Origin: Mesorhizobium comanense
GTDB taxonomy: Bacteria; Pseudomonadota; Alphaproteobacteria; Rhizobiales; Rhizobiaceae
Direction: 5' to 3'
DNA: 64,000 nucleotides
NCBI RefSeq assembly: GCF_005503535.1
Contig: NZ_SCNN01000004.1
Location: 248,001-312,000 of the forward strand
The notes under the pieces are model-generated. The model was not told where the DNA came from. It ran no database searches and saw only the letters and a list, made by a program, of their open reading frames with translations. Shown here piece after piece: positions 1 through 64,000 of the stretch (positions are counted from its first letter, which is position 1; the number at the start of each line of letters is the position of its first letter). The position numbers and the translations under genes were made by a program.

Positions 1-19
1 CACAGTTTGGGAGGGATGC

Positions 20-196
20 ATGACGGTCGCCGACATGAACAGACTGGAACAGGCCGCCCGTGTTTCGATGGGCGAATTTCAGGATCCCGACACATCCGCG
101 GAACCGCTGCCTCTGCCGCACCGCCGCCTTTTGTGGGGTATCGGCCTGGCGTTATGCGGGATCGCCCTGCTGCTCGTGGTGCTCCAACTGACCTGA
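20..196 (+). CDS. Small single-pass membrane protein, unknown function
   Basis: A 58-aa frame opens at ATG 20, with GGGAGG at 9-14 as ribosome binding site. The first ~34 residues are polar. A hydrophobic segment of about 20 residues, rich in Leu, Val, Gly and Ala, fills the C-terminus and ends in VLQLT. This looks like a tail-anchored or single-pass inner-membrane peptide. A second ATG at 16 lies in another frame and is too close to the binding site. No family is recognised. It may belong to a unit starting left of the window. Confidence 0.6.
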   Translation: MTVADMNRLEQAARVSMGEFQDPDTSAEPLPLPHRRLLWGIGLALCGIALLLVVLQLT

Positions 197-316
197 GCGC
201 CGCCAGAATCTGGCGCGAAAACCCTTGGAACGCGGGGGATTATTCGCTGCCCGCGTCTTACACCCAGGAACTTTTTGCCGGTTTCGGCCGTTGTTGCGGC
301 GAGAGGGCAAATCGCC

Positions 317-643
317 ATGGAACACATCGCCGCACTGTTGCTGGTCATCGGCTGCACAAACACGATGGCCGACTGTCGTGAGTTGCAGGTGCCCGTCAGC
401 GTTTTTGAAACGGCAGACGAATGCACCGCGGAACGCCCCTTCGCCATGGGCGACGTCCAGGGGCAGGCCCAGCACATCGTTGCCAGATGCCTGGCGGTCG
501 ACCCAGCCCTCGAGGACGACTACGACCAGATCGTCTGGAAAGTCCGTCCCGACGGCAGCCTGGACGCTTCTCTGGCAATTTCCAGCCTTGTCGTGGCTTC
601 GAACACGACACGTCCAGAAAAAGACTACCTTAGCCAACAATAA
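317..643 (+). CDS. Hypothetical exported protein, 108 aa
   Basis: The start at 317 (MEHIAALLLV) is preceded by GAGAGGG at 301-307. A short hydrophobic stretch at residues 4-13 followed by Gly-Cys could be a signal peptide or a poor lipobox. The mature part is acidic with four cysteines, and contains a DDYDQIVWKV segment that reads like a beta-strand domain. A longer in-frame start at 275 lacks a binding site. The function is unknown; an envelope location is inferred from the N-terminus only. Confidence 0.5.
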   Translation: MEHIAALLLVIGCTNTMADCRELQVPVSVFETADECTAERPFAMGDVQGQAQHIVARCLAVDPALEDDYDQIVWKVRPDGSLDASLAISSLVVASNTTRPEKDYLSQQ

Positions 644-724
644 ATTGGAGCAGCAAAGACCGTTGTTTCATGCTAGATGGCGGTTGGAGCTACCAAGTGA
701 GGACACAAAGTGAGGAGTGACTCT

Positions 725-970
725 ATGCGGAAAATGATTATTGCCATCGTTGCGGTGGTTGCCGTCAGCGGCTGCACTACGACGGAGCAGGACGTTGGCG
801 TCGGTGCCGGCGTGGGTGCCTTGGCCGGCGGCCTGATCGGCGGCGGCAAGGGCGCGCTGATCGGCGCAGCGGTCGGCGCGGGATCTGGTTTGCTGTATCG
901 TAACGTGCAAACTGGCCGCTGCAAGTATCGCCGCGGTGACGGTACGACCTACTGGGCCCGCTGCAACTGA
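725..970 (+). CDS. Glycine-zipper lipoprotein, 81 aa
   Basis: The start is ATG 725, with GAGGAG at 712-717 about seven bases upstream; an in-frame start at 710 has no binding site. The N-terminus is a classic lipoprotein signal with lipobox VSGC, so Cys18 (numbered from 725) should be lipidated. The rest holds a glycine-zipper repeat (GAGVGALAGGLIGGGKGALIG), typical of small outer-membrane or periplasmic lipoproteins of the SlyB/17-kDa type. A short Cys-containing tail (CKYRRGDGTTYWARC) could form a disulfide. A structural envelope role is likely; no specific partner can be named. Confidence 0.75.
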   Translation: MRKMIIAIVAVVAVSGCTTTEQDVGVGAGVGALAGGLIGGGKGALIGAAVGAGSGLLYRNVQTGRCKYRRGDGTTYWARCN

Positions 971-1090
971 TCCCATAATCTGGGGGAAGCGGGGACCGCA
1001 ACCGGCTCCGCATCCCCTTGTTTTTAGAGCTCAGGTCGCCGGTCCGCCTGCCGCCATGCCTGGCGTAGCCTCGGAACGGCTTCCTGTCCT

Positions 1091-2713
1091 TCAAGCAGTC
1101 AGCGGAATCTTGATTTCCACCTTGAGGCCATCGGCCTGAAAATCGCGTCTGATCGTACCGCGCAGTTCGCGCGTGACATTGAGGTCGATCAGCTTGGTGC
1201 CGAATCCGGTCTGCGACGGCGCCTCCACCTTCTTCTTCCCCGCTTCCCGCCAGTTCAGCGTCAGCGTCCGCTCGCGCCCATGCCCTTCAAGCGACCAGTC
1301 CACCTTGAGAGCGCCAACGAAATTCCCGGCCTCGCCATATTTGAGCGCATTGGTCGCCAGTTCGTGGAAGGTCAGGCCAAGTGACTGCGTCGTGGTTTCG
1401 TCGAGCAGCACCTCCGGTCCCGACAGCAACTCCTCGGGCAGGTCCTTGCCGAACACCTGGCCAAGCTCGATGCGCAGCAGATCGGCGAGATCCGCCTTCT
1501 GCCAGCGCGAGCGCGTCAGCATGTCCTGCGAAGCGGCCATCGCCTGGAGCCTCGCCGAGAACGATGCTGAAAACTCGTTGACGTCGGTTGCCCGCGAAGC
1601 CGTCTGCCGCGCGATCGCCAGCACGCGCGTGATGGAGTTCTTGATGCGATGCTTCATTTCCTGGAGCATCAGGTCCTTTTCGAGCAGGCTTTTCTCCGTG
1701 GTCTCGTGCAAGGCCGACACCGCGTCATAGGCACGCTCCTGATAGCGCGCCACCAGCGCGATCGCACCCGCCAGCAACAGGCCGAACAACCCCAGCATCA
1801 CGGGGATGGCGCGTGACGACGGCTGCGAGAAGGCGCTGGTCGGCCTGAACTGCACCGTCCACGGCCGGCCGGCGACGGTGATCTTGCGGGTGACCAGCAG
1901 TCGCTCGCCGAATGACGAAGCCGGCGGCGTTTCCGAGCGGAACAACAGGTCGTCGCTGTTCACCGCGCCGTCATAGATCTCGGTATTGACGGGCAGCAGC
2001 GGTGCACGGCTGAGCGCGATCTGGAACAGGTCCCGCGCCCGGAAGGCCGCGTAAAGGAAGCCCGCCGTCGAGGACCGCGACGCGTTGATGACTTCAGGCG
2101 CGGTTTCGACATTGAGCCGCACGAAGACCAGGAAGCCGGTGAAGGTCTGGGCCGCACCCGTGCCCTGGCCCAACTGCACCAGCCCGCTCGCATGCTGCTG
2201 GTCGTCGGCCATCGCCTTCTCGATCGCGGTACGCCGCACCGGCTCGCTGAACATGTCGTAACCGATGCTGGCCTGGTTGGACGGGTCGAGCGGCTCGAAC
2301 AGCGAAATGGGCGCGCGCCAGGGCTGCGTTGTGTCCGGATAGACCGGATGGGGAGTGCCGAAATCGTGCAGTATGTCGCGTTCGACCGAAGCTTCGTCAC
2401 CGGTCTTGACCAGTTGCAGGAAGCCGATGCCGCGCAGGCCGGCGAAATTGTTGTCGACATCCAGCGCGTTGAAGAACGCCTTGAATTCGGTCTGGGAGAT
2501 GTCGCCGTTGCGGGCATCGAACAGGGCCTGGGTCGAGCGCAGCAGCGACAGATGCAGGTCGATGCGGCTTTCGATCCGGTTCAGCGCGTCGTCGGCGGCC
2601 GCCTCGAACTTGATGCGCGCTGCTTCCTGCGTCGCGAAGTAGGCAAAGCCCGCCATCATCAGGCTGATCAGCGCAACGGCGATAAAGGCGACGATTGGAA
2701 AAAGCTTCTTCAA
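1091..2713 (-). CDS. CHASE-domain sensor histidine kinase, HWE/HisKA_2 type
   Basis: This 540-aa membrane sensor kinase has an N-terminal TM helix (about 5-27), an extracytoplasmic CHASE-like domain (about 60-240) and a second TM helix around residue 305-325. A HisKA_2/HWE phosphoacceptor segment MKHRIKNSI follows, with His355 as the phosphorylated residue, and then an HATPase_c domain ending near 535. Kinases of this type often feed single-domain receivers or the general stress PhyR-NepR switch. No receiver or response regulator lies beside it, so it is an orphan here. The start codon is TTG at 2713 without a clear ribosome binding site and is uncertain; later starts would cut the first TM helix. 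Ligand and partner are unknown. Confidence 0.85.
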   Translation of the reverse strand: MKKLFPIVAFIAVALISLMMAGFAYFATQEAARIKFEAAADDALNRIESRIDLHLSLLRSTQALFDARNGDISQTEFKAFFNALDVDNNFAGLRGIGFLQLVKTGDEASVERDILHDFGTPHPVYPDTTQPWRAPISLFEPLDPSNQASIGYDMFSEPVRRTAIEKAMADDQQHASGLVQLGQGTGAAQTFTGFLVFVRLNVETAPEVINASRSSTAGFLYAAFRARDLFQIALSRAPLLPVNTEIYDGAVNSDDLLFRSETPPASSFGERLLVTRKITVAGRPWTVQFRPTSAFSQPSSRAIPVMLGLFGLLLAGAIALVARYQERAYDAVSALHETTEKSLLEKDLMLQEMKHRIKNSITRVLAIARQTASRATDVNEFSASFSARLQAMAASQDMLTRSRWQKADLADLLRIELGQVFGKDLPEELLSGPEVLLDETTTQSLGLTFHELATNALKYGEAGNFVGALKVDWSLEGHGRERTLTLNWREAGKKKVEAPSQTGFGTKLIDLNVTRELRGTIRRDFQADGLKVEIKIPLTA

Positions 2714-2865
2714 CGGATGCTGCGGTCCATGAGCAATACCGGACCTTTATGGGCAAGTCGTCAGGCCAACACAATGGCCAGGCCAAGCCATCGCGATCAC
2801 TGGCATATCACGTGAGCGGCAATCCGGCGTGCCGCTCGGCGGCGCGCGGGCCTGCCGCGCCGGGG

Positions 2866-3678
<813 letters not shown>

Positions 3679-3689
3679 GGTCGTATCCC

Positions 3690-5042
3690 CTAGACCCGCT
3701 TGCGATAGACGGTGTCGAGCCACACCGCGATGACCAGCACCGCGCCGACGACGATGCTTTGCAGCGGCGAGTCGACGCCGAGCAGCACCATGCCGGACTG
3801 CAGCGATTGCATCAGCAGCGCGCCAAGCATCGCCCCGATGATCGTTCCCGAACCGCCGGCCAGCGATGTGCCGCCGATGACGGCCGCGGCAATGACCAGC
3901 AGCTCGTCGAGCGTTCCAAGCACGTTGGTGGACGAGTTCTGCCGGGCCGACGAAATCGCGGCGGCGATCGTGGCCAGCACGCCCATGATCATGAACACCT
4001 TCATGGTGATCCAGCGCGTGTTGATGCCGGCGAGGTTGGCCGCTTCCGGATTGCCGCCGATGGCGAAGACATAGCGGCCGAAACGCGTGCGGTTGGTGAT
4101 GAAGGTCATGATCAGGCCGACGGCAATCGCCATCAGCACGGGGATGGCGATGCCGTGGGCAATGAACAGGCCGCCTTCGGGCACGGTGATGTTGTTGGCG
4201 GCGGCGTATCTGTTCACAATGCCGACCGGCCAGGGATAGGAATTGGCCAGCCACACCGCGCCCATGATGACGGCGCAGGTAACGGCGCCCATCAGCGTCT
4301 CGGCCCAGATCGGACGCAGGGGGAAGCGGAAGCGCTTGCGCTGCACGCGTCCATTGAACAGGGCAAAGACGACGGCCAGGCAGGCGACGATGCCGACGAT
4401 CCAGCTCCATGTGGCGCCGATCGATCCCGCCGGCCCGCCACCCATGAGCTGGAAGGTGGCGTCCATCGGCGCCACCGTCTGGCCCGAGGTAACCCACCAG
4501 GCCGCGCCGCGCCAGACCAGCAGCCCGCCCAGCGTGACGATGAAGGCCGGCACTTCAAGATAGGCGATGATGAAGCCCTGGAAGGCGCCGATCAGAAGGC
4601 CGAGCGCCAGGCCGATGACCAGCGCCAGCACCCAGATCCACGGATTGCCGAGCTCGAGCCCGACAAAGCGCACCAGGAAATGCACCTGGGCGAAGCCCAT
4701 GACCATGCCGATAACACCCTCGGCGGAGCCGACCGACAGGTCGATGTTGCGCATGACGATGACCAGCACCATGCCGCAGGCCATGATGGCGACCGCGGAT
4801 GTCTGCACCGACAGGTTCCACAGATTGCGCGGCGTGAGGAAGGTACGGCTGTCGAAATCGAGTGGATTGACGCCCAGGCGAAGGCTGGAAATCACATGCA
4901 GTCCGACCCAGATCAGCAGCAGGGCGCCGATCATGCCGAGCATTCTGGTATCGATCTCGGTTGCCTTGAGAAACCGGGCGATCGGGCCGAGCTCGGATGC
5001 TCGCGCGGTGTCCACCTGCGGGTTGGACGTCGTGTCGGTCAT
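3690..5042 (-). CDS. xylH: Sugar ABC transporter permease, XylH-like
   Basis: This 450-aa inner-membrane permease belongs to the BPD_transp_2 family and forms the channel for monosaccharide import. About 10-11 hydrophobic segments run along the protein. The family signature [20 protein letters not shown], with the GGT(S)[17 protein letters not shown] loop, lies in the C-terminal part. The length and the long cytoplasmic N-terminus match XylH better than RbsC. GGAGGAAATC precedes the ATG at 5042. The binding-protein gene lies upstream with a 243-bp gap that contains a RIME-like repeat, and the ATPase follows at 11 bp. Xylose specificity is inferred. Confidence 0.88.
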
Positions 5043-5152
5043 GATTTCCTCCCACCGGCCTGCCCGTCTGACGCGGATGCCGGACCCAGCCTAGAAGCTA
5101 TCCCTCTGACGCGGGAACACAAATCTTTTTGAGAAACGCCGCGGCTTTTGGG

Positions 5153-5250
5153 GCAATTCCAGGAAAAGTGCATAGCGGTTTTCCGTCCGGAATTGCGCAG
5201 GCAAAGAACTGGAGCGGTTCAATGATCTTTCGAACACTGAACCGCTCCAG
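5153..5250. repeat. RIME-like intergenic double palindrome, copy A (inside the xyl operon)
   Basis: Two imperfect palindromes lie side by side. The first runs from GCAATTCCAGGAAAAGTG to CCGGAATTGC, the second from GGAGCGGTTC to GAACCGCTCC. The same architecture recurs at 8921, 37771, 38827, 44205 and 58771, always between genes. It matches what is known of Rhizobium-specific intergenic mosaic elements (about 100 bp, two palindromes). This copy sits in the transcribed spacer between the binding-protein and permease genes. Confidence 0.85.
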
Positions 5251-5285
5251 GCCGCGGCGTCGATGTTATGCAGGATCGGGCCGGC

Positions 5286-6326
5286 TCAGTTGCAGGCCGC
5301 TACGGTGCCGGCGGCGACGCCCGCGCAGACCTCATCCTTCTTGATCCAGCCGGCGTCGATGACGACGTTGAGGTTGTCCTTGGTGATCGCGACCGGAGTC
5401 AGGAACAGCGACTTGACGGTGTTGCCACCGGGCGTCGTGAAGTCCTTCACGCCGGCAATGTCGGTCATCTTCTTGCCGTCGGCCAGCTGCGAGGCGATTT
5501 CGGCGGCGTTCTTGCCGAGTTCGCGCGCGTCCTTCCACACCGAGACGGTCTGGGTGCCGAGCGCGATGCGGTTCAGCGCGGCGTGATCGCCGTCCTGGCC
5601 CGACACCGGCACGGTGCCTGCGAGACCCTGCGCGGTAAGCGCCGCGACGACGCCACCAGCGGTGCCGTCATTGGCCGCGACGACGGCATCGACCTTGTTG
5701 TCGTTGGCGGTCAGGAACTGTTCCATGTTCTTCTGGGCGTTGGCGGGCAGCCAGCCGTCCGTATAGGCCTCGCCGACATTCTTGATCTTGCCCGAGTCGA
5801 TGGCGGCCTTGAGGACTTCCATCGAGCCGGAGAACAGGAAGTCGGCGTTCGGGTCGGCGCCCGAACCCTTGATGAAGACATAATTGCCTTCCGGCTTGAC
5901 CTTGAACACCGCGCTGGCCTGCATGCGGCCGACTTCCTTGTTGTCGAAGGTCAGGTAGAAGACGTCCTTGTTCTCGATCAGGCGGTCATAGCCGACGACC
6001 GGAATACCTTCGTCGAGCGCCTTCTGCACCGCCGGGCCGATGGCCGAGGCATCCTGGGCCAGGATGATCAGCGAATTGGCGCCCTGCGAAATCAGGCTCT
6101 CGACGTCGGTGAGCTGCTTGCCGGGGTTGGACTGCGCGTCGGCGGAAATATACTTGTCGCCAGCGGCCTCGATCGCCTTCTTCATGGCGGCCTCGTCGGT
6201 CTTCCAGCGCTCCTCCTGGAAGTTGGACCACGAAACGCCGATGACCTTGTCCTTCGCCTGCGCGACCGACGCGAGCGTCAGCGACATGGCGACACCCGCC
6301 AGGATGGCGGCTGTAAATCTCTTCAT
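5286..6326 (-). CDS. xylF: D-xylose-type periplasmic sugar-binding protein
   Basis: This 346-aa periplasmic binding protein (Peripla_BP_4 family) captures a monosaccharide for the XylH-like permease. A signal peptide [20 protein letters not shown] ends at AQA, with cleavage around residue 23. The mature protein contains [40 protein letters not shown] and [11 protein letters not shown], the order of segments found in XylF. The ATG at 6326 follows GGAGG (minus strand). It is the first gene of the operon and lies divergent from the ROK regulator at 6595. A related aldopentose cannot be excluded as the substrate. Confidence 0.88.
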
Positions 6327-6390
6327 GATATCCTCCCTGCGCCGCGTATGGCGCGACCAAACTGGCCCGAAGGCCGGCACAAAGGCTCCA

Positions 6391-6486
6391 TTTTTTCGAG
6401 CCTCAAAAAAATTCTGATCCATCCCCGCAGCGCTGTCAACAATGATTCTGATGGATTTTGAGGTGACCGGAACTTTTTTTCGAGCT
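6391..6486. promoter_or_regulatory. Candidate operator region between xylF and the ROK repressor
   Basis: The 268-bp divergent spacer contains the same 11-mer TTTTTTCGAGC twice, at 6391-6401 and 6475-6485. Between them an ATTCTGAT block also occurs twice, at 6411 and 6445. Paired sites between a ROK gene and its sugar transporter are typical places for repressor binding. The assignment to this repressor is inferred from position. Confidence 0.4.
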
Positions 6487-6594
6487 CCGCAATAAATAAA
6501 TGACAGCACCGGCCGCTTCTGCCAGTATTTGAAGCAGTTGCCGGCGGTGTTCGAGGGGTTGTAGACCACGGCGACCGGGAGGATGTGGGAAGCA

Positions 6595-7839
6595 ATGTCG
6601 GTCGGAATCCGTCACGACGATCTGCGCCGGCGCAACCGCGCCATGGTGATCGCGGCCGTGCGCCGGGCCGGCCGCCCCTCGCGCACAGAGATCGCCGCTA
6701 CCACCGGGCTCAGCCACTCGACCATATCGGCGATATCGGCCGACCTGATCGGCGAAGGCATCCTGGCCGAGGGCAAGCCGAGCGAAGCCGGCTCGCTCAA
6801 ACGCGGCAGGCCGCAGGTCGGTCTTGGCCTCAACCCCGAGGCCGCCGCCGTGATGACGGTGGTGCTGTCGCTGAATTTCCTCTCCGTCGCCGTCATCGAC
6901 TACGCTGGCCAGGTCATATCGGAGGAACAGCGCCGGCTGGATACGCTGACCATGTCGCGAGAGGCGCTGATCGGCGAATGCGTGGCCATCGTACGGCGGC
7001 GTCTCGAAGATCCCGACATCGACGTGCGCAGCGTCGCCCGCATCGCGCTGGCGATCCAGGGCATCACCGATACGGATGCGCGCGCCATGCTGTGGTCGCC
7101 GATCACGCCGCAGACCGATATCGCCTTCGCCGACATACTCGAGGCCGAGTTCGGCATTCCCGCCACCATGGAAAACGACTGCAACATGATGGCGGTAGCG
7201 CTGCGCTGGCGCGATCCCGAACGCTACCGCGACGACTTCATCGCCATCCTGCTTTCCCATGGCATCGGCATGGGCCTGGTGCTGAAGGGCGAACTGTTCA
7301 CCGGCACCCACTCCTCGGGTGGCGAGTTCGGCCACATGATCCACAGGCCCGGCGGCGCACTCTGCCGCTGCGGGCGGCGCGGCTGCGTCGAGGCCTATGC
7401 CGGCAACTATGCCATCTGGCGCAATGCCAAGCAGCTCGGCGAGGACACCGAGCCGGTCGCCGATGTCAGCGACGCGCAGATGCGGGCACTGGCCGCCACG
7501 GCGCGGGAACGGGCCGGACCGGAGCGCGAAGCCTACCGCAAGGCCGGTGAGGCCTTAGGTTATGGTCTCGGCAGCCTGTTCGCTCTCATCGACCCCGCCC
7601 CGGTTGCCATGGTCGGGGTCAGCGCTGCCGCCTTCGACCTGATCGAGCCGGCGCTGCGCGAGGCGATCGCCCAGACCGCCGGCGGCCAACACTCGAAATC
7701 GATCTCCTTCGACACCGAGCCGAACGAATTGCCTCTGATCCGCGAAGGCTGCGCCATGCGCGCGCTGACCTTTGTCGACCAGGAGATTTTCGCGCCGGGC
7801 GTGCAGGCAAAGGCCGGCGCTGGGAAGAACGTCGCCTGA
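6595..7839 (+). CDS. ROK-family transcriptional repressor (XylR/NagC-like)
   Basis: This 414-aa regulator has an N-terminal winged helix (residues 10-65, with [21 protein letters not shown] as the DNA-reading part) and a sugar-kinase-fold ROK domain. The ROK zinc-binding signature is intact: [28 protein letters not shown]. It includes the His and the CxCGxxGC cysteines. The kinase glycine motif is degraded to a binding function. It is divergent from the xylose-type transporter and most likely represses it until sugar binds. ATG 6595 was preferred over ATG 6583, because the GGGAGG at 6577-6582 would touch the latter. Confidence 0.88.
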
Positions 7840-7848
7840 GGACGACCA

Positions 7849-8217
7849 GTGCCAATGCAGAGCTATAAGAACCGACTTGGCGTAACATATTACCTGCCGG
7901 ATTTCGGCCCGCCCGTTCGCTGGCTCATGACTGTCACGCCCGGGGATGCCGATTTGCCAACCTTGTACTATTTCGAATGCGACGGCGAGAATCTGGGCTG
8001 TCGGGCAATACACGTATACGCTGATGGGCGTATGTTCCTCGCATATCCCGGAGGCCTCGACGGCGATCTCTTGCCCGAGGGAGAACTGCCTATGGCGAAA
8101 GACGCCGGGGACGGCGACTTGCAAACCCGCGACATCACCAAAGTGGAGTTCGAGGCGCTTTGGTCTGTGCTGTCTCGCCTCCTGGAAGACCCGAGTGAAT
8201 CCCGGACCGGCCCCTAG
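7849..8217 (+). CDS. DUF6881-like hypothetical protein
   Basis: This 122-aa soluble protein starts at GTG 7849 with GAGGA at 7838-7842; ATG 7855 is the alternative. The central pattern is Leu-Tyr-Tyr-Phe-Glu, then a CRAIHVYADGRMFLAYPGG strand pair, then DITKVEFEALW. It resembles the small DUF6881 domain (response to a substrate strand, then a Glu-Phe-Glu-x-x-Trp helix); this is recognition by eye. It begins 9 bp after the ROK gene, and its stop overlaps the stop of convergent phoB in the shared bases 8214-8217. Codon use is more AT-rich than its neighbours. Function unknown. Confidence 0.6.
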   Translation: MPMQSYKNRLGVTYYLPDFGPPVRWLMTVTPGDADLPTLYYFECDGENLGCRAIHVYADGRMFLAYPGGLDGDLLPEGELPMAKDAGDGDLQTRDITKVEFEALWSVLSRLLEDPSESRTGP

Positions 8218-8903
8218 TCTTCCCTGATCGCGTAGCCCGCCCCGCGAATGGTGCGGATCACGTCGGGCATGCGGCCGTTGTTGACTGCCTTGCGCAGGCG
8301 GCCGACATGCACGTCCACCGTGCGCTCGTCGATGTAGATCGTCTCGCCCCAGACATTGTCGAGCAACTGGCTGCGCGAGAACACGCGGCCAGGGTGGCGC
8401 ATCATGAATTCGAGCAGCCGGAACTCGGTCGGTCCGAGCCTGATCTCGCTCTTCTTGCGATAGACCCGGTGCGATTCACGGTCGAGCACGATGTCGCCGA
8501 CCTTGAGCACGCTGGACAGCACCTCCGGCTTGGCACGGCGCAGCAGCGCCTTGACGCGGGCCATGAATTCCGGCGTCGAGAACGGCTTGACCAGATAGTC
8601 GTCGGCTCCGGTGGACAGGCCGCGAACCCGATCGCTTTCCTCACCCCGCGCCGTCAGCATGATGATCGGCAGCCGCTCGGTCTCGGGCCGCATGCGCAGG
8701 CGCCGGCAAAGCTCTATGCCGGACACCGCCGGCACCATCCAGTCGAGCACCAGAAGATCGGGCACATTCTCCTGAAGGCGAATCTCGGCCTCGTCGCCGC
8801 GGGTAACCACCTCGACCTGATAGCCTTCGGATTCCAGATTGTAGCGGAGGAGCACGCCAAGCGGCTCCTCGTCCTCCACCACCATGATGCGTGGCGCGAT
8901 CAT
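8214..8903 (-). CDS. phoB: Phosphate regulon response regulator PhoB
   Basis: This 229-aa OmpR-family regulator activates phosphate-starvation genes by binding Pho boxes. Receiver domain 5-118: acidic pair Glu10-Asp11, phosphoacceptor Asp54 (VLDWM), switch Thr84 and Lys106 (VKPF). The winged-helix output domain at 130-228 contains GPTEFRLLEFMMRHPGRVFSR and the recognition helix RTVDVHVGRLRKA. It is the last gene of the pst-pho cluster, separated from phoU by 121 bp holding RIME-like copy B. The cognate kinase phoR is not in this window. Confidence 0.95.
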   Translation of the reverse strand: MIAPRIMVVEDEEPLGVLLRYNLESEGYQVEVVTRGDEAEIRLQENVPDLLVLDWMVPAVSGIELCRRLRMRPETERLPIIMLTARGEESDRVRGLSTGADDYLVKPFSTPEFMARVKALLRRAKPEVLSSVLKVGDIVLDRESHRVYRKKSEIRLGPTEFRLLEFMMRHPGRVFSRSQLLDNVWGETIYIDERTVDVHVGRLRKAVNNGRMPDVIRTIRGAGYAIRED

Positions 8904-8920
8904 CGGCCTGTCACCTCTAG

Positions 8921-9020
8921 GGCAATTCCGGGAAAAGTGGGATCGGCTTTCCCTGGGGAATTGCGTGAAAACAAAGAGATAGAGCAGTTCAGCGTTTGTG
9001 GGAAACGATGAACCGCTCTA
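8921..9020. repeat. RIME-like double palindrome, copy B (phoU-phoB spacer)
   Basis: First palindrome: GCAATTCCGGGAAAAGTG paired with GGGGAATTGC. Second: AGAGCAGTTC paired with GAACCGCTCT. It fills most of the gap between phoU and phoB and will be transcribed if the cluster is one unit. It differs from copy A mainly in the loops. Confidence 0.85.
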
Positions 9021-9024
9021 ACCG

Positions 9025-9732
9025 TCAGGCCGCCGGCGCCGACATCGCCGTTTCGTCCTGCTTGGGACGGTTGGCCGGCAGCTGCGTACCGGTCAGCACG
9101 TAGTAGGCATTCTCGGCGATGTTGGTCACGTGGTCGCCGATGCGTTCGAGATTCTTGGCGCAGAACAACAGATGCGTGCAGGCGGTGATGTTGCGCGGAT
9201 CCTCCATCATGTAGGTCAGGAGTTCGCGGAACACCGAGGTGTATTTGACGTCGATGCGCTCGTCGTCGTTGCGCAGCTTGGCCAGCGCCGCGGCGTCGCC
9301 CGCCGCGTATTCCTCGACGACGCCCTGCACCTGGATCAGCACCAGCTGCGCCATGGCGTCGATGGAATGCGACAGGTCGCGCGGCGTGGCCGAGAGGCCG
9401 ACTGTGCCGACGCGCTTGGCGATGTTCTTGGCAAGGTCGCCGATGCGTTCGAGATCGCCGGCCATGCGGATAGAACCGACGACGTGACGCAGGTCGTCGG
9501 CCATCGGCTGCCGCTTTGCGATCAGCGTGATGGCGCGGTCGTCGAGTTCGCGCTGACGTGCGTCCATGATGGCGTCGTCGGAGACGACGCGCTGGGCGAG
9601 CGCGTTGTCGGAGTTCAGCAGCGCCTTGGTGGCGCCGCCGACCATCGAGCCGGCGAGATCGCCCATGTCGCTGATCAGCCGGCTGATCTGCCCGAGATCC
9701 TCGTCGAAGGCTGCGACTGTGTGTTCGGCCAT
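9025..9732 (-). CDS. phoU: Phosphate uptake regulator PhoU
   Basis: This 235-aa all-helical protein is made of two tandem three-helix PhoU domains (about 10-100 and 115-215). Each carries a metal-binding E/DxxxD-type segment, visible as RMAGDLERIGDLAKNIAKR and CAKNLERIGDHVTNIAENA. PhoU links Pst transport to PhoR/PhoB and damps the regulon when phosphate is plentiful. Length and motifs are normal. It follows pstB by 25 bp on the same strand. Confidence 0.95.
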   Translation of the reverse strand: MAEHTVAAFDEDLGQISRLISDMGDLAGSMVGGATKALLNSDNALAQRVVSDDAIMDARQRELDDRAITLIAKRQPMADDLRHVVGSIRMAGDLERIGDLAKNIAKRVGTVGLSATPRDLSHSIDAMAQLVLIQVQGVVEEYAAGDAAALAKLRNDDERIDVKYTSVFRELLTYMMEDPRNITACTHLLFCAKNLERIGDHVTNIAENAYYVLTGTQLPANRPKQDETAMSAPAA

Positions 9733-9757
9733 GATCCTGGTCCTCGTATGCGTGCGA

Positions 9758-10561
9758 TCAGCCGAAGCGGCCGGTGATGTAGTCCTGCGTGCGCTTCTCG
9801 CGAGGCGACGTGAAGATCTTCTCGGTGCGGTCGAACTCGACCAGTTCGCCCAGATACATGAAGGCTGTCTGCTTCGAGACGCGTGCCGCCTGCTGCATGT
9901 TGTGGGTGACGATGACGATCGTGTAGTCGGCCTGCAGTTCGTCGATCAGCTCCTCGATCTTGGCGGTCGACAGCGGATCGAGCGCCGAAGCCGGTTCGTC
10001 GAGCAGGATGACCTCCGGCTTCACCGCCACCGTGCGCGCGATACAGAGGCGCTGCTGCTGGCCGCCGGACAGGCTGAGGCCGCTGGCGTTGAGCTTGTCC
10101 TTGACCTCGGTCCACAGCGCGGCGCGCTTCAGCGCCTGCTCGACACGCCCGTCCATCTCGGACTTGCTGATCTTCTCATAGAGCCGGACGCCGAAGGCGA
10201 TGTTCTCATAGATCGACATCGGAAACGGCGTCGGCTTCTGGAACACCATGCCGATCTTGGTGCGCAGCAGGTTGAGATCCTGCGAGCGGTCGAGGATGTT
10301 CTTGCCGTCGAGCAGCACCTGGCCTTCCGCGCTCTGCTTCGGGTACAGCTCGTAGATGCGGTTGAGCACGCGCAGCAGCGTCGACTTCCCGCAGCCGGAC
10401 GGGCCGATGAAGGCGGTCACGCTGCGCTCGGGCAGGGACAGGTTGATGTCCTTCAGCGCCTTCGACTGGCCATAGTAGAAATTGAGGTTCCTGACCTCGA
10501 TCTTGGCTTTCTCGACGACCACTTCGGGCGTGTTCAATTCGGTGGACAACATCGGTTTCAT
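9758..10561 (-). CDS. pstB: Phosphate ABC transporter ATPase PstB
   Basis: This 267-aa ATPase energises high-affinity phosphate import. Walker A GPSGCGKS lies at 53-60, the PstB-typical phrase [19 protein letters not shown] at 107-125, the signature LSGGQQQ at 164-170 and Walker B VILLDEP at 184-190. The start ATG (10561) overlaps the pstA stop in ATGA, indicating translational coupling. Longer in-frame starts reach back to 10660 but run into pstA and were rejected. Confidence 0.96.
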
Positions 10562-11409
10562 CTGTCCTCTCTGCGTCCGGTAAGGCTGCGGGCGAAGATG
10601 CTCAGCCCGAGAACCGTAAGGGTGATTATGAGTGCGCCGGTCCACGCCAGTTGCTGCCATTCCTCATAGGGGCTGAGAGCGAACTGGAAGATGGTGACAG
10701 GCAGGCTGGCCATGGGTGCGTTGAGGTTGCTGGACCAGAACTGATTGTTGAGCGCGGTGAAGAGCAGCGGCGCTGTCTCGCCGGAGATGCGGGCGATGGC
10801 CAGCAAGATGCCGGTGACGATGCCGGAAAGTGCGGCGCGATAAGCGACCGAGCGGATCACCACCCAGCGCGGCGCTCCGATGGCGGTGCCGGCCTCGCGC
10901 AGGGCGTTCGGCACCAGGTTGAGCATGTCCTCGGTGGTGCGCACCACGACCGGGATGACCAGAATGGCCAGCGCGACGGCGCCGGCGATCGCCGAGAAGT
11001 GCCCCATCGGCCGGACCATCAGTTCGTAGACGAACAGACCGATGATGATCGAGGGCGCAGACAGAAGGATGTCGTTGATGAAGCGCACCACCGTGGTGAG
11101 CTTCGAGAAGCGGCCGTATTCGGCCATGTAGGTGCCGGCCAGCACACCGATCGGCGTGCCGACGATGATGCCGATGATGGTCATCACGATGCTGCCGTAG
11201 ATGGCGTTGAGCAGGCCGCCGGCATCGCCGGGCGGCGGCGTCATTTCCGTGAAGACCGCAAGATTGACCCCTGAAAGGCCCTTGTAGAGCAGCGCGCCGA
11301 GGATCAGCGCCAGCCAGGCGAGGCCGATGCCGGCCGCGATGACGCACAGCGTCATCATCACGGCATTCTTCCTCTTGCGGCTCTGGTGAAGCGATGCGGC
11401 AGTCGACAT
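10558..11409 (-). CDS. pstA: Phosphate ABC transporter permease PstA
   Basis: This 283-aa inner-membrane protein has six predicted TM helices and the binding-protein-dependent permease loop [29 protein letters not shown], which contacts PstB. With PstC it forms the phosphate channel. The length is standard for the compact PstA class. It starts 3 bp after pstC and overlaps pstB by 4 bp. Context and sequence agree, so the call is firm. Confidence 0.95.
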
Positions 11410-11412
11410 CGG

Positions 11413-12396
11413 TCAGGCTCCGGTGCGGGCGTCGATGCGCATCAGCATGTAGCGGGCGATGGCAAGGATCAGGAAGGTGATGATGAACAGGATCAGGCCG
11501 AGCGCCACCAGCGAGGAGGTGTAGAGATCGCCGACGGCTTCGGTGAATTCGTTGGCGATGGTGGCCGAGATGGTCGTCGCCGGAGCGAACAGCGACGTCG
11601 AGATGCGGTGCGCGTTGCCGATGACGAAAGTGACCGCCATCGTCTCGCCGAGCGCGCGCCCGAGAGCCAGCATGACGCCGCCCATGATGCCGATGCGGGT
11701 GTAGGGAATGACAACCCGGCGTGTGACCTCCCAGGTCGTGCAGCCGATGCCATAGGCCGATTCCTTCAGCACCGATGGCACGGTGTCGAAGACGTCCTTG
11801 GTGATCGAGGTGATGAAGGGCAGGATCATGATGGCCAGGATCATCGCCGAGGTCAGCAGGCCGATGCCGTAGGGAGGTCCGGCGAAGAGGCTGTTGAGGC
11901 CCGGAATGCCGTGAAAGACGCTGATGATGAAAGGCTGCACCGTCGTCTGCAGGAACGGCGCCAGCACGAACAGGCCCCAGATACCGTAGATGATGGAAGG
12001 AATGCCGGCCAGCAGCTCCACCGCCATGCCGATCGGGCGCCGCAGCGGGCGCGGGCAAAGCTCGGTGAGGAAGATGGCTATGCCGATGCCGAGCGGCACG
12101 GCGATCAGGATGGCGATCGCGGAAGTGATGATGGTGCCGTAGATCGGCGCCAGCGCGCCGAACTTCTCCGTCACCGGGTTCCAGCTTTCCGTGGTGATGA
12201 AGGAGAAGCCGAAGGTCGACAGTGCCGGCCAGGCGCCGACGATGAGCGAGATGGCGACACCGCTAAGCAGCACCAGCACCAGAATGGCCGCGGCGCGGGT
12301 CAGGCCATGAAAGATCGCATCGGTAAACGCGAACCGTCGCACCGTCGCGTCACGTGAACCACGAATGGCTGGCAAGGCTTCCTGGACAGCGCTCAT
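11413..12396 (-). CDS. pstC: Phosphate ABC transporter permease PstC
   Basis: This 327-aa inner-membrane protein has six TM helices. Family marks include SFITTESWNPVTEKFGALAPIYGT and the EAA-type loop KESAYGIGCTTWEVTRRVVIPYTRIGIMGG. It pairs with PstA. The start at 12396 lies 66 bp downstream of pstS, with a rho-independent terminator in that gap. The permease genes are therefore probably expressed below the level of the binding protein. Confidence 0.95.
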   Translation of the reverse strand: MSAVQEALPAIRGSRDATVRRFAFTDAIFHGLTRAAAILVLVLLSGVAISLIVGAWPALSTFGFSFITTESWNPVTEKFGALAPIYGTIITSAIAILIAVPLGIGIAIFLTELCPRPLRRPIGMAVELLAGIPSIIYGIWGLFVLAPFLQTTVQPFIISVFHGIPGLNSLFAGPPYGIGLLTSAMILAIMILPFITSITKDVFDTVPSVLKESAYGIGCTTWEVTRRVVIPYTRIGIMGGVMLALGRALGETMAVTFVIGNAHRISTSLFAPATTISATIANEFTEAVGDLYTSSLVALGLILFIITFLILAIARYMLMRIDARTGA

Positions 12397-12427
12397 CTCA
12401 AGCTCGGCTTCCTGTGTTGAAGAAAAA

Positions 12428-12451
12428 GGAGCGCCGCGGGCGCGGCGCTCC
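12428..12451 (-). terminator. Intercistronic terminator between pstS and pstC
   Basis: GGAGCGCCGC (12428-12437) pairs perfectly with GCGGCGCTCC (12442-12451) around a 4-base loop. On the minus strand the stem is followed by TTTTTC. It lies 12 bp after the pstS stop codon, in the position of a partial terminator or a 3'-end stabiliser. Confidence 0.8.
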
Positions 12452-12462
12452 TTCGCAAGACA

Positions 12463-13518
12463 TTACTCGCCGGCGTAGACGGGCTTGCCGTCGGCCTTGA
12501 TGTCGGCCTTCCACGAGGCCTTGATCAGATCGACGACGCTGTCGGGGATCGAGACATAGTCGAGCGCCTTGGCGGTTTCCTTGCCGTCCTTGTAGGCCCA
12601 GGCGAAGAACTTCAGCGCTTCGCCGGTGGCAGCCGCGTCATCCGGAGCCTTGTGGATCAGAACCCAGGTCGAGGCCGCGATCGGCCAGGTCGCGTCGCCC
12701 GGCTCGTTGGTGATGATGACGTTGAAGTTCTTCGAGCCCTTGAAATCGGCATTCGAAGCGGCCGCGCCAAAGGATTCGAGCGACGGCTCGACGACCTTGC
12801 CGGCGGCATTCAGCATCTTGGAATAGGACAGGTTGTTCTGCTTGGCGTAGGCATATTCGACGTAGCCGATGCCGCCGTCGGTCTGCTTGACGGTGTTGGC
12901 AACGCCTTCGCTGCCCTTGGCGCCGACGCCGGTCGGCCATTCGACGGCCGTGTCCGAACCAACCTTTTCCTTCCAGTCGGGCGAGAGCTTCACGAGGTAG
13001 TCGGTGAAGTTGAAGGTCGTGCCCGAACCGTCCGAACGGTGAACAACGGCGATCGCGGTCGACGGCAGCTTCAGGTCGGGGTTCAGCGCCTTGATGGCGG
13101 CGTCGTCCCAGGTGGTGATGGCGCCGAGATAGATCTGCGCGATCGTCTTGCCGTCGAGGACGAGTTCGCCCGGCTTCACGCCCGAGAGGTTGACGATCGG
13201 CACGATGCCGCCCATCACCATCGGGAACTGCACGAGGCCGTTCTTTTCGAGGTCGGCGTCGGACATCGGCTTGTCGGTGGCGCCGAAGGTCACGGTCTTG
13301 GCGATGACCTGCTTGATGCCGCCGCCGGAGCCGATCGACTGGTAGTTGAGGCCGATGCCGGTATCCTTCTTGTAGGTGTCGGCCCACTTGGCGAACACCG
13401 GATAGATGAAGGTCGAGCCGGCGCCGGAAAGGTCAGCTGCCATTGCTGCGGAAAGGGTGAAGGTAGACGCTGTAGCCATTGCAATCGCAACGGCCGCCGA
13501 GCGGATGAAATGTCTCAT
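12463..13518 (-). CDS. pstS: Phosphate-binding periplasmic protein PstS
   Basis: This 351-aa binding protein delivers phosphate to PstCA. The signal peptide [20 protein letters not shown] is cleaved after AAMA (about residue 27), leaving [10 protein letters not shown], the standard PstS N-terminus with the ligand-contacting GSTF. Other phosphate contacts visible are SIGSGGGI and [16 protein letters not shown]. The end, [25 protein letters not shown], is also typical. It is first in the operon behind three Pho-box repeats. Longer in-frame starts up to 13734 would bury the signal peptide. Confidence 0.96.
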
Positions 13519-13596
13519 GTGGCCTGCTCCTGTTCGGAAGATGGTCTCTCGGCGCCATTGCTTACCAGCGCCCGCTGAGGCCAATAGCCTTCGATT

Positions 13597-13625
13597 ATTA
13601 CAGTCGCATGACAGTTTCATGTCAG
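13597..13625 (-). promoter_or_regulatory. Pho box upstream of pstS (three PhoB repeats)
   Basis: On the minus strand three 7-mers with 11-bp periodicity read CTGACAT (13619-13625), CTGTCAT (13608-13614) and CTGTAAT (13597-13603), separated by 4-base spacers. This is the consensus layout for PhoB dimer binding (CTGTCAT repeats). It sits 79-107 bp upstream of the pstS start codon. The third, weaker repeat would allow a second dimer to bind on one side. Confidence 0.88.
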
Positions 13626-14046
13626 CCCGGTAACGCGTTGCCGGAGCCCGAAAAGACGGCTGTGACCGGCACTGGCGACATGGCCCATGTTTGCCCTCTG
13701 AATCAGTGAGTTGAGCCGTCTGGAGCTCCCGCACATCCCTGGATTCGGGAGCACGTCTTCGATGAAGAAAATCCGGACGGGAGCGCGTTGCTCAAGGCCA
13801 GAGCGTGTCGTGGCCGGGCCATCGCCAAAAACAGGTCCGTTGGGGTAGAGTGACGCTGTTCCATGCTGGCGGTCGCTGCTCCCGCCCGTAACTGGGAAGA
13901 GCGGAATTCGATGAGGCTATTGTCCCGGCTGGGCACCGCCATTGATATGGTGCGATCGCGCCATAGTCTTCGCACGCGGAGGTAGCAGCCGGTCCCGCTG
14001 ATTCCACCGGATTTGCTTCTTCGGGCCGAGGCCCGGCGAGGTGGAG
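13626..14046. other. Intergenic stretch with no recognisable gene
   Basis: About 420 bp lie between the pstS promoter and the end of the hybrid kinase gene. Frames here lack ribosome binding sites and family features. A short inverted repeat (CGGGCC/GGCCCG, 14022-14035) lies downstream of the kinase stop but has no T-run. Nothing else was seen. Confidence 0.5.
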
Positions 14047-17000
14047 CTATCCTGCGTTGCGCTGGATCTGGCGGCTGGCCCCCACCCAGCGCTCGACCTT
14101 TTCAAGCAGCGCCCTTGGACTGATCGGCTTGGGCAGGTAGTCGTCCATGCCCGCCTCCAGGCACCGTTCGCGATCGCCCTTGAGCGCATGCGCGGTGACG
14201 CCGACGATCGGCACATGCGTGCCCGTCCCCTCCTCCAGCCGCCGGATCGCGGCCGTCGCCTCCAGCCCGCTCATCTCCGGCATCGAGACATCCATCAGGA
14301 TCATGCACGGATTGAGCTTGCCAAAGGCGTCGAGCGCCTTGCGGCCGTTGCTGACGATCTCGAACCCGAAACCGGTTTCGCCAAGGATCTGGGTGAAGAC
14401 CATCTGGTTCACTTCATTGTCCTCGGCCACGAGGATATCCAGCCTCTGCCCACCGCCGCCTGCGGCCGCCACCCTGGGGCGGACCGGCGGTGGCTGCAGC
14501 TGCGCGCGCTGTTCGGACGGCGCCAATGGCGGATGCCGGGCAAGGTCGGGCCCCTCGCCCGCGGCCTGCTGGGCATGGCCCACGCTGGCATGGCGATGGC
14601 GCTGGATGGTTGCCACGAGGGTCTCCAGCAGCACCGACGAGCGTGCCGGTTTGATCAGCTGTGCGTCGATGCCGAGATCGCGGTAGCTGGTGTTGGCGAG
14701 TGACTGGTCGACCGAGGTCAGCATGATGATCGGCGTGTCGGCGAGGCCTGCCGTGCTGCGTACGGCCCGCGCCATTTCGGCGCCCGTCATGCCCGGCATC
14801 TGGTAGTCGAGCACGACACAGTCGACCGGTACGCCATAGGCTGCGGCGGCGATCAGCACCTTGAGGCCCTCGGCGCCGCTCTCGGCCGCGCAGGAATCGA
14901 ATGTCCAGGACGTCATCTGCTCGGTCAGGATGGCGCGGTTGACGGCATTGTCGTCGACGATCAGCACGCGCGCGCCGGTCACGTCCACCGGCATGATGCG
15001 CTGGCCGTTCTGCTGAGCGGCGCTGGGCAATGTCACGGTGAACCAGAAGGTCGAACCCTTGCCCTCGGCGCTTTCCACACCGATGCTCCCGCCCATCAGC
15101 TCGACCAGCCTCGAGGTGATGGCAAGACCGAGCCCAGTGCCCTCGTGCCGCCGTGTCGAGGAAGTATCGACCTGGCTGAATTTCTCGAACACCAGCTTCA
15201 GCTTTTCCTCGGGAATGCCTATGCCGGTGTCGGTCACTGAGATGGTCAGGGTGGTGCCGGTCGGTACCCGCTCACCGGTCACGTCGACCAGCACATGGCC
15301 CTCGTCGGTGAACTTGACCGCATTGCCGAGCAGGTTGGTGACGATCTGCCTGATACGGCCGACGTCTCCGACAAACAGGCTCTCTAGCCGCGGCTCGATG
15401 CGCACGATCAGCTCGAGGTCCTTTTCCTTGGCGCGTGTCGACACCAGCGTCGCGACGTCCTCGATCGCCTCGGCGAGATTGAACGGAGCGGGGTCGAGCA
15501 CCAGCTGGCCGGCGTCGATCTTGGAGAAGTCCAGGATGTCGTTGATGATGGTGAGCAGTGCGTTGCCCGACTTGACGATGATGTCGGTGAACGTCTTCTG
15601 CTTCGGATCGAGATTGGATTTGGCAAGCAGTTCGGCCATGCCGAGCACGCCGTTCATCGGCGTGCGGATCTCGTGGCTCATATTGGCGAGGAATTCCGAC
15701 TTGGCGCGGTCGGCGAGCACGGCGCGCTGGCGCGCCTCGCTGAGCTCAGCCTCGCGCATCTTCAATTCAGTGATGTCGGTGGTCGAACCGATCAGGTAGA
15801 GCGACCCGTCGGAAGCGATCATCGCGCCCTTGCGCGCGAACTGATGCCGCACGCTGCCGTCGGCTAGCCGCACCGTCTCCTCGATCTCCTGGGTCTCGCC
15901 GGTGCGCAGCACGGCGAGATCGCCGGCCACGAAGGCCTCGCCGTCCGGCCCGAAAATCTCGACGTCGGTCTTGCCGATCGCGTCCTTCTGGCTGAAGCCG
16001 GTAAGATCGCACCAGCCCTTGTTGACGTAGAACTGCCTGAGGTCGGAGCGTTTGGCATAGATCGACACCGGCACGTTGTCGATCAGGCTGCGGAACACCT
16101 CGTTCTCGCGCATGCTTTCTTCCAGCGCCCGCTCGCGCGCCTTGACCTCGGTGATGTCAGTGCTGGACCCGACCAGATGCACCGACCCGTCCGTCGCCAC
16201 CAGGCGGCTCTTGCGGGTCATCAGTTGCCGGACCGTGCCGTCGCGGTGGGTGACAGGCTCCTCGACCTCACGCACATTGCCGGTCGCCACCACACCGGCG
16301 TCGTCACGGCTGAAGCTTTCCGCCTCGCCCACGCCGAACAGCTGGCGATCGGTGCGGCCGACGACGTCTTCCTTGGCAAGGCCCGTTATCGCGCACCAGG
16401 CCTTGTTGACGAATTCGATGCTCAGGTCCTGCGCCTTGATGAAAGCGGCGACCGGCAACTCGTCCATGACGTGGCGGAAGAGATCGATCTGCCGCATCGA
16501 ATCGCGCAGCGCCGCCTCGCGGCTCTTGATGTCGGTGATGTCGACGCGCACGCCGATGAACGTGCCGTCATCGGTGCGCATGTCGTAGACCTGATGCCAG
16601 CTGCCGTCGGGATTGACACGCTCGAACGATGCGCTGGGCAAGCGGCATCGCTTCAGGATGCCATCGGCCCACCGGTCGGGATCCCTGTCATAGAGGATGT
16701 CGAGGTCCGCATCGCCACTCTGGCGGAAATATCCCGCCGCATGTCCGTACTCCAGCGCCTCGCGGAATGTGCGGCCCGGTTGCCAGACCGGCTTCAGTTG
16801 CGGGAGCGCGTCCTGCATCTTGTGATTGGCAAAGACGAAATTGTCATCACGGTCGTAGATGATCACGCCGGCAGGCAGCGATTCCAGAACGCTGGCGAGA
16901 TGCCGGCGCGCATTCTGCGCCTCGGCTTCGCGGTTTTTCATGTCGGTGACGTCGACATAGGAGATGAGCCGCTTGCCGCCGGCGAGCGGCGCCAGCGACG

Positions 17001-17415
17001 CCACCAGGGTGCGTCCGTCATTGTGCGGCATCTCCCTGGAGCCCGCGACACCGGCCCTCACCTCGGCTTCACGCCCGGCAATGTGGCGCTCCCAGGCGAC
17101 GTCATCGGCGCCGAAGGAATCGATCGAACGGCTGGCCTCCATCAGGTCGCGGAAACTGGAACCTACGCTGGCGCGGCGCGGGTCGATCTTCCACAGCTGG
17201 TAGAAGGCCCGGTTGATGACCTCGGCGCGCAGATCCGCGTCGAGCAAGACGACGCCGATCGGCATCGAATCGAACATCGTGCCGATATCGGTGAGATTGC
17301 CGGAGGATGCGTCTCCCCCGCGCCGCTCCGCCGTGTCCTCGACGGCGCCTGCCGGTGCCGCGGCGCCAAGCCCCGCCGGTCCGCGCGCGCCGATTGCTTC
17401 GTCCGCTTCCGCCAT
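14047..17415 (-). CDS. Hybrid sensor histidine kinase, four PAS domains and two receivers
   Basis: This 1122-aa protein has no TM segment, so it is probably a cytoplasmic sensor. The order is: a low-complexity start (1-40), four PAS domains (about 42-160, 170-300, 305-425, 430-550), each ending in a (V/I)(D/S)xTDI/M-type strand, HisKA with His581 (MSHEIRTPMNGVLG), HATPase_c (about 690-805) and two receivers. Receiver 1 has Asp870 (VVLDYQMPGMTG) and receiver 2 Asp1042 (MILMDVSMPEMSG). No Hpt domain or partner regulator is adjacent. The duplicated PAS-3 and PAS-4 are very similar, suggesting internal duplication. The signal is unknown; redox, light or a small ligand are all possible for PAS sensors. 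The start ATG at 17415 is plausible but lacks a strong binding site. Confidence 0.88.
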   Translation of the reverse strand: MAEADEAIGARGPAGLGAAAPAGAVEDTAERRGGDASSGNLTDIGTMFDSMPIGVVLLDADLRAEVINRAFYQLWKIDPRRASVGSSFRDLMEASRSIDSFGADDVAWERHIAGREAEVRAGVAGSREMPHNDGRTLVASLAPLAGGKRLISYVDVTDMKNREAEAQNARRHLASVLESLPAGVIIYDRDDNFVFANHKMQDALPQLKPVWQPGRTFREALEYGHAAGYFRQSGDADLDILYDRDPDRWADGILKRCRLPSASFERVNPDGSWHQVYDMRTDDGTFIGVRVDITDIKSREAALRDSMRQIDLFRHVMDELPVAAFIKAQDLSIEFVNKAWCAITGLAKEDVVGRTDRQLFGVGEAESFSRDDAGVVATGNVREVEEPVTHRDGTVRQLMTRKSRLVATDGSVHLVGSSTDITEVKARERALEESMRENEVFRSLIDNVPVSIYAKRSDLRQFYVNKGWCDLTGFSQKDAIGKTDVEIFGPDGEAFVAGDLAVLRTGETQEIEETVRLADGSVRHQFARKGAMIASDGSLYLIGSTTDITELKMREAELSEARQRAVLADRAKSEFLANMSHEIRTPMNGVLGMAELLAKSNLDPKQKTFTDIIVKSGNALLTIINDILDFSKIDAGQLVLDPAPFNLAEAIEDVATLVSTRAKEKDLELIVRIEPRLESLFVGDVGRIRQIVTNLLGNAVKFTDEGHVLVDVTGERVPTGTTLTISVTDTGIGIPEEKLKLVFEKFSQVDTSSTRRHEGTGLGLAITSRLVELMGGSIGVESAEGKGSTFWFTVTLPSAAQQNGQRIMPVDVTGARVLIVDDNAVNRAILTEQMTSWTFDSCAAESGAEGLKVLIAAAAYGVPVDCVVLDYQMPGMTGAEMARAVRSTAGLADTPIIMLTSVDQSLANTSYRDLGIDAQLIKPARSSVLLETLVATIQRHRHASVGHAQQAAGEGPDLARHPPLAPSEQRAQLQPPPVRPRVAAAGGGGQRLDILVAEDNEVNQMVFTQILGETGFGFEIVSNGRKALDAFGKLNPCMILMDVSMPEMSGLEATAAIRRLEEGTGTHVPIVGVTAHALKGDRERCLEAGMDDYLPKPISPRALLEKVERWVGASRQIQRNAG

Positions 17416-17596
17416 GCTGTCCCCACCCCGAAAATCAAGGCCGAACCCTCCCTCCGCGGTTCGTCGGCGGAATGTGCCGCAGAAGCATTAACGATCCGCT
17501 AACCTTAACGGCGCAACCGACCGGCTTCTCCTGCGTTATTCCGTCCGGTTGTCGGGCGGGCCAAGGCCGCGTTATAAGCCCGGGTAGGGGTGTTTC

Positions 17597-17950
17597 ATGC
17601 TTGGACGAATTGGGCCTTTCCTGGTGGGCGTCGCGTTGCTTTTCGGCAGCGGCTGTACGCGTAGCTATGACGGCACCGTCATCATCCCGCGGCCGCTTGA
17701 CGCCAGGCGGTTCTGGGACCGGCCGCCACCCAATGTCGACTATCAGCAACCAGCCGACAATGGCGCCTTTCCGGTGACGCCACAGCCGCCCGAGCGTTTT
17801 TCCGAAAACAGGCCCGCCAAACCCGCCTTGCAGAGACGGCGTTCGACGAGATCGTCGATGCCGTCCGCGCCGCCGCCGGATTCTGAGAAACAACTGGCGT
17901 GCAAGAATGTCAGCGCACCGGGCCAGCGGGTCCGCATGGTCTGCGATTAA
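17597..17950 (+). CDS. Small proline-rich lipoprotein, 117 aa
   Basis: ATG 17597 begins a lipoprotein signal peptide ending in FGSGC, with lipidation at Cys20. The mature chain is rich in Pro, Arg and Ser (PPPNVDYQQP, PSAPPPDSEKQ) with no recognised domain. It ends in CKNVSAPGQRVRMVCD, where two cysteines could pair. It is divergent from the hybrid kinase. An outer-membrane or periplasmic location is inferred; the function is unknown. Confidence 0.65.
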   Translation: MLGRIGPFLVGVALLFGSGCTRSYDGTVIIPRPLDARRFWDRPPPNVDYQQPADNGAFPVTPQPPERFSENRPAKPALQRRRSTRSSMPSAPPPDSEKQLACKNVSAPGQRVRMVCD

Positions 17951-18020
17951 AGCCCGAAGAGCAGCCATATCGCAGGCAAGACACGACAGCCGGATATCGC
18001 CCGACAGCCGTATGTCTCCG

Positions 18021-18257
18021 CTAGAGCGACGCCGCTCCCTTCTTGGGTTCCTTCGCTCCCAGACGGTCGAGTGCGAGACGGACCTCTCGCAGATCGCCTT
18101 GCCAGCCGTCATCATCGCCCATCGGACTCTCCGAAGCGGCCCTTTGCAAGCCGCGCGCCTCCGATTCGATGTCGCGCAACTCGGCGATCTTCTGATCGCG
18201 GGTCAAAGAACCGTCTTCGACAATCTCCAGAACCCGCATTTCCCTGAACGTGGCCAT
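18021..18257 (-). CDS. Small hypothetical protein, 78 aa
   Basis: This charged, probably helical protein begins MATFREMRVLEIVEDGSL. The minus-strand sequence before the ATG at 18257 reads CAGGAGGAACGCC, a very strong ribosome binding site, and supports translation. It contains an EIVEDGSLTRDQKIAELRDIE segment with heptad-like spacing. No family is recognised. It converges on the lipoprotein gene at 17597-17950. Confidence 0.6.
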   Translation of the reverse strand: MATFREMRVLEIVEDGSLTRDQKIAELRDIESEARGLQRAASESPMGDDDGWQGDLREVRLALDRLGAKEPKKGAASL

Positions 18258-18337
18258 GGCGTTCCTCCTGGCTGTTGTCGATCACAACGTCGGGAGCAGG
18301 CCCCCGTTCCAATGCGTCGGACTGAAGTCGGCGATGG

Positions 18338-19243
18338 TCATTGCGAGGGGAAGAAGGCGGGGCCGACCACGCGGACGGAACGCTTGGTGGCATCGACCGA
18401 ACCATGTTGAGCGGCGCCCGGAGCTTCGCCGACAGGCTCCCCGATTGCCGCGACACTGCCGAGATCCGGCTTTGACTGCGGCAGCGGGATGATGGCATTG
18501 GCCATGTTCGTGGGCGTCACCGTCCGCGCCCTCAATTCGGCGACCCGCTGGTAGTAGCGTTTGATGTCGCACGCTTTGAAATCGGCATTGTCACGATAGC
18601 GGAAGGCGGTCGGCAGTTCGGTGTAGGGTTTGCGCGTATCAAGCGCCACCATCTTTTCGGTCTCCAGACTGGCATCCCCCAGCGTATAGAGATCGACGGC
18701 CGGATCAGCGCAGATGTAACGGCACTGATCGGCCATGTCCTTGATGTCGCCGCCGGTGGCGAACTGCGACTTCGGAGCGGGGAAGAAGTATCCGTCCGAG
18801 AGCCGCACGCAGAAAAGCATCGTGCCGCCGCCGATCAGGGAGCCCGCTTCGGACTGGGCCTTCGATGCCCCGCGCGCGTCCTTTGCTCCAGGCGAACAGC
18901 CGAGCGCCGCGAACCGCGCCTGAAGACCGGACAGGTCTCGGCCGGAAACGGACGCCATCTGGCGCTGCACCTGCACGCGGTTGCGGGCAAGGTCGGCGCA
19001 AGCGTTGAAGAAGCCGCCCGCGGCGCTTTGCGCTGTGCATTTACGCTGCCTCTCCAGACCTTGGATCGCCATGAGCTGGCGGCGCAGTTGCGCGAGTTCC
19101 GGACTGGCGCCCCCGGCGTGGCCCGCAGAGATCAACTGGCTCTTGACCGCCTCGCAACTATCGGCCCGGGAAGATGTCGAGCCGAGCGTAAGGCTGGCCC
19201 CTACGGCGAGCATGCTTGTGATGAGGAACCAGAAACGGGTCAT
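18338..19243 (-). CDS. DUF2865 exported protein
   Basis: This 301-aa protein has a signal peptide (residues 1-28, cleaved near SRA/DSC). It then has a helical, Gln/Arg-rich central region and a C-terminal DUF2865 region: LFCVRLSDGYFFPAPKSQF, CRYICADPAVDLYTLGD and KPYTELPTAFRYRDNADFKAC. Paired cysteines and the aromatic YFFP motif are family hallmarks. DUF2865 proteins are restricted to alphaproteobacteria and lie in the envelope; their role is not established. It starts at ATG 19243 and is followed by the 78-aa gene 80 bp downstream. Confidence 0.78.
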   Translation of the reverse strand: MTRFWFLITSMLAVGASLTLGSTSSRADSCEAVKSQLISAGHAGGASPELAQLRRQLMAIQGLERQRKCTAQSAAGGFFNACADLARNRVQVQRQMASVSGRDLSGLQARFAALGCSPGAKDARGASKAQSEAGSLIGGGTMLFCVRLSDGYFFPAPKSQFATGGDIKDMADQCRYICADPAVDLYTLGDASLETEKMVALDTRKPYTELPTAFRYRDNADFKACDIKRYYQRVAELRARTVTPTNMANAIIPLPQSKPDLGSVAAIGEPVGEAPGAAQHGSVDATKRSVRVVGPAFFPSQ

Positions 19244-19593
19244 CGGGCCGACTTGGTCCTTTTTGATGCCGATAGTCTGAATTCACATTCTTTGGTCAGG
19301 CAATATTTATATAGATGAGCCATTCCTAATATCCGATGAAGTCGATCCGGAAAGGCTTTGATCTGGTGAAATATAATTGCCCTGTAAATTCGATATTACA
19401 TTTTTATTTCAAGATTGAGACGACACGAAAATACCATGGCCGCGCGGGCGGTTGCTGCCGAAGAAGGTGCTTGCATCGCGTCGCTGGCCGCAGGCAGGCT
19501 TGGGGCCGGAACAAGCGATCAATCCGCCGTTACCGCTGTCCGGTACTGAAACCTTTGCCCGGCTGCCACGTTGAAAGGCAAAGGAGAACGCAG
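19244..19593. other. AT-richer intergenic stretch
   Basis: This 350-bp stretch is clearly poorer in GC than its surroundings between 19270 and 19430, with runs such as ATATTTATATAG and AATATAATTG. No gene or repeat copy is seen. It holds the promoter of the DUF2865 gene (leftward) and probably that of the 71-aa gene (rightward). Confidence 0.5.
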
Positions 19594-19809
19594 ATGTCGA
19601 TCCATTTCACGGTATCGGAACTGACACGGAACCTTTTTCATTCCCTCGGGCTGGATCACGAGCGCGCACCGCGGTCCCTCAATCCCGAAGAGAAGCTGTT
19701 GCTGGAATGCTATCTGGCCGGTCAAATTCCGGAATCGGCCTGGAGCGACTATGTTTTCGAGACACCGAGCCTGGCGCGGCACGCCGAGGCGCGGCGGTCG
19801 AGCCACTGA
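19594..19809 (+). CDS. Small hypothetical protein, 71 aa
   Basis: ATG 19594 is preceded by AAGGAGAACGCAG, a near-perfect ribosome binding site. This favours it over the longer in-frame start at 19336. The product (MSIHFTVSELTRNLFHSLGL...) is soluble and mixed-charge, with a SLNPEEKLLLECYLAGQIP helix and a His/Arg tail. It has no Cys-rich or membrane features and no recognised family. Confidence comes from the binding site only. Confidence 0.55.
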   Translation: MSIHFTVSELTRNLFHSLGLDHERAPRSLNPEEKLLLECYLAGQIPESAWSDYVFETPSLARHAEARRSSH

Positions 19810-19912
19810 TCGGCCGGTAGAACACTTCGAAGAGTGTCACGCAGTAATCATGCGGACCCTCGCCGGCCCGGCAAGCAGGCTTGCCCGCGAATTGTCGCTT
19901 GCGTGGACAAGA

Positions 19913-20314
19913 TCAATGCTTGGGGGAAATGAACTGCAGCGTGAAAACGTTGCCGCCTATTCCCTGCGAAAGCGTCGGTGAGAAATCAAGTGGCGTGCAA
20001 TTCTTCACGGCGGCAATCGCCGCGTCGATGAACGATTTCCGTGCCTTCTCATCGCCGGCAACTTTCGCGGCGGTCACCCTCGGTGGACCAATCAGCGTGC
20101 CGTCGCGCTTGAAGCTGAAACTCAGGGTCACGGTCGAAGTCCCCGCATCATCAGGCGGTGTCCAGCACGCCTGGATCGCGGTCCCGACATCGTCCATGCT
20201 CTTGAGCGGCGCTGCACTCGACGGGAAGACGGTGGCCGCCCACATCGAGCCTGCAATCACCGCTCTGCTAATCACCGGCCCCCTAATCTTCAGTCTGGCA
20301 ACGCCTGTCATCAC
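19913..20314 (-). CDS. Periplasmic protein with TonB-C-terminal-like domain
   Basis: This 133-aa protein has an N-terminal signal segment (about 14-35, cleaved near SSA/APL). A short domain follows containing AIQACWTPP, VTLSFSFKRDGTLIGPPRV and SFIDAAIAAVKNCTPLDF. That order (CWxPP, a strand with DG, a helix with two small residues and a Cys) is what many rhizobial periplasmic proteins related to the TonB/TolA C-terminal fold show. No TonB partner is nearby. Function unknown. Confidence 0.55.
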   Translation of the reverse strand: MMTGVARLKIRGPVISRAVIAGSMWAATVFPSSAAPLKSMDDVGTAIQACWTPPDDAGTSTVTLSFSFKRDGTLIGPPRVTAAKVAGDEKARKSFIDAAIAAVKNCTPLDFSPTLSQGIGGNVFTLQFISPKH

Positions 20315-20481
20315 GAACCCTCATCTCCGCGGCCAACGGGCAATGCGCGCCCGCTACCTTGATGGATGCTAGGGCCGACACAGGCGATGGCAATATGCCT
20401 CGCCAAAAGTTGCTGCTGATCGCGGGGCTGCCGCTTCCGATATGTCGCCCTAGCCCGGGATTTCGGCCCTGCCGGAAACAA

Positions 20482-20506
20482 AAAGGCCGGCGCTGGGCCG
20501 ACCTTT
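20482..20506 (-). terminator. Intrinsic terminator after the 112-aa secreted-protein gene
   Basis: AAAGGCCGGC (20482-20491) pairs with GCCGACCTTT (20497-20506) with one G-U pair. On the minus strand the stem runs into TTTTTGTTT. It serves the gene ending at 20610. The remaining bases between 20315 and 20609 hold nothing else visible. Confidence 0.7.
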
Positions 20507-20609
20507 CCTATCACCTCGACATTGCGCCAGTACATCCGTGGTCGCCAGCCGGAAGTGAATTGGCTCCAGTAGACAGGCTATTGGTAAACGAAACCTTAAC
20601 GACCCTGCG

Positions 20610-20948
20610 CTAGTCGAGAAATCTGATCTTCTTGAAAGCCATCATCTCGCCCATGACGTTGCCGCTGCCGTCGACCTGCTGCCCCTGCCCGACCGTGACC
20701 GCCACACGCTTTCCCTTATAGCGTGACGGCATCGCTGTCTGCTCGTTCCAGCTCTTACATTCGGGCGCGGCACACAGGCCGACCTGTTCGGCCTTGTTGC
20801 GGTCCAGAATGGTGAGGTAGCAGTTGTCGCCGCATTCGAAACCTCGAATGGTGCCGGTAATCGTCCTGTCCCTGGCAAGGGACGGGACGCATTGTGCCAC
20901 GACAAACACCGCGATAGCGACGGCCAGGGTCAAGGATTGTTGCTTCAT
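20610..20948 (-). CDS. Small exported protein, 112 aa
   Basis: The start at 20948 opens a signal peptide (MKQQSLTLAVAIAVFVVAQC, cleaved near SLA/RDR). The mature part, about 86 residues, has four cysteines (FECGDNCYLTI, LCAAPEC) and a strand-rich pattern ending in MMAFKKIRFLD, resembling a small OB- or beta-barrel-like periplasmic domain. The longer in-frame start at 21215 would read through unlikely sequence. Unknown function. Confidence 0.6.
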   Translation of the reverse strand: MKQQSLTLAVAIAVFVVAQCVPSLARDRTITGTIRGFECGDNCYLTILDRNKAEQVGLCAAPECKSWNEQTAMPSRYKGKRVAVTVGQGQQVDGSGNVMGEMMAFKKIRFLD

Positions 20949-21051
20949 TCCGATAGCCTGCTCTAACAACCCTTGCGATGCAAGAATGCGTCCGGTGGAA
21001 ATCCCCTGCCGCTCCAGGACGGCCTCTGCTTTACCGCGAGAGGGCCCAGGG

Positions 21052-21249
21052 CTAGGCGACGGCTCTAAGCCTGGGCGCCTCCAGCGTGCCTTCCCCTCCG
21101 CATTCGGCGCATGCCGCGGTTCTGCCGGGGCAACCGGTCTGATGCGTACCTTGCGGACAGCAATGCCCTTTCGAGTCGCACCATCTCGCACAATCGAAAA
21201 CCTTGCCGCCGCCATGGCAACGCGGGCATGTCATCTTCACTGAGGTCAT
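21052..21249 (-). CDS. DnaJ-zinc-finger-like small protein
   Basis: This 65-aa protein is rich in cysteine. It begins MTSVKMTCPRCHGGGKVF and later has CAECGGEG. Two CxxCxG(G/x)G motifs, at residues 8-15 and 47-54, are the hallmark of the DnaJ central zinc-binding repeats. Other Cys residues (20, 24, 30, 31, 40) fill the space between them. It probably binds zinc. It lies 412 bp from, and divergent to, the ClpB-like ATPase gene. A chaperone-related role is inferred only. Confidence 0.6.
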   Translation of the reverse strand: MTSVKMTCPRCHGGGKVFDCARWCDSKGHCCPQGTHQTGCPGRTAACAECGGEGTLEAPRLRAVA

Positions 21250-21661
21250 TGCACTCTACTCGACCCAAAATCCGCGCTGCCGCGGACACCGTCCCCAGAT
21301 CGCAAGTAACAGAGATTGCTACGCTTTCAAGCGTCGCCGCCTGACTTAAATTGGGTGTATCCCGGCATTCGAAATCCCCAGGCTCCCGCAAACTTTGCCG
21401 ACCCTTTCCGGGTCAATGCGGCCGCTGCGGTTGCTTGTCTGAAGGTTATTCTATGAGTGCGAGAAATGACCTGGGCCTGTCCCGGCGCGGCAAGAGAAAT
21501 CGGACCCGCGGCATAGGAACATCTTGCCCGAGTCAGTTGAAACTCTTCACCATGACGTGATTTGCTCCGCGGCAATCTGGGGAACTTCGCGCTACCCGCC
21601 GCGGGCACAGACGGATATCCTTCTCTTCAGCTGCGCTTTGCCGCCCCGGTAGGTAACTCTC
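21250..21661. other. Divergent intergenic stretch, no gene seen
   Basis: This 412-bp spacer lies between the cysteine-rich peptide gene (leftward) and the AAA+ gene (rightward). Short frames on both strands lack ribosome binding sites. No repeat of the RIME type and no tRNA were found. It should contain both promoters. Confidence 0.45.
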
Positions 21662-22954
21662 ATGCTTTCTGTCGCGCTCAACCGTATCCTGTCTTGGGGT
21701 TGGCCGGCCATGGGCATCCTGGCCATCGTTTCCCTGAGCCAGATGCTGCTGGGGCTGGGCTCGATGCTTTTGGGACTTCTCCGGCTGATGGGAGTCCTTG
21801 GCTGGGCGGAACACAACCGGCTGTTTCTGGCGTGTATCCTTGCCGCGCTGGCCGCGCTGGCATGGTTCGTCGTGTTCCTTGCAATGGCGCGCCGAAGGAA
21901 ACGGCTTCCAAAATCCCTGACCAAGTGGAGATGGCTGATGGACATTCTGGACCGCCTTACCAACCGGGCCGAACTTGAACGCCGCCTGGCGCAAGAGGTG
22001 GAAGCGGTCTTCGTCGATGCCGAGGCGCTGGCCGCCCAACTCAAGGCCAAGGTGGTGGGCCAGGACCGCATATGTGACGATCTGGCGGCACAGATCCGCC
22101 GCCGCCTCGCACTCACACAACGCGGCAAGCCGATCGGTGTCTTTCTATTTGCCGGCCCTCCCGGCACAGGCAAGACCTGGCTTGGCAAAGTGCTGGCGGA
22201 AGCGCTGGGCAGGAAATTGATCCATATCGACATGGCGCAACATTCGAACGGCGTTTTCGGCGCATCGTCACTTTTTGGCGCTTCCAAAGGGTATATCGGC
22301 TCGCGGACTTACGGGAGCCTGACCGCGGCGCTCCAGGACACGCCGGACGCGGTCGTCCTGTTGGACGAGATCGAAAAGGCGCATGACGATATTCACAAGA
22401 AGTTCCTGACCGCCTGGAACGACGGCTTTGTCACCGAAAATTCCGACGGCAAGCACATTCCGACGATCCGCAATATATTTGTCTTGACCACCAACGCGGC
22501 TGTGGATGCCCTCGCGGACCTGTCCAAGCAATACGCCAATGACCCTGACGCGCTGCGCTCCGGTGCCGTCAGCGCCCTGCGCAATGCCGGATTTGCCCCG
22601 GAAGTGCTGAACCGCATCGACCGGATTTTCGTTTTCGAGCCGTTGTCCGGCCTCGATGTCGCCCGTGTCGCCGCCTTGGAAATCGAGCAGATGATCGCCG
22701 GTTACGGGCTGACCGTTGCTCAGGGCGGCATCGATCCGCAGGTTCTGCTGGACTTGATGAACCGGCAAAAGAAGATGGGCCACAGCGCCTCGTCCCGGGA
22801 TCTGACAAGGGCGATTGAGGAATCCCTGGCCGACAGCCTGATCGCCGCCAAGCAGAACGGGGCCAGGGCCGTCTCGATCGTTCAGGGCGATCAGGGGATC
22901 ACCGCCGAACCCGCAGAGGCCGACGATGCCGCGATCGAGGGATCGCAAGCATGA
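21662..22954 (+). CDS. Membrane-anchored ClpB-D2-like AAA+ ATPase
   Basis: This 430-aa protein has two N-terminal TM helices (about 15-43 and 53-76) and a basic stop-transfer stretch (RRRKR). A single Clp-type AAA+ module follows: VVGQDRICDDLA entry, Walker A GPPGTGKT 165-172, pore-loop GYIG 210-213, Walker B VVLLDEIEKAH 231-241, sensor-1 LTTN 275-278, and Arg318 in APEVLNRID as arginine finger. A ClpB_D2-small domain with sensor-2 (SSRDLTRAI) comes next. The motor is complete, so it should unfold or thread a protein. It lacks the N and D1 domains and any ClpP loop. Its stop overlaps the next gene in ATGA. The substrate is unknown. Confidence 0.8.
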   Translation: MLSVALNRILSWGWPAMGILAIVSLSQMLLGLGSMLLGLLRLMGVLGWAEHNRLFLACILAALAALAWFVVFLAMARRRKRLPKSLTKWRWLMDILDRLTNRAELERRLAQEVEAVFVDAEALAAQLKAKVVGQDRICDDLAAQIRRRLALTQRGKPIGVFLFAGPPGTGKTWLGKVLAEALGRKLIHIDMAQHSNGVFGASSLFGASKGYIGSRTYGSLTAALQDTPDAVVLLDEIEKAHDDIHKKFLTAWNDGFVTENSDGKHIPTIRNIFVLTTNAAVDALADLSKQYANDPDALRSGAVSALRNAGFAPEVLNRIDRIFVFEPLSGLDVARVAALEIEQMIAGYGLTVAQGGIDPQVLLDLMNRQKKMGHSASSRDLTRAIEESLADSLIAAKQNGARAVSIVQGDQGITAEPAEADDAAIEGSQA

Positions 22955-23568
22955 GCGAGCCGAACCTTCTGGCGCAGGCCGAACCGCGTGCCCGGAAGGG
23001 CGAACACGGTCTGCGCCACCGCGGTTCAGGATTGCGCAATCTCACCATCGCCGCCTCGTTCCTCACACTGGCGGCCGTGGCCGCACCGCTGCTGTTGCCC
23101 CAGCCCGCCGATACTGACCATTCGTCCGCCGCCCCGCCATCTCACACCGTTTCGTCGCCTGCGCAGCCCGGGCCAGCCAACGCGCATGGCGATCCGTCAC
23201 AAGACACGACTGTCCCTGCCGCACAGACGCAGGCGGCCGCACCCGATCAGCCTGCTGGAACGATCCCCGTCTCGCCCGGTGTGCTGGTCAAGATCAACAG
23301 GCACAACCGTTTCAGCCAGGGGCAGGACTGGCCCATTGCGATCACGATCATCTCGCCGCCCACGCACGGCACGGTCTCCATCCAGGACGGGACGGCGCCG
23401 ATCACGTACCATGACGGGGTGATGCGGATGAGCGCCGTGAAGCAGGTGTTCTACAAGTCGGACCCAGGCTACACCGGCGTCGACACATTCACCTACAAGC
23501 GGGTCAGCGAGGATGAAGCCGACCCTCTGAACGCGCGCACCTATACGATGACCGTCTACGTGAAATAG
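22951..23568 (+). CDS. Single-pass protein with Ig-like/cadherin-like domain
   Basis: This 205-aa protein has a cytoplasmic Arg-rich start (1-29), a TM helix (30-50), and a Pro/Ala/Ser/Thr-rich linker (51-105). The extracytoplasmic domain (about 106-205) contains ITIISPPTHGTVSI, PITYHDG, VFYKSDPGYTGVDTFTYKRV and YTMTVYVK. That is the strand pattern of bacterial Ig-like/cadherin-like repeats (the GxDxFTY motif). It starts in the stop codon of the AAA+ gene and must be co-translated with it. It may be the AAA+ protein's partner or substrate in the membrane. Unknown function. Confidence 0.7.
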   Translation: MSEPNLLAQAEPRARKGEHGLRHRGSGLRNLTIAASFLTLAAVAAPLLLPQPADTDHSSAAPPSHTVSSPAQPGPANAHGDPSQDTTVPAAQTQAAAPDQPAGTIPVSPGVLVKINRHNRFSQGQDWPIAITIISPPTHGTVSIQDGTAPITYHDGVMRMSAVKQVFYKSDPGYTGVDTFTYKRVSEDEADPLNARTYTMTVYVK

Positions 23569-23632
23569 CTAGCCGGGAAGGCCGGCGAGATACGCGCGTT
23601 GAAATCCGTCAGCTGCAAGCGGTTGGGAAGCT

Positions 23633-23707
23633 TGGTACGCCCAAGGGGAATCGAACCCCTGTTCCCGCCGTGAGAGGGCGGTGTCCTGACCGCTAGACGA
23701 TGGGCGC
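23633..23707 (-). tRNA. tRNA-Glu (anticodon CTC)
   Basis: On the minus strand the acceptor arm GCGCCCA (23707-23701) pairs with TGGGCGT. The D-arm contains CGTCTAGCGGTCAGGACA and the anticodon stem CCGCC-CTCTCAC-GGCGG displays CTC. The T-arm is GGGG-TTCGATT-CCCC, and CCA is encoded at 23633-23635. The first pair is G-U. It reads GAG codons. Confidence 0.95.
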
Positions 23708-23792
23708 GCTCAAGAACCGGCTACATAGGCTGGCGGCCGGCAAAAAGCAACGGGGGGTCGGCCGCTTTGCGGACTTTGTCCGAAGGCGCGGA

Positions 23793-24206
23793 TCAGCCGC
23801 GCCGTTTCGGCTCGATCAGGTCCCACAGATTGCCATGGAGATCGGCGAAAACCGCGACCGTGCCATAGGGCTCGAAGCGAGGCGCCTCGCGGAATTCGAC
23901 GCCCTTTTCCAGCATCGCCTGGTGGTCACGGGCGAAATCCTCGGTTTCGAGAAAGAGAAAGACCCGGCCGCCGGTCTGGTTGCCGATGCTTTTTCGCTGC
24001 GCCTCGTCGGACGCTTCGGCAAGAAGCAGCCGGGCGCCCTGCCCGTTGGCCGGCGCCACCGTCACCCAGCGCTTGCCGCCGCCGAGATCGACATCCTCGA
24101 GCAGCACGAAACCCAGGCTCCCGACATACCAGGCGATCGCTTCGTCATAGTCGGCAACGACAAGCGCCACGGTCGCGACACGGCGATGTTCGGCAAACCC
24201 GGTCAT
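23793..24206 (-). CDS. VOC-superfamily (glyoxalase-like) protein
   Basis: This 137-aa single-module vicinal-oxygen-chelate protein begins RRVATVALVVADYDEAIAWYVGSLGF, the typical first beta-alpha-beta unit. The second unit reads GRVFLFLETEDFARDHQAML...FEPYGTVAVFADLHGNLWDLIEP, with the usual metal-ligand Glu near the end. It is likely to bind a small ligand or act on one as a dimer; the substrate cannot be told. It lies 86 bp from tRNA-Glu. Confidence 0.8.
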   Translation of the reverse strand: MTGFAEHRRVATVALVVADYDEAIAWYVGSLGFVLLEDVDLGGGKRWVTVAPANGQGARLLLAEASDEAQRKSIGNQTGGRVFLFLETEDFARDHQAMLEKGVEFREAPRFEPYGTVAVFADLHGNLWDLIEPKRRG

Positions 24207-24241
24207 GTCAGCGGCAAACCTGTCTGTGCACCGCCGCCCGC

Positions 24242-24625
24242 CTATTTGTTGCGGATCGCGAACTGGCCGATCAGGCGGCGCCCGGCGATGTCGTAGAGGA
24301 AGATGGCGCGGCTGCCGTCGGCCAGTTCGGCGTCGATCGAAAGGCGGTCGCCCGAAAGCGACTGGCTGACCACCTTGGCGCCGACCGGCAACACGATGTC
24401 GCCGCTGGCAAGCTCACCCGGCGGTGTCTGGACATCGCCCGAAAGCGGCGGGTTGGCCGGGGGCGCCTTGCGGGCTTTGTAGACAATCGCCGCGATCACC
24501 ACCATAAGAGCCAGGAAGAGAAGGCCTAGATTGACGGCCATGAAGCGGACGAGCTTGCCGCGCAGCTTGTCGACCTCGGGGTCAAGCGGCTTTTCCTGTT
24601 CGTCATCGGCATCGGGCCGGGCCAT
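24242..24625 (-). CDS. Conserved single-TM protein, 127 aa
   Basis: This protein has an acidic N-terminus (MARPDADDEQEKPLDPEVDKLRGK), a TM helix at about 28-48 (VNLGLLFLALMVVIAAIVY) and an extracytoplasmic domain ending in RAIFLYDIAGRRLIGQFAIRNK. The layout is common in Rhizobiales next to rluA-type genes. It is divergent from the pseudouridine synthase gene. Function unknown. Confidence 0.65.
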   Translation of the reverse strand: MARPDADDEQEKPLDPEVDKLRGKLVRFMAVNLGLLFLALMVVIAAIVYKARKAPPANPPLSGDVQTPPGELASGDIVLPVGAKVVSQSLSGDRLSIDAELADGSRAIFLYDIAGRRLIGQFAIRNK

Positions 24626-24651
24626 GGCAAATATTCCGGAATGGTTTTTCG

Positions 24652-25707
24652 ATGAGCGCTCATAGCGAAGAGGCCCCTCAATTGATAGAGGACGAAATGA
24701 TGGAGGCCGAACCGACCGTGCTGGTGACGGACGCGGAAGCGGCCGGCCAACGGCTCGATCAATGGTTGGCGGCCCGGCTTGGGCCCGATCTGTCGCGCAG
24801 CCGCGTACAGATGCTGATCCGGCAGGGCGCCGTCATGGTCGATGGCAAGCCGGTCGAGGAAACCAAGCGCAAGATGAGCGCCGGCGAGAGCGTGTCGGTT
24901 GTCATGCCTGAGCCGGAGCCGGCGCAGCCGCGGGGCGAGGACATCACGCTCGACGTGCTCTATGAGGACAGTGCACTGATCGTCATCAACAAGCCGGCGG
25001 GCCTCGTCGTCCATCCGGGCGCCGGCAACTGGACCGGCACGCTGGTCAACGCGCTGATCCACCACTGCGGCGACAGCCTGTCGGGCATTGGCGGCGTGCG
25101 CCGTCCGGGCATCGTGCACCGTCTCGACAAGGAGACCAGCGGCGTCATGGTGGTGGCCAAGACCGACCGCGTCCACAAGGCGCTGTCGGAAGCCTTCGCC
25201 GACCACGGCCGGACCGGTGACCTCGAGCGCGCCTATCTGGCGCTGGTCTGGGGCATACCGCAGCGGCCGACCGGAACGGTCGATGCCCCGCTTGGCCGCG
25301 CCGCCGACCGGGTGCGCCGGGCCGTGGTGCCGGATGGGCGCGACGACGCCCGCCATGCCGTCACCCACTTTGCCGTCCAGGAGCAGTTCGGCGAACGGCA
25401 GCGCGAATTCGCCACCGCGAGCCTTGTGGAATGCCGGTTGGAAACCGGCCGCACCCACCAGATCCGCGTCCACATGGCCCATATCGGCCATCCCGTCATC
25501 GGCGACCCCGACTATGGCCTCGCCTTCCGCACCAAGGCCAACCGGCTGCCTGAACCCCTGAAAAGTCAGGTCAAGGCATTTTCCCGCCAGGCCTTGCATG
25601 CCTGGCTCCTTGCATTTCGCCACCCGGATACCCATTTACCGATGAGGTTTGAGGCGCCGATACCGGGGGACATGGAGGAACTCGTCGGCGGCTTCCGCAA
25701 TCTCTGA
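24652..25707 (+). CDS. 23S rRNA pseudouridine synthase, RluA/RluD family
   Basis: This 351-aa enzyme converts uridine to pseudouridine in large-subunit rRNA. An S4 RNA-binding domain (about 32-90, QRLDQWLAARLGPDLSRSRVQMLIRQG) is followed by the catalytic domain. Motif HRLDKETSGVMVVAKT places the nucleophile at Asp159, and TGRTHQIRVHMAHIGHPVIGD is the RluA-family C-terminal motif. Both features fit RluD (positions 1911/1915/1917), but RluC cannot be excluded. ATG 24652 is used; ATG 24697 or 24700 is possible. It is upstream of rpoH on the same strand, 190 bp away. Confidence 0.9.
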   Translation: MSAHSEEAPQLIEDEMMEAEPTVLVTDAEAAGQRLDQWLAARLGPDLSRSRVQMLIRQGAVMVDGKPVEETKRKMSAGESVSVVMPEPEPAQPRGEDITLDVLYEDSALIVINKPAGLVVHPGAGNWTGTLVNALIHHCGDSLSGIGGVRRPGIVHRLDKETSGVMVVAKTDRVHKALSEAFADHGRTGDLERAYLALVWGIPQRPTGTVDAPLGRAADRVRRAVVPDGRDDARHAVTHFAVQEQFGERQREFATASLVECRLETGRTHQIRVHMAHIGHPVIGDPDYGLAFRTKANRLPEPLKSQVKAFSRQALHAWLLAFRHPDTHLPMRFEAPIPGDMEELVGGFRNL

Positions 25708-25897
25708 ACCTGCCATCAAAAAACCTGACTGGCATTGTTCACTTCAGCGTGACGCACTGTTTAGCGTTGAACAAATGCCTGTCTTTTCTGGTTTTGTTCC
25801 TGTATAAGATCGGATGTCGCGAGCGAGCCTTTTGGTGCTTGCGTCACATGCCCGCCGCGTTTCGGGGGCATCACTCCAATAGAGAGGGGGCGCTATC

Positions 25898-26809
25898 ATG
25901 GCCCAGTCACTACCCAGTATCGTTTCCGGTGAAGGCGGCCTCAGCCGCTATCTGGAAGAAATCCGCCGCTTTCCGATGCTTCAGCCGCAGGAAGAGTACA
26001 TGCTCGCCAAGCGTTATGCCGAGCATGAGGACACATCCGCCGCGCACAAGCTCGTCACCAGCCATCTCAGGCTCGTCGCCAAGATCGCCATGGGCTATCG
26101 CGGCTACGGCCTGCCGATCGGCGAGGTGATCTCGGAAGGCAATGTCGGCCTGATGCAGGCCGTCAAGAAATTCGAACCCGAGCGCGGCTTCCGCCTCGCG
26201 ACATACGCCATGTGGTGGATCAAGGCCTCGATCCAGGAATACATCCTGCGCTCGTGGAGCCTGGTCAAGATGGGCACGACCGCCAATCAGAAGCGCCTGT
26301 TCTTCAACCTGCGCAAGGTGAAGGGCAAGATCCAGGCGCTGGACGACGGCGACCTCAAGCCCGACCAGATCGCCGAGATCGCCACGCGTCTCAATGTGTC
26401 CGAAGCCGAGGTGGTGTCGATGAACCGCCGCCTGTCGGGCGATGCCTCGCTCAACGCGCCGATCCGCGCCACCGAAGGCGAGTCCGGCGAATGGCAGGAC
26501 TGGCTGGTCGACGACCATGAGAGCCAGGAAGAAATGCTGATCGAGCAGGACGAGCTGGAAAACCGGCGCGGCATGCTGTCGGGCGCCCTTGCGGTGCTCA
26601 ACGATCGCGAGCGGCGCATCTTCGAGGCACGTCGCCTCGCCGAGGAGCCGCTGACGCTGGAAGAACTGTCGGCCGAGTTCGACATCAGCCGCGAGCGCGT
26701 GCGTCAGATCGAGGTGCGCGCCTTCGAGAAGGTGCAGGACGCGGTCAAGGCTGCCGCCAAGCGCCAGACCCAGGCGCTGCGCACCATCGAGGCACAGCCG
26801 GCGGCGTAA
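25898..26809 (+). CDS. rpoH: Heat-shock sigma factor RpoH (sigma-32)
   Basis: This 303-aa sigma-70 family protein directs RNA polymerase to heat-shock promoters. Region 2 (about 52-120) has YRGYGLPIGEVISEGNVGLMQAVKKFEPERGFRLATYAMWWIKASIQ, split by the core-binding segment. The RpoH box QKRLFFNLRK (131-140) is diagnostic for sigma-32 and sets it apart from RpoD. Region 4 (about 240-290) has TLEELSAEFDISRERVRQIE as HTH. ATG 25898 follows AGAGAGGGGG. Many rhizobia carry two rpoH genes, so this may be one of a pair. A terminator follows 25 bp after the stop. Confidence 0.96.
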   Translation: MAQSLPSIVSGEGGLSRYLEEIRRFPMLQPQEEYMLAKRYAEHEDTSAAHKLVTSHLRLVAKIAMGYRGYGLPIGEVISEGNVGLMQAVKKFEPERGFRLATYAMWWIKASIQEYILRSWSLVKMGTTANQKRLFFNLRKVKGKIQALDDGDLKPDQIAEIATRLNVSEAEVVSMNRRLSGDASLNAPIRATEGESGEWQDWLVDDHESQEEMLIEQDELENRRGMLSGALAVLNDRERRIFEARRLAEEPLTLEELSAEFDISRERVRQIEVRAFEKVQDAVKAAAKRQTQALRTIEAQPAA

Positions 26810-26834
26810 AGCCGGGTTCGGCTACAAAACAGAA

Positions 26835-26866
26835 GGCGGCGCCAGGAAACCGGCGCCGCCTTTTTT
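26835..26866 (+). terminator. Rho-independent terminator of rpoH
   Basis: GGCGGCGCC (26835-26843) pairs perfectly with GGCGCCGCC (26852-26860) around an 8-base loop, followed by TTTTTT (26861-26866). The stem lies 25 bp after the rpoH stop. Confidence 0.9.
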
Positions 26867-26902
26867 GCGATGCCAGCAATTGGCGAAACCCGCGCGACAG
26901 CC

Positions 26903-27066
26903 CTTTCTCTCCGTCACTCTACGGGGAGAAATGTCCGGCAGGACAATGAGGGGCAGCGCCAATATCGCGGGCTTGTCACCAGCAGCGGGACGATCACAAC
27001 AAGCGTCAGCGCCGCCCCTCATCCGGCTGCCGCCACCTTCTCCCCGTATAGTGACGGGGAGAAGGG
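26903..27066. repeat. Inverted pair of CCCCTCAT...TTCTCCCC-type repeat arms
   Basis: The left arm (about 26903-26960) contains CTCTACGGGGAGAAATGTC and GACAATGAGGGGCAGCGCC. The right arm (about 27012-27066) reads it back as GCGCCGCCCCTCATCC...CCTTCTCCCCGTATAG, followed by GTGACGGGGAGAAGG. About 50 bp separate the arms. Similar GC-rich inverted elements are widely dispersed in rhizobial intergenic DNA, but no second copy lies in this window. Confidence 0.65.
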
Positions 27067-27089
27067 ACTGATCGCGCAGCACCGCGCCT

Positions 27090-27962
27090 TCACAACCCAT
27101 CCAGCGGAAACTTCAGATACCGCCTTCCATTGGCTTCCGGCTCTGGCAGCCGGCCGCCGTTCATGTTGACCTGCAGAGCATGCAGGATCAGCCGCGGCAT
27201 CGGCAGCGTCCGGTCGCGCGCCTCGCGCAAGGCGACGAACTCGGCTTCGTCGCGCGCGGCCACAAGATGGATGTTGGTCGCCTTCTGCACGGCCACCGTG
27301 CTTTCCCACAAGGGTTCGCGGCCGCCGGCCTGGTAGTCATGCCCGACGAAGACGCGGGTCTCGTCCGGCAACGCCAGAATGTCCTGGATCGAGCGCCAGA
27401 GCCGCGTGGCGCTGCCGCCGGGGAAATCCGCCCGCGCCGTGCCGCTGTCGGGCATGAACAGCGTATCATGGACGAAGGCGGCATCGCCGACCACATAGGT
27501 GATCGATGCCAGCGTATGTCCAGGCGAGAAAAGCACCTTGACCGGGATGGTTCCGATCCGGAAGGTCGCGCCTTGCGCGAACAGCCTGTCCCATTGCGAG
27601 CCGTCGGCCGGAAAATCCGGCCAGTTGTAGATGACCTTCCACAGGGCCTGGACATCGACGATCCGGTCGCCAATCGCCGTCGGCGCCCCGGTCTTCTGTT
27701 TGAGATAGTGCGCGGCCGAGAAATGGTCGGCGTGCGGATGGGTGTCGAGGATCCACTCGAGTTCCAGCTCATTTTCGCTGACGAAATCGAGCAAAGCGTC
27801 CGCGCTCCTCGTCGCCGTGGCGCCGGATTTCTCGTCGAAATCGAGGATCGGATCGATGATGGCGCAACGCTTCGTCGCGGGATCGGTGACGACATACTGG
27901 ATGGCCCCGGTCGGCTTGTCGTAAAAGCCGGCGACGCGCGGTCTGACCAAGGCAGTGTCCAA
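27090..27962 (-). CDS. Metallo-beta-lactamase-fold hydrolase, Blh/persulfide-dioxygenase-like
   Basis: This 290-aa protein carries the MBL metal motif THPHADH at 74-80 (His75, His77, Asp79, His80), then FSPGHTLASITYVVGDAAFVHDTLF and VFVGHDYQAGGREP. The last supplies further His ligands. The pattern matches Blh-type and ETHE1-like persulfide dioxygenases that detoxify sulfide, but glyoxalase II-like activity cannot be ruled out by eye. TTG at 27962 is chosen because GAGGGAGG lies 7 bases upstream; the longer frame from TTG 28013 has no binding site. BigR, the usual partner regulator, is not nearby. Confidence 0.75.
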   Translation of the reverse strand: MDTALVRPRVAGFYDKPTGAIQYVVTDPATKRCAIIDPILDFDEKSGATATRSADALLDFVSENELELEWILDTHPHADHFSAAHYLKQKTGAPTAIGDRIVDVQALWKVIYNWPDFPADGSQWDRLFAQGATFRIGTIPVKVLFSPGHTLASITYVVGDAAFVHDTLFMPDSGTARADFPGGSATRLWRSIQDILALPDETRVFVGHDYQAGGREPLWESTVAVQKATNIHLVAARDEAEFVALREARDRTLPMPRLILHALQVNMNGGRLPEPEANGRRYLKFPLDGL

Positions 27963-28102
27963 CGTCCGGCCTCCCTCAAGCCCGACAGAATGGTTTTCCC
28001 CGTCAGGGCACAATGAGGGTACGGTTATCTAGCAAGGCGCGCCCGTCAAGCACGCCTTGCTGGAAAAAGGACAGAAAACGAAACGGCGCGGGCGAAAGAA
28101 GG

Positions 28103-28762
28103 TCAGGCCGAAGGCTGCTTGGTCTTCCTGAGATAAGGCAGGATGGTATCGTACGCGCCGAAGCGCTTGATCGCATCCTCGTTTGAAACGGCGGCGGTGA
28201 TGATGACGTCCTCGCCTTGCTTCCAGTTCGCCGGCGTCGCCACCTGGTGCTTCGCGGTGAGTTGCATGGAATCGACCGCGCGCAGGATCTCGTCGAAGTT
28301 GCGCCCCGTGGTCATCGGATAGGTGAGCACCAGCTTGATCTTCTTGTCCGGCCCGATGACGTAGACCGAGCGCACGGTGGCGTTGTCAGCGGGCGTGCGG
28401 CCTTCCGAGGTTTCGCCGGCACCGGCCGGCAGCATGTCGTAGAGTTTGGCGACCTTGAGGTCCTTGTCGCCGATCAGCGGGTAGTTCACCGAATGGCCGG
28501 TCGCCGTCTTGATGTCGGCCTGCCATTTGTCGTGGCTGGCGACCGGATCGACGGAGATGCCGATTATCTTGACGTTGCGCTTCTTGAACTCGCCTTCCAG
28601 CCCCGCCATCGTGCCGAGCTCGGTCGTGCAGACCGGCGTGAAATTCTTCGGGTGGCTGAACAGGATCGCCCAGCCGTCGCCGATCCAGTCGTGGAACTTG
28701 ATGGTCCCTTGCGTGGTCTCGGCGGAGAAGTCCGGCGCGATGTCGTTGATACGAAGACTCAT
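28103..28762 (-). CDS. 1-Cys peroxiredoxin (Prx6 type)
   Basis: This 219-aa thiol peroxidase reduces H2O2 and organic peroxides. The catalytic motif HPKNFTPVCTTELG puts the peroxidatic Cys at 45. The long C-terminal part (LTYPMTTGRNFDEILRAVDS, VATPANWKQGEDVII) is typical of Prx6 and lacks a resolving Cys. AGGGGA lies 8 bases before the ATG (minus strand). It stands alone, near rpoH and the MBL gene, in a stress-gene neighbourhood. Confidence 0.93.
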   Translation of the reverse strand: MSLRINDIAPDFSAETTQGTIKFHDWIGDGWAILFSHPKNFTPVCTTELGTMAGLEGEFKKRNVKIIGISVDPVASHDKWQADIKTATGHSVNYPLIGDKDLKVAKLYDMLPAGAGETSEGRTPADNATVRSVYVIGPDKKIKLVLTYPMTTGRNFDEILRAVDSMQLTAKHQVATPANWKQGEDVIITAAVSNEDAIKRFGAYDTILPYLRKTKQPSA

Positions 28763-28983
28763 GGCACATTTCCCCTATGGCAAATCCGGTCAGCGGTCAG
28801 CGCGGCGGGCGGCACACCGTGCCGCAGTCAAGGCGCCCACACCCCGCCATGGCCGCATCTTAGCGCAAAAATTGCGACTGCAGGATAATATGAAACTCTT
28901 GTCGGCGCAGGAAAGAGCATTTTCATGCGGCCGGCTATCCCGGCCTACAAGAACCTTCCATGCCGGAAGCGATCCGCGCCCGC
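28763..28983. other. Intergenic spacer between zapA and the peroxiredoxin gene
   Basis: The 221 bp contain a stem GCGGCAC/GTGCCGC around 28808-28824 and no protein-coding frame. Many proteobacteria carry 6S RNA downstream of zapA, but the central-bubble sequence and closing helix of 6S RNA could not be recognised here. It is not called as an RNA gene. Confidence 0.3.
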
Positions 28984-29349
28984 TCAGGCCTTGTTGATGG
29001 CCAGCGTCGCCGTCAAGTCTTCCATGCGCTGAGCCAGCGCGCCGAGCGCGTTGGTCAGCACGCTGTCGCTCTTGTCGGCCTTGGTCAGCGCCTCGTCGCG
29101 CGTCTTGCGCAAGGTCAGCACCTCGCTCTCCATGCCTTTGACGCGTTTCTGCAACTCAGAGAGCTCATCCATCACCATGATGCCGGCCATCACGGTCAGC
29201 CTTTGGTCGCCGATCTCGCCAAAAGAGTCCTTCAGATGCGAGACATAACGGTCGAAGCGCTCGGCGAGATCGATCAGATGCTCTTCCTGGCCTTCGTCGC
29301 AGGCCATGCGATACTGCTTGCCGTCGATTGAAACCGTGACCTGTGCCAT
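28984..29349 (-). CDS. zapA: Cell division protein ZapA
   Basis: This 121-aa protein begins MAQVTVSIDGKQYRMACDEGQEEHL, the standard ZapA N-terminal strand-helix unit. A long C-terminal coiled coil (about 55-115) rich in Glu, Lys and Leu follows. ZapA bundles FtsZ filaments at mid-cell. It follows the DUF4164 gene by 10 bp on the same strand; the pair is conserved in Rhizobiales. Confidence 0.88.
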   Translation of the reverse strand: MAQVTVSIDGKQYRMACDEGQEEHLIDLAERFDRYVSHLKDSFGEIGDQRLTVMAGIMVMDELSELQKRVKGMESEVLTLRKTRDEALTKADKSDSVLTNALGALAQRMEDLTATLAINKA

Positions 29350-29359
29350 GGGCCAGCTC

Positions 29360-29632
29360 CTATCTGTCCAACACGGCGCGGATGGTTTCCATGGCGGTCA
29401 CCAGCCGTCGCGACACTTCCTTGTTGGCATCTTCCAGCCGTTCGGCGCGCGCTTCGGAATTGTCGAGCTCCTGCGCCAGGCGCGAGCGGTCGGCGTTCAT
29501 CCGCTGCACTTCTGCCTCGGCTTCCGAATAATCTCGCTCATGCTCCAGCTTGGCCGCGACGGCATTTTCCAGCCCCTCGATGGCCTTGCCCAGCCTGGCG
29601 ATGACTTCCTTGAGCGTGGTTTCCCCGGTCAT
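29360..29632 (-). CDS. DUF4164 coiled-coil protein
   Basis: This 90-aa, almost entirely helical protein begins MTGETTLKEVIARLGKAIEGLE, with continuous heptads (LEHERDYSEAEAEVQRMNADRSRLAQEL...). This is the DUF4164 family found just upstream of zapA in alphaproteobacteria, so a division-related role is likely but unproven. The ATG at 29632 follows a GGG-rich segment (minus strand). Confidence 0.78.
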   Translation of the reverse strand: MTGETTLKEVIARLGKAIEGLENAVAAKLEHERDYSEAEAEVQRMNADRSRLAQELDNSEARAERLEDANKEVSRRLVTAMETIRAVLDR

Positions 29633-29892
29633 GGCCTATATCCTGCCCTGCCCATCACCGAATCGTTCGCGTTCAGAACGCGTTATCCCGGAAACATTAG
29701 GCACCGGGTGAAGGCGGCGTCAACAAAGCTCTCGCGACTGTCCCCCGCTAACGCTAATGTAGGCCCGCCGCCGGCATCACAAGACCGGCAAATATGCACC
29801 CGATTTGTTGACTAAAAGCGCGCGCCTGCTATGTGTCGCGCACCCTTTTCAAGGGCTCTCCCAAGCCCCCAAACCCCCACCCTGGAGGAACC

Positions 29893-31884
29893 ATGACGTC
29901 GCGTGAACAACATGACCGGATGGCCAATGCGATCCGTTTTCTCTCCATGGACGCTGTCGAAAAAGCGAATTCCGGCCATCCCGGCCTGCCCATGGGCTGC
30001 GCCGACATCGCCACGGTGCTGTTCACCCGCTTCCTGAAATTCGACCCCAAGGCTCCGCACTGGGCCGACCGCGACCGCTTCATCCTGTCGGCCGGCCATG
30101 GCTCGATGCTGCTCTATTCGTTGCTGTACCTGACCGGCTACGAAGACATGACCATCGACCAGATCAAGAACTTCCGCCAGCTGGGTTCCAAGACCGCCGG
30201 CCATCCGGAATACGGCCACGCCACCGGCATCGAGACGACGACCGGCCCGCTTGGCCAGGGTCTCGCCAACTCGGTCGGCTTCGCGCTCGGCGAGCGCATC
30301 ATGAACGCCGCCTTCGGCAACGATCTCGTCGACCACTATACCTATGTGCTGGCCGGTGACGGCTGCCTGATGGAAGGCGTTTCCCAGGAAGCCATCGCGC
30401 TGGCCGGGCATCTGAAGCTCAACAAGCTGATCGTCTTCTGGGACAACAACAACATCTCGATCGACGGTCCGGTTTCGCTCGCCGACAACACCGACCAGGT
30501 CGCCCGCTTCCAGGCCTCCGGCTGGAACGCCAGCCATATCGACGGCACCGATCCCGAGGCCATCGCCTACGCCATCGAAGCCGCCCGCCATTCCGACAAA
30601 CCGACGATGATCGCCTGCAAGACGACGATCGGCTTCGGCGCCCCGACCAAGGCAGGCACCAACAAGGCGCACGGCTCGCCGCTCGGCGCCGATGAGATCG
30701 CCGGCGCGCGCAAGTTCTTCGACTGGCAGTCGCCGCCTTTCGAGATCCCGGCCGACATCCTCGACGCCTGGCGCGCAGCCGGCAAGACCGGTTCCAAGCC
30801 ACGCGCCGACTGGGAAGGCCGGCTCGCCAAGGCGGACCCGAAACTGAAGGCCGAGTTCGAGCGCCGGCTCAGTGGCAAGCTGCCGGCCAATTTCGACACC
30901 GTCATTGGCGACTACAAGAAGAAGCTTTCGGCGGACAAGCCGAAGGTCGCCACCCGCAAATCCTCGGAAATGGCGCTGGAAGTCATCAACGGCGCGGTGC
31001 CCGAGACCATTGGCGGCTCGGCCGACCTCACCGGCTCCAACAACACCAAGACCAGCCAGACCAAGAACATCACGCCGGACGATTATGGCCAGCGCTACGT
31101 CCACTACGGCATTCGCGAGCATGGCATGGCGGCCGCCATCAACGGCCTGACGCTGCATGGCGGCCTGATCGCCTACGGCGGCACCTTCCTGTGCTTCTCC
31201 GATTATGCCCGTCCCTCGATGCGCCTCGCCTCGCTGATGGGCATCCGCTCGATCTTCGTCATGACCCACGATTCCATCGGCCTTGGCGAAGACGGCCCGA
31301 CCCACCAGCCGGTCGAACACATGGCGGCGCTCCGCGCCATCCCCAACCACAACGTCTTCCGTCCGGCCGACGCGGTGGAAACCGCCGAATGCTGGCAGAT
31401 CGCGCTCGAATCCGAAAAGACGCCCTCGACGCTGGCGCTGACGCGCCAGAACCTGCCGACCGTGCGCACCGAACACTCGGCCAGGAACCTGTCGAGCCAG
31501 GGCGCGTATGAACTGGCCGCGGCCAGCGGTGAGGCGGCGGTGACGATCTTCGCCACCGGCTCCGAGATCGAGATCGCGCTTGGCGCCCGTGACCTGCTGG
31601 AAAAACATGGCCACCCGACCCGTGTCGTCTCGGTGCCCTGCTTCGAGCTTTTCGACAAGCAGAGTGACGACTACCGCGTGAAGACCATCGGCGACGCACC
31701 GGTCAAGATGGCGATCGAGGCCGGCATCCGTCAGGGCTGGGATCACCTCATCGGCTCGGATGGCATCTTCATCGGCATGACCGGCTTCGGCGCGTCGGGC
31801 ACGATCGAGCAGCTCTACCCGCATTTCGGCATCACCGCCGAGGCAGCGGCCAAGGCGGCGGAAGCCCGCCTGCACGCCAAGTAG
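29893..31884 (+). CDS. tkt: Transketolase
   Basis: This 663-aa thiamin-diphosphate enzyme of the pentose phosphate and Calvin-type pathways transfers a two-carbon ketol unit. The ThDP motif [13 protein letters not shown]...[10 protein letters not shown] begins at about 155, SGHPGLPMG at 28-35 holds a catalytic His, and [14 protein letters not shown] marks the central pyrimidine-binding domain. GGAGGAACC before ATG 29893 fixes the start; the in-frame start at 29833 lies in the leader. It heads a block with gap, pgk and fba. Confidence 0.96.
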
Positions 31885-32037
31885 GGATCAGCGGCCGGCG
31901 AAATCCTTGCGGCTTCGCCGGACTGGCCTAACCTAATCGATTTAAATCCAGCCGCTGGACGGCTGGATTCTTTGTCGGTCCGCCGCTATGAAGCTGCGGA
32001 CCATCAGTCTGCCCTCCAGCTCCCCGGGGAGAGAAAC

Positions 32038-33048
32038 ATGACCGTCAGAGTTGCCATCAACGGATTTGGCCGCATCGGCCGCAACATCCTGCGCGCCATC
32101 CATGAGTCCGGCCGCAAGGACATTCAGGTCGTAGCCGTCAACGATCTCGGCCCGGTCGAGACCAACGCGCATCTCTTGCGCTACGACAGTGTGCACGGCC
32201 GCTTCCCGCATGAAGTGTCGGTCGATGGCGACCAGATCTCCGTCGGCAAGGAGAAGTTCAAGGTCACCGCCATCAAGGATCCCTCCCAGCTGCCGTGGAA
32301 GGAACTGGGCATCGACATCGCGATGGAATGCACCGGCATCTTCACCGCCCGCGACAAGGCCGCCGCCCACCTGACGGCCGGCGCCAAGCGCGTTCTGGTC
32401 TCGGCGCCCGCCGAAGGCGCCGACCTGACCGTCGTCTACGGCATCAACCACGACAAGCTGACCAAGGACCATGTCGTCGTTTCCAATGCGTCCTGCACCA
32501 CCAACTGCCTGGCGCCGCTGGCCGCCGTGCTGCATGAGACGGTCGGCATCGAAAAAGGCATGATGACGACGATCCATTCCTATACAGGCGACCAGCCGAC
32601 GCTGGACACCATGCACAAGGACCTCTACCGCGCCCGCGCCGCCGCCCTGTCGCAGATCCCGACCTCGACCGGCGCCGCCAAGGCGATCGGCCTCGTGCTG
32701 CCCGACCTCAAGGGCAAGCTCGACGGCATCTCGATCCGCGTGCCGACCCCGAACGTCTCGGTCGTCGACTTCAAGTTCATCGCCAAGCGTCCGACCACCG
32801 TGCAGGAAATCAATGATGCGGTGATCGCCGCCTCGAATGGCAAGCTCAAGGGCGTACTGGGCGTCACCCATCACCCGAACGTCTCGATCGACTTCAACCA
32901 CGATCCGCATTCGTCGATCATGGCGCTCGACCAGACCAAGGTCATGGACGGCAACTTCGTTTCGGTGCTGTCCTGGTACGACAATGAATGGGGCTTCTCC
33001 AATCGCATGTCGGACACCGCCGTCGCTTTCGGCAAGACCATCGCCTGA
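32038..33048 (+). CDS. gap: Glyceraldehyde-3-phosphate dehydrogenase, type I
   Basis: This 336-aa NAD(P)-dependent enzyme of glycolysis and gluconeogenesis has the Rossmann start VRVAINGFGRIGRN, cofactor loop NDLG, catalytic motif SNASCTTNC with Cys153, and the C-terminal motif SWYDNEWGFSNRM. ATG 32038 has GGGGAGAGAAAC before it; the in-frame start at 31972 is leader sequence. It lies 153 bp after tkt. A strong terminator follows at 33074. Confidence 0.97.
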   Translation: MTVRVAINGFGRIGRNILRAIHESGRKDIQVVAVNDLGPVETNAHLLRYDSVHGRFPHEVSVDGDQISVGKEKFKVTAIKDPSQLPWKELGIDIAMECTGIFTARDKAAAHLTAGAKRVLVSAPAEGADLTVVYGINHDKLTKDHVVVSNASCTTNCLAPLAAVLHETVGIEKGMMTTIHSYTGDQPTLDTMHKDLYRARAAALSQIPTSTGAAKAIGLVLPDLKGKLDGISIRVPTPNVSVVDFKFIAKRPTTVQEINDAVIAASNGKLKGVLGVTHHPNVSIDFNHDPHSSIMALDQTKVMDGNFVSVLSWYDNEWGFSNRMSDTAVAFGKTIA

Positions 33049-33073
33049 TCTGCAGGCCTCGTCCCACAGCTTG

Positions 33074-33099
33074 AAACGCCCGGCTTCGTCCGGGCGTTT
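33074..33099 (+). terminator. Rho-independent terminator of gap
   Basis: AAACGCCCGG (33074-33083) pairs with CCGGGCGTTT (33090-33099) around CTTCGT, with a T-rich tail (TTTTCGTTTTG). It separates tkt-gap from the antiporter gene. Confidence 0.88.
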
Positions 33100-33114
33100 T
33101 CGTTTTGCCCTATC

Positions 33115-33250
33115 AGCTTCGTCACTCCATGGTGGAGCAAGGGGCGAAGCGACGCGGCGCAGGACCGCGCTCCATGGCTGATATCACGGAATGGATTCCA
33201 GGGTCTTCGCGACGGAGCTTCACTCCTGCTTCGCCCTGGAATGACGATGT
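33115..33250. repeat. Compound palindromic intergenic element
   Basis: ATTCCAGGG (33195-33203) pairs with CCCTGGAAT (33234-33242). Upstream, CCATGG (33128-33133) recurs inside GCTCCATGG near 33169-33176. The arrangement looks like a rhizobial mosaic element fragment but differs from the RIME-like family in this window. With the terminator it fills the 299 bp before the antiporter gene. Confidence 0.5.
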
Positions 33251-33347
33251 TTGGCCAAAAAACCATCCTGCCGCCTTGCGCCGGCCACGCCTTCGCCCCA
33301 CTCTCACGTAAAGCCGGAAACAGAGGAATTCGAGGGGCAAATCACGG

Positions 33348-35225
33348 ATGGAGCATGCGATCTATCTCGTCACGCTGGTGGGCACAGCGCTTGTCGTCGC
33401 CGCCGCGTTTTCGAGCCTGATCGCGTTTCGCTTCGGCGCCCCGCTCCTGCTGCTGTTCCTGTGCATCGGACTTGCCAGCGGCGTCGACGGCCTCGGCATC
33501 GAGTTCGACAACGCCCGCGTCGCCTATTTTGCCGGCTCACTGGCGCTGGCCATCATCCTGTTCGATTCCGGTTTCGGCACGCCGCTCAACGCCTTGCGGC
33601 AGGCGGCCGGGCCGGCGCTCTCGCTGGCCACGGTCGGCGTCATCCTGACGACCGGCCTGTTCGGCGCCGCCGCCTACTATCTGCTGGACCTCAACTGGCT
33701 GGAATCCTTCCTGCTGGGCGCCTCGGTTGCCTCGACCGACGCCGCCGCCGTCTTCTTCCTGCTGCGGGCGGGCGAGATCAATTTGCGCGAGCGCGTGCGC
33801 TCCACGCTTGAAGTGGAATCCGGCACCAACGATCCGATCGCCATCTTCCTGACCATCACCCTGGTCGAGATCATCGCCGCACATGCCAATCCCGAGGCCA
33901 ATGTCCTGGCCACCAACCTGGTCCTCGGCTTCCTGCTCAACATGGGCCTCGGCGCCGTGGTCGGCGTGCTGGGCGGCCTGGGAATCGTGCGTCTCGTCGA
34001 CAGGCTCAATCTCGACCATGGCCTGCTGCCGATCTTCGTGCTGACCTTGTCGCTGATGGTTTTCGCCGCGGCCGGCGCCATTGGCGGCTCGGGCTTTCTC
34101 GCCGTCTATCTTGCCGGCCTCATCGCCGGCAATTCCGACATCCGTGCCGTCACCATCCTGAAGCGTTTCCAGGACGGCATGTCGTGGCTGGCGCAGATCA
34201 TCATGTTCCTGATCCTCGGCCTGTTCGCGACGCCCTCGCAGTTTCCCGCCATCATGCTCCCGGCGATCGCGCTCGGCCTGTTCCTGATGTTTATCGCGCG
34301 GCCTGTCGCGGTCTGGCTCTGCCTGATCCCGTTCCGCCTGCCGCGCCCGGAAGTCGCCTTCGTCTCCTGGGTCGGGCTGCGCGGCGCGGTCTCCATCCTG
34401 CTCGCCATCACCCCGCTGCTCGGCGGGCTGGAGCATGGCCGCACCATCTTCAATGCGGCCTTCATCATTGTCCTGGTATCGCTGGTCATCCAGGGCTGGA
34501 CCGTCGGCCCGCTGGCGCGGCGGCTCGGCCTGATCGTGCCGGCGCGGCTCGGCCCGCTGGACAAGGTCGAGCTCGAACTCCCCGGCTCGGCCCATCACGA
34601 GCTTCTCGCCTACCGTGTCGCGCCCGGCAGTCCGGTGGCGCGTGGCGAACGCATTCCGCGCTGGGCGCGGCCGTCGCTCGTGCTGCGCGACGGCCGTTCC
34701 ATGCGCTTCCAGGACATGGGCCGGCTGGCCGCCGGCGACCAGGTCTACATCTTCGTGCCGGACCGCTATCCGCGTCTGCTCGACAAGCTGTTCGCGAGCC
34801 GGGCGGTGGTCGATCCCGAGGATGCCGATTTCTTCGGCGCCTTCGCCGTCGACCCGGCTCGCTCCGCAGCTGAACTGGAAGCAGCTTACGGGCCGGGCCT
34901 GACCGAGGCGGAACAGAAGCTCACCGTCGGCGCCCTGGTCACGGCGCGGCTCGGCGGCCATGCCGAATATGCCGACCGGGTGTTGCTCGGCCCGATCGAA
35001 CTCATCGTGCGCGACGTCGACGACAAGGGCAGGATCACGGGTCTTGGTCTCTCCTTCGAGCCGACCGCGCCGGTGGCGCGGGTGCCGGTCTTCCTCAGCG
35101 CCGGTGAGATGGGCGACCGTCTCGGCGCCTTCATCCGCAACTGGCGCAAGCCGGTCGAGACCGAGGCGGTACCGGGAGACGAGGCACCCGAGCCGCCGAT
35201 TGGAAAGGCCACGACCGGAAGTTGA
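33348..35225 (+). CDS. Potassium/proton antiporter, CPA1 family (NhaP2/CvrA-like)
   Basis: This 625-aa membrane protein has about 12-13 TM helices in residues 5-385. The ion-binding regions are visible as [15 protein letters not shown] and [13 protein letters not shown], the paired Asp motifs of CPA1 exchangers. The cytoplasmic tail has a TrkA_C/RCK_C-like domain (about 405-475) and a CorC_HlyC-like domain (about 490-585). This order is typical of the K+/H+ antiporter NhaP2/CvrA rather than a Na+ pump; the ion is inferred. It lies between gap and pgk. Confidence 0.88.
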
Positions 35226-35379
35226 CGACGGCCGCCGGTTTCGCCGTCCTCAACGGGGCAAGTCTTCACGGGCTATGTCCCGGCCGGCCTCAAAATTTCG
35301 CACGGCGCCACCGCCAAAGCCTTGCATCGTCACCGATGCGGGGTATGGTCCCGGCGATTTTCCGACGAAAGGGACCGGC

Positions 35380-36576
<1,197 letters not shown>

Positions 36577-36607
36577 GGAGCCACGATCCGATCAAATCGA
36601 GGGGAGC

Positions 36608-36624
36608 CACCGGCAGGGCCGGTG
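36608..36624 (+). terminator. Possible weak terminator or attenuator between pgk and fba
   Basis: CACCGGC (36608-36614) pairs with GCCGGTG (36618-36624). The run of T after it is poor (ACTTTC), so it may only stabilise the pgk mRNA end. Confidence 0.35.
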
Positions 36625-36711
36625 ACTTTCAATCGATTCGAGCTTTCCGGCGTCATTCCTTTGGCGGTAGTGTTCTGCTAGGCGCAGACCAACCGGTTGA
36701 GGAGAAGCATG

Positions 36712-37737
36712 ATGAGCGAACGTCTCGAAGACATTGCCGAAGCGATCGTGGCCAATGGCAAGGGCCTGCTGGCCGCCGACGAAAGCTCCGGCACCATCAA
36801 GAAGCGCTTCGACGTCATCGGCGTCGAATCGACCGCCGACAGCCGCCGCGACTATCGCGAGATGATGTTCCGCGCCAAGGAGGCGATGACGAAGTACATT
36901 TCCGGCGTCATCCTCTATGACGAGACCATCCGCCAGAAGGCCGCCGACGGCACGCCCCTGGTCGACATTATCAAGGCCTCGGGCGCCATCCCCGGCATCA
37001 AGGTCGACGCCGGTGCAAAGTCACTGGCCGGCTTTCCCGGCGACACCATAACCGAAGGGCTCGACGGCCTGCGCGAACGCCTGGCCGACTATTACAAGCT
37101 CGGTGCCCGCTTCGCCAAATGGCGGGCGGTCATCGACATCGACACCGGCAAGGGCGTGCCGTCGGCGACCTCTATCAGGTCCAACACCCATGCGCTGGCC
37201 CGATACGCCGCCCTTTGCCAGGAAGCCGGGATCGTGCCGATCGTCGAGCCGGAAGTGCTGATGGACGGCGCCCATGACATCGATACCTGCTACCAGGTAT
37301 CAAGGGCAACACTGACGAAGCTCTACGACGAGCTTTACGCGGCCCGCGTCGTGCTCGAAGGCACGATCCTGAAGCCCAACATGGTGCTGTCGGGCAAGAA
37401 ATCTGGCACGGTGGACAGCCCCGAAGAAGTCGCCGAGAAGACGATAAAGCTGTTCCGCGAAACGGTGCCGGCCGCGGTGCCTGGTATCGCCTTCCTCTCA
37501 GGTGGCCAGGAAGACGAGGAGGCGACGGCCAACCTCAACGCTATCAACGCCATCGGCCCGCATCCGTGGAAGCTGACCTTCTCCTATGGCCGCGCGCTGC
37601 AGGCAGCGCCGCAGAAGGCATGGAGCGGCAAGGCCGCCAACGTCGCCGCCGGCCAGGCCGCCTTCACCCATCGCGCCCACATGAATTACCTGGCCGCGCT
37701 TGGAAAATGGCAGCCGGCATTGGAAAACGCCGCCTGA
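36712..37737 (+). CDS. Fructose-bisphosphate aldolase, class I
   Basis: This 341-aa Schiff-base aldolase cleaves fructose-1,6-bisphosphate. Class I marks are GLLAADESSGTIKKRF, the ARFAKWRAVI segment, VEPEVLMDGAHD, and Lys221 in EGTILKPNMV as Schiff-base lysine. No zinc-binding motif of class II is present. The start at 36712 suits the GAGGAG at 36699-36704; ATG 36709 is equally in frame. It closes the glycolytic block. Confidence 0.94.
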   Translation: MSERLEDIAEAIVANGKGLLAADESSGTIKKRFDVIGVESTADSRRDYREMMFRAKEAMTKYISGVILYDETIRQKAADGTPLVDIIKASGAIPGIKVDAGAKSLAGFPGDTITEGLDGLRERLADYYKLGARFAKWRAVIDIDTGKGVPSATSIRSNTHALARYAALCQEAGIVPIVEPEVLMDGAHDIDTCYQVSRATLTKLYDELYAARVVLEGTILKPNMVLSGKKSGTVDSPEEVAEKTIKLFRETVPAAVPGIAFLSGGQEDEEATANLNAINAIGPHPWKLTFSYGRALQAAPQKAWSGKAANVAAGQAAFTHRAHMNYLAALGKWQPALENAA

Positions 37738-37770
37738 GCATCGGCGCCATCGCATCGAAGACCCGGGCCT

Positions 37771-37877
37771 GGAGCAATTCCAGCAAAAGTGCGAAGCGGT
37801 TTTGCGTCCGGAAATTGCGGCAAAACAAAAAGATAGAGCGTTACCGGCGATTCCGTTTTCGCCGGTAACGCTCTATC
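37771..37877. repeat. RIME-like double palindrome, copy C
   Basis: AGCAATTCCAGCAAAAGTG pairs with CCGGAAATTGC. The second palindrome is unusual: GAGCGTTACCGGCGA/TCGCCGGTAACGCTC is a near-perfect long stem replacing the GAGCGGTTC stem of the other copies. It fills the gap between the aldolase and DUF899 genes. Confidence 0.8.
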
Positions 37878-38036
37878 GCCCGGGTTTTGCTTGTCGAGCC
37901 TAGAGCCTGATCTAGCAATTGGGCCAGAACTTGGGATCTTGCCCGACCATCCTTATGTCCTCTGCGGCATTTCCGGCCGCGATGTCGGATTACGCCCGTC
38001 CCGAACGTCCTTGGGGCGACCGACAGGGAGAGGCAT

Positions 38037-38768
38037 ATGCATCGCAACAAGGCCGTATCGCGGGAGGACTGGTTTCTGGCGCACAAGGCGCATCTGGCGC
38101 GCGAGAAGGAACTGACGCGCTTGCGCGAGCGCGTCGCGGCCGAGCGGCGGGAACTGCCCTGGCTGAAGCTGCGCAAGGACTATGTGTTCGAGACCGAGCA
38201 AGGACCGCGCAAACTGGCCGATCTCTTCGGCTGCCGCAGCCAGCTGATCGTCTATCACTTCGTCTTCGCGCCGGGCTCGACCCATCACTGCGAGAGCTGC
38301 GCCTTCGTCGCCGACCACATGGATGGCGCCAACCAGCACCTCAGGCATCATGACGTGTCGCTTGTCGCGGTGTCGCGGGCGCCGCTCGCGGAACTGCTGC
38401 CCTACAGGCAGCGTATGGGCTGGAAGTTCGACTGGGTGTCCTGCTACGCCTCGGACTTCAACTTCGACATGCAGGTATCCTTCTCCGACAGACAGATCGC
38501 CGCGGGCGAAGCCGTCTACAATTTCGAGACACCGGTGCTGACATCGAAGGACCTGCCGGGCACCACCGTCTTCTACAAGGGCGAAACCGGCGACATCTTC
38601 CTCACCTTCATGTCGCGCGCCCGGGGCAGCGAGCAGTTCATCGGCGCCTACCAATATCTCGACATGGCGCCGAAAGGCCGGGACGAGCCGGGTCCCTACA
38701 GGACATCCATGGACTGGGTGCGCCTGCACGACGAGTACGAAAAGAGATCGCGGCCGGACGTCGCATGA
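38037..38768 (+). CDS. DUF899 thioredoxin-like protein
   Basis: This 243-aa member of the DUF899 family has a thioredoxin-like fold. ELPWLKLRKDYVF is followed by LADLFGCRSQLIVYHFVFAP, HHCESCAFVADHMDG and GWKFDWVSCYASDFNFDM. The family phrase WKFPWVSS/CY is present. The CESC pair could be a redox centre. GGGAGAGG precedes the ATG. The metabolic role is not established. Confidence 0.85.
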   Translation: MHRNKAVSREDWFLAHKAHLAREKELTRLRERVAAERRELPWLKLRKDYVFETEQGPRKLADLFGCRSQLIVYHFVFAPGSTHHCESCAFVADHMDGANQHLRHHDVSLVAVSRAPLAELLPYRQRMGWKFDWVSCYASDFNFDMQVSFSDRQIAAGEAVYNFETPVLTSKDLPGTTVFYKGETGDIFLTFMSRARGSEQFIGAYQYLDMAPKGRDEPGPYRTSMDWVRLHDEYEKRSRPDVA

Positions 38769-38826
38769 CGCGGGGGCAGCTGTCAGGGTTGCGGCGGTCC
38801 GTTCCCGCCGGCCGCGACTTGCGCTA

Positions 38827-38885
38827 AGCAATTCCAGGAAAAGTGTGAGCGGTTTTCCGTTCCGGAATTGCTTAAGAATAAAGAG
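38827..38885. repeat. RIME-like palindrome, copy D (single-stem form)
   Basis: AGCAATTCCAGGAAAAGTG pairs with TTCCGGAATTGCT. The second palindrome found in the other copies is absent. The in-frame start of the next gene at 38868 lies inside this element. Confidence 0.75.
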
Positions 38886-38921
38886 ACACAGCCTGCCGCT
38901 GGTCACTTCTCGGATTTGCCC

Positions 38922-39635
38922 ATGCCTGTCCCGGCCTTTCTCACCTGGCTCGCCTTCCCCGTCTACATCTGGCAGGGGCTGGGCGTGCGCCGCCGCACCT
39001 CCCGCATGCTTCCGGCGAAAGGTCCGGTCATGCACGACCTCGCCGGCACGGCGCCCGCGATCTCGCTGCTGGTGCTGGGCGATTCCTCGGCCGCTTCGGT
39101 CGGCATCGGCAATTCCGAGAACGGGCTTGCGGCACAACTCGCCGTGTTGATCTCCCAACGCACCGGACGCGCCGTACGATGGCGGGCGGCCGGCTTCAAC
39201 TCCGCCACGTCAGGCCAGATCCGCGACCATGTCCTGCCCAATCTGTCGGCCGATCCGTGGACGCATATCGTGCTTGCCATCGGCACCAACGACACCAAGA
39301 ATTTTCATTCCGTGCCACGCTTCAAGAAGGAATTCGGCGGCCTGCTCTATGCGCTGCGCGCCAAATGGCCGGAGGCGCGCGTGGTGTGGTCGCCGGTGCT
39401 GGAGTTCACCCGCGCGCCGGCCATGCCGGCATTGCTCGGCAAGATCCTCGAAGTCCGCGCCGCCGCGATGAACCGGATGGGTGAACGCCTTTGTTTCGAG
39501 CGCGGCGCGGTGCCGGCGCCGCGCCTGCCGATCACCAATCCCGAACAGGGCTTTGCCTCCGACGGTTTTCACGCCTCCGAAGCCGGCTACCGCGCCTGGG
39601 CGGAACATCTTGTCGGTCCGGTGCTTGGCGACTGA
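38922..39635 (+). CDS. SGNH/GDSL-type hydrolase
   Basis: This 237-aa esterase-like protein has block I GDSSAAS (Ser55), block III GTND (Asn123) and block V SDGFHAS (Asp214, His217), a complete SGNH set. A hydrophobic start (MPVPAFLTWLAFPVYIWQG) suggests membrane anchoring or a signal. Start 38922 is preferred because the earlier frame start lies within RIME copy D. It likely hydrolyses an ester; the substrate is unknown. Confidence 0.85.
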   Translation: MPVPAFLTWLAFPVYIWQGLGVRRRTSRMLPAKGPVMHDLAGTAPAISLLVLGDSSAASVGIGNSENGLAAQLAVLISQRTGRAVRWRAAGFNSATSGQIRDHVLPNLSADPWTHIVLAIGTNDTKNFHSVPRFKKEFGGLLYALRAKWPEARVVWSPVLEFTRAPAMPALLGKILEVRAAAMNRMGERLCFERGAVPAPRLPITNPEQGFASDGFHASEAGYRAWAEHLVGPVLGD

Positions 39636-39652
39636 CCATCGCCGCCCGAAGC

Positions 39653-39814
39653 CTATGTCAAATGTCCAAGCACGGCCGCCAGCGAAATCGCCGCCATGGC
39701 GAGCAGCGCCAGCTTCCAGAAATCGCTGCGGCGCTTCAGCCCGGGCCAGCCGATCGGCTTGATCAGCTGGATGACCATGAAACCAACGATGACAAGGGCA
39801 AGGAGTTTCGTCAT
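39653..39814 (-). CDS. Small two-TM membrane peptide, 53 aa
   Basis: A 53-codon minus-strand frame begins at ATG 39814 (MTKLLALVIVGFMVIQLIKPIG) and ends with ALLAMAAISLAAVLGHLT. Two hydrophobic helices flank a basic loop (PIGWPGLKRRSDFWK), the form of a small membrane hairpin protein. AAAGGCGG precedes the start. It converges on the SGNH gene. The DNA around its start (39796-39855) recurs at 41430-41491, before the glycosyltransferase gene. Confidence 0.6.
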   Translation of the reverse strand: MTKLLALVIVGFMVIQLIKPIGWPGLKRRSDFWKLALLAMAAISLAAVLGHLT

Positions 39815-39925
39815 GCCGCCTTTGACCAGCAACGTGGCCGGCTGTCAAAATCTGCGTCTGGTCTGAAGTAAACCGCAGGCCGGAGACTTCAGTGTCTCCT
39901 ATCTGCCAAGTCCGCTTTCGGCCAT

Positions 39926-41416
39926 CTATGTTCCATTCTGGGGGATGCAGGATCGTGCATCGCGCAGGTCATAGATCCTTACCGTCGGGGCAACGAAGCC
40001 ATAGTCCCCGTATGGCTTCGAGAATTGTGCCGTGACATGGCTGTCGAGGCAGCGGAACATATCGGCAAGCTCGTATATTCTCGGATTCTGCGCGCTCAGC
40101 CCGCCGCCGCGTATGTACCGCTGAAATTTCAAAGATACGAGGTAATCAGCTGGCGCGAGATCGCGGTAGTCCCTGGTTACCGTTGCCGGTTCTCCCAGGG
40201 GATAGTCCGCCACGAAACGCGTGATGCCTTGCTTTTCAAGGAAGCGCATGGCCGCAAAGCGCGTATCTGTTTGCCGGTCGAGGTTGGCGACATACGCCAT
40301 GCCGGCATACGCGCTGGCAACCATGGCGACAAGTCCAAGCCCAATCGCCGCCAGCCGGCTTCGAGGCGTGATCGACCTTGAACAGGCGATGCCGGCGGCC
40401 AGCAGCAGGTAGACAACAACCGGCAGGATGTAGCGCATCTGGCCGACGATTTTGAGCGGCGAGAGCTCCAGCAGGAAGAGCCAGATGAAAGCCCCGCCGG
40501 CGTAAGCGGCAACATATCTGTTGCGGTCGGCGACGATGGCGATCGCGATTACCCCAAGGGCGATAGCCAAGGCAGGCCCTGTCAGGCTGGGGATCAGATG
40601 GTAGCGGAAATGCGTGAGCCCATAGCCATCCCAGAACCACTCCTTGAGGTCGTGGCCCGATTCGGCGTGCGCCAGTTCCGTGCGAAGGCCACTGAGCACG
40701 GTAGAAAGCCCGCTTCCGGTTTCGGTCAACAGCGACACGCCGAATATGGCGACCACCGTAAGCGCGTCCATGGCGACAACGATGACGCTTTGCCGGAGAC
40801 TGAGGCGGCAGGCGACGACCGCCACGACAAAGAGAACGAGGCTGTTGCCGGCGCCCACATATTTCGCCGTCACGGCGAGCCCGAGCGCGAATCCGAAATA
40901 GACAAGATTTACCGTGCTGACCTGTTCCTTCAACCGCACCAGTGCATGCAGCCCGACACAGATGGCGAAGACCAGGACGGCGTCTTCCTTGAAGTAATGC
41001 GCATGAACCGCGATGGCCGGCGACACCGCGAAAACACACGCCCACAGGAAGGCATTGGTGCCATCGGCGTGGCGTCGCAAGACGACGTAGAAGAGGACGC
41101 TTGCGGCAACCGAGGCTAGGGCGCTGACACTGCGCCCGACCAGCAGATAGTCATGGTCACTCGATGCGCCCCAAAGCCATCCCGCGAAGCGGGCCAGTAC
41201 GATCAGCAATGGCGGATGTGCATAATTGTGGTGCTGCCCTGCGGCAAACGCCACTTTGATCGGCTCGTCCGGCTGGATTCCGTACGGAAAGTCGAGGTTG
41301 CAGAAGGCCAGCAATGCCGAGATCGCCGCCAGCAGCAAGATGGGCAGCACCTGGGAATCGCCCCATCGCGCCAGGCCTGCCCAACCGGGCTGCTTTATCG
41401 ACTGGCTGACGGTCAT
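39926..41416 (-). CDS. Membrane glycosyltransferase, GT39/ArnT-like
   Basis: This 496-aa inner-membrane protein has about 10-12 TM helices. The first outside loop carries FPYGIQPDEPIKVAFAAGQHHNYAHPPLLI, an acidic Asp-Glu pair typical of PMT/GT39 lipid-linked sugar transferases. The soluble C-terminus (about 400-496) is periplasmic. It probably transfers a sugar from polyprenyl phosphate to an envelope target. ATG 41416 overlaps the stop of a mini-frame at 41413-41448; a GTG at 41470 is the alternative start. Confidence 0.75.
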   Translation of the reverse strand: MTVSQSIKQPGWAGLARWGDSQVLPILLLAAISALLAFCNLDFPYGIQPDEPIKVAFAAGQHHNYAHPPLLIVLARFAGWLWGASSDHDYLLVGRSVSALASVAASVLFYVVLRRHADGTNAFLWACVFAVSPAIAVHAHYFKEDAVLVFAICVGLHALVRLKEQVSTVNLVYFGFALGLAVTAKYVGAGNSLVLFVVAVVACRLSLRQSVIVVAMDALTVVAIFGVSLLTETGSGLSTVLSGLRTELAHAESGHDLKEWFWDGYGLTHFRYHLIPSLTGPALAIALGVIAIAIVADRNRYVAAYAGGAFIWLFLLELSPLKIVGQMRYILPVVVYLLLAAGIACSRSITPRSRLAAIGLGLVAMVASAYAGMAYVANLDRQTDTRFAAMRFLEKQGITRFVADYPLGEPATVTRDYRDLAPADYLVSLKFQRYIRGGGLSAQNPRIYELADMFRCLDSHVTAQFSKPYGDYGFVAPTVRIYDLRDARSCIPQNGT

Positions 41417-41448
41417 GGCTTGGCGGCGGGGGCGAGGCGTTTCGACAT
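41413..41448 (-). other. Eleven-codon mini-frame overlapping the glycosyltransferase start
   Basis: The frame reads MSKRLAPAAKP then stop, in ATGA overlap with the transferase ATG. Its upstream bases duplicate those before the 53-aa peptide gene (AAAAGGCGGC before the ATG). It could be a translated leader or a relic of gene duplication. Confidence 0.35.
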
Positions 41449-41566
41449 GCCGCCTTTTGAGCAGCAACACGCCAGGCTGTCAAAGCCTGCCATTCATCCG
41501 CGCCCACAATGGCAGGGCCGGCGCCACGATTGCGGAACGTGGCGCCGACCCTGGCTGGAAAGCGAT

Positions 41567-42520
41567 CTATTTCAGCGGCTTGAGGCCGGCTTCGATCGAG
41601 GCGCGCTTTGCTTCGAGGAACGGCGGCAGGGCCAGGCTTTCCCCCAGCGTCTCCAGCGGCTCGTCGGCGGTGAAGCCCGGCCCGTCCGTGGCGATCTCGA
41701 ACAGGATCCCGTTCGGCTCGCGAAAGTAGAGCGAGCGGAAGTAATAGCGCTCGACCTCGCCGCTCGACGGCAGCCGGAATTCGGCCAGACGCGCCGTCCA
41801 TTGATGCAGCGTCTCCTGGTCCGGCGCCCTGAACGCGACGTGGTGAACCGCGCCGGCGCCTTGTCGGGCAGGCGCCAGTCCGGGTTGCACCGCGACATGA
41901 AGCTCCGCCGCCGGCCCGCCCGCGCCCATTTCGAAGACATGGACCTGGCCCTCCCCGTCCGGCGATGCATAGTCGCGAACCCTGCGCATGTTCATCACCC
42001 TGGTCAGCACGGCCTCGGTGTTGGTGATGTCGGGAACGCTGATGACGATCGGCCCGAGCCCGCGGATCTGATGCTCGGCCGGCACCGGGCTGCGCGCCCA
42101 GGGATGGCTGCCGCCCTTGCCGCCATCGCTGACCAACCGCAGCCGCTGGCCTTCGGGGTCTTCGAAATCCAGCGACGGATAACCGCCAATGTCGGCAATC
42201 TCGCTTGTCTCGATGCCCTCGGCGGAGAGGTGCTGCTTCCACCAGGCAAGGCTTTCCTGGCTACCGACCCTCAGGCTGGTTCGCGCGATGCTGTGGGTGC
42301 CACGCCGCTCGCGCCCAACCGGCCAGTCGAAGAAGGTGAGGTCGGTGCCCGGTGTTGCCTCGCCGTCGGCATAGAAAAGGTGGTAGGCCGAGGTATCGTC
42401 CTGGTTCACCGTCTTCTTCACCAGCCGCAGACCCAGCACCCTCGTATAGAAGTGAAGATTGCCGGGCGCATTGGCTGTGATGGCGGTCAGGTGGTGTATC
42501 CCTGTCAGTTGCAGGCTCAT
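41567..42520 (-). CDS. Ring-cleaving dioxygenase-like VOC protein (MhqO/LinE type)
   Basis: This 317-aa protein has two VOC modules. Module 1 is [37 protein letters not shown]...[22 protein letters not shown]. Module 2 has [17 protein letters not shown] and later [22 protein letters not shown]. His and Glu ligands of a metal site are present in GIHH, VHHVAF and LFEIA. This family includes hydroquinone-type dioxygenases that respond to quinone stress. A regulatory palindrome lies ~113 bp upstream at 42633. Confidence 0.82.
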
Positions 42521-42620
42521 GGTCGTCTCCCTGGTTTTGGGGAAGAATTTTCTCCTTTCATATCAGAACGGAGGCCGCCTCGCTGAAGGCCGCCCGCCCC
42601 GACAGACTGTCGCCACCCGG

Positions 42621-42663
42621 TGAACAATCGTGCATCAATTGTCACTTCATTGATGAACAATCG
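42621..42663. promoter_or_regulatory. Candidate operator upstream of the ring-cleaving dioxygenase
   Basis: CATCAAT (42633-42639) pairs with ATTGATG (42649-42655). The pair is flanked by a direct repeat TGAACAATCG (42621-42630 and 42654-42663). This resembles a MarR-type (MhqR-like) site. Gene start: 42520, minus strand. No MarR gene is adjacent, so the regulator is unknown. Confidence 0.4.
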
Positions 42664-42763
42664 GCACCCTGAGGCTTGCTGTGGCGAGACACGAGGGCAG
42701 CGAGATGCCAGGCTCTTTCTCAGCAGGGGCATCCAGCGGAATTATCGCCGGGCGCCCTGACAT

Positions 42764-42789
42764 CCTCCTGACAGACTGCTGTCAGGAGG
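42764..42789. promoter_or_regulatory. Operator palindrome 1 of the WYL island
   Basis: CCTCCTGACAG (42764-42774) is followed by ACTG and by its exact reverse complement CTGTCAGGAGG (42779-42789). It lies 48 bp upstream of the DUF1127 gene start. The same element recurs at 43673 before the next unit. The adjacent WYL regulator at 44331 is the likely binder; this is inferred from position. Confidence 0.75.
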
Positions 42790-42837
42790 GGTGTGCGATA
42801 GTGCCTTCATCAGAGAGAGCGAGAGAGGAGACAGGTC

Positions 42838-43005
42838 ATGAACGGTTTCACCATTCTGCGCGGCATGCAGCACTATGTCGGCAAGGTGCGCACCATGCGC
42901 AATGAAATCCGCACGCAGCGTTTCATGAACGCCCTGCCCGCGGATATCCGCAAGGATATCGGCTGGCCGGATATGTATGAAGAACGCCGTCACCACGGCA
43001 ATTGA
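42838..43005 (+). CDS. DUF1127-family small protein, 55 aa
   Basis: ATG 42838 is preceded by GAGAGGAGACAGGTC. The 55-aa basic peptide contains KVRTMRNEIRTQRFMNALPADIRKDIGWPD, the DUF1127 (YjiS-like) core: a helix with Arg/Asn, Leu, then an Asp-Ile/Gly-turn. DUF1127 peptides in alphaproteobacteria are small RNA-turnover or metabolism modulators in some species. Its start lies 48 bp after a palindromic operator. The DJ-1 gene follows 83 bp on. Confidence 0.75.
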   Translation: MNGFTILRGMQHYVGKVRTMRNEIRTQRFMNALPADIRKDIGWPDMYEERRHHGN

Positions 43006-43088
43006 GCATATTTTTCGACACCGATATTGGATGTAGCCGGACCAGCGCCCAGATAAATGGTCCGGCACGCGTGGGATGGAGCGAGCTT

Positions 43089-43679
43089 ATGCCCGGACAG
43101 AAGACGATCGGCTTCCTTTTCATCGAGGGCTTTGCCGACTGGGAGTACGGGCTCCTGGCGGCCTCGGCGACCGAATGGTTTGGCGCGCGCGCCGTCTCGC
43201 TGACGCCGGACGGCAAGCCTGTAAAAGGCATAAGCGGGTTCCGGCTGGCGCCCGACCGCTCGACCGGGGTCGACGAGAACAGCGACCTTGATGCGGTCGC
43301 CGTCATCGGATCGGACAGCTGGGCCGGCGATGCCGCGCCGGATGTGGCTGAACTGCTCGGCAGCGTTGCCTCGCGCGGCGGGGTGGTCGGCGGCATATGC
43401 GCGGGCACCCTGGCTTTGGCCCGGTCCGGCATGTTCGAAAAGGCCAGGCACACCAGCAACGGCCGCGAGTGGATCAATGGTCATGAAGCCGGCTATGCCG
43501 GCGACGGCAACTATCAGGACGTGGCGCACGCCGTGGCCGATGGCAAAATCGTCTCCGCGCCGGGATCGGCGCCGGGCACGTTCGCGCTCGCCTTCCTTGA
43601 GACGCTCTATCCCGAGAGAAGCGGCGATGTCGCCCATATGCGGACGCTCTTCGCCAAGGAGTATGCTGAAGCCTCCTGA
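43089..43679 (+). CDS. DJ-1/PfpI-family protein
   Basis: This 196-aa cytoplasmic protein has the glutamine amidotransferase-like fold. KTIGFLFIEGFADWEYG carries Glu19, and GGVVGGICAGTLALARSG has the nucleophile-elbow Cys104. The HTSNGREWI segment near 130 supplies the region after the elbow. Members act as glyoxalase/deglycase or chaperone-like stress proteins; the exact activity is unknown. The stop codon (43677-43679) lies inside palindrome 2. Confidence 0.85.
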   Translation: MPGQKTIGFLFIEGFADWEYGLLAASATEWFGARAVSLTPDGKPVKGISGFRLAPDRSTGVDENSDLDAVAVIGSDSWAGDAAPDVAELLGSVASRGGVVGGICAGTLALARSGMFEKARHTSNGREWINGHEAGYAGDGNYQDVAHAVADGKIVSAPGSAPGTFALAFLETLYPERSGDVAHMRTLFAKEYAEAS

Positions 43680-43696
43680 CAGAATGCTGTCAGGAG
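43673..43696. promoter_or_regulatory. Operator palindrome 2 of the WYL island
   Basis: CTCCTGACAG (43673-43682), spacer AATG, and CTGTCAGGAG (43687-43696). Its arms match palindrome 1 base for base. It lies 52 bp upstream of the next gene start (43749), against 48 bp for site 1. Both are followed by a similar box (TGC-A/G-AT-A/G-GTG). Confidence 0.75.
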
Positions 43697-43748
43697 CGGC
43701 ATGCAATGGTGACACAATGCGCATGGACGAGGGCCGAAGGGACGGTCG

Positions 43749-44156
43749 ATGAAAAGCTGGAACGACAGACTGAACACGCCAGGCATCAACGGCATCAAGC
43801 CGACGCCGCGCACGATGAGCGATGTCGTCGAGGGCCAGCCCATGCTGGTGCCGACGGCGCGCCAGGTCGACGACTTCGTCCGGTCGATCCCCGAAGGGGT
43901 CGAGATGGACGTTCGCGCGCTGCGCACGGCGCTGGCGATCGAACATGGCGCGGAAGTGACATGTCCCGTCACGATCGGCTATCATCTGCGGACCGTCGCC
44001 GAAGCCGCCCACGAGGATCTCGAGCGCGGTTTGTCGCTGGGCGACGTCGCGCCCTTCTGGCGCGTGCTGGACGCAAGGACGCCGACAACGGGCAAGCTGT
44101 CGTTCGGCGCGGAATTCGTCGCGGCGCAGCGCAAGCGTGAAGGACTGAAGCCATAA
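43749..44156 (+). CDS. Alkyltransferase-like (MGMT-fold) protein without active-site Cys motif
   Basis: This 135-aa protein resembles the DNA-binding domain of O6-alkylguanine transferases: FVRSIPEGVEMDVRALRTALAIEHG, then TCPVTIGYHLR, then APFWRVLDARTPTTGKLSFGAEFVAAQRKREGL. The catalytic PCHR tetrad is missing; the segment reads APFWRV. Alkyltransferase-like proteins bind damaged DNA without repair, so a damage-recognition role is possible. The likeness is by eye and moderate. Translation start ATG 43749 lies 52 bp after palindrome 2. Confidence 0.45.
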   Translation: MKSWNDRLNTPGINGIKPTPRTMSDVVEGQPMLVPTARQVDDFVRSIPEGVEMDVRALRTALAIEHGAEVTCPVTIGYHLRTVAEAAHEDLERGLSLGDVAPFWRVLDARTPTTGKLSFGAEFVAAQRKREGLKP

Positions 44157-44204
44157 TGCATGCCGCCCGGAAGCCGAACCGGTTCCGGGACCGCGGCATG
44201 CCCG

Positions 44205-44308
44205 AAGCAATTCCAGGAAAAACGGACCTCGGTTTTCCGCTCGGAATTGCATCGAAACGAGGAGGTGGAGCGGCCCGTCGTTTCTGTGAAACGGCACACC
44301 GCTCCGGA
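44205..44308. repeat. RIME-like double palindrome, copy E
   Basis: AGCAATTCCAGGAAAAACGG pairs with GCTCGGAATTGC. The second palindrome is GGAGCGGCCCGTC/GGCACACCGCTCC, more diverged than in copy A. It sits directly upstream of the WYL regulator start. Confidence 0.8.
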
Positions 44309-44330
44309 GTTAACGTCGGGAGACCATACG

Positions 44331-45050
44331 ATGCGACGCGCCGACAGGCTCTTCCAGATCGTGCAGCATCTGCGCGGTGGCCGTCTGGTCACCGCCCAGA
44401 AGCTCGGCACGTGGCTGGAGGTTTCCGAACGAACGATCTATCGCGACATAGCCGACCTGCAGTCGACCGGGGTGCCGATCGACGGCGAGGCTGGCGTTGG
44501 CTACATGATGAGGGAGGGTTTCGACCTTCCGCCACTGATGTTCACGCGTGACGAGATCGTGGCGCTGGTGGCTGGCGCGCGCATGGTGCGCGCCTTTGGC
44601 GGCGCCGCCATGGCAAGGGCCGCCGACGAGGCGCTGGTCAAGATCGGCGCCGTGTTGCCCGACACCGAAAAGGACCGCATAGCGCGCACCGAAATCCACA
44701 CGCCGATGTGGGTGGTCAGCGACGCCGCCCGCGAGGCGATCGACCTGATCGAACGCGCGGTCGAGAAACGCCAGGTGCTGACCATCGACTATTCGGACGA
44801 GGCCGGGCGCGGCACCGCGCGCGACATCAGGCCTCTCGGATTGTGGTTCTGGGGCAAGGTGTGGACACTGGTCGCCTGGTGCGAGATGCGCGACGACTTC
44901 CGCGCCTTCCGCATCGACCGCATCGCCTCGGTGGTGATCGCCGGCCGCATCTTCAAGCCCGAACGCGGCAAGCAACTCGCCGATTTCTATCGCGCCGTCG
45001 AGCGCAGCGAGGATTACGGCATGGCGCCGGATCGCGCGGCGCGGAACTGA
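44331..45050 (+). CDS. WYL-domain transcriptional regulator (YafY-like)
   Basis: This 239-aa protein has an N-terminal HTH_11 winged helix (about 1-60: ADRLFQIVQHLRGGRLVTAQKLGTWLEVSERTIYRDIADLQ) and a WYL ligand-binding domain (about 140-220: KRQVLTIDYSDEAG..., then DIRPLGLWFWGKVWTLVAWCEMRDDFRAFRIDRI). GGGAG precedes ATG 44331; the earlier frame start lies in RIME copy E. It probably controls the two palindrome-bearing units upstream. The ligand may be DNA-derived or a metabolite. A terminator follows. Confidence 0.88.
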   Translation: MRRADRLFQIVQHLRGGRLVTAQKLGTWLEVSERTIYRDIADLQSTGVPIDGEAGVGYMMREGFDLPPLMFTRDEIVALVAGARMVRAFGGAAMARAADEALVKIGAVLPDTEKDRIARTEIHTPMWVVSDAAREAIDLIERAVEKRQVLTIDYSDEAGRGTARDIRPLGLWFWGKVWTLVAWCEMRDDFRAFRIDRIASVVIAGRIFKPERGKQLADFYRAVERSEDYGMAPDRAARN

Positions 45051-45069
45051 CATCGCGTACAGACAGAAA

Positions 45070-45088
45070 AGCCCGCTGGAAGCGGGCT
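45070..45088. terminator. Shared stem-loop between the WYL and trcR genes
   Basis: AGCCCGCT (45070-45077) and AGCGGGCT (45081-45088) pair. The minus strand continues TTTTCTG, so it is a good terminator for trcR, and a weaker one for the WYL gene. Confidence 0.7.
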
Positions 45089-45119
45089 CTTCAAAAGAAT
45101 CCTGAGGGCGTTGACGACC

Positions 45120-45812
45120 TTATTCGTCGTCCGCATCCTCGTTCTTCGACTTCAGCGCCGAGAGCTTCGCGAACACGGCATTGGCGTCGAGTTCGGCATC
45201 CTCGTCCTTCGGCTTTTCCGGAGCCGGCACCAACCGTTCGGTGAGCGCCGCCGGCAGCAGCGTGTCGCCAACCGGCTGTGCCTGCTCGCGGCCACGCGAG
45301 GCGCGGTTGACTTCCATGTCGAGGTCGATCTGCGAGGCCAGCCCCAGCGTCACCGGATCCATCGGCTGCAGATTGGCCGAGTTCCAGTGCTTGCGCTCGC
45401 GGATCTGCTCGATCGTCGACTTGGTGGTGCCGACGAGGCGCGAAATCTGCGCGTCCTTGAGCTCGGGGTGGTTGCGCACCAGCCAGAGGATGGCGTTGGG
45501 CCGGTCCTGGCGCTTCGACAGCGGCGTGTAGCGCGGGCCCTTGCGCTTGGATTCCGGCACCCGGACCTTGGGGTCGGACAGCTTCAGGCGCTGGTTCGGA
45601 TCCTTCTCGGCGCGGGCGATCTCGTCGCGGGTCAGCTGGCCGGTCATGATCGGGTCCATGCCCTTGATGCCTTGCGCCGATTCACCGTCGGCGATCGCCT
45701 TGACCTCAAGCGGATGCAGCCCGCAGAACTGCGCGATCTGTTCGAAGGAGAGCGCGGTGTTGTCGACCAGCCAGACGGCGGTCGCCTTGGGCATCAGCAG
45801 CGTATTGGCCAT
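45120..45812 (-). CDS. trcR: Cell-cycle transcriptional regulator TrcR (DUF1013)
   Basis: This 230-aa protein opens with MANTLLMPKATAVWLVDNTALSFEQIAQFCGLH, a variant HTH. The DUF1013 core includes GMDPIMTGQLTRDEI, SKRQDRPNAILWLVRNHPELKDAQISRLVGTTKSTIEQIRERKHWNSANLQPMDPVTLGLASQIDLD. The Asp/Glu-rich tail (DEDAELDANAVFAKL) is family-typical. DUF1013 proteins are conserved in alphaproteobacteria and have been linked to cell-cycle transcription. No operon partner. Confidence 0.9.
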   Translation of the reverse strand: MANTLLMPKATAVWLVDNTALSFEQIAQFCGLHPLEVKAIADGESAQGIKGMDPIMTGQLTRDEIARAEKDPNQRLKLSDPKVRVPESKRKGPRYTPLSKRQDRPNAILWLVRNHPELKDAQISRLVGTTKSTIEQIRERKHWNSANLQPMDPVTLGLASQIDLDMEVNRASRGREQAQPVGDTLLPAALTERLVPAPEKPKDEDAELDANAVFAKLSALKSKNEDADDE

Positions 45813-46049
45813 TCCAGATATCCTTCTCGTTCGCCCGCGTTCCCGCGCGGGCGGTGGTTTAGAGCCACCAAAATGGGAAATTCGCGGCCTGTATAACCGT
45901 TCCCTTGCTGTTTCGCAATGATTTTGGGAATGACTACCGAATTGTGCTCGCGCTCTTGAACGGATCGCTAACCGAGCTGGCGGGCAGCGGATGCGCGGCC
46001 GCTCCCGGCGGTCGTCGGATCGCCGGGGAATGCTTTGTCGCGAAGGTCG

Positions 46050-49000
46050 TCAGAAGCTCAGGCCGAGATTGACCTTGGCGCCCTGGTCGGCTGCGCCGCC
46101 GCCGAACTGGCCGGAATAGGACAGGCCCAGTTTGGCCTTGGCGGACATCTTCAGGTCCAAGCCCACCTCGATGACGGCGGCATCCCTGGCAAACGGTACG
46201 CCGGCAATGGCAAAGGCGTTGCCACCGGCGAAATTGAAACTCGACAGCGGCGTGACATCGCCGAAGGCGTGCCGCCAGCCAAGCATGCCGCGGGCGGTGG
46301 CGTTCACGCCATCAAGCGCAAGCTCGGTCGAGCCGCGCAGACCGAGCGTGGTGAAGGTGGCATCAGTCGTCGAACCGGTGCTGGTCAGCGCCGCCGCGCC
46401 GCCTGTCTCCGTAAAGCCATCGGTATGCACGCTGACATAAGCGAGGTTGGCGAACGGCTCGAACTCGAGTCGACCGGGGTCGGCCTTGTAGGCGAGTTCG
46501 CCAAAGACCTGCGCGGCGCCGGCATCATAGTCGGCTGAAAGCGCGTCGGCAAAACCGTCGAAGGTAACCGAGCGATGTGTCGAAAGGCTGCTCCAGCTGT
46601 AGGCGGCACCGCCGCGGAAGGCGACCGCCCCCCAATTGGTGCCGCCGTAGAGGCCGAGATGATAGTTGTCGGCCTTGCCGGAGGAGCTGCGATCGTCGGC
46701 ATCGAAGCTCGAATGGCTGTAGCCGCCGAGCACGCCGACACGCCAGCCGCCCACCGGCGTGTCGGCGCCCGCCACCAGGCCGCCGGTGGAGCGGCCGATG
46801 GCGGCGGCGTTGCCGTCGCTATCGGTGTTGCTCCAGGAGCCGAAGGCCTGGCCCCAGACCGCGAACCTGTCTGTATCGGCGGCGACCATTTCCGGCCCAC
46901 CCTCGCCATAGGCCATGACAGGGATGGCGGCCGTGGTGCCGCTGCCGCCGAAAGCGGCGCGTATGCGCGACGTTGCAGCTTCGCGGATGAAGCGGCTGTC
47001 CTCGACCAGCATGCCCTTGGCCGAAGCATGGATTTCGCCCGACAGCTGGTCGAAGGCGTCGCGGGCCTCCGCATCCGTCATCAGACTGGCGACAGCGCCG
47101 GCCAGCGGTCCGCCGCTCAAACTGTCCAGTCCTTCGCCGGTGGCGATCTGGTTGGGCGTCAGCCCGGCATCGGCGAAATCGCGCACCTTGGTCACCTTGA
47201 GATAGGCGTTTTTGGCGTCGTAATCATCCGTCATCGCCAGGAAGGCGGTGTTGGTCAACCCCAGCACCGTGGCGAACTGGCCGGTCAACCCGCTATCGGC
47301 GGTCAGCACCGTATAGGTGCCGACGGCAAGCCCGCCGACATTCACGTCCAGCGTCGAGCCGGTGATATTGGCCGTCCCCGTGGTGGTGAATTTGTCGGCG
47401 CCGGTGCCGCTGAGATCGACGACCAGCCTCGAACCGGCGCCGAATACCGCATTGCCGCCAATCTGCCTGGTCACATCGCCGGCGATGCCGTTGAGCATGG
47501 AGAGCCAGCCATTGTTGGTGAAGGTCGCGAGATCGTTGAATGTCGTCGTCACCGGCGCGGTGGCGCCGAAGTTGGCCGCGCCGATCCACTCGGTGTTGAT
47601 CAACGTGCCGCCGCCAAACTCGCTGGTGGCGCCGGCGGCATACCAGAGCCTGCTGGTGACGATGTTGCCGGCTGCGGCGCCCAGTTTGAGTGTTCCCTTC
47701 ACCACCCACTTGTTGGTGAAATTAACCGGACCGCCCGAAGTCTCGACAGCCAGGTCCGTCGTCAGTCCGGAGCTGTTTTGCACCAGGTCGTCAGTGGTGA
47801 TGGTAATCGCATGGCCGTTCGATGTCGCGCTGATGGCGGCATCGCTGCCCTGGACCACACCCGTTGCCGTGATGCTGATGGTGCCCGTGCCTCTGTTCTC
47901 GGCGTGGATGCCATGGAAGCCGCCGCTGACCGCCACGGCCTCGACGGTCAGGCTTGTCGCCGTGGCGCCGTTGTAGGCGTCTATGCCGTTACCGCTCGTC
48001 CCGGCCACCACACCTGTTGCCGTGATGCTGGTGGCGCCGGTTCCGCTGTTTGTGACGGCGATGCCGAAGCGGCCGTTTACCGCGGCGGCACTCACCGTCA
48101 AGCCTGTCCCAGAGTTGGAGGCATAGATGCCGGAACCGCTCGTTCCGGTCACTGCGCCTCCTGCCGTGACGCTGGTGGCGCCAGTGCCATTGTTGACGGC
48201 ATAGATACCGTCGGTTCCGCCGGTCACCGCCATGGCGTCGACCGTCAAGTCGCCCGTCGACGTGGTGCCGTTGTAGGCATAGATGCCGTAACGGCTGCTT
48301 CCGATCACTGCGCCTGTTGCCGTGACGCCGATGGCGCCGGTGCCGAAGTTGCTGGCGTGGATGCCGTCGGTCCCGCCAGTCACCGCCTTGGCGTCGATCG
48401 TCGTGTCGCCCGTCGTCGCGCCGCCGCCGAAGGCATCTATGCCGTTTCCGCTCGTTCCGGTCACTGCGCCTTTTGCCGTGACGTTGGTGGCGCCGGTGCC
48501 ATTGTTGTAGGCATAGATACCGTTGGCTCCGCCGGTCGCCGTGCCCTTGGCGAGGACCGTGAGATCATGGCCTGCATAGGTGCCCGGACCGGTTTCATAG
48601 GTCAGCGTACCGCTCACAATCGTGTTGACGACATCAACCTGTAGGTCGCCATTGACTGCACGGATGCCGTCTCCATCGCCGGTAACGACGCCAGCGCCAT
48701 CGACAACGCCCCCAACGACATCGCCATCTGCCGTGACCTTGAGATTGGCCGTAGCGCCCTGGTTCAACGCCACAATGCCACCCTCGGTGCCGGTTACCTT
48801 GCCTGTTTCGACGGTGGAATCACCCCCTTGCGAATAGATGACGGCGCCGTAGCCGTCCGTCGCCTTGATGTCGCCCGTGGCCTTGACGCTGGTCGTGCCG
48901 TCGCCCGTGTTGATGGCCGCCAGCCCGATCAGGGCGCCCGATATGGCGCCGCCCGTGTCGATCGCGACCGCGCCGCCCGGATTGGGTCCGTAGAACGGAT

Positions 49001-49397
49001 CCGCGATCTGCGGCACCAGCGACACCACGCCAAGGCCGATGCCCGTCGTCGAGCTCAGCGCCGAGGAATTGGCGTCGGTGTAGCTGACCGCGCCCTTGCC
49101 GAGGATGCCGAGCGCGAAGGGATCGGTGGTGGTGACGCTGAACCCCGCGCTGGTGGTGACCGTCGGGTTGGCCGGCGCAAGCAGAAGCGTCAACAGATCG
49201 ACGGCGTCGAGCGGCAGGCCGATACCGGTCGGCACGATCTGGCCGGTCGTGTTGGCACCGGAGCAGACATAGTTGGGCGGTGCCCCCGCCGTGCAAGCCG
49301 CATCGGCACTTTGACCAAAGCCGAGAAGCGCCGCACCGGCTATTGCCGTACTGACCAGCAAGCGATTGCGGTAGCGACTGGTTTTGCTGACGTTCAT
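46050..49397 (-). CDS. Autotransporter with tandem-repeat passenger
   Basis: This 1115-aa secreted protein has a signal peptide (residues 1-33, cleaved after SADA). The passenger (about 34-800) is low in Cys and rich in Gly, Thr, Ala and Val. Residues 280-520 hold four to five degenerate 49-52-aa repeats such as VTGGTDGIHASNFGTG and VTGTSGNGIDAF, as expected of a beta-helix. The C-terminal 270 residues form an autotransporter beta-barrel: AVWGQAFGSWSNTDSDGN, VGVLGGYSHSSFD, a final KVNLGLSF ending in Phe. It probably displays an adhesin-like stalk. The start at 49397 is taken from the signal peptide. Promoter region faces the LuxR gene's 3' end. Confidence 0.88.
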   Translation of the reverse strand: MNVSKTSRYRNRLLVSTAIAGAALLGFGQSADAACTAGAPPNYVCSGANTTGQIVPTGIGLPLDAVDLLTLLLAPANPTVTTSAGFSVTTTDPFALGILGKGAVSYTDANSSALSSTTGIGLGVVSLVPQIADPFYGPNPGGAVAIDTGGAISGALIGLAAINTGDGTTSVKATGDIKATDGYGAVIYSQGGDSTVETGKVTGTEGGIVALNQGATANLKVTADGDVVGGVVDGAGVVTGDGDGIRAVNGDLQVDVVNTIVSGTLTYETGPGTYAGHDLTVLAKGTATGGANGIYAYNNGTGATNVTAKGAVTGTSGNGIDAFGGGATTGDTTIDAKAVTGGTDGIHASNFGTGAIGVTATGAVIGSSRYGIYAYNGTTSTGDLTVDAMAVTGGTDGIYAVNNGTGATSVTAGGAVTGTSGSGIYASNSGTGLTVSAAAVNGRFGIAVTNSGTGATSITATGVVAGTSGNGIDAYNGATATSLTVEAVAVSGGFHGIHAENRGTGTISITATGVVQGSDAAISATSNGHAITITTDDLVQNSSGLTTDLAVETSGGPVNFTNKWVVKGTLKLGAAAGNIVTSRLWYAAGATSEFGGGTLINTEWIGAANFGATAPVTTTFNDLATFTNNGWLSMLNGIAGDVTRQIGGNAVFGAGSRLVVDLSGTGADKFTTTGTANITGSTLDVNVGGLAVGTYTVLTADSGLTGQFATVLGLTNTAFLAMTDDYDAKNAYLKVTKVRDFADAGLTPNQIATGEGLDSLSGGPLAGAVASLMTDAEARDAFDQLSGEIHASAKGMLVEDSRFIREAATSRIRAAFGGSGTTAAIPVMAYGEGGPEMVAADTDRFAVWGQAFGSWSNTDSDGNAAAIGRSTGGLVAGADTPVGGWRVGVLGGYSHSSFDADDRSSSGKADNYHLGLYGGTNWGAVAFRGGAAYSWSSLSTHRSVTFDGFADALSADYDAGAAQVFGELAYKADPGRLEFEPFANLAYVSVHTDGFTETGGAAALTSTGSTTDATFTTLGLRGSTELALDGVNATARGMLGWRHAFGDVTPLSSFNFAGGNAFAIAGVPFARDAAVIEVGLDLKMSAKAKLGLSYSGQFGGGAADQGAKVNLGLSF

Positions 49398-49635
49398 GTT
49401 CGAGCCCCGCCCCATATCGACAATCGGCCATCGGCGGGAAGCCGAGTCGGCCGTCGTTACTCTCGACCACGACTGATCGAATGCGGCGGGTTTTCCTAGT
49501 CGGCATATGACGACCGATCGCAGCTTTGTGGCGTGGGCGACAGCTTTCAGGGGCCGGACTGCCACATCCGGGGCACACATTCATTTTTACTAATTTGCAA
49601 ACACTGAACCGCGGACGTCGCTCGATCGACCGGGG

Positions 49636-50718
49636 TCAGCCAAAGGGCCCGGCACTTTTGAGCAGCGCCACGAGCTGGCTTTGCTGGCGTGTCCCGGTCT
49701 TGGCGAATATTCGCTCTAGGTAGGTCCGGGCGGTCTTCTCGGTGACGTTGGAGTTGATGGCGGCGGTTTTCAGGGCCAGCCCTTGCGAGAGTGCGGTGGC
49801 CAAGCGGGCCTCGGCAGGCGTCAGATCGAACAGCCCGGCAAGCAGCGTTGGCGAAGGCACGAGCGAACTGGAGTTGAGCGCCGTCGCCGCCAACAATATG
49901 TCGGCGCCTGAAAAGATCTCATGCGCCGATCGGCGCAGCGGCAGCATGTGCAGAACCATCGGCGGCCGGCCCTCCGCGCCTTGCACGGGTATGGAGCGGA
50001 CGGTCGGCTCCATGTCGTTGCGCGCGGCGAGGACGGCCTGCTGGAACAGCCGGTTGGCTTCGGCGTCGGCAATCGCCATGCCGCCAAAGGCGGTGGGCAG
50101 GAACAAAGACGACAGGCTTTCGAACAACGCGTTGGCGACCATCATCCGCCCCTTCAGCGACAAGGCAGCAGCCGGCAGTCCCATAGCCGTCATCACGGCG
50201 ACCGTTCCCTCGGCGCGCTCGAGGCCGAGCCGCCCTGCTATCAGGCCGGCGCGCGCCATGGCTGGCCTCAGGCTGTCCAGAACATCCAGGCTGCTTTGAT
50301 CGTAATCGCCTTCTCCGAGCCGTCGCTGGAAGACGAAAGTCGCCAGTTCGCCGCTGGGCATCGGTATCGCGGTGCAGGCGTGCGCGCCGATGCCCATGGC
50401 GCGAAGCCGTTTGCGTACCGGATCATTCTCGATTTCTTCCGGCGTCAGGAAAGCCTCGACGTCAACGAAGCTCGCCGGCTGCAGCGCACACATGCGCGAA
50501 ACTGCTGTCGAAAACTGCAGCATATCGCTCGCCAGCAATTCATCTTGCAGATCCTGCAGGAACTCGATCGCCTTGCCGCGCGGGGGCTGGTCTTCCCCGA
50601 ACAGAAACAGGGCGCCGCCCACGGAGCCGGACAAGGTATCGATGTCCTCCAGCACGTCCGGCCAGAGGTCCGGCACGAAGGCCGCCTCGTAGATTCGGTT
50701 CATCAGGTCGTCGGGCAT
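49636..50718 (-). CDS. LuxR-type transcriptional regulator, 360 aa
   Basis: A C-terminal GerE/LuxR HTH domain (about 300-355) reads FDLTPAEARLATALSQGLALKTAAINSNVTEKTARTYLERIFAKTGTRQQSQLVALL. The N-terminal part (MPDDLMNRIYEAAFVPDLWPDVLEDI...) is the alpha/beta sensor region of regulators often found beside surface proteins in rhizobia. No acyl-homoserine-lactone motif is obvious. It lies upstream of the autotransporter on the same strand (238 bp gap), so regulation of that gene is possible. The start ATG 50718 is uncertain; other in-frame starts run to 50760. Confidence 0.8.
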   Translation of the reverse strand: MPDDLMNRIYEAAFVPDLWPDVLEDIDTLSGSVGGALFLFGEDQPPRGKAIEFLQDLQDELLASDMLQFSTAVSRMCALQPASFVDVEAFLTPEEIENDPVRKRLRAMGIGAHACTAIPMPSGELATFVFQRRLGEGDYDQSSLDVLDSLRPAMARAGLIAGRLGLERAEGTVAVMTAMGLPAAALSLKGRMMVANALFESLSSLFLPTAFGGMAIADAEANRLFQQAVLAARNDMEPTVRSIPVQGAEGRPPMVLHMLPLRRSAHEIFSGADILLAATALNSSSLVPSPTLLAGLFDLTPAEARLATALSQGLALKTAAINSNVTEKTARTYLERIFAKTGTRQQSQLVALLKSAGPFG

Positions 50719-50975
50719 GAGCACGAAGCCCTTCCGTAGAAAGCATGGCGCCGGACCCAAGCAATCAACGCTTAAGGTCGACCGATCTTCTCTAACGTCA
50801 ACATGCCACAGCGCCCGCCGTCAATCACGAATAAGCAAAAAATGCCATAGAGCGGTTTCGTCCGGGCAGCGTCATTGAAGCGCTTCTTGCGGCCAATCTT
50901 GTACAACCCGTTGGCAAAAGCGCCTCGCGCTCCCGGAATTGCCAGAACAATTGTCTGGATTCCAAAAAGACAAAA

Positions 50976-50998
50976 CCCGCTGGACGGTGTCCAGCGGG
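50976..50998 (-). terminator. Rho-independent terminator of the DUF1127 gene at 51079
   Basis: CCCGCTGGAC (50976-50985) pairs with GTCCAGCGGG (50989-50998) around GGT. On the minus strand it runs into TTTTGTCTTTTTGG. The gap 50719-50975 shows no other feature. Confidence 0.88.
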
Positions 50999-51078
50999 CT
51001 CGGAACCGGAGACGACAAGCGTCTGCGACAGCTCTACTTCCCTGAATGAGGCGACCGATAGCCGGCCACCCCTTGGGA

Positions 51079-51219
51079 TCAGATCGCCTGGCGGGCGATC
51101 CGTTCGATGTCGGCACGGCTGATGCCGAGGTCGCTCAGCTGACGTGCGTTGAGGCGGTTCAGTTCGCGCACGGTCTCGTTGTACATGCGCCAGTTACGGA
51201 AAGCGCGGATCGGGTTCAT
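51079..51219 (-). CDS. DUF1127-family small protein, 46 aa
   Basis: The 46-aa peptide MNPIRAFRNWRMYNETVREL... then NRLNARQLSDLGISRADIERIARQAI is a full DUF1127 domain. It shows the conserved LxxLxxxxLxDLGI(S/x)RxxI pattern. AGGAGG lies 5 bases before the ATG at 51219. It forms a monocistronic unit with its own terminator. In other alphaproteobacteria such peptides bind RNA or are stress/phosphate-linked regulators; here the role is open. Confidence 0.88.
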   Translation of the reverse strand: MNPIRAFRNWRMYNETVRELNRLNARQLSDLGISRADIERIARQAI

Positions 51220-51464
51220 GGTAGTCCTCCTGATGGGGTGTTCGTTTCGATGCTGCTCAAATAGTCATCAACGACCCCGACTTGAACGGCCGATTTTGCA
51301 TAGCAATGATGCAAATGCTGCATTGCACCATTAAGCCTCTGTTCATCTTGTGGGCAGGGATGAAGGGCGCTGACCCAGGACGTGTCGAGATTCCGGTCAG
51401 GCCGAGCCGGAAATGGCTGATATCAGTCCCTTGCGGGCCGGCCTCACCGGAATATCGGCACGTC

Positions 51465-52475
51465 CTAGCCGACGTCGAGCACGATCTTGCCGATATGCTC
51501 GCCCTCCTCCATCCGCTCGTGCGCGCGCCAGGCATCGGTAAGCGGATAGATCATGTCCATGACCGGAGCGACCTTGCGCGTACCGAGCAGCGGCCACACC
51601 TGCGCCTCCAGCGCCGCGGCGATCGCGGCCTTGAACTCGACCGTGCGCGGCCGCAGCGTCGATCCGGTATGGGTGAGCCGCTTGACCATGATCTTGGAAA
51701 AGTCGGCGCTCGCCACCGCACCGGCCTGCACAGCGATCTGGACGATGCGGCCCTCGACCGCCGCGGCCTCGTAATTGCGCTGGACATAGTCGCCTCCGAC
51801 CATGTCGAGGATGACGTTGGCACCCTTGCCATCCGTCGCCTCCTTCACCGCGGTGACAAAATCCTGCTCGCGGTAGTTGATCGCCCGGTCGGCGCCGAGT
51901 TTCAGGCAGGCGTCGCACTTATCCTGGCTGCCGGCGGTGGTGATGACATAGGCGCCGAAGGCCGAGGCGAGCTGGATCGCCGTCGTGCCGATACCGGACG
52001 ACCCGCCATGGACGAGCAGCGTTTCGCCCTTCTTCAGACCGCCGCGCTCGAACACATTGTGCCAGACGGTGAAGTAGTTTTCCGGCACCGCGGCCGCTTC
52101 CGTGTGGGTGAACCCGGCCGGCAGCGGCAGCACCGAGCCGGCATGAACCTTGACATACTCGGCATAGGCGCCGCCGGGCGTGAGCGCGCAGACCCGGTCG
52201 CCGATGCGCCAGCGCGATATCTCGTCACCAAGGGCCGCCACTTCGCCCGACGCCTCGAGGCCCGGCAGGTCGGACGCACCGGGCGGCGGCGGGTAGGCGC
52301 CCTTGCGCTGTTGGACGTCGGGCCGGTTGACGCCCGCGGCATGGACCTTGATCAGGATTTCACCGGGGCCCGGCAAGGGAACATCGCGCGTTTCCGGCTT
52401 CAGCACCCGTGGGCCGCCCGGCTCCGAGATCGCGATCGCCGTCATCCGTGCCGGAATTTTCTGTCCGTTCGCCAT
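51465..52475 (-). CDS. NAD(P)H quinone oxidoreductase, PIG3-like
   Basis: This 336-aa zinc-free medium-chain dehydrogenase has MTAIAISEPGGPRVLKPETRDVPLPGPGEILIKVHAAGVNRPDVQQRKGAYPPPPGASDLPGLEASGEV at its N-terminus. It also has the cofactor motif VHGGSSGIGTTAIQLASAFGA. The absence of catalytic Cys/His zinc ligands places it with quinone reductases (TP53I3/PIG3 group). AGGAAG lies 5 bases before the ATG. Its stop lies 245 bp from the start of the divergent... DUF1127 gene at the left. Confidence 0.9.
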   Translation of the reverse strand: MANGQKIPARMTAIAISEPGGPRVLKPETRDVPLPGPGEILIKVHAAGVNRPDVQQRKGAYPPPPGASDLPGLEASGEVAALGDEISRWRIGDRVCALTPGGAYAEYVKVHAGSVLPLPAGFTHTEAAAVPENYFTVWHNVFERGGLKKGETLLVHGGSSGIGTTAIQLASAFGAYVITTAGSQDKCDACLKLGADRAINYREQDFVTAVKEATDGKGANVILDMVGGDYVQRNYEAAAVEGRIVQIAVQAGAVASADFSKIMVKRLTHTGSTLRPRTVEFKAAIAAALEAQVWPLLGTRKVAPVMDMIYPLTDAWRAHERMEEGEHIGKIVLDVG

Positions 52476-52594
52476 GAATCTTCCTGTCTTCCTCGCCGTG
52501 CCATATCGGCTGTTTGCATCGACGCCCCTGCCCTATGTATGCTGATTGCCAAATCAGGCAAATGGCCAATCCGGTGACGCAGGGAGGAGCGACG

Positions 52595-52789
52595 ATGGCG
52601 ATCTTCGACGACGAACCGAGGAAAAAGCCGCGCCCGCATGAAATCGGGCAGGATCTGTCGCTGCTTTCCGCCGATGAACTGTCCGAACGCATCGGCATCC
52701 TGCGCGAGGAGATCGAGCGGCTGGAGGCCGAACTCAAAGCCAAGGGCTCCACGAAGTCGGCCGCCGAAGCGCTGTTCCGCCGCGGATAA
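52595..52789 (+). CDS. DUF1192 small protein, 64 aa
   Basis: ATG 52595 follows GGGAGGAGCGACG. The peptide begins MAIFDDEPRKKPRPHEIGQDLSLLS and continues with a coiled coil (ADELSERIGILREEIERLEAEL). This is the DUF1192 family, found throughout Rhizobiales. Divergent to the quinone oxidoreductase gene and 83 bp upstream of the MFS transporter. Function not known. Confidence 0.88.
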   Translation: MAIFDDEPRKKPRPHEIGQDLSLLSADELSERIGILREEIERLEAELKAKGSTKSAAEALFRRG

Positions 52790-52872
52790 TTCCCGGCGAG
52801 CCTGCCGCCGAAAAGCCCGAATGCGACTGTCTTCAGACCTTGCGTCCCTCTCGATTTCAGCCGGATCAAAAA

Positions 52873-54120
52873 ATGCTCGCAGCCTACCGACCGATCCTCT
52901 CGCTGCTTCGCGGCACGGCTTTTCTTCTGGCGGCGTCTGGATTGCACGGGCTGCTGTTGCCGTTGCGCGGCCAGGTCGAGGGATTCTCGACCGCATCGCT
53001 CGGCCTGATGGGCACGGCCTGGGCCGGCGGCTTCGTCACCGGCTGCTTCTTCGCGCCACGCCTTGTGCGCCGCGCGGGCCATGTGCGCGCCTTCGGCGCT
53101 TTCGCCGCATCGGGCGCCATCGTGGCGCTGCTGACGGGCCTCATCATCGACGAATATGTGTGGATCCTGCTGCGCGCCTTCACCGGCTTCACCATGGCCG
53201 GCGCCTTCATGGTCATCGAGAGCTGGCTGAACGAGAAGGCCACCAACGAGAATCGCGGCACGGTGTTCGGTCTCTACATGATGGTGACCTACGCCTCGAT
53301 CATGGGCGGTCAGATGATCGTCGCCGGCGGCGATGTGAAGTCCGCGTCACTGTTCATGATCACCGGCATCCTGTTCTGCCTGTCGCTGATCCCGACCGCT
53401 GTTTCGACCGCCTCACACCCCAAGCCGCTGCAGGACGTCAAGCTCGACGTCAAGGGCCTCTACGCCAACTCGCCAGTCTCAGCGATCGCCTGTCTGCTGA
53501 TCGGCATCGCCAACGGCGCCTGGGGCACGCTCGGCGCCGTCTATGGCGCCCGCATCGGCATTTCCACGGCTGAGATCGCCTTGATGATGAGCCTTGTGGT
53601 GGTGGCCGGCGCCGCCATGCAGCTCCCGGCCGGGCGCCTCTCCGACAAGACCGACCGCCGCTTCGTGCTGGCCGGCGCTGCGTTCGGTGCCGCGCTGTTT
53701 GCACTCCTCATCTTCCTGTTCGAACCGCGTTCCGGCCTCTTTGTCATCGTCTTCACCGCCGCTTACGGCGCCTTCGCCTACACGCTCTATTCGATCGCCG
53801 TGGCGCATGCCAACGACCACGCGCGCGCCGAGGACTTCGTCAAGGTTTCCGGCGGCCTGCTGCTGCTCTACGGCTTTGGCACCATGATCGGACCGCTGCT
53901 GGCCGCCGCCCTGATGGGCTGGATGCGGCCGGAAGGGCTGTTCCTGGCGACCGCCTTCGCCCATCTCAGTCTGGCCGGCTACACGCTGCTGCGCATCAGC
54001 CGCCGCGCGCCGGTGCCGATCGGCGATCGCGACGCCTTCAAGACCCAGCCGGCGGACCGTTCGGTGACACCGGAAGCATTGCGGCTCGATCCAAGAAGAA
54101 AAGCAGAAGCAAACAGTTGA
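52873..54120 (+). CDS. MFS transporter, YcaD-like
   Basis: This 415-aa membrane protein has 12 TM helices in two halves. The first half reads LLLPLRGQVEGFSTASLGLMGTAWAGGFVTGCFFAPRLVRRAGHVRAFGAF; its loop after helix 2 carries the charged motif RLVRRAGH. Also visible is MVIESWLNEKATNENRGTVFGLYM, the signature of the YcaD branch. It may be an efflux or uptake carrier; the substrate is unknown. The start was set at MLAAYRPI; a start at 52840 is possible. Confidence 0.85.
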   Translation: MLAAYRPILSLLRGTAFLLAASGLHGLLLPLRGQVEGFSTASLGLMGTAWAGGFVTGCFFAPRLVRRAGHVRAFGAFAASGAIVALLTGLIIDEYVWILLRAFTGFTMAGAFMVIESWLNEKATNENRGTVFGLYMMVTYASIMGGQMIVAGGDVKSASLFMITGILFCLSLIPTAVSTASHPKPLQDVKLDVKGLYANSPVSAIACLLIGIANGAWGTLGAVYGARIGISTAEIALMMSLVVVAGAAMQLPAGRLSDKTDRRFVLAGAAFGAALFALLIFLFEPRSGLFVIVFTAAYGAFAYTLYSIAVAHANDHARAEDFVKVSGGLLLLYGFGTMIGPLLAAALMGWMRPEGLFLATAFAHLSLAGYTLLRISRRAPVPIGDRDAFKTQPADRSVTPEALRLDPRRKAEANS

Positions 54121-54151
54121 GAATCGAAAAACTTTCCCTCACAAATGAGGC

Positions 54152-54415
54152 ATGATGTTTTCCGACGCCTTCATGGCGATCGCCGATCCCAATCGGCGCC
54201 ATCTTCTGGAAGAACTTCGACGCGGTCCGAAGACCGTCAACGAGTTGGCCGCCGGGCTGCCGGTCTCACGCCCGGCCGTATCACAGCATTTGAAAGTGTT
54301 GCTGGACGCCGGCCTGGTTAATGCCAAGGCAGAGGGAACCCGGCGTGTCTACACGGTAAGCAACGCCGGCTTCCTGAAACTCAACATCTGGCTCGATCAA
54401 TTCTGGGAAGCCTGA
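54152..54415 (+). CDS. ArsR-family regulator, 87 aa
   Basis: Short winged-helix repressor of the ArsR/SmtB type: DAFMAIADPNRRHLLEELRRGPKTVNELAAGLPVSRPAVSQHLKVLLDAGLVNAKAEGTRRVYTV. It has no metal-binding Cys, so it belongs to the metal-independent group that usually works with a neighbouring AHSA1 protein. Its partner may be the AHSA1 gene (54448-54912), which converges on it. The two genes are separated by an inverted repeat (CTGACCA/TGGTCAG). Confidence 0.88.
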   Translation: MMFSDAFMAIADPNRRHLLEELRRGPKTVNELAAGLPVSRPAVSQHLKVLLDAGLVNAKAEGTRRVYTVSNAGFLKLNIWLDQFWEA

Positions 54416-54447
54416 CCACTTCTGGTCAGCCACCTCACGAGCCTCAT

Positions 54448-54912
54448 TCAACTATTCGAAGCCAGAAAAGCGCCGAGCAGATCGAGCAGCACCCCGGTCC
54501 CGTGCTCGCGCGTCTCGGATGTGTCATGGCCGTCGAGGAAAGCCCCCTGTTCGGTCAGCACCAGCCGCGTGCCCGTGCCCTCGGCGAAAAGTTCGATCGT
54601 GGCCAGCGACACCGATATGCGGGTTGCGCCGAAAAGCATGTCGTAGCTGTAGACCATGCGCTGGTCGTGAACGATGTCCTGATAGGTGGCGGTGTAGACG
54701 TGGATCGGACCGTCCTTGGGTCCACCGGCATTGACCTCCTTGCCGCCAACGCGGAAGTCCATTTCATGCCGGCTGGGCATGGGGTTGTCGGGGTCGGCGA
54801 ACCAGCGGCGCTTGGCGTCCGGATCGCTGAGCGCGAAGAAGACCTTCGACGGCGCCGCCGGGTAGAGACGCTCGATGACGAAGGTGGAATGGACAACGGA
54901 ACGTTCGGTCAT
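54448..54912 (-). CDS. SRPBCC/AHSA1-domain protein
   Basis: This 154-aa member of the Bet v1-like START superfamily begins [32 protein letters not shown]. It continues [19 protein letters not shown] and ends with [16 protein letters not shown]. Such proteins form a ligand-binding cavity. It is the last gene of a five-gene minus-strand cluster (GST, ArsR, AHSA1, SnoaL, AHSA1). Confidence 0.88.
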
Positions 54913-54930
54913 GGATTGCTTCCTCGCTGG

Positions 54931-55305
54931 TCAGTTCGATTGGTTCTGGGGAATGAAGACGCCGGCGCGATAGGTGGCGCCGAAATAGACCTCGACGCTG
55001 CGCAGCCTGTCACCGTGAAACCGGTGCAGTTCGGTGTTGCGGAACGTCTTGCCGTCCACGGTCTCGCAGCTGTAGAGGACAAAGGCGCCATCGCCGTCTT
55101 CGCCGATCCTTTCGATCGTCATCGAGCGGAAGAGCTTGCTGTTGGGCCAGCAACGATCGAAATAGGCCGCTCGGTCGACGGCATCGTCATATGGGCTGGT
55201 GAAGGTGAAGTCGTCGCTCAGGGCTGCTTCCATGACCGCGCGATCCCCGGCCTGGAAGGCGGCGAAGTAACCCCGAACAAAGTCGGATCTACTCTTGCCG
55301 GGCAT
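54931..55305 (-). CDS. SnoaL/NTF2-like protein
   Basis: This 124-aa protein (MPGKSRSDFVRGYFAAFQAGDRAVMEAALSDDFTFTSPYDDAVDRAAYFDRCWP) shows the cone-shaped SnoaL-like 2 fold: helix, then the aDDFTFtsP strand. The later segment holds GAFVLYSCETVDGKTFRNTELHRF. It likely binds a small hydrophobic molecule or acts as an isomerase-like enzyme. It starts at 55305 after GAGGAGCAACC (minus). Confidence 0.8.
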   Translation of the reverse strand: MPGKSRSDFVRGYFAAFQAGDRAVMEAALSDDFTFTSPYDDAVDRAAYFDRCWPNSKLFRSMTIERIGEDGDGAFVLYSCETVDGKTFRNTELHRFHGDRLRSVEVYFGATYRAGVFIPQNQSN

Positions 55306-55355
55306 GATGGTTGCTCCTCTGGTTTCGGGCTGGAATGGCTTCAAGGCTTTGGGCC

Positions 55356-55829
55356 TCAACCATCGGCGGTCTCGGCCATGAATTCGGCGGCGAGATTGTC
55401 CAATGCCGCGTTGAAGCCGGCTCGGCTGCCGGCGACCATGTCCTTGCCGCCGAAAGCAGCGATCTGGTCTGTCAGCACCAGCCGCGTCGACGCGCCCAGA
55501 GCCTGAAACTCGACCGTGATCAGCGAGACGGAGAGCCGGTTCCAGCCCTCGCAAACCAGCTCCGTCGAGACGATGCGCTGATCCGGCTCGATGTCGAGGT
55601 AACGGGTCTCGACGCGGTAGATCAATTTGCCGCGCGGCCCGCAGCGGCTGACATCCAGCCCGCCGACCTTGAAATCGGTCTTGTCGTAGACAAGGTCGGC
55701 TGCCGTCGATGGTGTCCCCCAGCGGGCCCGCGCGCGTGGATCCGCGAATGCCTGGAAGACCCGCGCCGGCGAGGCGTCATAGACGCGCTCCAGCACGATG
55801 GTCGCATGGATTACGGATGGCTCCGTCAT
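55356..55829 (-). CDS. SRPBCC/AHSA1-domain protein
   Basis: This 157-aa paralogue of the protein at 54448 has HATIVLERVYDASPARVFQAFADPRARARWG, then DFKVGGLDVSRCGPRG and TRLVLTDQIAAFGGKD. It starts 11 bp after the ArsR gene at 55841. In ArsR-AHSA1 pairs the regulator usually controls the ligand-binding protein. Two such genes in one cluster suggest local duplication. Confidence 0.88.
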   Translation of the reverse strand: MTEPSVIHATIVLERVYDASPARVFQAFADPRARARWGTPSTAADLVYDKTDFKVGGLDVSRCGPRGKLIYRVETRYLDIEPDQRIVSTELVCEGWNRLSVSLITVEFQALGASTRLVLTDQIAAFGGKDMVAGSRAGFNAALDNLAAEFMAETADG

Positions 55830-55840
55830 GATGGCCTCCT

Positions 55841-56176
55841 TCAGGTCTCGTCCTTGGTTTCCGCCAGGAAATCGCCGAGCCGGTCGAGCCGGCGTTCCCA
55901 GGAGAGGCGCCGCTCGTTGATCCAGTGCTCGGCCGCGCGCAGGGCCTTCGGCTCGATCTGGCAGGTGCGCACCCGCCCGACCTTCTGTGTGCGCACCAGG
56001 CCGCTCGCCTCCAGCAGGTTCAGGTGCTGGACGACGGCCGACAGCGACATCGCCAGCGGTTCGGCCAGCTGGCTCACGGAAGCCGGGCCACGCGACAGCC
56101 GGTCGACCATCTGCCGCCGCGCCGGATCGGCGAGCGCCTGGAACATCAGGTCGAGCTGGGCGGGATCGTGCAGCAT
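55841..56176 (-). CDS. ArsR-family regulator, 111 aa
   Basis: LDLMFQALADPARRQMVDRLSRGPASVSQLAEPLAMSLSAVVQHLNLLEASGLVRTQKVGRVRTCQIEP is a metal-independent ArsR domain with a C-terminal helical tail (RLSWERRLDRLGDFLAETKDE). Its start lies 5 bp after the GST stop, in the same transcription unit. The likely operator (AGTTA-CT-TAACT, 56895-56906) is before the GST gene, consistent with autorepression of the cluster. Confidence 0.9.
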   Translation of the reverse strand: MLHDPAQLDLMFQALADPARRQMVDRLSRGPASVSQLAEPLAMSLSAVVQHLNLLEASGLVRTQKVGRVRTCQIEPKALRAAEHWINERRLSWERRLDRLGDFLAETKDET

Positions 56177-56181
56177 CGTGG

Positions 56182-56838
56182 TCAGCCGTTGTTGTAGGGG
56201 AAGAACTTGAAGTAGGGCTGCGCCTCCTCGATCACCCTGGCGAAGGCGGGGCGCGGCAGCAAGCGGTCGTGATAGCGCTTCACGGCCGGATATTTGTCGC
56301 CGAACGGTTCGACCTTGTTGGCGTAGAAGAGCGCGGGAGATGCCGAGCAATCCGCCATGGTGAAGGCGTCGCCCACCGCCCACTCCCTCGACTGCATCTG
56401 CTGCTCGATGATCGCATAGGAATTGCGCAATTGCGCGCGTGCCTGCTCGACACCGAACGGATCGGTCTTGTCCTGCGGCCGCAGCCGGTCGGCGACGATC
56501 TTCTGCATCGGTTCCTGGACATAGAAGTCATAGAAACGATCGGCCTGGCGAACCGCCAGCGCCGGATCGACGTCGTCGGGAACGAGTTCGACCGGTCCCG
56601 GGTAATGAGCGGCCAGATATTCGACGACGATCGTCGATTCCAGAATCGTGCGGTCGCGCGCATCGTCGCGCAGCGCCGGCATCTTGCCGGTCGGCGAGAT
56701 TTTCAGGAAGGCAGCGCGCGATTGTTCGTCGCCGAGATCGACGATAACAGGATTAAAGGGCGTGGCGTTCTCGTAGAGCGCGATCAGCGGCTTCCAGCAG
56801 AAGGAAGCCAGGGGATGGAAGTACAACGTCAGGGACAT
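56182..56838 (-). CDS. Glutathione S-transferase family protein
   Basis: This 218-aa protein begins LTLYFHPLASFCWKPLIALYEN, a thioredoxin-like GST N-terminal domain (about 1-80) with a Ser/Cys in the active-site loop. It continues SPTGKMPAL and ILESTIVVEYLAAHYPGP. The all-helical C-terminal domain (about 95-205) contains AVGDAFTMADCSASPALFYAN, the usual N-capping box. It is the first gene of the ArsR-AHSA1 unit. The substrate is unknown. Confidence 0.88.
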   Translation of the reverse strand: MSLTLYFHPLASFCWKPLIALYENATPFNPVIVDLGDEQSRAAFLKISPTGKMPALRDDARDRTILESTIVVEYLAAHYPGPVELVPDDVDPALAVRQADRFYDFYVQEPMQKIVADRLRPQDKTDPFGVEQARAQLRNSYAIIEQQMQSREWAVGDAFTMADCSASPALFYANKVEPFGDKYPAVKRYHDRLLPRPAFARVIEEAQPYFKFFPYNNG

Positions 56839-56894
56839 TTTTCTCTCACCTCGCGTGTGACCTGTCAGCGGTACGGGTCATGGAAAACTGAAGC

Positions 56895-56906
56895 AGTTAC
56901 TTAACT
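56895..56906. promoter_or_regulatory. Candidate ArsR operator before the GST gene
   Basis: AGTTA (56895-56899) and TAACT (56902-56906) form a palindrome with 2-bp spacer, 57 bp upstream of the GST start (56838). Short TTAACTA-type sites are typical for ArsR regulators. The ArsR gene at 55841 is the likely binder. Confidence 0.4.
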
Positions 56907-56949
56907 ATTGAGATGGACCTTGTCCGTCAAGCTCGGCTGAGGACGAACC

Positions 56950-57783
56950 TCAGATGGAGCGGATGTGGGCGAGCACCGCGCCGGCGATATCAGGCCAGTC
57001 CTGCATATGCAGTTCGTGGCCGCCGCCTTCGATGCGAAGAAGCCTGGCGCCGCCGACCGCCTGGACCAGGGCTTCGCCATGTTCGATGGGAAAGATCGGA
57101 TCGGCCGTGCCGTGGATGACCAGCAATCGCGCCCTTATCTCATGCAAGCGGCCCTTGGAGTTGCCGCCGCCCCCGAGCATGAAGTGGTTGGTCGCGCTCA
57201 GGAACCCGCCGGAGCGGTCGTAGTCCTGCTCGATAAAAGCCCGCGCCCCGGCCTCGTCGAACGGATGCGCAACGCCGGCAATTGCCCTGGCATCCCTGAC
57301 CACGAAGTCGATCGCCTGGCGGCAGTCCGACCAGTCGACGTCGGCGCCGCCGGCGGAATGCTCGATATAGGACGCGCTCATCGTCGGCAGGTGCGATGTG
57401 TCCATTCCCACCGGCGAACTGCTGATCACGGTCAGCGACGCGACGCGCGAGGGGTGCCTGAGCGCCACGTGCTGTGCGATCATGCCGCCCATCGACATGC
57501 CGGCGACATGCGCCCTTTCGATGCCGTGGCTGTCGAGCACACCGACCGCGTCGTCAGCCATGTCGTCGAATGAATAGGGCGGCTTTCCCGGCGGATATTT
57601 GGTTGAGCGGCCGGTGTCGCGGTTGTCGTAGCGGATCACGAACAGGCCTCCATCGGCAAGCCTCCGGCAAAGCGCCTCCGGCCACCAGAGCATGGATGCC
57701 ATTGCGCCCATGATCAGCAGCAATGCAGGATTTTGGGCGTCGCCGAACGTCTCGGACACAATCGTGGCTTGCGTGGCGGTCAT
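56950..57783 (-). CDS. Alpha/beta hydrolase
   Basis: This 277-aa enzyme carries the oxyanion and nucleophile motif GMSMGG with Ser97, an N-terminal PALLLIMGAMASMLWWPEALCRRLADGGLFVIRYDNRDTGRSTKYP and the late GGHELHMQDWP with catalytic His. The lid has an SATNHFML segment. The family includes esterases and DhaA-like hydrolases; the substrate cannot be told. It is divergent from the HxlR regulator. Confidence 0.88.
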   Translation of the reverse strand: MTATQATIVSETFGDAQNPALLLIMGAMASMLWWPEALCRRLADGGLFVIRYDNRDTGRSTKYPPGKPPYSFDDMADDAVGVLDSHGIERAHVAGMSMGGMIAQHVALRHPSRVASLTVISSSPVGMDTSHLPTMSASYIEHSAGGADVDWSDCRQAIDFVVRDARAIAGVAHPFDEAGARAFIEQDYDRSGGFLSATNHFMLGGGGNSKGRLHEIRARLLVIHGTADPIFPIEHGEALVQAVGGARLLRIEGGGHELHMQDWPDIAGAVLAHIRSI

Positions 57784-57815
57784 TGCTGGGCCCTCCAGAC
57801 TGATTGCATTTTGAA

Positions 57816-57856
57816 ATCAGTTGCACGATAGGCAAACTGATACGATAATGCAACTG
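57816..57856. promoter_or_regulatory. Operator array between the hydrolase and HxlR genes
   Basis: CAGTTGCA (57819-57826) and its exact reverse complement TGCAACTG (57849-57856) flank a 22-bp spacer holding GCAAACTGAT (57832-57841), which pairs with ATCAGTTGC (57816-57824). Half-sites of this size suit a winged-helix dimer such as HxlR. Autoregulation and control of the hydrolase are inferred. Confidence 0.55.
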
Positions 57857-57871
57857 GTTTTGCGGAGAAAA

Positions 57872-58399
57872 ATGAAAATGACGCTTGATCGCCGGTCCGG
57901 CTGTCCGATCAACCTGTCGCTGGAAGTGTTCGGCGACCGTTGGAGCCTGATCATTCTTCGCGACATGATTTTCGGCGGCAGGCGGCATTTTCGTGAACTG
58001 CTCAATGGATCGATGGAAGGCATCGCCTCCAACATCCTGGCCGACCGGCTGAAGCGGCTTATGGAACTCGGCATGCTGACCAAGGCTGATGACCCCAGCC
58101 ACAAGCAGAAGGCGATTTACAGCCTGACCGAGATGGCGATCACGCTGGTGCCGATCCTTGCCCATCTCGGCGCCTGGGGCCGCGTCTGGCTGCCCACGAC
58201 CGAGGAGCTCTCGATCCGGGCCGAGCTTCTGGAAAAAGGCGGGCCGCCACTATGGGACAAGTTCATGGACGAGTTGCGCCATGAACATCTCGGCGCGCCG
58301 CTCGATGCAACGACAGGCCCGTCGGTACGCGCCACCTTGCAGGCGGCCTATGAAACTGTCGTCGCCGGCAAGGCTCTCGGCGCCAACCCGGCCGCCTGA
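57872..58399 (+). CDS. HxlR-family transcriptional regulator
   Basis: This 175-aa protein has the DUF24/HxlR winged helix in residues 8-100: RRSGCPINLSLEVFGDRWSLIILRDMIFGGRRHFRELLNGSMEGIASNILADRLKRLMELGMLTKAD. The Cys10-Pro pair is the position used as a redox sensor in HxlR/YodB-type regulators. The C-terminal 75 residues are helical. ATG 57872 is preceded by GGAGAAAA. It likely represses or activates the divergent hydrolase under quinone or thiol stress. Confidence 0.88.
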   Translation: MKMTLDRRSGCPINLSLEVFGDRWSLIILRDMIFGGRRHFRELLNGSMEGIASNILADRLKRLMELGMLTKADDPSHKQKAIYSLTEMAITLVPILAHLGAWGRVWLPTTEELSIRAELLEKGGPPLWDKFMDELRHEHLGAPLDATTGPSVRATLQAAYETVVAGKALGANPAA

Positions 58400-58475
58400 A
58401 CAACTATTTTCCCCGTTTGGCAGCCGGCTCTGCTACAACGGTGGAAAATCAGATCTCACGGGATTGGATAGGCTC

Positions 58476-58712
58476 TTGGTCGAGAACTCTAGGGATACTG
58501 CCCGCGCGCGTGCCGATCTGCGCTTCAAGAAGCAGGAAGAGGCCGCAACCGTTCGTCAGAAAGCAATGGCCGAATATGCCGCCGAGAGCGATGCCCGCAA
58601 GGTCAAGACCGACAAGCTGCGGGCGCTCCGGCTCGCCAAGGAAGCCGAAGACCTCGCCAACTCGGCAGCGACGCCGACCGCGAAGCCGGCCCGCGCCAAG
58701 AAGAAGAAGTAA
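58476..58712 (+). CDS. Small basic coiled-coil protein, 78 aa
   Basis: The TTG at 58476 opens a frame LVENSRDTARARADLRFKKQEEA... ending ARAKKKK. It is Ala/Lys/Glu/Arg-rich, with a long amphipathic helix and no hydrophobic core. Similar small proteins are common in Rhizobiales. An ATG at 58566 would give a 48-aa form. The start is uncertain; AGG lies only 4 bases upstream of the TTG. Unknown function. Confidence 0.6.
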   Translation: MVENSRDTARARADLRFKKQEEAATVRQKAMAEYAAESDARKVKTDKLRALRLAKEAEDLANSAATPTAKPARAKKKK

Positions 58713-58770
58713 GCCTGAACTCCTACAGCGTCGACCGTGCCCGATGATCTGGTCGCCGGCCTTGATCGGC

Positions 58771-58899
58771 TAGAGCAATTGCAGGAAAAGTGCATAGCGG
58801 TTCTCCCGGGAGAAGCGCGAAGCGCTTCCCCTTGGGAATTGCTTGAAAACAAAGACTTAGAGCGGTTCGGCGATTCCGTGAAACGCTGAACCGCTCTGG
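58771..58899. repeat. RIME-like double palindrome, copy F (longest)
   Basis: AGAGCAATTGCAGGAAAAGTG pairs with GGGAATTGC across an extra stem (GAAGCGCGAAGCGCTTC). The second palindrome AGAGCGGTTCGGCG/CGCTGAACCGCTCT is well formed. It fills most of the 316-bp gap before the GlcG gene; nothing else was seen there. Confidence 0.85.
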
Positions 58900-59028
58900 G
58901 CGCCTGTAGACGGCTCTGCCCGAAGGCGCCGCCGACCCGCCGCTTCACGAGAAGCAATTTCAACGGAAACCGGGATTGCTTCGTCCGGCGGACCGCCGAA
59001 GATTGACCTACTCAAACAGGAGACCGCC

Positions 59029-59460
59029 ATGACCGCGCTGCCGCTCGAAAAAGCCAATGTGATCGTAAATGCCGCCTTCGCCAAAGGCAGCAGCCTCAAG
59101 CTCAAACCGCTCGGCGTGTCGGTGCTGGATGCTGGCGGGCACCTCGTCGCCTTCCAGCGTCAGGACGGCGCCTCGTTCCTGCGCCCGCAAATGTCGGCCG
59201 GCAAGGCCTATGGCGCGCTGGCCATCGGCATGGGTTCGCGCCGGGTCGAGGCCTTCGCAAAGGAGCGCCCGCATCTGGTCGCCGGCATTTCCGACGTGTC
59301 GGGCGGACGCGTGCTGCCGGTGGTCGGCGGCGTGCTGATCCGCGACAAGGCCGGCACCATTGTCGGCGCCGTCGGCATATCAGGTGACACGTCGGACAAT
59401 GACGAGGCAGCGGCCATCGCCGGCATCGAGGCGGCGGGCTTCACCGCCGATCCGGGCTGA
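59029..59460 (+). CDS. GlcG/HbpS-family heme-binding-like protein
   Basis: This 143-aa protein has the DUF336/HbpS fold: KPLGVSVLDAGGHLVAFQRQDGASFLRPQMSAGKAYGAL, then GGRVLPVVGGVLIRDKAGTIVGAVGISGDTSDNDEAAAIAGIEAAG. Members bind heme or corrinoid cofactors, or sit beside glycolate oxidase genes. ACAGGAGACCGCC precedes the ATG. Role unresolved here. Confidence 0.88.
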   Translation: MTALPLEKANVIVNAAFAKGSSLKLKPLGVSVLDAGGHLVAFQRQDGASFLRPQMSAGKAYGALAIGMGSRRVEAFAKERPHLVAGISDVSGGRVLPVVGGVLIRDKAGTIVGAVGISGDTSDNDEAAAIAGIEAAGFTADPG

Positions 59461-59464
59461 ACCC

Positions 59465-59866
59465 TCAGTTGAAGTTGATGTCGCGGCTGGCCGAGCGCAT
59501 CGACACCGCGAACCCGGCAAGCACATCGAACAGCGCGATGATCATCAGCGTGAAGAAGATGGAGTGCGCCGCGCCCTTCACCAGCAGGAACTCGACGAGG
59601 AAAGCGACGAAGACCAGTGTCGACAGGAGATGATCCATGATCGACGCGGTCGTGGTGCGTGCCGACTTCACCATTTCGAGGAACAGGAAGATCAGCCCGA
59701 TCAGCACCATCAGATCGCCGAGTGTCATCGAAAACACCCCACCCGACATCATGTGGAAGGAGAAGACTTCGCTCGCCCACGGATCGTCGCCGCCGCCGAA
59801 TATTCCAAGCAGGCCGAGATTGTAGAGCACGAAGGGCACGATCAGAAGCGGGACGGCACCAAACAT
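59465..59866 (-). CDS. Four-TM membrane protein, 133 aa
   Basis: Hydrophobic segments at about 4-22, 48-66, 80-98 and 105-122 suggest a four-helix bundle. It begins MFGAVPLLIVPFVLYNLGLLGIF and has an EMVKSARTTTASIMDHLLSTLVF connector. A longer frame starting at 60124 has no support. No family is recognised by name; it is conserved-looking. Inner-membrane location inferred. Confidence 0.7.
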   Translation of the reverse strand: MFGAVPLLIVPFVLYNLGLLGIFGGGDDPWASEVFSFHMMSGGVFSMTLGDLMVLIGLIFLFLEMVKSARTTTASIMDHLLSTLVFVAFLVEFLLVKGAAHSIFFTLMIIALFDVLAGFAVSMRSASRDINFN

Positions 59867-60271
59867 CCGGCGTCTCCATTTGGGGGCATCTTCTGTACAA
59901 TGCTCCACAGGCGCGCCGTCAAGATTTTTCGCGCAAGGCCGCGAACACGGTCGAAGACCGCGTGCAACAAATGCTGTCGGCCATTGGCCGGACGACAGGA
60001 AACAGCCGAAACCCGGCTCAGCGCTTGAAGTAACCGGCGCGCACCGCGGCGCCGATGACGTTGAGGATGATATGCCGATTCCTTGATCAGCGTGATGGAA
60101 AGGGCTGGTGACCGCCGGTTCCATGTAGCCGAGGACCCGCGACCAGCAACTGCTCGGCGGCCGCCGTCAACGCTTTGGGCACGCGTCCACCAGGAAAACG
60201 GGCGGCCAGGCCGGACACATCGGCTGCGGCCCGAACTGCGGGCGGCGGCGGTCAATCCGCTGCGCCAAACG
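59867..60271. other. Intergenic stretch without a clear gene
   Basis: About 400 bp lie between the four-TM gene and rpmF. A minus-strand tail reading IILNVIGAAVRAGYFKR then stop (near 60019-60072) could be the end of a decayed membrane-protein gene, but no coherent upstream frame exists. No RIME copy is seen here. Confidence 0.4.
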
Positions 60272-60278
60272 CAAAAAA

Positions 60279-60299
60279 CCGGCCAGAGGCCGGTCTTTT
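60279..60299 (-). terminator. Terminator of rpmF
   Basis: ACCGGCC-AGA-GGCCGGT forms a perfect stem. On the minus strand it is followed by TTTTTTGCG. It lies 30 bp after the rpmF stop. Confidence 0.85.
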
Positions 60300-60328
60300 G
60301 TAACTCAAACCCGGGGAAGAGGCTGGTG

Positions 60329-60511
60329 TCAGCCTTCCTTGGGGGTCAGCACCTGACGGCCGCGATACATGCCGGTCTTCAGGTCGATGTGGTGCGGGCG
60401 GCGCATTTCGCCGGAATTCTTGTCCTCGACATAGGTCGGGGCCTTGAGGGCGTCGGCCGAGCGGCGCATGCCGCGCTTGGACGGAGAGGTTTTGCGTTTC
60501 GGAACGGCCAT
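60329..60511 (-). CDS. rpmF: 50S ribosomal protein L32
   Basis: This 60-aa basic protein begins [23 protein letters not shown], the invariant L32 start, and has the alphaproteobacterial end ([24 protein letters not shown]). The Cys zinc-ribbon residues are replaced, as in this class. It is a single gene with its own terminator, 141 bp from mtgA. Confidence 0.96.
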
Positions 60512-60651
60512 GGATATGCTCCACTACATGGTCAAAAGCCCCGCCCGCCCTCGTGAAAGGGCCATGTCGGGGCCTAAATCTGAGAAAGTCGGGTGCCTAT
60601 ACACGCCTGATGCCGTTTTGGCCAGCACTGGCGCGAATTTTTTTATGCCGG

Positions 60652-61362
60652 CTAGTCGAGACAGCCGACATAAGCGCCGGATCGGCCTGCCCTGCGCTCG
60701 ATCAGGTTGGCGAGTCTCCTCAGGCCGGGCCCGGGTTTGGCCGGATTGCGGGCGATCGGGTTGGGCAGGGTGACGGCGAGAAGCGCCGCCTGCCGTCTGT
60801 TCAATTGCTTTGCGGAAATGCCGAAATGGTGCTGCGCGGCCGCCTCGATGCCATAGATGCCCGGCCCCCATTCGGCGATGTTGAGGTAGATTTCCATGAT
60901 CCGCCGTTTCGACATCACCGCGTCGAAGTAGACCGCCAGCGGCAGTTCGACGACCTTGCGCACCGTGCCCAGCGGCCTCGACCAGAGAAATAGGTTTTTC
61001 ACCGTCTGCATGGTGATGGTCGAAGCCCCGCGCGTCGCCTCGCCGGCCAGTGCATCGTCGACCACGCCCTTGAGTTCGCCGAGATCGACGCCGCGATGAA
61101 AGCAGAACTGCCCGTCCTCGGACATGATGACGGAGTGGGCAAGCACCGGCGCGACGTCGTCGATGGACACCCAGCGCCTGTCGTAACCGGAGAAGGTCGC
61201 CAGATCCTTCAGCATCAGCGTCGACACCGGATGCACGAAGGATGGCAGGTAAAGGAAAGTCAGCACCGCCGGGATCAGCGCCAGCACTGCGGCCACGACG
61301 ATGCCGCGCCGGACCCAGCGCCTGAGACCGCGACGCTTCACGCCTCGCGATCCCGTCGCCAT
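60652..61362 (-). CDS. mtgA: Monofunctional peptidoglycan transglycosylase MtgA
   Basis: This 236-aa type II membrane enzyme polymerises lipid II. The N-terminal TM helix is [20 protein letters not shown] (21-40). The GT51 motifs are visible: [15 protein letters not shown] with catalytic Glu82, [14 protein letters not shown], and [23 protein letters not shown]. Start 61362 gives the usual length; an upstream GTG at 61509 would add 49 unlike residues from repeat-like DNA. Confidence 0.94.
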
Positions 61363-61439
61363 GTCCAGCTTTTCGGTCTCATGATCGACGATCGGTTCCG
61401 CCAAGCCGCCCAACCCGTGCCAGAGAACTCGTTTCGAAC

Positions 61440-61600
61440 CTCGCCTCGGTGAGTCATATGACGGTGTTTCGAGAACCGGAGCGGAGCGTACATTCGAGTA
61501 CGCGAGCACCGGAAGCGCGGAAAACGCCCTCAGATGACCGCAGGAGCAGAGTTTCCAAACGGGCTCTTACCGCTCCGGCATAATGGCGCTTGCCTTCTTG
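61440..61600. repeat. Possible dispersed repeat element before ispA
   Basis: The block contains GAGAACCGGAGCGGAGCGTAC, the palindrome GCGTAC/GTACGC, then CGAGCACCGGAAGCGC and CAGAGTTTCCAAACGGGCTC. Similar blocks seem common in Mesorhizobium intergenic DNA from memory; only one copy occurs in this window. Confidence 0.35.
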
Positions 61601-61634
61601 CGCAACGTCTGAGTGTCGGCTACCGCTCCCCGCC

Positions 61635-62552
61635 ATGACGAATGACGACGAAATGGCGTTCGAAATGGCACTCATCCGGCGGGCCGCGGCCGTCGAGGTG
61701 TTGCTGCGGCGGCTGCTCGACGACCGCCCGCTCTCGGGCGAGATCGTCCGGCCCGATCGGCTGATGGCGGCGATGCGCCATGGCGTGCTGAACGGCGGCA
61801 AACGACTGCGCCCTTTCCTGGTCATGGAAAGTGCCGCCCTGTTTTCGGCTGATGGCGAGGCGGCGCTGCGTGTCGCCGCCGCCCTTGAATGCGTGCACTG
61901 CTATTCGCTGATCCACGACGACCTGCCGGCCATGGATGATGACGACCTTCGCCGCGGCCAGCCGACCGTGCACAAGGCCTTTGACGACGCGACCGCCATC
62001 CTGGCCGGCGATGCGTTGCTGACGCTGGCCTTCGACATCGTTGCCGGCGAAGCGACCGCGTTGCCGGCCGAGAGACGGGCAGCTCTCGTGCTGGCGCTTG
62101 CCCGCGCGGCCGGCGCCGGCGGCATGGTCGGCGGCCAGATGCTGGACCTCGAAGCCGAGCGCATTCGGCCCGACGAAGCCGGCATCATCAGGCTGCAGGC
62201 AATGAAGACCGGCGCGCTGATCCGCTTCGCCTGCGAGGCGGGCGCCATCGTCGCCGGCGCTCCGGCCGAAGACCGCGAGCGGCTGGCGGAATTCGGCTCC
62301 GCGATCGGTCTTGCCTTCCAGCTCGCCGACGACCTGCTCGACCTTACGGCTGACGCCAAGCAGATGGGCAAGGCGACCGGCAAGGACGCCGCCGCCGGCA
62401 AGGGAACGCTGGTTGCGCTGCACGGCGCAAGCTGGGCGCGCAGCCAGCTCAACGGCCTTGTCGCGCAGGCACATCAGCTCCTCGAGCCCTATGGCGACGG
62501 CTCGGCGCGGCTGAAACAGGCCGCGACCTTCATCGCGACGCGCAACAACTGA
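61635..62552 (+). CDS. ispA: Polyprenyl synthetase (farnesyl-diphosphate synthase-like)
   Basis: This 305-aa isoprenoid chain-elongation enzyme has the first aspartate-rich motif DDLPAMD (95-101) and the second DDLLD (232-236). NGGKRLRPFLV and GGQMLDL segments are also present. An inserted pair of residues between the first two Asp groups (LPAM) and the neighbouring CYSLIHDD marks the short-chain bacterial FPP synthase type. ATG 61635 is used; 61590 is possible. Next to mtgA, divergent. Confidence 0.9.
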   Translation: MTNDDEMAFEMALIRRAAAVEVLLRRLLDDRPLSGEIVRPDRLMAAMRHGVLNGGKRLRPFLVMESAALFSADGEAALRVAAALECVHCYSLIHDDLPAMDDDDLRRGQPTVHKAFDDATAILAGDALLTLAFDIVAGEATALPAERRAALVLALARAAGAGGMVGGQMLDLEAERIRPDEAGIIRLQAMKTGALIRFACEAGAIVAGAPAEDRERLAEFGSAIGLAFQLADDLLDLTADAKQMGKATGKDAAAGKGTLVALHGASWARSQLNGLVAQAHQLLEPYGDGSARLKQAATFIATRNN

Positions 62553-62896
62553 TGGCTCCCGGCCGGCTTGCGTTCGACGGATGCGGTCCAGTCAACGCGT
62601 AGACATATGCCGCCCGCCAACATCGCATAATTATTCACCGACTAAATAATCCCACGCCGCGCATCTTATAAAAGGAGCGCCAAGCCTACGCATTTCTTTC
62701 TGAAACGCAAATCCGCATCAAAATCCGATTGCATATTTCCATATTACAGCAATACTTACTGAAGTGGATGGGTTGGCCACGGTGTCGGGTTGAGGAATAA
62801 TTTTCTTGTTACATGAATAGTTTGCGGCCTTACAGATAAGTCTCATCCCCAGTCGATGCTGTCACCTGGCCTCCTGCGATATGAGGAGAAATGGGC
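62553..62896. other. AT-rich intergenic leader
   Basis: These 344 bp change from GC-rich to strikingly AT-rich between about 62620 and 62830 (TATTCACC, AATAATCC, CTTATAAAAGG, ATTATAGC-type words). No gene is visible. A weak -10-like TATAAA lies near 62667. The change suggests a regulatory leader or the edge of acquired DNA. Confidence 0.45.
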
Positions 62897-64000
62897 ATGC
62901 GATTCAAGTCGGACAGGATTCAGGGCTTTCAGGTCTTCGCCGTATCGGGAACCAATACCGTCTCCTTCGGCATCGATTTTGACCCGGCAAGGATCGGCGG
63001 GTTGATGGGCTTTGCCGTCGAGCGCCAGGACATCAAGGAGAACGAGCGCTACTATATGTACGGATTCAAGGTATTCGAGAGCATCTATCCGAACCCCGAT
63101 CCGACATTGCAGGTGTCGACTTACGATCAGCCGGTCCAAAGTTTTGTCTGGGATGATTTCACCGCCAAGGACGGCCGTGAATACGTCTACTATTTTCATC
63201 CTCTGAAAGGCACGCCGAAGAATCTCGACCGCTCCGCGCCTGCGATCCCCATCAAGGTTCGAACCGAAAAGGCTTTCACGGACGGGACCCATGACATCTT
63301 CTTCAATCGAGGTGTGGCGAGCAGCCAGGCCTACGCCCGGAATTTCAACAACAAGCAACCTGACAAGCTTCCCGAGCCCAAACGCACGCAGGCCCTCCAA
63401 TGGCTAAGCCGCGATCTGGACGAAGCCTTGAAGAAATTCATCGACCAGGCAGAGCCAGGCGACACGTTGCTCGGAGCGTTTTACGAGTTCAGGTACGCAC
63501 CGGCCGCGCAATGGTTCAAGGCGGCCATCGATCGCGGCGTCGACGTCAAACTTGTCCTCGATGCGAAAAAGAATGGCGGCGGTGTCGACAAGAAAGGCAA
63601 GCCGATTCCGAACTTTCCGCGCGACGACAATATGAAAACGGTCGCTGACGCCCAACTGCCGGCAAGCGCGATCGCCTGCTGGCGCGAGAAAAACAAGAAC
63701 GAGATCGCGCACAACAAGTTCATAGTCCTGTTGAAGGGCGCAGCAAAGGCACCGGTGGAGGTTTGGACCGGTTCGACAAATCTTTCCGACGGCGGCATTC
63801 ACGGTCAGACCAATGTCGGACACTGGATCAGGGACGTGGCCGTCGCGAGCCACTTCAGAGACTATTGGACATTGCTCTCGGGCGATCCTGGCAAACCCGG
63901 AACCGGTACGCCTTCCGAGGAGAAGGCTGCGATGAATGGGCTAAGATCCAGTGTCGCGGCGTTGCTGGCGACTCCTGCCGGTTGGCGAACCATTCCAGAA
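62897..64000 (+). CDS. Phospholipase D-like protein (partial, runs off the window)
   Basis: The frame is open from 62897 to the window end, 368 codons without stop. GAGGAG at 62883-62888 places the start at ATG 62897 (MRFKSDRIQGFQ), not ATG 62891. An N-terminal module of about 165 residues (FGIDFDPARIGGLMGFAVERQD, then YYFHPLKGTPKNLD) precedes a PLD catalytic half. The half holds LDAKKNGGGVDKKGKP and the HxK motif AHNKFIVLL (His272, Lys274), then WTGSTNLSDGGIHGQTN (Asn295). The second HKD half, needed for a complete active site, would lie beyond 64000. It may be a nuclease or lipase. Confidence 0.75.
   Translation, partial: MRFKSDRIQGFQVFAVSGTNTVSFGIDFDPARIGGLMGFAVERQDIKENERYYMYGFKVFESIYPNPDPTLQVSTYDQPVQSFVWDDFTAKDGREYVYYFHPLKGTPKNLDRSAPAIPIKVRTEKAFTDGTHDIFFNRGVASSQAYARNFNNKQPDKLPEPKRTQALQWLSRDLDEALKKFIDQAEPGDTLLGAFYEFRYAPAAQWFKAAIDRGVDVKLVLDAKKNGGGVDKKGKPIPNFPRDDNMKTVADAQLPASAIACWREKNKNEIAHNKFIVLLKGAAKAPVEVWTGSTNLSDGGIHGQTNVGHWIRDVAVASHFRDYWTLLSGDPGKPGTGTPSEEKAAMNGLRSSVAALLATPAGWRTIPE

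Follow-up and report, generated by a model that had tools for sequence, protein, structure and literature searches.

The window, i.e. the whole stretch of DNA analyzed here (64 kb from Mesorhizobium comanense), contained a four-gene island with two palindromes in the order of operator 1, a 55-aa ORF, a DJ-1/PfpI gene, operator 2, a 135-aa ORF, and an HTH-WYL gene. The features were as follows (+9 and +10 are positions counted past the 24-bp palindrome).

42757..42762, + strand: putative additional CTGACA half-site, set exactly 11 bp ahead of the left arm of operator 1
42764..42789, no strand: operator 1, CCTCCTGACAG-ACTG-CTGTCAGGAGG, with 11-bp perfect arms and a 4-bp spacer
42797..42802, + strand: putative -10 element GATAGT, 8 bp past the 24-bp operator 1; +10 is A, +9 is G instead of T
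42838..43005, + strand: 55-aa DUF1127-like ORF
43089..43679, + strand: DJ-1/PfpI-family gene
43672..43697, no strand: operator 2, CCTCCTGACAG-AATG-CTGTCAGGAGC, with 10-bp perfect arms and the outermost pair mismatched
43705..43710, + strand: putative -10 element AATGGT after operator 2; +10 is A, +9 is A instead of T
43749..44156, + strand: conserved 135-aa protein with no family match
44207..44250, no strand: dispersed inverted repeat, within the 174-bp gap ahead of the WYL gene
44331..45050, + strand: HTH_11-WYL transcription regulator, the proposed operator binder

Both palindromes of a preliminary description of this DNA were found in place with the arms and spacer reported there (11- and 10-bp arms), and their near-equal distances to the start codons, given as 48 and 52 bp, were measured as 48 bp (to 42838) and 51 bp (to 43749) from the operator ends. 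Operator 2 contains the DJ-1 stop codon. With up to three mismatches allowed, these two were the sole matches in all 64 kb, and 0 matches came from 100 dinucleotide-shuffled versions of the window: the two palindromes are real and beyond chance. The extra half-site recurred at offset 11 outside the palindrome on 23 of 206 sides (any other offset, 6 or fewer). The island is flanked by opposite-strand neighbors, a glyoxalase/dioxygenase-family gene and a TrcR-family gene.

The earlier assignments of a DJ-1 gene and of a WYL-domain regulator at the end of the island agreed with Pfam: PF01965 (5.6e-17) for the former, and PF08279 (HTH_11; 4.2e-16) together with PF13280 (WYL; 6.5e-18) for the latter, which thus belongs to the WYL family. 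The best PDB match of the regulator was PafBC (6sj9, 1.7e-9), followed by weak matches to CapW (9e-4) and DriD (8tp8, E 0.0066), and an R.DDFR.FR.DR stretch of the WYL domain aligned with arginines of PafB/PafC. The 55-aa ORF, previously called a DUF1127 gene, had no DUF1127 (PF06568) match in Pfam, even at E 0.5 (best signal: UBM, 0.018, below the threshold); on the other hand, it has a DIGW motif, which aligned with DIG in a DUF1127-like protein at 21% identity. The 135-aa ORF had zero matches in Pfam (to E 0.5) and NCBIfam (to 0.001), while a profile search of PDB gave two weak purine-phosphorylase matches (0.051 and 0.96). Identity among 16 relatives was 81-94%, and an AlphaFold model from 16 close sequences was unusable (pLDDT 43). 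Since the Pfam, NCBIfam, and PDB-profile searches found no alkyltransferase-like (ATL/Ada) relatives of this ORF, its former label "alkyltransferase-like" is unsupported and still a guess by eye.

Among the 80 closest WYL loci (the best 80 of 193 relatives; 77 named Mesorhizobium), the WYL gene was present in 80, the 55-aa ORF in 79 (with one contig truncated), a match of the third gene in 71, and the DJ-1 gene in 40; the last is a non-constant part of the island. A palindrome was located upstream of the WYL gene in 80/80 of these loci, and at least two sites in 78/80. The gap between the third gene and the WYL gene, in which the preliminary description had placed a separate promoter region, was measured in the 67 loci whose third-gene match extends to its C-terminus: 15-21 bp in 19, 52-75 bp in 32, 122-132 bp in 15, and 175 bp in one (L109), the only locus of the 67 with the dispersed inverted repeat. 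Where a third-gene match was lacking (nine of the 80 loci), the core of the palindrome begins approximately 105 bp ahead of the WYL gene. Because of these short and variable gaps and this position of the core, the WYL gene would more likely be transcribed from operator 2 than from a promoter of its own.

The distribution of the motif was compared with that of the regulator in an order-wide set of 297 genomes, of which 164 carried a WYL homologue (E<=1e-30) and 54 an exact site. Among the exact-site genomes, 53/54 had a WYL homologue, against 164/297 overall (Fisher p 7e-15, with relatedness ignored); the single exception (G259) is an assembly that is 61% complete. Outside the genus, 59 exact sites were found in 46 genomes, and at least 35 of the 59 had a WYL homologue no more than 700 bp downstream (33 by coordinates, at 19-699 bp, and 2 by inspection). 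Furthermore, an exact site was present in 28 of the 39 non-genus genomes with a strong WYL orthologue vs 18 of the other 250. More distant homologues were searched for the core CTGACA-N6-TGTCAG, with one mismatch or fewer, within 800 bp upstream of the WYL gene. The core was found at 21/21 homologues of 51-68% identity (a 22nd, L135, was cut and left out), at 23 of the 38 located homologues of 39-55% identity (L277 and L279, whose start was not located and which each show a one-mismatch site, were left out), and at 17/21 homologues outside the order. The chance expectation in each of the three sets was 0.04-0.07 loci (uniform base composition), and the reversed core, used as a control, was found at 0/80 loci, i.e. 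at none in any set. The core was absent within 800 bp upstream of 15/38 located remote homologues (39-55%); therefore, not every WYL paralogue uses the motif.

These results indicated that the palindrome is an old operator conserved with the neighboring WYL regulator. The occurrence at random positions unrelated to WYL genes, named beforehand as the outcome that would speak against binding, was not what the 53/54 genomes and the at least 35/59 sites near WYL genes displayed. The binding of the palindromes by the WYL protein, originally only proposed, is strongly supported by this order-wide linkage, which makes WYL the best-supported candidate binder.

The promoter geometry was analyzed in two sets. 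The first consisted of 35 hand-picked promoters, some of them related, chosen to span genes and families: past the 24-bp palindrome, T was present at +9 in 25, A at +10 in 29, and TA in 21, whereas the other side of the same promoters, divergent ones included, had TA in 9. In 3,001 random-shift sets of 35 promoters, TA never exceeded 8 at any position. The 14/35 promoters without TA at +9 included both promoters of the window, in which A at +10 was kept, and that of the desaturase gene, in which A at +10 was also absent. The second, unselected set comprised 103 unique exact core sites read in both directions (206 sides), pooled from L126-L147, L183-L202, L243-L335, and four own-genome loci. 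TA was found at +9 on 72/206 sides (next-highest position, 18) and on one side or more of 64/103 sites, with TA on both sides in four divergent pairs (L243, L246, L256, and L259). At a 17-bp spacing, the -35 position coincides with the center of the palindrome, and 66/72 had one match or fewer to TTGACA; with spacers of 16 and 18, this was the case for 50/72 each (best, 3 and 4 matches). Since the -10 element begins 9 nt past the palindrome and a -35 element is missing, the palindrome occupies the place of the latter. This is the DriD/SiwR-type layout (a palindromic operator at -35 and a fixed distance to -10), with exceptions in 13/13 uvrB promoters and 14/35 chosen promoters. Five exact copies lie 19-20 bp ahead of the WYL start codon; in two families, some WYL start codons are at this distance from the palindrome, which makes leaderless WYL mRNA likely from some copies.

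The preliminary description had equated the regulon with the island. The operator common to both units was borne out, but the window's own genome contained 6 sites at up to three mismatches, i.e. both window operators and four more outside the island, which precede uvrB, a fatty-acid desaturase gene, a VOC glyoxalase gene, and a gene for a 151-aa protein with no family match. A divergent XRE-type gene lies opposite at the desaturase site. Sites with up to two mismatches were present in 119/119 sampled genomes of the genus (1-8 each), vs 0 sites for the reversed-pattern control. Genes behind the sites, assigned by gene starts, were surveyed in 40 stretches fetched from 15 of these genomes, among the matches listed: uvrB in 13, desaturase/XRE in 13, a 152-aa protein in 3, VOC in 2, EamA in 2, the WYL island in 1 (L227), and single or ambiguous cases in 6 (L215, L216, L218, L225, L230, and L237). 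Pfam confirmed uvrB in L203 and in the own-genome L005, and EamA in L208.

Outside the order, a VOC/glyoxalase-family gene lay between the palindrome and the WYL gene in 10/17 site loci (all 10 by Pfam); within the order, such genes were found at least in L200, L250, and L255 (Pfam) and L201 (by eye). Further genes that Pfam identified behind sites with at most one mismatch were GST (L300 and L246; the second gene in L184), GFA (L256 and L259), YCII (L253; L248 below the cut-off), PNPOx-like proteins (L183 and L249), Polyketide_cyc2/SRPBCC (L184), EamA (L251), thioesterase (L307), VOC (L312), LysE (L311), and DUF1127 genes with a PF06568 match divergent from WYL (L303 and L304). In L257, a homologue of the 151-aa Mesorhizobium protein and then an EamA-like gene were recognized by eye. 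Two weaker sites, each with 2 mismatches and outside the evidence count, preceded a methyladenine glycosylase gene (L187; Pfam 6.5e-75) and an EgtB-like gene (L192; by eye). Many sites lie between divergent genes, where nearness or recurrence decided the target assignment, which is in some cases uncertain, and no convincing gene was found behind those in L215, L230, L244, L252, L308, L310, and one of two in L218. This target set suggests electrophile/carbonyl stress with the repair of DNA adducts.

The gene uvrB was found behind sites in five families, including seven non-genus genomes of four families (L186, L188, L189, L191, L194, L305, and L306; all Pfam-confirmed, with one mismatch each in the sites of L191 and L194). 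In 13 uvrB promoters, TA at +9 was present in 0/13 and A at +10 in 3/13, and a CATATT/CATATA box was located 40-70 nt past the palindrome in 13/13. Because of this departure from the -10 rule and this box, the control of uvrB must work differently: either WYL acts from farther upstream, or a second transcription start is present. Control of uvrB by LexA/SOS was rejected: with GTTC-N7-GTTC as the LexA box, no exact box was found at the 13 promoters, and one-mismatch boxes were present at 4/13 (beyond the palindrome in L188, L189, and L191, and upstream of it in L207).

From these sequence patterns, we consider it probable that a dimer of the WYL regulator recognizes the palindrome (CTSCTGACA-N6-TGTCAGSAG) and activates transcription by replacing -35 contacts, activation as such being likely. 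The operator would fill the -35 region, with its center where sigma region 4 seeks the -35 element and its edge 8 bp ahead of an extended -10 element (TGnTA); since the -35 place is occupied by the operator, RNA polymerase would need the regulator, as the relevant passages of PMC12340889 show for DriD. Besides its own operon, the regulator is predicted to control a small, family-variable regulon of VOC glyoxalases, DJ-1, GST, GFA, PNPOx-like flavoproteins, EamA exporters, DUF1127 proteins, and UvrB, by which reactive electrophiles would be removed and the resulting DNA adducts excised. If DriD, PafBC, and SiwR are a guide, single-stranded DNA may be what the WYL domain senses. A wider generalization, which we offer tentatively and regard as slightly on the doubtful side, is a Proteobacteria-wide WYL regulon, separate from SOS, DriD, and PafBC, that would couple carbonyl/electrophile detoxification to nucleotide excision repair through symmetric -35-replacing operators, which would act in both directions in divergent pairs and in some cases give a leaderless WYL mRNA.

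Alternatively, the regulator may act on the same operator as a repressor, blocking RNA polymerase until a ligand frees it, as described for WYL regulators of phage defense such as CapW. The overlap of the operator with the promoter core and the weak PDB match to CapW agree with this, the five exact copies 19-20 bp ahead of the WYL start would fit autorepression as well, and WYL repressors of anti-phage systems are described in parts of PMC10693628, PMC9122588, and PMC9122589. However, the promoters lack a -35 element (66/72 with one match or fewer at spacer 17) and hold a single fixed distance to -10, which suits an activator that replaces -35, and the activator PafBC gave the best PDB match; we judge repression to be unlikely. 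It is less probable still, and rather improbable, that the palindrome is recognized by another protein, e.g. a paralogue of WYL or an unrelated regulator, with WYL being one target among others. Genomes often encode several WYL homologues (three at E<=1e-30 in that of the window), and related sites with a 5-bp spacer are found at some homologue loci (L282, L283, and L291), but only this WYL clade stays next to the motif from family to family, and also beyond the order, while the other targets vary, and the exact site follows the strong orthologue (28/39 vs 18/250 non-genus genomes). Dispersed repeats or terminators with no regulatory role, to which the mostly intergenic, perfect inverted repeats and a genuine dispersed repeat nearby might point, are extremely improbable because the copies are few (1-8 per genome, vs 31 exact pattern matches of the true dispersed repeat in the same genome), precede the start codons of recurring gene families, and keep their core across families and a -10 element at a fixed distance.

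WYL regulators are abundant, and the operator or regulon is known for few of them. If the WYL regulator activates from the palindrome, the motif supplies a search pattern for a whole WYL clade, along with a rule for its promoters (operator, 8 bp, TA) and a list of targets that hints at a stress. The replacement of -35, as by PafBC and DriD, would then suggest itself as a general mode of WYL activators, and this idea can be tested directly in a plant symbiont that is easily grown.

No paper on a TGACA-N6-TGTCA motif or on such a WYL regulon was found in the open-licence literature searched. The statement in the preliminary description that it could match the regulon to no described system was fair for the regulon, but the design is close to that of SiwR, DriD, and PafBC. 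The Ada/Cada2 adaptive response was rejected because its motif (GCAA plus CGG), as given in the part of PMC10957082 consulted, is unlike the palindrome. According to sections of the preprint PMC12340889, DriD of Caulobacter crescentus recognizes the operator ATACGAC-N7-GTCGTAT, centered on -35 with a fixed spacing to a weak -10, in promoters of DNA-damage genes with a poor -35, including a bidirectional promoter, and its targets are didA, bapE, recJ, and dnaG. Within what these sections describe, the likeness lies in the operator at the -35 position, the fixed spacing to -10, and the weak -35, and the differences lie in the operator sequence, the spacer, the targets, and the size (at least 327 residues vs 239 in the WYL regulator here). 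In the didA and driD-divergent promoters, +7 is G and +10 is A; bapE, with a best consensus match of 7/14 mismatches, was omitted from this comparison. A DriD orthologue was ruled out by the operator, CTCCTGACA-N6-TGTCAGGAG here vs ATACGAC-N7-GTCGTAT.

SiwR of Mycobacterium smegmatis is described in portions of PMC10693628 as a homodimeric HTH-WYL activator adjoining its targets, with a palindrome upstream of -10, a role in genotoxic/oxidative stress, and glyoxalase-like (pfam18029) neighbors in some Actinobacteria; its known target there is one operon of DinB/YfiT-family genes, and the same portions leave further targets and sigma adaptation undecided. The regulator here resembles SiwR, so far as it is described there, in being an HTH-WYL protein beside its targets, in the palindrome upstream of -10, and in the glyoxalase-like neighbors, and differs in that the palindrome of SiwR, compared by description and not by letters, is imperfect and 19 bp long. 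PafBC was ruled out by gene organization, with one WYL gene in the island vs two in an operon or fused. The PafBC promoter consensus, TTGTCRGTG-N8-TAnnnT, resembles TGTCAGGAG-N8-TA of the palindrome promoters. In mycobacteria, PafBC is a WYL activator that replaces -35 recognition via sigma adaptation at a -26 motif and by itself failed to bind promoter DNA, as reported in the part of PMC11804915 used here, and passages of PMC10693628 describe it as a heterodimer of two WYL proteins with >150 targets. By analogy, we rate the WYL regulator of the island as one that would work like SiwR, DriD, and PafBC, yet with its own operator and a broad regulon.

The inverted repeat that lies before the gene of the HTH_11-WYL regulator is a dispersed element:
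44207-44250 of the window, dispersed inverted repeat, GCAATTCC...GGAATTGC
A pattern search of the own genome returned 31 exact matches to it, and with up to 2 mismatches allowed, 45 forward and 25 reverse matches were found there, vs. 1 and 1 for the control.

In all uvrB promoters examined (13/13), e.g., at the own-genome uvrB site (L005), the start codon is directly preceded by a CATATT or CATATA box, which possibly represents a leaderless housekeeping promoter.

Other sites were as follows (coordinates within each locus):
L006 3478-3501, near-palindrome between a fatty-acid desaturase gene and a divergent XRE-type gene
L008 3064-3519, member of a 151-158-aa protein family, preceded by the operator
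L257 (outside Mesorhizobium, same order) 1560-2036, member of the same family, preceded by the operator

The desaturase/XRE arrangement with the near-palindrome was present in 13 of the 40 fetched genus stretches. The operator precedes the 151-158-aa protein family, for which a Pfam search gave no match, in two distant families (homology judged by eye); an EamA-like gene follows the 151-158-aa protein gene in one case. Upstream of three WYL homologues (L282, L283, and L291), the same half-sites are separated by 5 bp, not 6, perhaps a spacing variant for paralogues.
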